Shown here: positions 1 through 64,000 of the stretch, in pieces
Numbering within the stretch: position 1 is the first letter of the stretch
Layout of the letters: each line of letters begins with the position of its first letter
Assembly: GCA_030674155.1 (NCBI GenBank)
Contig: CM060335.1
Location: 34,278,781 to 34,342,780, forward strand
Origin: Stramonita haemastoma
Taxonomy: Eukaryota > Mollusca > Gastropoda > Neogastropoda > Muricidae
Reading direction: 5' to 3'
Length of the DNA: 64,000 bases
Translations under genes and position numbers: made by a program
The notes under the pieces: model-generated
What the model saw: the letters and a program-made list of their open reading frames with translations, nothing else
Databases searched by the model: none
Told to the model about the DNA's origin: nothing

Positions 1-431
1 AGAGTGGAAAAGTATGTCTGGGATAATGTCATTTCTTATCCTGGGGATATGGGTTTTAATGTGTATGTAAGATATTCTGCACACGTTTTCATACTGGACC
101 TTGGTTTAATGTCTCATCTGGAGAACGTTTGAGGGAGTGGAGTGTGCATTGATGTCAACTCCAGGGAAAAAAACCCTCTGCAAACAGGCACCTCATGGTG
201 GCTTGAACACTCTAATCACTAGGCTATCTTGCCACACACAAATCAAATCAAATTTTTATTTCCAGATGGTACATTGAATAAGCATTGATATGCTTTTTTT
301 TTCATCAAGCCATGTAGTTGCGGTATGTGTAATAACATACACATAAATCATATATATAGGTCTCAATAAATGTTTAGCCTCATAATTGTGTACATCTGAC
401 AACAATTTCACATATCATGCCTTTGCTTCAG
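1..431. other. ALDH intron at the window edge
   Basis: Intron preceding the first visible ALDH exon. No exon seen. It contains a shared SINE-body fragment near 105-230 and the 85-bp repeat at 238-316. Confidence 0.5.
238..316 (+). repeat. Short dispersed repeat (family D)
   Basis: Shares the pattern AATTTTATTTCCAGATGGTA, then a T-run and TCATCAAGCCAT, with copies at 4497-4588, 29107-29195 and 23120-23205 (minus). Possibly the 3' end of a 5'-truncated LINE. Confidence 0.65.
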
Positions 432-3400
432 AATATCGAGACTCTGGACAACGGCAAACCGTTTCTGGATTCTGTCGACGATGTGAAAGCTGCTGTCGAT
501 GTCTTCCGTTATTACGCCGGCTGGTGTGATAAAATAGGCGGACGCACCATTCCTGTTGGTGAGATGCTATTGGATAATTCTCTTCTGCTTTTGCTTGTTA
601 TTGTTGGGGGTTTTTTGTGGTTGTTTTTTTTTGCACGTATGAATATATTAACAGCAACAAGTGTGTACTTGGTGTGTTTTACACATCATACATATACATC
701 ACATATGTTCACACACATGCACGCACACTTACACACACACACACGCACGCACGCGCGCGGGGACGGATAGCCTAGTGGTCAGAACATTGCGCTGGCAATT
801 TGAAGACCCGGGTTCGAGTCCGGTCGAGGAAATTTTTCTCCTGCAGTTAACATCAGTGCTGACTCCACTCTCCCCACAAGTCCTTTGGATGAGACTTTAA
901 ACCGAGGCCCCGTGTGCGAACGCACGCAGAACATCTTGTGCACACATTAAATCCTGTTCCGCTTTTCGTAAGAGTAGGCCATCGTGTGCCGGTGGGAACA
1001 GATGACAATATTTACAAAACTGCATACACACGGGGACCGGATGAAAAAAAGCACATGATTGCTTATTCTGTTATCCTCGATATCAAAGAATAAATAAATA
1101 AATAAATAAACACACTCACACACTGTTTCTCTTAGTACCCTCTGTTACAAGTGAATGATTTGTTTTTCAGATGGCAGCTTCTTCACTTACACTCGCCATG
1201 AGCCCATCGGCGTATGCGGACAAATCATTCCTGTGAGTAACTTCTGGGGTCGAATCTAATGATCATTAACTTTTAATCTACATTTTTTAAAAAACAAACC
1301 CCAGTGACTCTATATCTTTATCTTTTTTCACAATTCTTTTTCAATAAAATTAAGGGGGAAAAAAAACAATGATTCTGGATTAAAAAAAAAAAAAAAGCTT
1401 TGAGCATGCATAGTATCAAATAATCATGTGCACACAATTAGATGACATCTAAATTGCCACTATCAGATCACAATGATTCTACTGAAAGCATCAAGGTAAA
1501 AAAAAAAAAAAGCAGAATCGTAGTTTATTCCCCATTTGAAATATTTGAAAAGGATTTTTTAGAAATATTGGTTCCCAATCACAGTTCTTTCCCCTTTGTA
1601 TTTTCCTGAAAGAATTCATTTACTTTTTTAGCCTTAGTCTTTTTATTTTCTCCATTCTTTCTTTTCTTCTCATTCTTCAGCTAAAGCTCCGAGGTTCACC
1701 AATAGTGAGATTTATGCGTATGCAGATAAAAACCCCGCATGCCCCCATTATTTAGGTAGCTGTATTCCGATTTCGGAGAAGATATTTTTTGTTCACTGTT
1801 TGTGCTGGTTTCAGTGGTACTACCCCCCCCCCCCCCCCCCTGCTATTTAGGCAGCCATATTCCAGTATCAGAGATTTTTTTGTCATTGTTTGTGACTGAA
1901 CAGCCACCAGCGAGCCTGCACCAGACATGGACAGTGCCCTTAATCTTTGTTCGCGAAGCCAAGCCATGATGATGATTCCAATTTCGGAGATTTTTTGGTC
2001 GTTGTTTGTGCTGGTTTCGGTGGTACTACCCCCAACCCACCCCCTGTTATTTAGGTAGCCGTATTCCAATTTCGGAGAAGATATTTGTTATTGTTTGTGT
2101 TGGTTTCAGTGGAACTACCCCCTCATGATGGCAGCCTGGAAGTTAGGCCCTGCGCTGGCGTGCGGCAACACCGTGGTGTTGAAGCCTGCAGAGCAGACGC
2201 CCCTGTCCGCCCTGCTCTGTGCTGCCCTCTTCAAAGAGGTCAGCAGGGTTGTCTTCTCTTAGTATGGTTGTTTATTGTTGTTGTTTGGTTGCTGTTAGTG
2301 TTGTTGTTGTTTGGTTGCTGTTATTGGTGTCTGGTTGCTGTTAGTGTTGTATGGTTGCTGTTTTGTTGTATGGTTGCTGTTGTTTGGTTGCTGTTGTTGT
2401 CTTCTCTTTGTATGTCTGTTTGTTGTTATTGTTGTCTGTTGTCTTCTCTCTGTATAGTTTTTTGTTAGTGTTGCCTGGTTGCCTTTTTTGTTCTTTTTTT
2501 TTTTGTATTTGAAGTCACACACAAACAGATTGTTGTGTCTTTTAACAGTGATGTACATTGCAGGCAGGACTTCCAGCGGGTGTGCTGAACGTGGTGCCTG
2601 GGTTCGGACCTACAGCAGGCGCTGCTATTTCGGGACACATGGATGTCGACAAAGTCTGCTTCACTGGATCCACTGAGGTCAGTGCTTATTTTTTATATTT
2701 TTAAAAATTTACCTTGTGTTGGGGGTTAACCCTGCGATAGACTGGCGTCCTATCCAGGGGGGAGTCTATGACTCCCAGTCACTTAACGCCACAGAAACCG
2801 GGATAAGCACCGGCCTGATGAGCTTTAGGCTCAGAACAGACTTTAACTTTTAACTTTTTTTTTTTTTCGGGGGGGGGGGGGGGGGGGATTTTTTATTTTA
2901 TTTTTAGATTTTATTTTATTTTATTTTATTTTATTTTATTTCATTTTATTTTTCCCAGGTGGGTAAGCTGATCATGCAGGCAGCAGGAAGCAGCAACCTG
3001 AAGCGCGTGTCTCTGGAGCTAGGAGGAAAGTCCCCCCTCATCATCTTCTCTGACTGTGATTGTAAGTACTCCAGAGTCTTTTTTTTTTTTTTGGTTAATC
3101 ATTTTTATTTTATTAATTTATTTTTGTTTTTGTGTGCTTTTTTTTTGTTTTTGTTTTTTGTTTTTAGTAATTTTTTTTTAAAAGTACTCTAGAGTCAATA
3201 CAACCCCTCTATCAACTCAGATTGAGAACAAAAATATTTAGTCATAAATGGCGTATCAAAATGACACAACCTGTATAAGACAATGCAGATTAAAGAGTTA
3301 ACAGGATGTATCTTAAAAGTTGACAGCATATGTAGGCCTCACACATGTACACATGTACATGCATGCATGCATGCATGCATGTATGTACACATACAACACA

Positions 3401-3455
3401 CACACACACATGCACGCACGCACACACACACGCACGCACGCACGCATGCACGCAT

Positions 3456-3500
<45 letters not shown>

Positions 3501-3504
3501 TACA

Positions 3505-3539
<35 letters not shown>

Positions 3540-3565
3540 GAAAATAAAACCTTCTGCATTCCCTG

Positions 3566-3636
<71 letters not shown>

Positions 3637-3714
3637 CTATCTATCCATCCATCCATCCATCCATCCATCCATCTATCCATCTATCTATCTATCTATCTAT
3701 CTATCTCTATCAAC

Positions 3715-3796
<82 letters not shown>

Positions 3797-6700
3797 TATT
3801 CTGACCAGTTGACCTCTGACCTAACAGTGGAAGAGGCGGTGACCTGGGCTCACGGAGCCATCATGAACAACCACGGCCAGAACTGCTGCGCGGGGTCAAG
3901 GACGTTTGTGCAAGAGTCCATCTACGACAAGTTTGTGGAAAAGGCCAAGGCCATGGCCGAGAACCGAACAGTGGGAGATCCCTTTGACGCCATGACCATG
4001 CAGGGGCCACTGGTGAGTCAGGGGAACCACATCCAATCACAGCTGCCTACACGAATGTTTGTGCTTTTACTTGGCTGAGTTTACAACTGGCTGAGGTATT
4101 GCTGACTTGTGGGTGCTCTTTATACTGTTATGGGTGCGTGCTGATGTTCAGGTGTGTGTATGTGAAAAAAAGGTGTGTTTATGTATGTACAGGTGTGTGT
4201 ATGTGTGCACAGGTGTGTGTATGTGTGTACAGGTGTGTGTACAGGTGTGTATAGGTGTGTATATGTGTGTACAAGTGTGTGTACAAGTGTGTGAACAGGT
4301 GTGTGTGTATATGTGTACAGGTGTGTGTATGTGTGTACAGGTGTGTGTATGTGTGTACAGGTGTGTGTACAGGTGCATGTATGTGTGTACAGGTGGTGTG
4401 TATGTGTGTACAGGTGTGTGTATGTGTGTACAGGTGTGTGTATGTGTGTACAGGAGTGTGTATGTGTGTACAGGTGTGTGTACAGGTGTCAAAAGTCGGT
4501 CAAGTCAAAGTCAAAATTTAATTTCCAGATGGTACATTCAGTAAGCAATAGATTTACTATTTTTCCATCAAGCCATCTATCTAGCAGGTGTGTGTGTGTG
4601 TGTGTGTGTACAGGTGGACAAGGCGCAGTTCGACAAGGTGCTGACCTACTGTCAGTATGGACTGCAGGAGGGGGCCAGTCTGCAGGCAGGAGGTGTGCGT
4701 GTGGGGGGAAAACGGGTACTTCGTGAAACCCACCGTCTTCTCTGATGTCAAGGATGATATGAGGATTGCCAAGGAGGAGGTGAGTGGGGGATGGGAGGGG
4801 GGGGGGTGTAGGGGTTTGTGTGTGTGTGTGTAGGGGTGTGGGTGTGTGTGTGTAGGGGTGTGGGTGTGTGTGTTTGTGTGTGTGTGTGTTGTATGTGTGT
4901 TTGTGTGTATGTGTGTATGTGTGTGTGTATGTGTGTGTGTGTGTAGGTGTGTGTGTGTGCGTGCGTGCGTGCATGCATGTGTGTGTGGGTGAGTGTGTGT
5001 GCATGGTGTGTGTAGGTATAGATCTTCAGTTGGTTTTCGAGGGGTTGGTTTATAAAAGTATGCTGACTTGACTTGCCGTTAGATCTTCGGCCCCGTTCAG
5101 TGCATCATCAAGTTCAAGGACATGAAGGAGGTGGTTCAGAGAGCCAACCGCACCAGCTATGGCCTGGCAGCCGGTGTGATCACCAAGGACATTGACAAGG
5201 CCTTGACCTTGGCCAATACCTTGCAGGCAGGCAGTGTGTGGTGAGTAAGGTTCTGCTATTTATAGAAAATTTTTTAATTAAATTTTTTTTTTTTTTTTTA
5301 GAAAGTTGGGTTTTCAGGGTGTTTTTTTTTTTTAAAAGACATACTGTAAAGTTTTTTGGGTTTTTTTTTTTTTAGTTCCTCATAAATTTGGTTGTTAGGT
5401 TCCTGTTTGATTTATTTTGACATAGAAGTTAGACTTTCATTTTGTCTTTATATTCTCCTTTTTTTAATCAAAGATATTTGGAACTGAACCTGCCCTTCCA
5501 GCCCCACCCACCCACCCATCCCAGCAAAAATCAGTAGGTAAATCGAAGTGATGAGTAAAGTGAACTGTTTTTCTTCTACATTATTTTTGTCAATGGTGAT
5601 GTTTTATCAATTTTTCTCTCACAATCTGAAGTTAACAGGCAATGGAGTCAAAGAGATGATAAGCGAAGTTTACCAGTCGTAATTTAACTTTGTTTTTTGT
5701 GCTGGGTGAGGGCTTATATCTTCTTCTTTTCTTTTTTTTTTTTTTACACCAAAGACATTTGAAGTTAACAGGGAAATGGTTTTACATGGAGACGGGACGC
5801 AGTTTACTATTATCATTTTAGCATAATTTTTGCGTAGGATGGACTGTTGCAATGTCATTCTTTTTTTTTCTGTAAGACACTGAAGTGACCAAGAAAATGA
5901 CATCAATGAATGCTTCGTGTGGAGGTGAAATGCACAGGTTTTTGCCATTATCTTAGCTTTATTTCTGTGCAGGGTCAACTGTTACGATATCATCACTCCT
6001 CAGACGCCGTTTGGAGGATTCAAGCAGTCGGGCCAAGGCAGAGAGCTGTGAGTTTTCTTGTTTGATTGATTGTTCTGTTATTTTGTGTTTTGTTGAATCT
6101 TTTTTATCTACATTACACAGATTTTGCAGAATCAGTCACGTTTTACACAACCAAGCTTCAAGCCATTACCAGAAAAAAAACTGTGATCATAATGCTGAAA
6201 ATAGACACACTGTGATCATTATGCTGAAAATAGACACTTTGTGATCATAATGCTGAAAATAGACATTCAGAAAATGAAAGAAAAAAATATATGGAAGGTC
6301 ATATATATTTTATATGCGGCAGGGTGGGTTAATGTAGCTAAAAATATTGGCAGCTTATAGCCCCCAAAATATGGTATTTTTATATGAATGTTTGCAAGTT
6401 TGTCAGTATTGGGAGTTTTTTTTTTTTTTTTTTTTTCTTTTTTGTTACAATATACTTGTCTCTATTTATAGTTTCAGAAATTACACCAAAATTGTCGATG
6501 ACCAAAAAGTTTTTAGGGATGTTTGAAACAAAGATGACCTAAACATTGGCCAGAAATGGGGGAAATTGTGATCACGCCAAAGAGCTGAGCAAATATATAT
6601 AAACATAACACGTTATCATACACATACAGGCATATTAACAAAAATTCAGATAAAAGCTTCTTCCAACTGACCACATGTCATTATTCTAACATGTTTTGTG

Positions 6701-7213
6701 TTTCAGGGGAGAATACGCTCTGAAGGAGTACACTGAAGTCAAAACGGTATGTGACCTGACGTAGACAGTCGTACATATCTAGGCTTAGGCCCCTTGTGAC
6801 TTCTTCCTTCATTCTTGTTACCTGACATTGACAGTTGTACATACCTAGGCTTAGTGTGACTTCTTTCTTTATTCCTGTTACCTGACATAGACAGTCGTAC
6901 ATATCTAGGCTTATAGAATGATACCTGACATAGACAGTCGTACATATCTAGGCTTATAGAATGATACCTGACATAGACAGTCGTACATATCTAGGCTTAT
7001 AGAATGATACCTGACATAGACAGTCGTACATATCTAGGCTTAGGCCACTTGTGACTTCTTCCTTCATTCTTCATGGCTGAAGACAAAATCGGAATAATAT
7101 TTCAAAGGGTAACAACGTTGTCGGCCTTGGCACTTAACTTACATCAATAACTGACAAAAGTTTTTTCTTGAGCCATAACAAGAAGGGAGTTACAGAAATC
7201 TACTGTAGACAGA

Positions 7214-7281
<68 letters not shown>

Positions 7282-8419
7282 GCACTATGGAACAGTGTGG
7301 CTGCTTCCATGGCCAGTTTTGGCAAATGCAGCCAGTGTGACAGAGTTCTGTGTATGTAGCTTTTGGAGTGTTGGTTGACTGGAACGCTTTGATTAAGTAA
7401 GAAAACAGAGTCAGATGCACAGTCAGTGCCGATGATTATGCTATTTGTAAAAAGAAAAAAAAGATCTTATTTCAATGCCTGCTTGCAGAAGTGGCATCGA
7501 TTGTCGTCATTGGTCATGTCTGCTGTGGAGGTAACTTCAGTACCAGTCCACTATGAGGAGCAGACGTAATTTTTCAGTTTGGATGGCATCATGCTTTAGA
7601 CTAAACCTTTGATTTTGACCATCATTGATCACCATAAGTATGAAAAAAAGGGTTTATACAAAAAGCGTTCTGTTGAGCCAGTGGTTTAAAGGCAGTCCAC
7701 GAAGGGTGATGCCGCCGCTGTGGCCTAGTGGTTAGGGCGTTGTACTCGTAATCTAAAGGTTGCGGGTTCGATCCCAGCTATTCCGCTATGGCGTTGTGCC
7801 CTTGGAAAAGGCACTTTACGGCTATTTTCTCACCCCACCCAGGTGTAAAAGGGGTACCAACCTTGTGTTGGGGGTTAACCCTGCGATAGACTGGCGTCCT
7901 ATCCAGGGGGAGTCTATGACTCTCAGTCGCTTAACGCCACAGAAACCGGGATAAGCACCGGCCTGATGAGCCTTATGGCTCGGGACAGACTTTAACTTTT
8001 AACCACGAAGGGTGGAAGTGCTTGCACGGATTGCAGCTAGCTTGCATCCCTTTCAAATAGGAACTTAAAAAAAGAAATTTTCAACTTTTTTGTTTTGGTC
8101 GTAAATAGTGTCACTCCTGGTATTTCTGATTACAGTTGAAGTTTTTGAAGCAAAAGCCATTTAATATCTTTCCATCTGAATGTTTTCATAGCATTATAAG
8201 TGTAAATCATGGGAGAACAAGTCAAAGTCATGGTTCAGTGACTGGGTTACTTCTTTCTTTGTAAAAATACTCGGACAGTATGGCAAAAAAACATTGCAGG
8301 CATAACACTTTTTTCTTCATAGAAATTTATGTGATGTATAGTACAAGGTTATGTGAAAGTGACATGTAGTAACTTTTGTGTTTCAGGTGACGATTAAGTT
8401 ACCCAGCAAGACATCGTAA
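432..8419 (+). CDS. Aldehyde dehydrogenase, ALDH1/ALDH2 class (5' exons outside window)
   Basis: NAD+-dependent oxidation of aldehydes to acids; vertebrate relatives are mitochondrial ALDH2 and cytosolic ALDH1A. Exons read here: 432-558, 1171-1232, 2110-2238, 2564-2677, 2959-3061, 3828-4012, 4614-4779, 5083-5240, 5973-6047, 6707-6746, 8387-8419 (TAA). All introns are GT-AG and phases agree except inside exon 7. Visible hallmarks: [36 protein letters not shown] (cofactor lysine), [17 protein letters not shown] (general-base Glu), [14 protein letters not shown] (catalytic Cys), [16 protein letters not shown] and EYTEVKTV near the C terminus. About 396 residues are in the window against about 500 for the family, so roughly the first 100 residues lie to the left. 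Exon 7 is one base too long: a run of six G at 4703-4708 shifts the frame, and five G gives the expected [16 protein letters not shown]1A versus ALDH2 cannot be decided without the N terminus. Confidence 0.93.
758..1110 (+). repeat. tRNA-derived SINE, family A, full length
   Basis: A-box-like GATAGCCTAGTGGTCAGA (766-783) and B-box GGTTCGAGTCC (811-821) form a pol III promoter. A body follows with GTGTGCGAACGCACGCAGAA and CATCGTGTGCCGGTGGGAAC, then a tail ending in (AATA)n. It lies in an ALDH intron. The body recurs in many copies below. Confidence 0.85.
1740..2125 (+). repeat. Tandem copies of ALDH intron 2 end and exon 3 start
   Basis: A unit with TTTAGGTAGCCGTATTCCAA, a TCGGAGA stretch and GGTTTCAGTGG(A/T)ACTACCCC occurs three times, aligned at 1815, 2021 and 2110. 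The last is the real exon 3 start. The first copy keeps an intact TTTCAG; in the second it is TTTCGG. Confidence 0.85.
2706..2852 (+). repeat. Family B SINE, 3' half
   Basis: Starts within the body at CCTTGTGTTGGGGGTTAACC and runs to the TTTAACTTTTAACTT tail; head absent. In the ALDH intron before exon 5. Confidence 0.8.
3380..3795 (+). repeat. Compound microsatellite before ALDH exon 6
   Basis: (CA)n, (ATAC)n, (TATC)n, (ATCC)n and (TC)n in series. The pyrimidine run ends about 40 bp before the exon 6 acceptor. Confidence 0.97.
4130..4495 (+). repeat. (TGTGTGTACAGG)-type minisatellite
   Basis: Irregular units of 12-18 bp such as GTGTGTATGTGTGTACAG, in the ALDH intron before exon 7. Open frames in it are artefacts. 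Confidence 0.93.
4497..4588 (+). repeat. Family D repeat beside ALDH exon 7
   Basis: Second copy of the pattern at 238-316, ending in CATCTATCTAG just before a (GT)n run and the exon 7 acceptor. Confidence 0.65.
4796..5012 (+). repeat. (GT)n-rich tract
   Basis: Interrupted GT/GGGGTGT repeats right after the ALDH exon 7 donor. Confidence 0.93.
6178..6267 (+). repeat. Three tandem 31-32 bp units
   Basis: CTGTGATCATAATGCTGAAA followed by ATAGACA occurs three times in the ALDH intron after exon 9. Confidence 0.9.
6748..7060 (+). repeat. Minisatellite starting at ALDH exon 10 donor
   Basis: Long units (about 70 bp) and short units (about 45 bp) share ACCTGACATAGACAGTCGTA and CATATCTAGGCTTA. The first unit begins within a few bases of the exon 10 splice donor. 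Confidence 0.92.
7217..7276 (+). repeat. (TA)n microsatellite
   Basis: About 30 TA units in the last ALDH intron. Confidence 0.97.
7714..8002 (+). repeat. tRNA-derived SINE, family B, with target-site duplication
   Basis: Head GCCTAGTGGTTAGGGCG, B-box GGTTCGATCC, body TGTGCCCTTGGAAAAGGCAC, tail ending ACTTTAACTTTTAAC. The 12-bp CCACGAAGGGTG occurs exactly at 7697-7708 and 8003-8014, marking the insertion. It is in the last ALDH intron. Confidence 0.9.
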
Positions 8420-9005
8420 AGAGGACTGAAGCTGTTCTCTTTTCAAGGCTTTGTCCCTCTGCATGACATTGCCACTGCTCAAAATGTATTATCCGAGATC
8501 TACTCAGTGTACATGAATGAACATTTAAAAAAAAAAAAAGGGTCACTTTTTTTAGTTTAAATTTTTTTCAAAGAGAGACAATTGGTATCTTTTTTTTTTA
8601 GTTTGATTTTATTTTTAAGTTAATCATGAAAAGTTTTCCCTATCATGTGATTGATTTTTCTCTACAGTAAATGTAAGAGTAACCTCTTCCATACAATTAG
8701 CTCAAGACTGAGGCTTGGCTCCCACTATGGTAGCATTTCTGCATACTAAGGGCAGCTACTCTCCAAACACATTTAGATTCAAGGGTATTAATCATATTAG
8801 CAATTCTCTCCGTCAATATTTATGATTTTTTTTTGTCTGTGATGGGTAGGTGCTAATATCTCTGCTACAGCAAAGGGTAGTAGTTCTTTGTTGAGGTAGT
8901 TTTTATATTTTGTATTTTTATATATACATACATACATACACGAGGGAGGTGTGTTTGAGAGGGTGGGAGGAGGAGAGAGAAAAGAGCGGGAGCGGAGTGT
9001 ATTTA

Positions 9006-9037
<32 letters not shown>

Positions 9038-9077
9038 CACACACACACACACAATATATATATATATATATACACAC

Positions 9078-9111
<34 letters not shown>

Positions 9112-10789
9112 TGTGGTAACATGGCTGGTTGTCAGTGTGTAGAAAAACGTGTAGTTGTGAGTCAGTAACATAGAAGTTTTAAAAGTTCATTTTTGTGTAA
9201 ATGTCATTATTGAAAGCTTGATGAAGTTTCAAAGAGGTGGAAGCAAAAATTTGCTGTAGCAGAAGTTAAAAAAAAAACTAAACTGATGTTAAAGACAGAG
9301 GTGGTGAAGCTTATTACAACCATGTTTTTCTACTTCAACAACTGTTTCTGAAGGGAGTGGTGTTCAGCATATACACTGGGTTTTCATATACGGTTTTTGT
9401 TTGAAGTTATTTCACTACTTTATATAATATGTTAATATGTTTTGATATGTGATTTGATAACTGTTGATCAGGCCTATTTGTTGGGAGTAAAATTCAAAGC
9501 AATATGATTTACAAATTGCTTTTGATGTTTACAATTTTGATTAGCTTCACAGTTTTTTCTGGTAAGCAGAGTGTTTTTATTTTACTCATTCTGTGTTCAT
9601 CTATGTATGTTCTGATGAGCTATGTCTAGAACTGTCATGAAATGTCGCATTATCAGAGTATAACTTGAACATTTACAGTATATCTATTTGAAAGTAAACT
9701 TCTTTTTTTTTCCTCTACTGTCGGACAACAGTTCAAGGGAAGAGGTTGGGTTTTTTTTACAGTTTATTCCCCCATGCCCATATCAAGTTTCCATTGGCTC
9801 CCCCCCCCCCCCTCCCCCAAATACATATTCTCTTTTCCAATTTTTTTTCTCTTTGCCAATCCATTTTCCCTTTGAAGCTCTTTTGCAAATAAAGTAGTTA
9901 GTAACATGGTTGCCATTTTGGTAAGTTACCCCCCCCCCCCCCCCCCCCAAAAAAAAGACTAAACATGCAGAAATCCACCTCCAATATCAAGAAGATAAAT
10001 TTTGTATGAATTTGTGAGATACAACTTGGACAAGAAGAAAGTGACTGTTAATTGCTTTGTTTTAAGACATACACAGTGTCTTATGAATGAACTTTTGTCA
10101 AGTGTATGCACATGTTGTACATATATTTTCCTTGTTAAAGATTGTAACTTAAAAAAAAATTCTAGCTTTATTTTATAACCAGTCAATTTGACTTTCATAG
10201 TGTTTATAAATCATGATTATTGAGCCCATGTATTTCAATTATTCATTCTGTTTGCCAGGTGCACAAAGACTGCATTGAGTTTTATATGAAAAAACATTTT
10301 TCTCTAGAATTTAAAAAAAAATCTTTAAAATATATGACTTGATTTTTTTTCAGCTGTGTCTGCTCTATAATTTTTGTCGATATTATTGTGTTTTTCAAGT
10401 CGTAAAAGATTTCCGTTCACAGGGAAACTTAAGGGCTTTTAAATCTGATATTACTTGGAGACATTTTGAAAGGAGATCCATACAGTGCCTTTATATTGAC
10501 TAAAATATCTTTTTTTGGTCCTTTTACTTACCAATATGAGAATGTTAAGCTCTTTTGTTTGGCTTCAAAAATGATTGATCTGATAGACTGTTTAGACATA
10601 CATTGACAAAACTTGCTTGTAGAGTGATTTTTTTTTCCTGAATGATGTTAAATACATACCTTTCTTTGAAAACAGTTTTGTGAAGTGCCATAAACTTTTG
10701 TCAGAGTTTTTTGTTGTTGTTTTTACTTGTTTGTTTGTTTCTTTCTGTTTTTGATTATACTGTTTCATTGAATTTTTTTTTTAAGGTAC
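8420..10789 (+). other. Probable ALDH 3' UTR and spacer
   Basis: No coding exon seen. AT-rich, with (TC)n/(TA)n/(CA)n at 9007-9110, a C-run at 9930-9948 and AATAAA at 9888-9893 as one possible polyadenylation signal. The transcript end is not determined. Confidence 0.45.
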
Positions 10790-10799
10790 ACCTTTCTTT

Positions 10800-11106
10800 T
10801 TTGGGGGCGGGATAGCCAAGTGGTCAGAGTGCTTGGTTTCCCCATGTCAAGTTAAGCAGCGTCAAGCATGGTTACCAGTTGGATGGGTGACCGTTTGTGC
10901 ACCGTGGCTTCAGTACAGTCCCCCCGTTCACCCAGCTGTCAATGGGTACCTGCCCTCTTTAGGGTCTGGGAAAGTAAAGCAGCAAGGAGAAGAGATGGGC
11001 CCCGCCCTCAATATGCTGGCCCATAGAGAAGCTGAGGTCTCTGATACCTCGCTCCCCTACAACCGCCTAGGTTATGGGAAACCTTTACCTTTTTACCATT
11101 ACCTTT
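10800..11106 (+). repeat. SINE with tRNA-like start and 5S-rRNA-like head (family C)
   Basis: GGATAGCCAAGTGGTCAGAG resembles a tRNA A box. It is followed at about 10847-10893 by a segment matching the 5S rRNA internal promoter: AAGTTAAGCAGCGTC, then GGTTACCAGTTGGATGGGTGACCG read in two overlapping parts. By eye about four in five bases agree with vertebrate 5S rRNA as I remember it. The tail ends in repeats of CCTTTA. ACCTTTCTTT at 10790-10799 and 11107-11116 is a likely target duplication. Confidence 0.75.
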
Positions 11107-11116
11107 ACCTTTCTTT

Positions 11117-14100
11117 GGGGTTTTTTTGGGGGTTCAACTCTAAGTGATTGATACACACTGATTTACATTCCTTCACCAGTATTACCGGACACTTATACAG
11201 AAATACCTCCTTAGTAATAACACTTCACCTTATGAGAACTGCTGATGAAGTTATCCACTGGTTATTTGTAACAAACGTGACGAGAAACGTAACAGAATCT
11301 GCAGAATCAACAGAGTGTAAAGTGTTTTTGTGACTGGTTGCGGACTTTCTTTTAGTCCTAGTCTTTAAAAAATATTTTTATATTTCATCCTCTGTTGAAG
11401 TGGACTTTACCCCTTTTGGGAAAGGAGGTGAGCATACCAGAGTACTTGTGTTTCTGGCCAGATCTTTTAAAAAAAATATTTTATTTAATTCTTTTATATC
11501 GAGGATAATGGAATAAGCACTCATGCTTTTTTTCATCCAGTCCCTGTGTGTATGCAGTTTTGTAAATATTGTCATCTGTTCCCACCGGCACACAGATCTG
11601 ACATCCTGTACATAATCTTCAGTGCATGCTTTCCATTCGGTGTATTTGAAAACTCTTATGTCTGTAAGTAGTGCATTATACACATATATTAACCAAGAAA
11701 AATACAGTGCAAGGCTTTTACATGATAAACAGTAGTGCCATGAGTACGTGTGTGTTTGCATTCGTAGATCACTCTCATGTTTGTCCAATCACTCTAACAC
11801 ATTTCCACACACTACACACAGTTCTTTGAAGGGCATTTACATGTTATTAACCATGGTTGATCAGTTCGAATGCTGAAATGAACATGGGTTAAAAAAACAA
11901 ACCTGTCTCTACGAATATGCTTTTTCTTTTTTTTTTAAACATATTAACTAATCCCCGACCATACCATAGTACAAAGTTTCCTGAAATAAATATTTCACTT
12001 TCCAATAAAGCACTAAAAGGTTAAAAAAGCAACAGGTGTAAAAATCATGATAAGGGTAAACCTGCAGACCTTTCACAGACTGGACATACTGACGACCACA
12101 GGACCACAATATTCTCTCTACATGATAAAGTTTTAGGGAAAAGAGGGAGAAAATTAGGAAATTCCACACTGCAAAATGACATCTAATTCATTCATTATAA
12201 AAGCAAATAAACCATTCACCCCCCCCCCCCAAACAAAAAAACTGCTAAAAAAAAAAAAAAGTCAAGGAAATGGCTGTCTGTCAATGCCAGTGCAAACCAA
12301 ATTTTCAGTTTTGAAGTCGGGGCAGGCTTTTGGTAAGATAAAATTTGAAACAGATACAGAAGAATTGATCAACATTAAAAGCGAATTAGGATGCATTAGC
12401 ATCATAAAAGTACTGAGCAGATATGATACAACTGAAAAATCTGTTGCTCCTACTCTTTTCGTTCTTTCTTCTCTCTTTTTTTTTTTTTTTTTAAAAGACA
12501 GACTTTGACATACAGACAATTCTTTTCCCCCAGGAACAAATATCAGATATACATATACTTGAAAAAGTCATCGGGACCACTTCCTTGCTGCAGTTGCTGA
12601 GATTCTGACACTAATATCTTGGCTCAATCACCATCCCTCACAATTTTTTTATGCACACTAATATTAAACAATATCAGGACATATATTCAAGGGTTTTTGC
12701 ACGCTCTGGTGCTTCTCAAGGCTGGAGGAAAGTTATTATGCTTTTCAAAGGCCTCAAAACAAAAACAAAAATCCTTATACTCTTTTACTACTAGTTCAAA
12801 ACTGGTCAGGATGCAGAATGATTTTTCCCTTCACCTGTTCAAAAATTTTTTTAGAACAATGTAATCTCTGTAATTATAGCCGCATCATCTTCTGCTAAAA
12901 CACTCCAGGACAAGTCAATGTCAATACTTAACTCACTGTCAGCAAAAGGACTCCAAATAAAGTTGTTATTTGTTGCTGTTGTAAAGGGTTTTTTTTTTCA
13001 TTTGTAAATTTGAAGTTGGTAAAAAAGTCGACTTCGATGTCTTTTCCAAAAATAAAATGAAAAATATATATTATTCATAAAATTTCATAGTTATAAAACC
13101 AAAACAAACTTCAAAACCAAAATACTTCATTGCAAAAAAAAAGAAATCCAAATACAATTACTGAGATCATTTCAACAGATTTCTCTTTACATTTACTTTT
13201 CAGATACCAGCTTAAACTGAAACTTTTTCCGACGGCTCTGAGAGGCTGTTTTTGCTACAAAAAGAAAGCCTGCATAGAACCACAATACAAAGAAAAGAAA
13301 CTTGCATCCTTTGAGCCAAAGAGAGGATGAGTGAGATAAAAATAACATTTTTGACAAAGCTATCTCTGCTGTTCAGTCTGAGCAAACAATGACACTCAAT
13401 TGCCAAATATAAAGAAATAACCCATTTGAAAAATGCGTTCTTTCACAATATATTAGAATTTGTGCAGAATAAAAAGAGGCAATACTGTTAATACTGAAAA
13501 CTCAACAATGCTTCGGGCATAAAGCTAACCTGTACATGGTGTGTTTACGTTACTCCCTTTCTGCCACCTTCAAGTATTCTTGTTCCTCTTTGTTACAGTA
13601 AGGGTAACATCCCCAAAATGATTGATATATAAAAAGATTTTTCAAGGGATATCAATATAGATTACATACCGATTTACATAGAGACCAATTCCATTCCTGA
13701 TGTCTATTTCACGGTATCTTAACAAACAGAACTTTTCATCAACGATTTGGCATCATTTGCATTGTGTGTTGATAAAAAAAATTTAAAAAGTACAAACAAC
13801 AAACTGAACAATATCACAAAGTACACTACCATCACGCAAAGTGTGACATTTACTCATGAGAGCATGTTAAACCGGTCATGTGAACTGTCCTGTTACAACC
13901 AGAAAATGATTGCTACAGCAAGCCTGACAGCTAATACAGCAAGGAACAAAACTGATGTAAATATGATCATCTGCAGCTGAAAAAAAAAAAAAAACGACAC
14001 AAAAAAAGAACAGTAAAAAGATGAGCAAGTCGTACATACATTCTTGTTATGACCATTCTGTTGATATGCAGAGGAAACAAACCCTTAGCAAACCAAAACA

Positions 14101-15746
14101 AAGTATAGATGTGTGTGTGGGGGGTGGGTGGGTGGTGCATGCATATACAATCATGGGCACCAGGTATTCAATTCCATACAAGTCAATGTACTGAAGCACA
14201 GATGTGACCCTTCTGGATATATATTCAAACTGGCTCCACTGTGGTGTTATTACATCAAACAAATGAACTGGGATATTGTCATACTCCTTTCAGGATGAGA
14301 TTTTGTATGAGCCAAAAGGCAAGACTCATCTGGAAGATAAAGAAAGAAATTTGTTTAGATACCACTTCAAAATAACATGCATAACTAAAGCACGGCAACA
14401 AATTTCAGCTGCCTTTTTTGTGGTTTAGTATCAAAAATCAAAAAGCGGCCTTAAATTGTACCTCTCAGTACATAAAGACACAAAAACACTGAAACTTCAT
14501 ATTAAAAATAAGCAGGACATGTAAGTGTATATATTTATATTAATCTAAAAAAGATTTACAAGTGCACAAACTACACACCTAACACCCCCCAAAAAAAATT
14601 TGATACAGAAATGAATCGGGAAGAAAGGCATTTAAGCATAATTTAAACTAATGTGCAAGGTGCAACAACAAAAACACACTTTTAGATAAACTTGTTGATA
14701 TCTACATATATTTCAAACAATCATTTACAGAACAAATAAATTTACCATTTCAACCATTGTAGCCCTGAGGTCATGGAATATATTTCACAATTCTTTTTCC
14801 CTTGAACAGGGAAACGATCACTCAGTCTGAATGGTTGTCAAAGATCCAACAATCACTGCAACGAGTGCCATTGTTTACAGATAAAACTCACAGAAATTGA
14901 GAAACGCAAATAAACAGCACTCACAACTCAAAACTTCTCATATTTTGTTGATCTACCCGTGTGCAGAACAATATGATCCGTGATATACAATCAGCACAGT
15001 TGTTTTTTTCTCAGATTCTATTTCAAATACGCCTCGACACATGTTTGAATACATTTACACACAGATTCGTTGAACTAATTTTCTATTATTTGAATTCAAT
15101 CAGCATGTTGCATAACTGATCTTCCTTAGTTTTTATCTTCCAAGTTCTGTTGCTGAAAACTTCCACCTAACTGTTTCTTGCATAAGAAAGCGAGTCTCTT
15201 GATCATGAGCAGTAAGTTTTAAAAAAAAGAAAAAAAAGTACTAAATCTCTACCTTCGATGCAAACGGAATGCTACAATTTAAAAACTGCTGAAAAAAACT
15301 AAGCACTGGTGTTAAGTTTCTCCACTAGAGGAAAATTTCACATCCATTCATCATAAAAGCTTTTCTTTCCAGCAACAGAGTCTGTTCACTGCATTACTTA
15401 GATTATCGGCCAAAAAATTGGACTTCAGTTATAATTTATAAAACTATATTTGAATCAAAGGCTTCACCTTTTAACTTTTTCTCAAGTTCCATGTGTGTGT
15501 GTGTGTGTGTGTGTGTGTGGGCACGCGCGCATGCATGTGTGTTTACACTTTATATGTAGAGAGAAGCTTGAGTGTGCCTATAGTATGAAAGAGAGAGCGA
15601 ACTATCATTCAGTTCCATAGTTTTGATATGCGTATATATATATTGAAAAGTATGTGGTAGAGATGAGTGAATGAACCGTGCTGCACTGATTTCTGCACAC
15701 GACTCTTGTATTGATAATTCTCCCAGTTCTACAGTCCTGCTATCGA
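11117..15746 (-). other. Probable ACADVL 3' UTR and spacer
   Basis: No coding exon seen. Apart from a SINE tail at 11460-11600 and a (GT)n run near 15492-15520, the region is AT-rich and free of the SINEs common elsewhere, which fits a long 3' UTR under some constraint. Confidence 0.4.
11460..11600 (-). repeat. Family A SINE tail fragment
   Basis: Reverse copy of the tail (TTTATATCGAGGATAATGGA, CATCTGTTCCCACCGGCACA) in the spacer between the convergent genes. Confidence 0.65.
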
Positions 15747-41950
<26,204 letters not shown>

Positions 41951-42543
41951 TTTCAGTGTTGTAGACTCGGTAGCAGAATGCCAGTAAGCTAGGCTGGAGT
42001 TGAAAGTTCTTCGGCACTGAATGGATTTGTGGGGCAGACGAAATCGCTAGGTCTATGCTTTACGTCATTTCCGGTAAGATAAACTTAATATTTTCATTGG
42101 TTGAAAACTGTATCAGTACATTTTCTAGTTATGCTCTAGCCTAGAAGTACAAGGGTACTGACCGTATGCTCTCAGCCAAATTATTATAGTTTTTAGGCCT
42201 ACGGTTTTCTCTCTTTTGCTAATGAATACCTGTCTCTGATGTCTTTGTTTATAATTCTAAAACTCTTTGACGGGAATAAATCATTCACCTCATTGTCATA
42301 TTATCATTAGATTTTGATAGAATGCTTTGACAGTAATGCTTTCATCATTGTAAAATCCTTGAAAATACACGCAACATATTTGACAAATCTTGAGAAAAGT
42401 TTTATCAGAACAGGGATTTGGAATTGTATAGTTCTCCTTGGGAGTAGGAAATAAATACAGGTTAATTTTAGAGTTCATAACAACAACAACAACAAAAAAG
42501 ACTTCTAAAACAAGTCTGGTAACTCCTAGAAAGTGTTATACAT
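41951..42543 (-). promoter_or_regulatory. ACADVL 5' UTR and promoter region
   Basis: No coding sequence seen upstream of the ACADVL ATG. It contains the ETS/CRE-like site at 42059-42078; no clear TATA box was noted near it. Confidence 0.5.
42059..42078 (-). promoter_or_regulatory. ETS/CRE composite-like site upstream of ACADVL
   Basis: On the minus strand the sequence reads ACCGGAAATGACGTAAA, an ETS core (CCGGAA) directly next to a CRE/ATF half-site (TGACGTAA). It lies about 110 bp before the ACADVL ATG at 41950, where a core promoter is expected. ETS (GABP/NRF-2) and CREB/ATF sites are common in promoters of nuclear genes for mitochondrial proteins. Function is inferred from motif and place only. 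Confidence 0.5.
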
Positions 42544-42544
42544 G

Positions 42545-42622
<78 letters not shown>

Positions 42623-42639
42623 GTGTGTGTGTGTGTGTG

Positions 42640-42675
<36 letters not shown>
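42545..42675 (+). repeat. (TA)n(GT)n microsatellite
   Basis: About 70 bp TA then GT repeat, roughly 600 bp upstream of the ACADVL start. Confidence 0.97.
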
Positions 42676-42678
<3 letters not shown>

Positions 42679-42701
42679 CAGTTAAGAACAACCTCATATA
42701 T

Positions 42702-42703
<2 letters not shown>

Positions 42704-42735
<32 letters not shown>

Positions 42736-42900
42736 TGGTTTGTTGTTTTTTAGGGGAAGAAGAAATTAATTCAAAATGGTTTGGGTTTTTTTCTGGGTTT
42801 TGTTCTTTTGCTTCTACTGAGAATGTTGCAGTTTTATTACAATTTTTTTCAGATAAAGTAAAAATAGATATAAAATATTTTTTGTCATCATCAGTTCTCA

Positions 42901-42933
<33 letters not shown>

Positions 42934-42934
42934 C
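42704..42934. repeat. Facing runs of 30 G and 30 C
   Basis: G at 42704-42733 and C at 42905-42934 (30 each by my count), 171 bp apart. They could pair as an inverted repeat or form G-quadruplexes. Confidence 0.9.
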
Positions 42935-43295
42935 ACCACCAAAAAACCAACCAACCAAACAAAAACACAGAAAATGTATGGATATTCCAGGTTGACCTTT
43001 TTTTTTCCTTTTCATCATTAAAACTAATATGTTCTTGCAATCTTGGTTAGAATGATTTCTCCTTTGGCAGAAGGAAAAAGTCTGAATTGCGGTTTCATTT
43101 CCAAGTCTAATTTATTCACCATTGTAGAAAATGTTATTCACTATTGCAAGAAATTCATTTTACTGAAAAAAATAATTATACTTTTAGTGAGATAGTTAAA
43201 CGATTACTATTACTACGTGTCAAGCAACTTATCCCTTAGATTGTTAAACCATTTACATACGTCATGTTCAAATGCTTTAGTGTATACAGTCTGCT

Positions 43296-43302
<7 letters not shown>

Positions 43303-43380
<78 letters not shown>
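43303..43380 (+). repeat. (GT)n microsatellite
   Basis: GT run adjoining a reverse SINE. Confidence 0.97.
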
Positions 43381-43383
<3 letters not shown>

Positions 43384-43597
43384 ATTTATTTGATTCTTTT
43401 ATATTGAGGATAATGGGATAAACACTCTTGTGCTTTTTTACATCCAGTCCCCGTGTGATGCAGTTTTGTAAATGTCATCTGTTCCCACCGGCACACGATG
43501 GCCTACTCTTACGAAAAGCGGAACAGGATTGGCGTGCATTGGCACACGGGCTTGGTTTATAGTCTCATCCAAAATCCAAAAGACTTTTGGGGAGAGA
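43381..43597 (-). repeat. Family A SINE, truncated at the LINE 3' junction
   Basis: Reverse-orientation tail and body; homology stops at GGGGAGAG where the LINE tail begins. Its remaining head is not found on the far side of the LINE. Confidence 0.75.
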
Positions 43598-43599
43598 GA

Positions 43600-43676
43600 G
43601 AATACGAATACGAATACGAATACGAATACGAATAGTTTATTCAGATTTTAGGCCATAGCCCCTTTCTGAAGGGGGT
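43600..43676 (-). other. LINE 3' end: hairpin, AATAAA and hexamer tail
   Basis: Plus-strand 43659-43674 is a 6-bp stem (CCCCTT/AAGGGG) with a 4-nt loop. It is followed toward the LINE 3' end by AATAAA (plus-strand TTTATT, 43636-43641) and five copies of a hexamer (AATACG on plus) at 43601-43634. A terminal hairpin plus short tandem repeats instead of poly(A) is typical of CR1/L2-like LINEs, where the reverse transcriptase recognises the 3' end. Confidence 0.8.
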
Positions 43677-43761
43677 TATACATAATCATGAACAACAACA
43701 ATCAGAATACATTTCCCAAACATCTACAGTTACTGAAACAAATTAATATGCATTTGTAATA

Positions 43762-46700
43762 TTACGATAAAGCAGTATTTACCCTTTTCAATGCATGGTA
43801 AACATACATGGCAAGATTTGTTAAAGATGCCTCATGTTTTGTCGACAGAAGAACATTTACCCTAAAGTTACAAGGATCATTATAATATTTTGGTCTAATG
43901 AATTGCATTCTAAGATCATGTAAGGCTGGACAGCAAAACAAAAAATGAATTTCGTCTTCTTTTGCGTTATGACATAAGCTACATTTCAATTCATCTTCAG
44001 TTTTACTCAGGTATCTATTGCGGTGACATGCAATATCAGAAACACCAAACCTGAATTTAGTCAGAGCACTTTTGATATATCGATTTATTTTCATGTCGAT
44101 GTACATTTCTTTGGAACAAGATGTTTTGAACAGCCTATATTGAGCAAATCTGTCACTGTTATACACATGTTCATGCCAATCTTGCCATCTGCAATCAATA
44201 AGCCTTTGTTTGAAACTTTTTAAAAAAGCTGGGATACACTGTACTCCTTGATTATCCCATACAAAAGAAAATCCATATGAATTCAAGCACTGCCGAACAC
44301 TCGTAACCCAAGTTTTCTTACCATTCCTATCTAGATTGTTCAACACTATATATGCTTTTAAAGGTATTCTACATTGATCCATACGAGTCAATGTTAACCA
44401 GTATTTAATACATTTTAGGTAAGAGTTAATATATATGGGAAATCTTCCAAGCTCTCCATACACAAGGTCATTGGGGGTTCGGAGGTCAACATTCAAAAAA
44501 CGTTTCATAGCATATAAGTGTACATTTTCAACCACATGGCTTTTTTCAAAAGCCCATATTTCAGCCCCATACAACATTATTGGCTGTACTTGAGTATCAA
44601 ATAATTTACAAAAAAGAGAAAAACTACAGCAGTCCAATTTATACAGTACACGAAAAATGGCAAAAACTGCTTTTTTAGCTCTGCTTACTAGATCTTGACA
44701 TGCAAAGCCAAAACTAAGTCTAGTTGAAAAGTACAGACCAAGATATTTATATGCATTCACTGTTTCTACCTTTACATTACCATACGTCCATTTTTCTTGT
44801 CGTGCTAAATACCCTCCCTTACGAAAAACAACTATATTTGTTTTGCCCATATTCACTTTTAACTTTAACCTAGATGCAGCCATATACAAGTTATCAAGTT
44901 GCCTTTGTAAGCCAGTCACTGTTGTCGATAGTAAAATTATATCATCAGCAAATAACAGTATGAATAATTCAATCAGGTCAAAAGTCACACCATGTTTACC
45001 ATTCTGGATGATGTTCAGGGCTAGTTCATTAATAAACAATGAAAACAATACTGGACTACAAACATCCCCCTGTTTTACTCCATGAGTGCAGTTTAAAACT
45101 TCTGAAAAATGTGCTCCCGATCTTATTCTCGCCTTCACTTCTTGGTACATACTTTTCAAACAACGACATAATTTACCTGTAATTCCATTTTTTAACAAAA
45201 TAGGCCATAACAACTTTCTAGAAACAGAATCGAACGCTTTTTTCAAAATCAACAAATGCTACATATAATTTTCTATTATTCGTGAATTGTTTCTGAATTG
45301 CTGCTAACAAAGTAAACATATGATCCACCGTAGAATAACCTTTCTTAAACCCACCTTGGTATTCTCCAGTAATCTCATTTTGATTTATCCATTCCTGTAA
45401 TCTTCTGTTAATGACAAAGCTATATAGTTTACTACTTATATTACATAATGATATCCCTCTATAATTATTAACATTATTTACATCCCCCTTTTTAAATAAT
45501 GGTAAAATAACAGATTCTTTCCAGCTTTCAGGATAAATACCAGTATCAAATAAATAGTTGAATAACTTCACTAAAAACTGAACTATGTTCCCACAAGAGT
45601 TCTTAAAAAATTCTCCTATAAGACCATCTGGGCCAGCAGATTTATTGTTTTTCAATTTTCTTATAGCTAATAACACTTCATCTTTTGAGATTGGCCTATT
45701 TAACACTTCATCACCTTCCTCTGTTAATTCATCATCCTGTACAATATTTTCTTCATCATCCTTTTCTAATATACTTTTAAAATGTTGAAACCAGTCAGAG
45801 ATAGAAATGTCATTCTGAGGCTGTGACTTCCTATTGCATATTTTACGTACTGCTCCCCAAAATAATTGTTGATCATTTACAGAATTTGAAAGCTCAGTAT
45901 ATAAAGCATCATTGTATTCTTTTTCTTTCTTTTTATTTAGATTTTTATATTCTCGTCTTGCAATACAATATCGAACCCTGTCATCGTTTTGTCGAGTTTT
46001 TCTAAATTTTCTCAATAGCCTCCGCACTTTACGCTTTGCTGTTTTGCACTCATGATCGAACCATCTTCTTCGCTCATTTATTTTTATACCAGGAATTCTT
46101 TTTATCATACATTCAGCTTGTTCTTTGACAATGTCATTAAAGTCATTCAGAGCTCTATTAACATCAACATCTATGAGAGCTTCCGCTCTACACAGACGAC
46201 CCTGCACATCATTTGAATTCATAGAAGTACAAAACAAGTGTTCATATTCTTTTTTCCAACAATACTTCGTTATAGACTGAGTTCTAACTACATTTACATC
46301 ATTTGAACTAGATTTCCACTTGCTTTGTTTTTCAATACACATTAAAAGGGGCAAATGATCCGATTCAATTCTTTCTACCACATGAAGATACGACTTATCC
46401 TTAATAGCCTCAAATAAATTAACAGTTGTCAAAAAATAGTCATTAACACTGTTACCAACATCAGAAATGTATGTGAAACGACCATAATGATCGCCATTAC
46501 ATACTCCATTCAAAATACATAGACCAAAAACAGTACACAGGCTTAATAACTTTTTCCCATATAGATTTAATATCTTATCTTCAGAATTTCTTTGAAAACT
46601 ACTATGATAATCTTGTTTTTGCCAACCGTGAAGTTCATCATCATTCATAATTTCAGGAAAAAATTCTGCAGTCCTGGCATTTAGATCACCACATATCAAT

Positions 46701-47935
46701 AAATCAACATCACTGAAAGAAAGAAACATATCCATGAGACATTGTTCCAAAATATCAATTCCATTGTCGTATCCATACATACAATAATAAGGTGAATTTT
46801 CAGGAGGTATATAAGTACACATAAGAACGACATCTTTGCAAACCCCTAAAAAGTTTTTATCAATCAAAAAAGACAAAGAATAATTACTGTCACATTTCAG
46901 TTCTTGCACAAAACTGACTATAGACTTGCGAACAAGACAAATTATTCCCCCTGAATATCTTCCCTGCCGTGACAATTTTATTGCAGGCTTTACAAATATT
47001 TCAAAATCTTTCAACAAATCTGACTGAAACTTTTCCATAAACGTTTCAACCAGACACACAAAATCAAAAGAAGAAATAAACTGTACAAAATCTGAGTCAG
47101 TCATTTTAGAAAACAAACCACAAATATTCCAATGAAGAAAGGAAATTTTATTTATAACAGCGCTGCGAACTTCAAAGCTCAGGTCAGCAGGATTATCGTT
47201 CCCTGATTCAACATCTCCGTCACTGACATCTCCATCATCACATTCATAACTACGGTCACGTGCAGTGTCATGCGCACGCCCACCTGTACCATCCTCATTC
47301 TCCCTTCCCCCTTCACGTTCATTCTCATTTCCACCACCGCCCTCCCTGTCTCCACTCTCACCCCCGTCCTCATATTCATCCCTTCTCTCCTCACCGCCGT
47401 TACTTTCATCTCTTTTCTCCCTGTCACTGTCACCCTGTTCATTTTCTCCATCCCTCTCGCACTCCTCCCGACTCTCTCCGGCACCACCTTCCTCCCCCTC
47501 ATCTCGGACACCATGACAAACGTCATTCCTCTCACTGTCATGTCCCCCTCCCCCACTCTCTCGGCAATCCTCACTCTCACTCTCACTCTTAGAACCAACT
47601 GATACACTAATCGACTGTGTGCGTACATTACTTTCGTATAAACCATAATGCAAAACATTACTTTCAGCTCTTGTGACCATTTGCTTTTCACTTAATTTAG
47701 TGTAAACTTTAGTTTGGTTACATATCGGATTCCTATTTGTATTTAGTTTGTTTACTGACTTATTCACATACAACTTTTCAACATCACACTCTTCCGTTTG
47801 TTTACTATTTTTCTGCCACAGGTAATGCACAATACCCAAATCATGCACGGATTTTGCATTCTCTACCATTTCAGCATCAAAGCAATTCACACTTTCATCC
47901 ATCCTTTCCCTCCATTTCCCAACACGTGAAACCAT
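43762..47935 (-). CDS. LINE ORF2: endonuclease and reverse transcriptase, one frameshift
   Basis: Two reading frames meet near 45238. The first part (47935-45218, 905 residues) has an N-terminal region of about 118 residues, then a very acidic, low-complexity linker rich in Glu, Asp, Gly, Ser and Arg (about 119-250), then the apurinic-type endonuclease (about 262-535: ISFLHWNICG, VETFMEK, ICGDLNAR, ESDHLPLL), then the start of the reverse transcriptase (about 755 on: NNKSAGPDGLIGEFFK, LPLFKKGDV, NNYRGISL). The second part (45255-43762) continues with KAFDSVSRKLLW, HGVKQGDVCSPVLFSLF, the catalytic LFADDIILL and a distal CSLCHNAKEDEIHFLFCC knuckle. The break is six A (plus-strand T at 45238-45243) where five keep the frame. 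The long charged linker before the endonuclease is unusual. Confidence 0.92.
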
Positions 47936-48031
47936 ACCATCAACATTTTGTGCATGCGGTGACTGTTTTCTTTTTATGCCTTCTGCATTTTCTGGACCGG
48001 ACAGATTCTTGCTGCAGGGCCGGCCAGACCG

Positions 48032-49024
48032 TTATTGCAGAGGACACAGCTGATCCCTGTCATCCAGGCCAAACTTCTGGCCCTCTATGACGAGGTGGTC
48101 GTACACCAGCGATGCCCTTTTGTCCTGGCTTCTGGCAGTCTTCAGGTGCGGCACAAGCTTCCTTCGGATTTCTCTTACTCGAAAAGAGAAATCCTCGCCA
48201 ATGAAGATCCCGCTTCCTTTCAGCTTCTGCTTTGCTTGAAGAATTTTGCCCTTTTCTTTGAAAAAGGTGCAGCAGGCAACGATGGGGGCATTGGGCTTGG
48301 CACTGAGGCGATGCACTCGATCGAAAGAAATGTTCCGAGAGAATTCCAGTTTGTCGGTGAAAGTTTCGTGCACAAGATCCTCACAATCCTGCCAAGTCTC
48401 CTTTTCATTTCTAGGGATTCCATGGATGATGATATTATTTCTTTTGGATCTGCCCTCTAGATCGTCCACTTTCCTCTCCAAAAAATCAGTTCTTTCGTTT
48501 AACTTTTCATTTTCCTTTCGCAGACTTTCATTCTCTGTTTTCAGATCTTTCATCCCCTGCTTGATGCTGTTGACTTCTCCCTCGAGATTAGTACAGACAG
48601 TCTTGATCTCTGCGAGGTCTCGACTCATTCTGTCACAGGTACCCTGCAGAATCCTGATTGCATCCATAAGTTCTGTTGAAGCAGGATCAGGTGACCGTGT
48701 TGGCGTCGTTGCCTCAGGAGTTCTGGATTTGTCAGCGCTGTCCCGACGAGAGCTACTTCCGATTCCAGACAAAGTAGACTGTCGTCCCTCAGTTTTACGG
48801 ATAGGTCCTGGGTTGAGTTCCACATCACCACATTGATATATTAAATCTCCGTAGAAAAGTAGAACGAGGAGCAATCCTAGCATTGCACCGTGTACTCTGT
48901 TTCTCAACCTCAACACGCCAATTCTCATGGCTGCTTTAAATTTTGCTCGTTTTGTCATGAAGGAAATAAATACTGACAGAAACCTGCCACAAAGTGACCG
49001 GAATGCCAGAGCAGAGCAAGGCAT
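48032..49024 (-). CDS. LINE ORF1: nucleic-acid-binding protein with N-terminal 2A-like peptide
   Basis: 330 residues. Residues 1-46 are basic; 47-63 form a hydrophobic stretch (AMLGLLLVLLFYGDLIY), directly followed by CGDVELNPGP at residues 65-74, a full match to the 2A ribosome-skipping consensus. Residues about 80-115 are Ser/Thr-rich. Residues about 117-192 form a long coiled coil (TENESLRKENEKLNERTDF, then FLERKVDDLEGRSKRNN). After it come NNIIIHGIP, typical of the RRM of L1-type ORF1 proteins, and a basic C-terminal domain (FRVREIRRKLVPHLK). If the 2A works, translation yields a peptide of 73 residues and a coiled-coil protein starting at Pro74. The first ATG is used for coordinates; other ATGs at residues 23, 33 and 48 are also upstream of the 2A. 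Confidence 0.92.
   Translation of the reverse strand: MPCSALAFRSLCGRFLSVFISFMTKRAKFKAAMRIGVLRLRNRVHGAMLGLLLVLLFYGDLIYQCGDVELNPGPIRKTEGRQSTLSGIGSSSRRDSADKSRTPEATTPTRSPDPASTELMDAIRILQGTCDRMSRDLAEIKTVCTNLEGEVNSIKQGMKDLKTENESLRKENEKLNERTDFLERKVDDLEGRSKRNNIIIHGIPRNEKETWQDCEDLVHETFTDKLEFSRNISFDRVHRLSAKPNAPIVACCTFFKEKGKILQAKQKLKGSGIFIGEDFSFRVREIRRKLVPHLKTARSQDKRASLVYDHLVIEGQKFGLDDRDQLCPLQ
48803..48829 (-). other. 2A-like ribosome-skipping motif GDVELNPGP
   Basis: Codons 66-74 of LINE ORF1. The motif carries the invariant D-V-E-x-NPG-P residues; skipping would occur between Gly73 and Pro74. 2A sequences at the ORF1 N terminus are known from CR1-type elements of sea urchin, molluscs and lancelet and from trypanosome LINEs. 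The preceding hydrophobic stretch fits the class in which the 2A peptide can also act as a signal sequence. Confidence 0.93.
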
Positions 49025-49150
49025 AGTCCTTCACACAGTCACTGACCAACTTTGGAGTCAGTACTTTCAGTATAGCCAGAGAAAGCAGCATTAAACGGGA
49101 GAGCACGAAAATCGTGTCTGTTCAGTGCTACTGACAACTCGGTCCCCCCG

Positions 49151-49152
<2 letters not shown>

Positions 49153-49189
<37 letters not shown>

Positions 49190-49211
49190 TGTGTGTGTGT
49201 GTGTGTGTGTT
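49153..49211 (+). repeat. (GA)n(GT)n microsatellite at LINE 5' end
   Basis: Begins where LINE sequence stops; probably grown from the GA-rich target. Confidence 0.93.
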
Positions 49212-49241
49212 TCCTTTGACCTAAATAGTCAACCAATATGT

Positions 49242-49845
49242 CAAAGGAGAAGGAAGGTGACAGGATGGTTAAGATATTCACTTGCCAATATATATAGACC
49301 GTGAGTTTCTGAGTTCGTACCCAGCCTTGCCCTTTCTTCCCAGTTTGAGGAAAAAATCGAAGTGAATGTCAAAGTCATTCGGACGACACTAGAAATCGAG
49401 GCCCCGTGTGCGACCGCACGCAGAACATCTTGCGCACACGTTAAAACTCTGTTCCACCTTTCGGAAGAGCAGGCCATCGTGTGCCGGTAGGAACGGATGA
49501 CAAAATTATGAATTAAACAAAAAACAAAAAAACATGCACACAGGTGTCGTGTTTAGACACCATCCCTGAGGAAAATCGGGGAGTTTGAGTCCCAGGGCGG
49601 TTCAGGGTTGTATATTAAATATGGCAACGTTGTGGTGGTTCCTGCGACGGTACTGGAACCATTCGTATCGGTCATTGCCTTTCATTCAATAGATCATTCC
49701 AGTGGCGTAGAGAGGAAGGGGTGGGGGGGTGGGGGGTGGGTCTGCTGCATGGGTAATAGCTTGCCCTCCATACTTACCCAGGCTTTGCGCTCTAAAGACT
49801 AGAGCGTAACTCCATAGTCTTCTGAGACTGATGGGTGCCTGCTAT
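49242..49845 (+). repeat. Long composite repeat, family F, about 600 bp
   Basis: SINE head AGGTGACAGGATGGTTAAGA and shared body to about 49500. A second unit follows: GTCGTGTTTAGACACCATCC, GGGAGTTTGAGTCCCAGG, CGGTACTGGAACCATTCGTA, GCGCTCTAAAGACTAGAGCG. A reverse copy with the same order lies at 31015-31562, so the two units moved together. Confidence 0.75.
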
Positions 49846-51099
49846 ATTAAAGGAATGGATACACGAATTAAAGGATTTTGTTTGTTTGATTAGTTCTTAT
49901 ACTGCCATAAATTGTAACCACCATTGTCAAAAGGATTTTGTTAGCAATGACCCACAGCAGTCATTTCCCCTATTTTCTCTGTATGTGGAGGCTGCCAGAA
50001 GTAGGGGTAAGGAGCTAATTACAGCTAATCTCTTGAGTTTTTTTGTTTGTTTTTGGTCCCTTGCATTGCAGGTTACATTCTTTCGTAAAGTATCTAGGCC
50101 CTACATCCCCATCCATACAAAATATTCAATTCCTATGTGATATGTTGTATGCTGACATTGTGATTTCAGTACACATATCAATTGTGTTGCAGGGATTTTT
50201 TAAGAGGAAGAAAAAGTTGTCAAAATACATTTTCTTTTAAGTATCTTCACTGATACAAGAACTCTAATCCCTTGAATTATCCAAATGCAATGGAATGGGG
50301 GGGAGGGGGGGGGGTGTTCACCCCTAGATGGTCAATGCCCACAAAAGAAAAAAAAGTTTTTTTTTTTATCATCTTGGAGACATTTTAGGTTTGAAAGATC
50401 TCTGTGTTGTATCCATGATTGGTAATCAGCAGAAGCATGCATTTAGGACAGCACTCATTATCCTCTGCACTTCAGGGGATGCCACCTGGAGTGGAGGAAC
50501 CTGCAATCTGTGTAGTCCTCACAGGTGGGAGAGAGGGCTTGCCTAGGTATAGTGTTTATATGGTAAGTGTTGCCCAAGCTAAAAGATTTGTCAGTTATGG
50601 ATGTAAGATAACCACCAAGGCCTACATTAAAGTATGTTGTTATGCTTTGAAATGTTATGATGAGATTCTTTTCAGCCATCATAATAGCATAACTTACAAG
50701 TCTCCTTTTAAGGGGAAAAATATTCTCAAGTCAGAGTATGGCCACCTATATGGTGAGGTACTTAAAAACAGCCACATATGCAAACTTCTTATCCAGTGTG
50801 TACTTAGTCTCACAGTGATTTTCAGGTATGATGAGTGAGACAGAGTGCATGTTCTGGGTGACCCCAGGGTGCTAATCTGGGGAATGAATGCCCAACAACC
50901 AATAACCACCACTTGCTATGCTTAAAGTTTGTCAATTAATTTACTGACATTAGTGACAAATGCTACAGCAGAGGGGTAAAGACTGACTTCAACACTGATG
51001 GTCAATGAACTTGTAGATTCCAATCTCAGGGTTGACATCTGGTGAATGTATGATGTTACTGCACTTTTGAGTGGTTCATGATACAAAGAATGATGGGTG

Positions 51100-51270
51100 G
51101 GGAGTTTTATGATCTCCCACGTCAACTTAAAAGTGCAGACCTGCCAGTGCTTTGATTCCTGATGTGTATATACACATGCAGAAGATTTGATATGCATGTT
51201 AAAAATTCTGTAATTCATGTCTGTGTTTGGTGGGTTACAAACACACAAACATACATCCTGTACGAAAAAA
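51100..51270 (+). repeat. Family E SINE body fragment
   Basis: AAAGTGCAGACCTGCCAGTG, TATACACATGCAGAAGATTT and GTTTGGTGGGTTACAAAC match the body of the 35.0-kb copy. Confidence 0.6.
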
Positions 51271-51869
51271 TGAGCTGTGTTGAAGTAAGAATGTGCAAGC
51301 TCAAGTAAGCAACCAGACCTCTTGGAGAATTATGAGCACAGAAAAGACTAAGCACTAAGCATCCCATCTAATAAAAAACACAGAGAAGAAAAGCAGGTTT
51401 TCTTGACAGTTTCTTCTTTTGCTAGAAACGTGGTTTTATGCAAACTGTAGTTGGTTCCTGAGAGTGTAAGCAAGTGTTCACATGTGCACCCATGCATGTG
51501 CAACGGTCACGTGTCTTGTAATGTTTCCCAAATATCTGTTCAAACCTAAATGAGTGGTTCCATGCACATGAGATCTTTTAAACACTTTTAATAAAGTACA
51601 AAACTGATTTTCAGTTTTGGTACTGATGTTATGTTTATTTTTTTGAAACCATACATAATCCACTGTCATGATATAGATTTGTACTTTTCATAGTCTGTGG
51701 TAAAATATTTATAAAAAAAACCCAAACAAACCCAACCCCCCACCAATACCCAAGTAGTTTTTGTAATGTTTTGGTTTTCAGTTATTGAATGGCAGTTGTA
51801 TACAATTGAAAACTGGGTAAAACAACAAACTTCTGAGTCTAATGCTGTAAAGGATTAACTTCCAACGTA

Positions 51870-51990
51870 AAGGTTGGAAATTTCGGAGCATCTTTTATGA
51901 TTGATTAAAAGTGAGAATATAAAGAAAAGGTTGGAAACTTTGGAGCATCTTTTATGATTGATTAAAAGTGAGAATATAAAGAAAATGCTA
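51870..51990 (+). repeat. 62-bp tandem duplication
   Basis: TTTTATGATTGATTAAAAGT with flanks GGTTGGAAA and GAGAATATAAAGAAAA occurs twice back to back. Confidence 0.88.
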
Positions 51991-52004
51991 CCATTTTCAT
52001 AGCT

Positions 52005-52155
52005 ACCTTCAGTGCAGACCTGCCAGTACTTTGCTTTTTTTTTAGTATGAATATAATTATATGCATGCAGAAAGCCAAGAATGCACTTTAAAATCATACA
52101 CATGCCTTCGGCAAGCTGCAGGAAACACTTCAATTCCCAGCATGCACAAGGTTTC
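52005..52155 (+). repeat. Family E SINE body fragment, diverged
   Basis: TTCAGTGCAGACCTGCCAGT and CAGCATGCACAAGG recall the 35.0-kb body; the middle is altered. Confidence 0.4.
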
Positions 52156-52734
52156 ATTAGTATGGGATTGTGCAGTGACATTATCCAAAAGGAATCCTAG
52201 AAAGACGTGAAGTTTTACAAACATGAAATGAAATATTTTTAACCCTTCCACACCTTGGAAAACAGAAAATTGAAACAACTATGACACTGATTTTCTCTTT
52301 GTCAGTTAATCTGGACATGCACAGAGCATTTAGGTGAATCACACCCATCAATAAAGCAATGTTCTGGCTTATTTCCGACCAGTTTGAGGAGAAACTTTCG
52401 CACCCATTCTCAGAGTCATGCAAATCACAAAATACACATTTTAACAATCTCTTCTCATTTATTGACTGTACAGTATTCATCAAATATTGCATCATCAGTG
52501 ACATCAGAAAAAGTTACAACAATCTATGCAAAGTCAAACTTATAAAAGCAAGCTTTAACAAAATAATCAGAACATACAATCAATCAATCACGATGCTTAT
52601 AGCCCAGCTGACCACTGAGGCCATATTGAGGCTGTCACCACAATGATTCATTAAGTTCAGATTCACAGTCAGTCAAACTCACAGTGTACCCAGTACATAT
52701 TAATGTTACAGCTGCAATTTGAATAGTAATCCCA

Positions 52735-53145
52735 GAAGGAAGGTGGCAGGATGGTTAAGACATTTACCTGCCTAACAAGTAAACCATCAGGTACTAGATT
52801 CAATTCCCGGCCTTGCCCTTTCTTTCTAGTTTGATGATAAAATTGAATTGAATGTCAAAGTCCTTCAAATGAGAGTATAAACTGAAGCCCCGAGTAGGAA
52901 TGCACGCAGAATATTTTGCATACACGTTAAAACCCTGTTCCACCTTTAAGAAGAGTAGACCATTTTGTGCCACTAGGAATGAAGGACAAAAAAACAAAAC
53001 AAGCAAACATGCACCAGGTTTTGTGTTATCATCCTTGAAATTGGAATGTGACTACCTAAATGGTTGGGGGGGGGGGGGGGGGAACAGTTGCATATGGATA
53101 AATCTCACCATTGGTAAACTTCAGAGCTCTAGCCCCGGAACAAAG
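52735..53145 (+). repeat. Hybrid SINE: family F head and shared body, family E tail
   Basis: The head AAGGTGGCAGGATGGTTAAG and body match the 49.2-kb copy, but the end (GGAATGTGACTACCTAAATGG read with overlap, then AACTTCAGAGCTCTAGCC) is the family E tail. A G-run at about 53064 interrupts the tail. Confidence 0.7.
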
Positions 53146-53939
53146 GCGGAAAAAAAAGAAGAAAAAAAAAGAAACGGAATCCACATATCATAGCTATTCC
53201 AAAGCTGAAAGCAGGAAAAAAAGCTGGAAAAGAAAATCTTGAACAGTAACATGTATTATACAGAAAATAAACTGCATTTAAGCCTTCGAGTACTCCATTT
53301 CTTGCAGAGAGATTCATTCATTCGCATTCTGTATACTCTCACTCAAGCACACCACAAGAATCACAGAATAAAAAATATCCATGACAAATCCAAAAGCCAA
53401 CAACTTTGAACCCAAATATTAGCCATCCAAATAAAAATCAATCGACCATTAAGAAAGTAAGTACAATCACAATAATTCTTTGAAACAGACATTTAAACAA
53501 GACAGCAGTGACAAGAAAATTAATCGAATGAGTTCTACGTTCTTCTTCGAATAAGTTCTTCTTCTAAGTTTTGAGGTCTATCAACTACCCCCCCCCCCCC
53601 TAAAAAAAAAAAAAAAAAAAAAAAAGAGACCAAAACAACAAACTAACCAAAACAACGACAACAAATGTACACATGTATACACTCTCTGAAAATGTTAACA
53701 GTGAAAGCATCCCATAATCAGTTCAGTTAAGTCCCAGCTGTTGGCATCACCAAGTTCAGTGTTAGCCACAACACCCAATGATAATGACATGATCCTCCTT
53801 CTCCATTTGTTCTGGTCTTCGCAGGTCCTGCTGACTTCATGGATTCTCATGCCACAGGATTCAGTGATGCTGCCAATGAGAGAAGCTGGTAGTCTGCCTT
53901 TTTTCTTTTTTCCTTGGTCTTGCCTTGAAAGACAAGTGT

Positions 53940-54055
53940 GGGAGACAGGGAAGCCTAGTGGTTAGAGTGATGAGCTTGCAATCTGACAGGGTGAGTTTGA
54001 GCTACCATCAAGATGCTTGTTCAAGGGGATTTTTCCCCTGGAGTCAACACACACA
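53940..54055 (+). repeat. SINE head fragment before a (GA)n/(GT)n run
   Basis: GAAGCCTAGTGGTTAGAGTG is an A-box-like head; the body was replaced by a microsatellite beginning at 54062. Confidence 0.55.
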
Positions 54056-54061
54056 CATACA

Positions 54062-54280
<219 letters not shown>

Positions 54281-54597
54281 TGTGTGTGCGCACACAAGAC
54301 TGTACATTATGAAAAGTAATATGGAAAATATTCCGATTTCACTGATCATACAATATCACAACCAAACATAAATAAACAAAATAAGTACAAAAATGTGATA
54401 AATATGTAAATGAACACACAAAAAAATATGAAACACACTTGGTCAGTCTTTTTAACAAAAAGTTGAAGAGCAAATACATTTACATATATACAACAGTTCC
54501 TATGTCCATTTCTACTGAAGATAAAGTACCCTCAGAAGAAGACCCCCCTCCCCTCAAAAATGCAGCCAATACCCACACAGCCACTACAACTCACATC

Positions 54598-57500
54598 CTA
54601 GAAAAGACTGGGGGCTGGAGTGAAGCCATAGCCTGGGAATCCTTGCTGGGCAGACCCCTGAGGTGTGTAGACTCCCTGAGTGCTCTGCACCATCATGTCT
54701 GAGGATGTGCCCCACTGGTGCTGCTGTTGTTCCCCGCTAGGATAGTGGTCCCGGTTCTGGGAAAAGGTTCTGCGTTTGCTGCCGCTCTTGTGCCTCTGCT
54801 TTTCTGCTATTTTCTGCTCGTACACTGGTAGCTGGCGACTCGTGACCAATGATAAAAGGGCAGAATAGTGAATCCGTGACACTTGCAGTAGGTCTTCCAG
54901 AACTGAAAACAAACCCAAAATGGCTGACATACCTACACACCATGCAGCAAGTTTTAACAAAATGAAAGTAGAAGCCAGGCTAACACTGTGTGTAAATGCA
55001 ACTGCTGGGGAGTGAATAAAAACACTGAATCAGGAGTGGCCTCTAGCAGGACACTGACACAGGCACCTCTGCCCTGTGTCAGGAGGAGAGCTTTGGGGAA
55101 GAAACAGAGGCTGCATTCTGACTGAACAGATCATCTCTAAACACACCACCACAGCATGCATGTGCTTTCTTTCAATTTTGTCACCTGTTACTACCAGCAC
55201 ACAATGGCCTTTTCTTCCAAAAGCCAGAATGGGTTTTAACATGTGCACAAGACGTTCTACGTGTGTTTGCACATGGGACCCTCAATTTATAGCCTCATCA
55301 GAAGGACTTTCAAGGGAAGAGGAGTTGGTACTGAAGTCAACTTCAGCAGAAAATTTCACTCGAATAAATGGCTTGGTCATGGTTTGAGCCCAGCCTGTCA
55401 GATAATGAGCACATTCTGTAAACACTGGGCTTCCTTCACAGCTCCTCATTCTATTGTCAGTTTTCAAGCTGTCTTTATCTGTTTATTACTACTACTTTTT
55501 CACTCAGGAATAGATGGTTTCCTCCATCTCTGCTGCTCTTATTGAGGCATTTTTAACCTATTGATGGAATGATGAATTAAGTGTAAAATTTTTTAACCCC
55601 CCCCCCCCCCCCCCCAAAACTGTAACACATTTCTTCAACCAAAACTATGAATATACTACTCCAAACACACTTGCACCCAATAATTCAAGTACCGAGATTC
55701 CTTTACATAGCCTTAAAATTCCTTCCTTAAAAAAGAAATCTGGTATGGAAGACTTACTCTTTTCAAGGTAGGGTTTGTCATCCGAGGCGGTCATGGCGAC
55801 TTTCTGCAGGCAAGAGATCATGGCTGCTGAGGTCAAAGCCTGCTGCTGGGTGGACAGTGAGAGGAAGTACTTCATGTCCAAAGCAAAGGGATTTCTCGGG
55901 GCTGGGTACATGCACAGCTTGACCAGCTCCGCTATTATCTCCCAGATGTGCACCTCTGTTTTTAACAAACATGAACAGGCATACCAAGCATGCATGCACG
56001 CACACACACGCATGCATGTGCGCGCACACACACAGGAACGCACGCAGGCACGCAGACATGCATGCACACAGACACACACATGCACACGCGCGTGCGCAGA
56101 CAACACACAATACACGCACACATACACACACACACGCACCAAATTATAATTGTTCATAACCCAGCTGAGTGTGACGATCATAGTAGGGCTGTCACTATGT
56201 CAGACATCATAGGCTGTTTCAAAATCAAGAACTGATATTTTACACCATTTACGTGCCCATGTGAGGAAAAAATGTGTGCACAAGTGGAGAATACCTGGTC
56301 AATAGTGTGTGAGTGGTCAGTGAGGCCCAACTATGATACCCTTCTATGTCTGTGATATGTCCATCAAACAATATGCAAAATATTAAAAAACCCAAAAAAC
56401 AATCAAAGGCTAAAATCAATTTACTCATAAATAAAACTGCACCTTTTAAATGCAGGCACATAAAAGAGTCTGTCAAAGTTTTACATCAATTTCAAATGGA
56501 TGACAAAGTTACAAAACTGCATGCACATGGGAACTGGATGTAAAAAAACCATAGAAATGCTTACTCCATTATCCTCGGAATCAAATAACAAATAAATAAA
56601 TAATTTCAGAGTGTAAGATAAAAACTAATGCAGGCGCAACCACTACATTCTGCATACAGTTGTAATATAACTGTTCAGTTGTTGTTGTGCATTCCCCAGC
56701 TTAACACTCTGGGGGTCTGTCACCCAGAATGTGCTCTCTCACTCACTCATCCCATCTGGGAATCACTGAGAGATTGAAATTGCAAAACTGAAATGAGAAG
56801 TTTTGCATGCATGACTGTTTTCAAGTACCTCGCCATATAGGCAGACTTCAGAGGAACTGTTCAGTGATCAAAGTTAGAACAAAATCAATAACTTTTTTTT
56901 TTTTTTTTTTTCAAAATCCATACCAACAAACTAGATATTGCTAAACTACAGAGCTCCCCTTTACCTTCGTCTTTCCACCTGTTGGTTGATTTCAGCCGCA
57001 AAGGGTGATCCTTCTCGCCATCCCCAGCTCCCGACATTTTCATCAGACGCTGATGGTTGGACCGCACCCACACGTAAGGGCACGAGTAACGAGAGTACCC
57101 TGCTATCAGGAACACTGTTGTATTGGAGGCCTGGACAGATAAAAAAAACAATGCCAATCACACAATCTGTGTATTAACATGAACAATGGAAGCTATCACA
57201 CACAAGTGTATATCTCACACACAAATATCATCAGGAACACTGTTGTATTTGAGGCCTGGACAGATTAAAAAACAATGCCAATCAAACAATCTGTTTATCA
57301 ACATGAACTATGGAAGTTATTTGAGGCCTGGAAAGATTAAAAACAAAGCCAATCAAACAATCTGTGTATCAACATGAACCATGGCAGTTATCACACACAA
57401 GTGTGTATCTCATACACAAATATCAACTAATGCGCTTACGTTTGGGCCAGGTGTCACCTAGATGACAAGAATTTCCTTCAGGTGTGTAGACATTAGGCAA

Positions 57501-57694
57501 TAGCCACTAAAACTTCCAAGAGCACATCTTGCAAAAGCTCTTTTGTCTGTACCTCTACTACCTCAGTCAATGAAGGCAGTCTGTACTGAATACAGACATG
57601 GAAGTGTTCACATCTAAAAGTTCTTGTATTTGAGGAGTCTTCCTGACACTATACCATCCAGAGCCTTCAAAATAACATTCCTGCAAAACACACA

Positions 57695-57786
<92 letters not shown>

Positions 57787-60700
57787 CCTTAACCAGACAG
57801 CTCAGCCATATGCCACTAAGCTTTGAACCGGCATCCTTTAGAACACAGGTCTGATCCCCTAGCCACTGTTCTATTCCAGCCCCTTAAACCTACTGAGTTA
57901 GTCTACTACTCACATTGTCTACTTGCTGCTCATTGTCACTGGGGGAAGCTGGTGGCAAACCCACACCCTTCTCTCTCATACCACTCAGCTGCATCTGTGT
58001 TCCCTGGAGAGCACCAAGGACTTTCTGCAGCAGAGACAAAACACAATATGATAAACGACTGTTCCAGTTTTGAAATATATACAACCAGTGCTTCATTTGT
58101 GTTGGGACTAACAAACCATCAATAACATCAGTCAATGGACGAGTCATTTTGCAACAAAGCTATGAAACTTTCTTACTTGTTTTCAATATCGATGATAGTC
58201 AGAAGGTTAAGATTTTCTGCAAAAAAAAACACAAAAAACAAATAGATGCTTTTGTTGTTTTCATTTCACTTTACTGATAATCCAAGGGGATAAATTTTTA
58301 CTAAAAACCAAGAAAGTATCCCTTTTTTTTTCTTCACAAATGGTATTTGTGTGAATAAGACTTTTTTTCTCTTGAAAACCTAGATCTCTTTTTAAAAATA
58401 TTTCTTTTTTAACAGTAAGTCTAAATTATTCCTTTTTCTGTATCAAACCATGACTGAAACTGTTCTATTTTCTAACTAAATTATAGAGTTTAAGATCCTT
58501 TGCAGCTAAAACAAGAAAGAAAAACTTAGAAAAAAAGAAGATACCCAATAAAAACATAATAAATGATGACTTTGCCTAAAATCCCAGCCTGGTATCCTAA
58601 ACCATATTCTGTCATACTGCTGCAAGTTATAAATCATTGCACTTGCTCTCTTACAGTATAAGATAATAATAATAATAATAATACCATAGAATTTGTATAG
58701 CGCTAATATCTTGTAAAAACAAATCAAGCGCTGCATTCGACAACACAAACACAATTAACAACAATTTTACAGTTTTAAAAAATTCGAATGTACACACCCC
58801 GCACGCATGCAAGCACGCAACACGCGCGCGGGCACACACACCTACAAACCCTGATTGCAGTCTCTCCCCCCCCACCCCCCCCTTTTTTTTTTTTTCTATT
58901 TGTTTGTTTTGCCCCCCTCTTTAATATTCTAAAAACTGCACAACTATTTCTCTAACACTAATGTATATTGTACACAGACACTGAGCTGTTGACTCAAAGC
59001 ATGTGTGATTAATGCACATATATAATACATATTCTAAAAATTCAAGTATTTCAAATAAAACTTTACTTGTCATAAGGCAACTGAGATGAGGTCAGACTTT
59101 CTCCAGCAGAAAATTCTGTTCCTGGATGATGAAGAATGCTGCAACGCCGGGAGGATATCTGGAACACAGTTTGAAAAGTAGCTGGTCAATCAAATAACTC
59201 TTTTTATGGCGTATGTGTGTGTGTGCGCGCACACACACACACACATGCAACATACACACACAACACACCTGCACGTACCCCCCCCACAACACACACACGA
59301 GTACCACCCACCACACACCACACACAGAGCTATTGATTGATACTAAGCGTAGTGATGATTACTAGCTTGATTTTGCTATGCCCACCTGTGGCTCATGATA
59401 GACGGTGAGAGTCATCTCTTCCTTGCCTCTCAGATACATGTAAAAATGCCGGAAGCCCCGTAATGTGCCCATCTTGAAGGCTTCAATGAGATAGCGGTCC
59501 AGCTTCTCCTTCATGGCCGCTTCTTTTGCCTGGAAAACAGAACGGAACAGCAATTCTGAATGAGGGATCAATGAAGCATGGACACAAACTGATAAGTAAA
59601 ATAGATTCTTTCCATTCACTTACTATGTTTGAATGATCAGTTCACATATGTAGGCGTCAACTTTTTATTTTTTATTTTTTACTTGATTATGCACCAGTTC
59701 GGCAAATGATTGGGTTTTATTCCATGACATTCTCAATGATGTGGAAGGACTTGCTTGGGACATTTCCATTGACTCTTGGTTTACAGCTCATATCCTGCAT
59801 CTATATTCAGAGAAATATTTCAATCCATGATCTATGTGCCTCAGTCATTAAGATTTTTGCTTTTTCCTGGAGGTTGTTTTTTTTTCTTTCAGTTTATCTA
59901 TGTTGAACCAAAGTTTTAAAGGAGAGATTTAAGTTAAATGCTGACATGTCTATTCATCTTGATACTTACTTGGTCTCCTTTTTCAACAGTGTCATATTCA
60001 TCACACTTACTTAGTCCAATTTATGTTACACAAGAGACAACAAGTTCATAATCCAAAACAAAGTTGAGAAAAATGAATTAATTTTCTTTTTTTATAGTTA
60101 GAAAAAGGCAAAAAAAAACACCAGCCAAACCCCACACTACAAAATTCTATCCTCTATCATGTCTACCCCTACCCCCTCCGAACAATCCCAACAAACAACA
60201 CACACACACTCCTTACAAAATGCTTCAATATTACTGCAATACACTACAGTTTGCCGAGGCAACTTTATGTATTTTTCGTTTGAACAAACTGGGGTTCTTA
60301 AAAAGTACTAAAGTTTTGCAAGCAACTATCTTCACAAAGGTAATGGCTGCCTTGTGATTGTAAGATTGTAAACACACACATACAACCCACATCCATTCTT
60401 AAATCTGGCAAAAACCACTGAGATTAGATTATAAATCTTGACTTTATTGTAAGTAACACAAAGTGTTATGATTGTATCTGAAAGACTTTGTGCAACATCA
60501 ATGGAGTCAAAACAAAGTGTGCCTCAAGACACATGATTTTTACTGTCATATCTTACCTTAAAACATTTATTCTCTTTTTTGCAACAGGAATGGCATAATG
60601 CCCACAAACTGACCCTGACAGATCCATGCAATCAAGCATGTTGGCATCTAGGAAGCCAAAATGTGGCTACCTTAATGCTCGGTAAAACACTTACACAAAG

Positions 60701-61566
60701 TCTCACCATTTGTGGACCTTGGAGCTCTAGCCCCTAGCAAGGAACAAACCACCCAAAAACAAAAAAACACACACACAAAAAAACAAACTATGCTAGCCCA
60801 AGCCAAAAGCTTTGCTGAGTTTTATTTTTAGACCTAGGTCAGTAAATACAAAAGCCACTTTAGAATGCTATTTTCACCCATGCTCTTAGCATTTATAACA
60901 ATCTGCAGCTCCTTTACATTATACTCTGGGTGGGGGAAAAAACCCCTCTAAAGTACTAAAGTATTTGGCTGTCTCTACCATTATATGGGGGCAAGGGGAA
61001 TTTGTAAAGTCATAGACGTAAACTTCTCAGTCAAAGTGTACATTATATCTCATACTCGATAGAGACACCCTGGTGTGATAAGTCAGTACAAGCTCATTTT
61101 ACTGGGTAACCCCCGAGATGACAAGCTGGGAAGCATGCAAAAAAACAAAACAAAAACAAACTCCAAACATGGGCTACCAAAAGTTGGAAACGCTAGCCCG
61201 AGTTACAAAACAGTCATGCTTCCTAACTTTTCCGTAAATAACCAAATGTTGATTGCTTCAACGGAAAACCTTAATTAAGCAGACAATGTGATAGGCCTAC
61301 ACAAATAATTTTTGGGACTAACTGACCAGAGAAGTGAAGGGCCATGCTTTGTTCAGTTATTTATTTGTATAATCATGCTTTGCTTTCCCGCTTTTTTAAC
61401 ACAAGGGACTGACATATCCTTGCTAGGACAATTTCACACTGGTGCACACCTGTACAACAGCTACCTATCATTTACTTGGATTATAAACAACTAGGCGTAC
61501 CTCTGGATCCATTTTTGTCTCAGCTTCTGTGGCCGCACTCCACCGATAGCCTATATTCTGGGTCAT
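54598..61566 (-). CDS. Unrecognised protein of about 350 residues, seven exons
   Basis: I do not recognise the family. Exons: 61566-61501, 59529-59386, 59158-59098 (uncertain end), 58024-57914, 57130-56965, 55955-55758, 54902-54598 (TAG). Two in-frame ATGs lie in exon 1; the second (MDPE) has the better context, AAAATGG. Exon 2 is charged and probably helical (KEKLDRYLIEAFKMGTLRGF). Exon 3 reads as GVAAFFIIQEQNFLLEK only if one base of the CCC near its start is extra; otherwise no path joins exons 2 and 4 without a stop. Exon 5 holds FLIAGYSRYSCPYVWVRSNH and exon 6 EVHIWEIIAELVKLCMYPAP, then likely helices. Exon 7 ends in a Gln/Gly/Ser/Tyr-rich disordered tail (residues about 270-349). No signal peptide or clear transmembrane segment was seen. 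Consistent splice phases and coding-like composition support a real gene; the function is unknown. Confidence 0.8.
55085..55310 (-). repeat. SINE, reverse, E-type tail and shared body
   Basis: CATTCTGACTGAACAGATCA, then CAGCACACAATGGCC and TTTATAGCCTCATCAGAAGG, in the last intron of the unrecognised gene. Confidence 0.55.
56505..56602 (+). repeat. Family A SINE tail fragment
   Basis: ACAAAACTGCATGCACATGG, then TTACTCCATTATCCTCGGAA and (AAAT)n, in an intron of the unrecognised gene. Confidence 0.6.
57100..57400 (-). repeat. Duplications across the exon 5 acceptor of the unrecognised gene
   Basis: The acceptor CTGTCCAG and the first 30 or so exon bases (TACAACAGTGTTCCTGAT) recur at 57255, 125 bp upstream. 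A third partial copy at 57327 still has an AG acceptor (CTTTCCAGGCC). Flanking intron sequence is copied too. Confidence 0.88.
57688..57784 (+). repeat. (CA)n microsatellite
   Basis: About 45 CA units, intron 4 of the unrecognised gene. Confidence 0.97.
58660..58745 (-). repeat. (AAT)n-tailed dispersed repeat fragment
   Basis: (AAT)n next to ATTTGTATAGCGCTAATATC and TCAAGCGCT, a form I associate with short repeats common in marine invertebrates. Identity not established. Confidence 0.35.
60600..60740 (+). repeat. Family E SINE tail
   Basis: AAAATGTGGCTACCTTAATG, TCTCACCATTTGTGGACC and TTGGAGCTCTAGCCCC, in intron 1 of the unrecognised gene. Confidence 0.55.
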
Positions 61567-61588
61567 TTGGCCGAGAGATCTTTAAATC

Positions 61589-61598
61589 GGAAATCCCC
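61589..61598 (-). promoter_or_regulatory. NF-kappaB-like decamer upstream of the unrecognised gene
   Basis: The minus strand reads GGGGATTTCC, a perfect fit to the kappaB consensus GGGRNNYYCC, 23-32 bp upstream of the first ATG at 61566. It may lie in the 5' UTR. A single decamer can arise by chance. Confidence 0.25.
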
Positions 61599-62084
61599 GG
61601 TAGAACGTAAATTATATAACCAAAACGACAACCTTGAAATCATCTGCTCATCCTAAAACATTTTGATTTTTAGATTTAAAAATGCACCGTGCAATTGTTA
61701 TCAGAAGTATCAAAGAGGAGCAATGCAAGATAGTCATGAGAAACATGGGACTGAGAAAAAACATCATAAGAAGTGCTTTTTTTCTTCTTTTTCTAAACGC
61801 AAGAATATAAACCGTCGTGCAAAAACAAAAACTATTAAAACAAAAAAGCCCGAGACATTTAAACATTTCTTTTAAATCATTTTTTCATGTATTTATTATT
61901 TTGAAAAAAAAGTTTTTTTCCCCCGAGACATGGAATAGATTACATTCAAGATTGGAATCAGACATGAGCTAGTGTGTTACAAAAGTTAACCCACACGCTT
62001 ACATGGCTACAAAAAGGAAAAGAGAACCCAAACATTACTCTTTTCTTAAATGTCATTTTAAATAGATTTTAATTATATAACTAT

Positions 62085-62193
62085 ACATAACTAGATATAT
62101 AACTATATATATAACTCTCCTCTCTATATATATATACATATATATAGTATATATATATCACCACAACACCACACACCACACACCACAACAATC

Positions 62194-62232
<39 letters not shown>

Positions 62233-62245
62233 TATATATAAATAA
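62085..62245. repeat. AT-rich repeat cluster
   Basis: (TA)n tracts around a CACCACACACCACA stretch, about 550 bp upstream of the unrecognised gene. Confidence 0.92.
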
Positions 62246-62420
62246 AGACACAGCACACAATAGCCAGATAAATGCAAGAAACACTACAGAAAATCCCTAT
62301 CGTTTTTACGAAAAAGTGTACTTATACACACAATGATACACCTGTCATAATCATATTGATGGATTAGTATTCAGAGGTATAAGAAACACACACACGCACG
62401 CACGCCCACCCACCCAAAAG

Positions 62421-62790
62421 GGGTCGGTGGGGGGATAACCTAGTGGTTCTAGTGTTGTGCATTGTGCTCGCGATCTGCCAATCCGAGTTCAAAACCCCAC
62501 CAAAGGGATTTTCCCTGGAGTTTACATCAGTGCTGACTATACTCCCCTCAGAAATCCTTTGGATGAAACTATAAACTGATGTCCCGAGTGTGAAAGCACG
62601 AAAAATCATCTTGCACACATGTTCAAATCTGTTCTGCTTTTAAGAAAAGTAGGCCATCGTGTGCTGGTTGGAATGGATGACAGAATTAACAAAACCATAT
62701 ACACGGGAGTAAAAAAAAACAAACAAACAAAACACACACACACACAAGTGCTTATTCCACGACCTTTCAAATAAAAGAATAAAATAGATA
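62421..62790 (+). repeat. Family A SINE, full length, upstream of the unrecognised gene
   Basis: Head GGATAACCTAGTGGTTCTAG, B-box-like CCGAGTTCAAAACCCC, the shared body (CATCGTGTGCTGG) and a tail ending in AAATAAAAGAATAAAATAG. It is diverged from the 758-1110 copy. Confidence 0.75.
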
Positions 62791-63309
62791 AACCAATCAA
62801 TAAATAAAAAGAGTAGAACTATGCATCCAGAAGGGAAAAAGTATTGCCATCCATAATCAGGACACCAACTAAAAAAGAAGTGGTTTGAAAATTACTGCAG
62901 TATTAGTGTCTTCCACTATTTTTGAAAAAAATATTGAAAATGACAAGGATGCTGGTTACAACAAAAGGTGGTCACAATAGTACTTGGTCACATTTGGATA
63001 CAGCAGCGTGTGACCAATTATCTTGGATCACAAAGCTCGGGTCACATGCACGAGTCACAATGGCTGTAGCCACCGGTACAGGTAAAACTTTTTCAGGCAA
63101 AATAACGATATTTGGTTGCAAAGCCATGAAAAGCATGTGTACATGTGGATATGGTTCAGTTAATTGTAAACAATACTGATAAAAAAATTGTCTCAATTCA
63201 GAATGTAAGGATCAGATTGACTTTTTGTTCCACACCCGTCACTGCCAAAGTTTTCCAGGCCCTCATCCTGGAAAGGCTGGGTTCTGATTTGGCTGATCTA
63301 TAGCCCTAT

Positions 63310-63343
<34 letters not shown>

Positions 63344-63769
63344 GAGAAAGTTTCTCTTCGGTTTTCTATTATGCACACGTCTCCAATTTCTGTTTGTGGA
63401 ACACATATAGTTGTTTTATTTGTTTCGGTGAAAGGACGTCCGCGATTATCGCGTAGTCTCGCTAGGCCTATGCAAAACAAGCGAGAAGACAATGAGAGCT
63501 AGACTATCGGACAGAAGAAAAAGTACTAATCCGGAGATTAAGGTACACAATATTGATTGTTAAATTCAGTAAAGAGTATGTTCTTGCTCAATCTTCGAGC
63601 ACTGTCGTTCTTTTAACAAGGAATTTCCACTTGAACAAATACCTGACTTGCAATTCACAGTAGTCCTTTGTGATGATAATGCCGCATCTCTTCGTCGTTT
63701 TTCTTGTCGATCGGTGTCTGGATTTTAATTTCATAGGCCTTATTTTGTTTATTCCCTACGAAAACCTTC

Positions 63770-64000
63770 CATCAACCGTAAGATGCGTAAACTTAAATGG
63801 TACGGGAATGTCATAAGATCAAAAGGACTTGCATAAACAATGCTGCTACAGTGCTAGGCACTGTCCAAGCAAGGAGGAAGAAAAAGAGGCATCTAAGGAA
63901 ATCTAAGGAAGAGATGGGAGGACATCATCAGCAGAATGGATAGGCCTAGGCCTAGAGGTAGGCTAGAATTTAACAAAATGTTGAGAAAGGCAGAACAGAG
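63770..64000 (+). mobile_element. Decayed LINE, ORF2 C-terminal remnant at window end
   Basis: Pieces in different frames read KLKWYGNVIRSKGLA, then WEDIISRMDRPRPRG, again the conserved end of LINE ORF2. Stops and shifts separate the pieces, and it may continue beyond the window. Confidence 0.6.

What the first reader, a model, noticed from the sequence alone, without database searches (positions are those of the whole stretch)
48795..49024. LINE ORF1 starts with a hydrophobic segment fused to a 2A ribosome-skipping motif
Seen: residues 47-63 hydrophobic, then GDVELNPGP at 66-74 with all invariant residues, ahead of the coiled coil. Known: 2A motifs occur at ORF1 N termini of some CR1-type LINEs, and some 2A peptides double as signal sequences. 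Inference: translation makes two products, and the 73-residue leader may go to the secretory path only when skipping fails. That would be dual targeting in a mobile element.
Basis: partly seen in the sequence, partly recalled or inferred. Interest (0 to 1): 0.8.

Follow-up and report, generated by a model that had tools for sequence, protein, structure and literature searches.

The report
Jumping gene with 2A-released membrane leader
A snail-type jumping gene (LINE) starts its first protein with a conserved 73-residue leader that looks like a small membrane protein and ends in a ribosome-skipping signal, so the element probably makes a separate membrane protein as well as its RNA-binding protein.

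Summary
The window holds a full-length LINE (43602-49149, minus strand, 13-bp target-site duplication). Its ORF1 begins with a hydrophobic segment followed by a canonical StopGo/2A (DVELNPGP); the rest resembles L1 ORF1p. ORF2 is frameshifted, so this copy is broken, but relatives keep the motif: 121 of 134 listed homologues carry NPGP, 11 start downstream of it, 2 have changed it.

Dual targeting by an N-terminal signal/2A is already published for a sea-urchin protein (Roulston 2016) and cannot be tested here. The relatives point elsewhere. The whole 73-residue leader is conserved, more than the linker or the coiled coil. Its membrane-like segment is separable from the 2A: in 11 relatives it lies 14-78 residues upstream of the 2A core, the 2A-proximal part is then less hydrophobic, and a hydrophobic segment remains upstream. 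One relative seems to carry another family's leader.

Best reading: StopGo releases a dedicated small membrane protein alongside ORF1p. In the short leader the segment is still inside the ribosome when skipping happens, so the released leader should insert post-translationally, tail-anchored-like; only unskipped product would be signal-anchored. Skipping, localisation and function are inference.

The parts
43602..49149 (-). full-length LINE, about 5.5 kb, 5' end at 49149
   Evidence: flanked by a 13-bp direct repeat that occurs at no other place on the + strand of the window; the site is a GA microsatellite, so the exact edge may be off by a base or two
49150..49162 (.). target-site duplication, 5' side (GGGGAGAGAGAGA on the + strand)
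43589..43601 (.). target-site duplication, 3' side
49025..49149 (-). 5' UTR, 125 nt
48936..49091 (-). upstream ORF of 51 codons overlapping the leader in another frame
   Evidence: mechanical ORF only, function unknown
48032..49024 (-). ORF1, 330 aa polyprotein
48806..49024 (-). leader, residues 1-73 (released up to NPG)
   Evidence: 41 of 64 MP-starting leaders are exactly 74 residues to the end of NPGP; slower than linker and coil
48947..49003 (-). conserved N-terminal motif, residues 8-26 (FRxxCGxF...FM.KR)
   Evidence: slow sites F8 R9 C12 G13 F15 F22 M23 R26; a loose pattern for it is found in 78 of 82 sequences with long enough leaders, chance rate not computed; one of the 78 is a host fusion gene model where the hit is doubtful
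48836..48889 (-). membrane-like hydrophobic segment, residues 46-63
   Evidence: hydropathy; predicted helix 43-58
48803..48844 (-). StopGo/2A: L-rich hexapeptide (61-66) plus octapeptide DVELNPGP (67-74)
48032..48805 (-). ORF1p proper from Pro74: low-confidence linker, coiled coil, RRM, CTD, stop
   Evidence: L1 ORF1p by profile (2ykp/2yko) and by fold (2yko E 6.5e-10)
45218..47935 (-). ORF2 first part: APE-type endonuclease and start of RT
   Evidence: scores of this part lie below the Pfam gathering cut-offs (best E 5.3e-6)
43762..45255 (-). ORF2 second part: rest of RT and C-terminal region, in another frame (frameshift in RT)
   Evidence: (RVT_1 E 4.1e-18, above cut-off)
43602..43632 (-). 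3' terminal ATTCGT repeat tail (inner edge approximate)
   Evidence: sequence

Best explanation
ORF1 of this LINE is a two-product polyprotein. StopGo at NPG|P releases a conserved 73-residue leader and an L1-type ORF1p beginning with proline. The leader is a small single-pass membrane protein with a positively charged N-terminal side, one membrane segment and a short C-terminal tail. In the short form the membrane segment lies 10-27 residues from the P-site glycine when skipping occurs, so it is released post-translationally and should insert like a tail-anchored protein. The minority that escapes skipping would carry the same segment as a signal anchor in front of ORF1p. The leader probably acts in cis with its mRNA or RNP at a membrane. 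Shown: the motif, its conservation, the separability of hydrophobic segment and 2A, and the L1-like body. Inferred: skipping in the host, membrane insertion, topology and function.
For: Leader residues 1-64 have a mean site rate of 1.10, against 1.81 for the linker and 1.53 for the coil, and 0.78 and 0.86 for RRM and CTD (64 sequences). Mean pairwise identity among 37 non-redundant of those 64 is 0.44 for the leader, 0.29 linker, 0.31 coil, 0.57 RRM, 0.53 CTD. could class 117 of 135 sequences (window included): 103 near (segment within 12 residues of the core octapeptide), 7 mid, 7 far. I dropped P0085 (degenerate leader) and P0132 (host fusion gene model) from mid and treat P0084 as ambiguous (its two candidate windows score 1.53 and 1.47), which leaves 4 mid (14-17 residues away) and 7 far (50-78). 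In these 11 the 22 residues before the core are less hydrophobic than in any near one (best 15-mer: far 0.72-1.34, mid 0.04-0.25, near 1.38-3.05; P0084 1.47), and a hydrophobic segment of 1.90 or more remains upstream. On a body-only tree far needs 4 changes and the three classes 8, with P0084 still in mid; starred branches force 1 for far and 4 for mid. The long leaders P0061 and P0098 are 55% identical, the same as their bodies. P0083 has a leader 54% like P0061's (E 2.6e-49) and a body 71% like P0031's, which has a short leader. AlphaFold2 gives a helix over the segment in both forms. Net charge of residues 1-45 averages +7.4 in 41 leaders of 74 residues, and 24 of those 41 have no charge in 46-66.
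Against: The hydrophobic peak of the window leader is not unusual for its composition (2095 of 10000 shuffles). In 8 of 64 leaders the most hydrophobic 15-mer is the N-terminal one, so a second membrane-touching stretch is possible. An acid interrupts the segment at residue 60 in 10 of 41 leaders, the window's included. pLDDT over the segment is 78-82 in the window model and about 74 in the P0061 model, with pTM 0.43 and 0.39. The tree has few columns and 58 of 125 inner branches are open. P0083 could be an assembly chimaera. No DNA of relatives was obtained, so purifying selection was not tested by dN/dS; host copies were not examined.
Confidence: 0.55

Rival explanations
1. The hydrophobic stretch is only the nascent-chain context that the 2A needs in the exit tunnel; the leader is a disposable peptide.
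For: The L-rich hexapeptide before the core is a known StopGo class, and full activity can need more than 30 residues of native sequence (PMC12846837, sections 10 and 14). The segment lies close to the core in 103 of 117 classed sequences.
Against: In 11 leaders the segment lies 14-78 residues from the core, 50-78 in 7 of them, and the 2A keeps little more than the hexapeptide. Slow sites reach back to residues 8-26.
Confidence: 0.2
2. Dual targeting by leaky skipping is the selected function: unskipped leader-ORF1p goes to the secretory path, skipped ORF1p stays in the cytosol.
For: Reporter precedent for a sea-urchin NLR N-terminal 2A, with recoding qualitatively estimated at about 80% in vitro (PMC4981915, Results part 1 and Discussion read). 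Timing in the short leader fits (PMC2978324, Discussion).
Against: Four StopGo motif classes tested in reticulocyte lysate, the L-rich motif 6 among them, gave about 92.7% to almost 100% (PMC12846837, section 10), so little fusion may form. In long-leader relatives the segment would be exposed before skipping. I see no evident role for an L1-type RNA-binding protein in the ER lumen (judgement). Nothing here measures leakiness.
Confidence: 0.2
3. The leader is a mitochondrial presequence.
For: The window leader has no acidic residue before D60 and ten basic ones. Its helical moment at residues 7-24 is 0.38, above the family's shuffles there (0.22, sd 0.10).
Against: Averaged over 41 leaders of equal length, the moment is not above shuffles in any of the 17 windows tried. 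Acids are common at positions 7 and 45 (20 and 25 of 41).
Confidence: 0.05

Closest known systems
Sea-urchin NLR N-terminal 2A signal sequences (SpNLR2A; Roulston 2016, PMC4981915)
   Same: N-terminal hydrophobic sequence joined to an active 2A; two possible products; partitioning shown with reporters in HeLa and plant cells for one sequence
   Different: There the 2A leader is 26 aa in a host immune gene. Here it is 73 aa (up to 149 in relatives) in a LINE, with its own conserved N-terminal motif and a hydrophobic segment separable from the 2A. That paper says the fate of the released oligopeptide was not investigated.
2A-bearing APE-type LINEs (Odon 2013; Heras 2006 for L1Tc)
   Same: 2A in LINE proteins (from citations)
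   Different: Both papers are not held and known to me only from citations and recall, so whether they describe such leaders could not be checked
L1 ORF1p (type II ORF1: coiled coil, RRM, CTD)
   Same: body matches 2yko/2ykp by profile and by fold
   Different: Pfam gave only coiled-coil families below their cut-offs for ORF1, no L1 ORF1 model; I know of no 2A leader in human L1 ORF1p (recalled)
StopGo class with L-rich hexapeptide (Li 2026 motifs 2 and 6, PMC12846837)
   Same: core fits the expanded motif in 99 of 107 sequences tested; position -5 is L, I, V or M in all 115 tallied and G is at -1 in 109 of 115
   Different: their set is viral; their motifs were defined on the six residues before the core only

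Membership tests
StopGo/2A | (D/G/C/N)(V/I)ExNPGP core | tested here: met
   DVELNPGP; 99 of 107 sequences, window included
StopGo/2A | permissive upstream context (L-rich, ends in (A/S/C)G) | tested here: met
   LIYQCG by eye; L, I, V or M at -5 in 115 of 115, C, A or S at -2 in 108 of 115
StopGo/2A | two products in translation | not testable with these tools
   needs in vitro translation
LINE with type II (L1-like) ORF1 | coiled coil + RRM + CTD | tested here: met
   no L1 ORF1 Pfam model was hit
APE-type LINE | APE endonuclease and RT in ORF2, target-site duplication | tested here: met
   endonuclease hits just below the Pfam gathering cut-offs (E 5.3e-6 and 2.1e-4), RT above it in the second piece
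CR1 clade | RT phylogeny within CR1 | not tested
   no named RT references were available
Dual-targeting 2A signal sequence | hydrophobic N-terminal signal joined to a 2A | tested here: inconclusive
   met by hydropathy only; no signal-peptide predictor was available
Dual-targeting 2A signal sequence | unskipped product enters the secretory path | not testable with these tools
   needs localisation assay
Tail-anchored protein | single membrane segment within about 30 residues of the C terminus (definition recalled) | tested here: inconclusive
   position fits in the short form (46-63 of 73), but that it is a membrane segment and the only one is not shown; position not met by the long leaders
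Tail-anchored protein | post-translational membrane insertion | not testable with these tools
   inferred from exit-tunnel length only

The most novel reading that the evidence does not exclude
A LINE lineage of snails encodes a dedicated small membrane protein as an exchangeable module: StopGo splits it from ORF1p at about 1:1, skipping itself turns a would-be signal anchor into a tail-anchored protein, and families swap leaders at or near the 2A boundary. Retrotransposition of these elements would then have a membrane-bound stage served by the element's own protein.
Probability: 0.35. Interest if true: 0.75.

Novelty: new variant of a known kind. Interest (0 to 1): 0.55.

Why it matters
How LINE particles travel to the nucleus is unsettled, and a membrane-budding complex (ESCRT) has been implicated for L1 (PMC5478143, abstract). 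A LINE with its own conserved membrane protein would make that question directly testable. It would also show a new use of StopGo: deciding, by the timing of release inside the tunnel, which membrane-insertion route a segment takes.

Tried and rejected
Mitochondrial presequence: no family-wide amphipathicity above shuffles, though the window's own leader is above at residues 7-24. Chance motif: rejected. A shared LINE/SINE 3' tail, suspected from an inverted repeat, was dropped: the matching sequence at 43473-43526 lies outside the LINE, beyond its ATTCGT tail and target-site duplication. A leader-only protein search returned nothing, not even the leaders already known, so it has no power and is not evidence of absence. 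A scan of viral contigs found no relative. RT clade assignment was not attempted for want of named references. P0085 and P0132 were dropped from the displacement counts (degenerate leader; fused host gene model) and P0084 set aside as ambiguous, so the script's 14 mid and far rows became 11. Eighteen of 135 sequences could not be classed (13 without NPGP, 5 with too little upstream). Six sequences were not in the body tree because the anchor pattern failed or too little body was left. The conserved M1-P2 in the 64-leader set is circular, as those were chosen by MP.

Paper searches on the novelty question: (listings). Read in part: sections; passages; abstracts and outlines. Nothing in those parts described a conserved membrane leader in a LINE, but two papers likely to matter most on LINE or eukaryotic 2As (Odon 2013, Rao 2025) are not held.

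Full report
What is there. The minus strand of 43602-49149 is a full-length LINE bounded by a 13-bp direct repeat, GGGGAGAGAGAGA on the + strand, found only at 43589 and 49150 on that strand of the window. It has a 125-nt 5' UTR, ORF1 of 330 aa, ORF2 with endonuclease and RT matches and an ATTCGT-repeat tail. ORF1 and ORF2 lie in the same frame, separated by one TAA. ORF2 changes frame inside the RT between 45255 and 45218, so this copy is broken there. The listed homologues that bear an organism name are Nucella, Littorina, Babylonia and Batillaria, all snails (recalled). The host is therefore probably a gastropod; this is inference.

The motif. Residues 67-74 of ORF1 read DVELNPGP, expected 4e-5 times by chance in the window. 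The searches listed 134 distinct homologues (120 of 135, 120 of 210). Of these, 121 hold NPGP, 11 begin downstream of it, and 2 have changed it. Of 107 sequences with at least ten residues upstream (window included, first search only), 99 fit (D/G/C/N)(V/I)ExNPGP. The six residues before the core resemble the L-rich StopGo class of Li 2026 (position counts).

The body. After Pro74 come a linker with low model confidence (residues 66-116 under 50), a coiled coil and an RRM-CTD pair that match human L1 ORF1p by profile (2ykp, E 1.7e-8) and by fold (2yko, E 6.5e-10). Pfam itself gave only coiled-coil families below cut-off for ORF1.

The leader is conserved. Of 64 sequences whose leader starts with MP, 41 have exactly 74 residues to the end of NPGP; the standard deviation is 2.8, against 15 (n=62) for the next interval of ORF1. 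Site rates average 1.10 over residues 1-64, 1.81 in the linker, 1.53 in the coil, 0.78 in the RRM and 0.86 in the CTD; leader against linker, permutation p 1.5e-4. The order holds for pairwise identity in the 37 of 64 sequences left after removing near relatives. Slow sites include F8, R9, C12, G13, F15, F22, M23 and R26, more than 40 residues before the 2A core. Residues 1-45 are positively charged (mean +7.4, n=41), and 24 of 41 have no charged residue in 46-66.

The hydrophobic segment and the 2A come apart. In 103 of 117 classed sequences (window included) the segment ends within 12 residues of the core octapeptide. Of the 14 others, I dropped P0085 and P0132 and set P0084 aside as ambiguous; 4 have the segment 14-17 residues away and 7 have it 50-78 away. 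In these 11 the stretch next to the 2A is less hydrophobic than in any near sequence (0.04-1.34 against 1.38-3.05; P0084 has 1.47), and a hydrophobic segment of at least 1.90 persists upstream. The distance from the N-terminal motif to the segment has a median of 39 over 78 sequences and is 39-53 in the 5 far ones where both were found. The body-only tree needs 4 changes for the far class and 8 in all (P0084 counted as mid), but 58 of 125 inner branches are open and starred branches force only 1 for the far class. P0083 joins a long leader like P0061's to a body like P0031's, which suggests leader exchange, unless it is an assembly error.

Mechanism. At skipping, Gly73 is in the P site. With 30-40 residues in the tunnel, residues 46-63 are still inside. 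A released 73-mer with a membrane segment ten residues from its end would be handled as a tail-anchored protein (recalled biology, inference). In long leaders the segment is 50-78 residues from the core and would emerge first. The common factor in these forms is a small membrane-type protein cut free of ORF1p, and I take that as the function under selection. What it does at the membrane is unknown; tethering the RNP or helping it travel is a guess, made more plausible by the ESCRT requirement of L1 (abstract).

Limits. No signal or membrane predictor beyond hydropathy was available. The window leader's hydrophobic peak is ordinary for its composition. In 8 of 64 leaders the N-terminal stretch is the more hydrophobic one. 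Host copies could not be searched, because the genome tool answered busy 12 times. Two key papers were not readable.

Noticed in passing
49248-49505, 31302-31559, 52734-52991: Long copies of a roughly 260-bp dispersed repeat with a box-B-like GAGTTCG stretch, plus partial matches at ten other places in the window; looks like a SINE family.
   Followed up: partly
43380-43601; similar at 35802-35943, 868-1102, 22118-22272, 34045-34197: The 3' flank of the LINE is itself a dispersed repeat of the window (best copy 95% identical); whether the LINE split one repeat copy was not tested.
   Followed up: partly
43589-43601 and 49150-49162: Insertion lies in a TC/GA microsatellite; one case, so target preference for microsatellites is only a possibility.
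   Followed up: no
48936-49091: A 51-codon upstream ORF overlaps the leader in another frame and could lower ORF1 initiation.
   Followed up: partly
47935-48034: ORF2 is in the frame of ORF1 with a single TAA between them and 32 open codons; by my own arithmetic such a run is open by chance about one time in five.
   Followed up: partly
P0132: A Batillaria gene model (697 aa, PF00102 listed) joins other protein sequence to this ORF1 body at the 2A motif; may be a mis-annotated gene or an exonised LINE.
   Followed up: no
P0024: This homologue has a second DVExNPGP in its linker (alignment), so it may make three products.
   Followed up: no
25329-25401 and 7719-7780: Two tRNA-like matches (Rfam 34.5 and 29.0 bits) that ARAGORN does not call; may be tRNA-derived repeats.
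   Followed up: no
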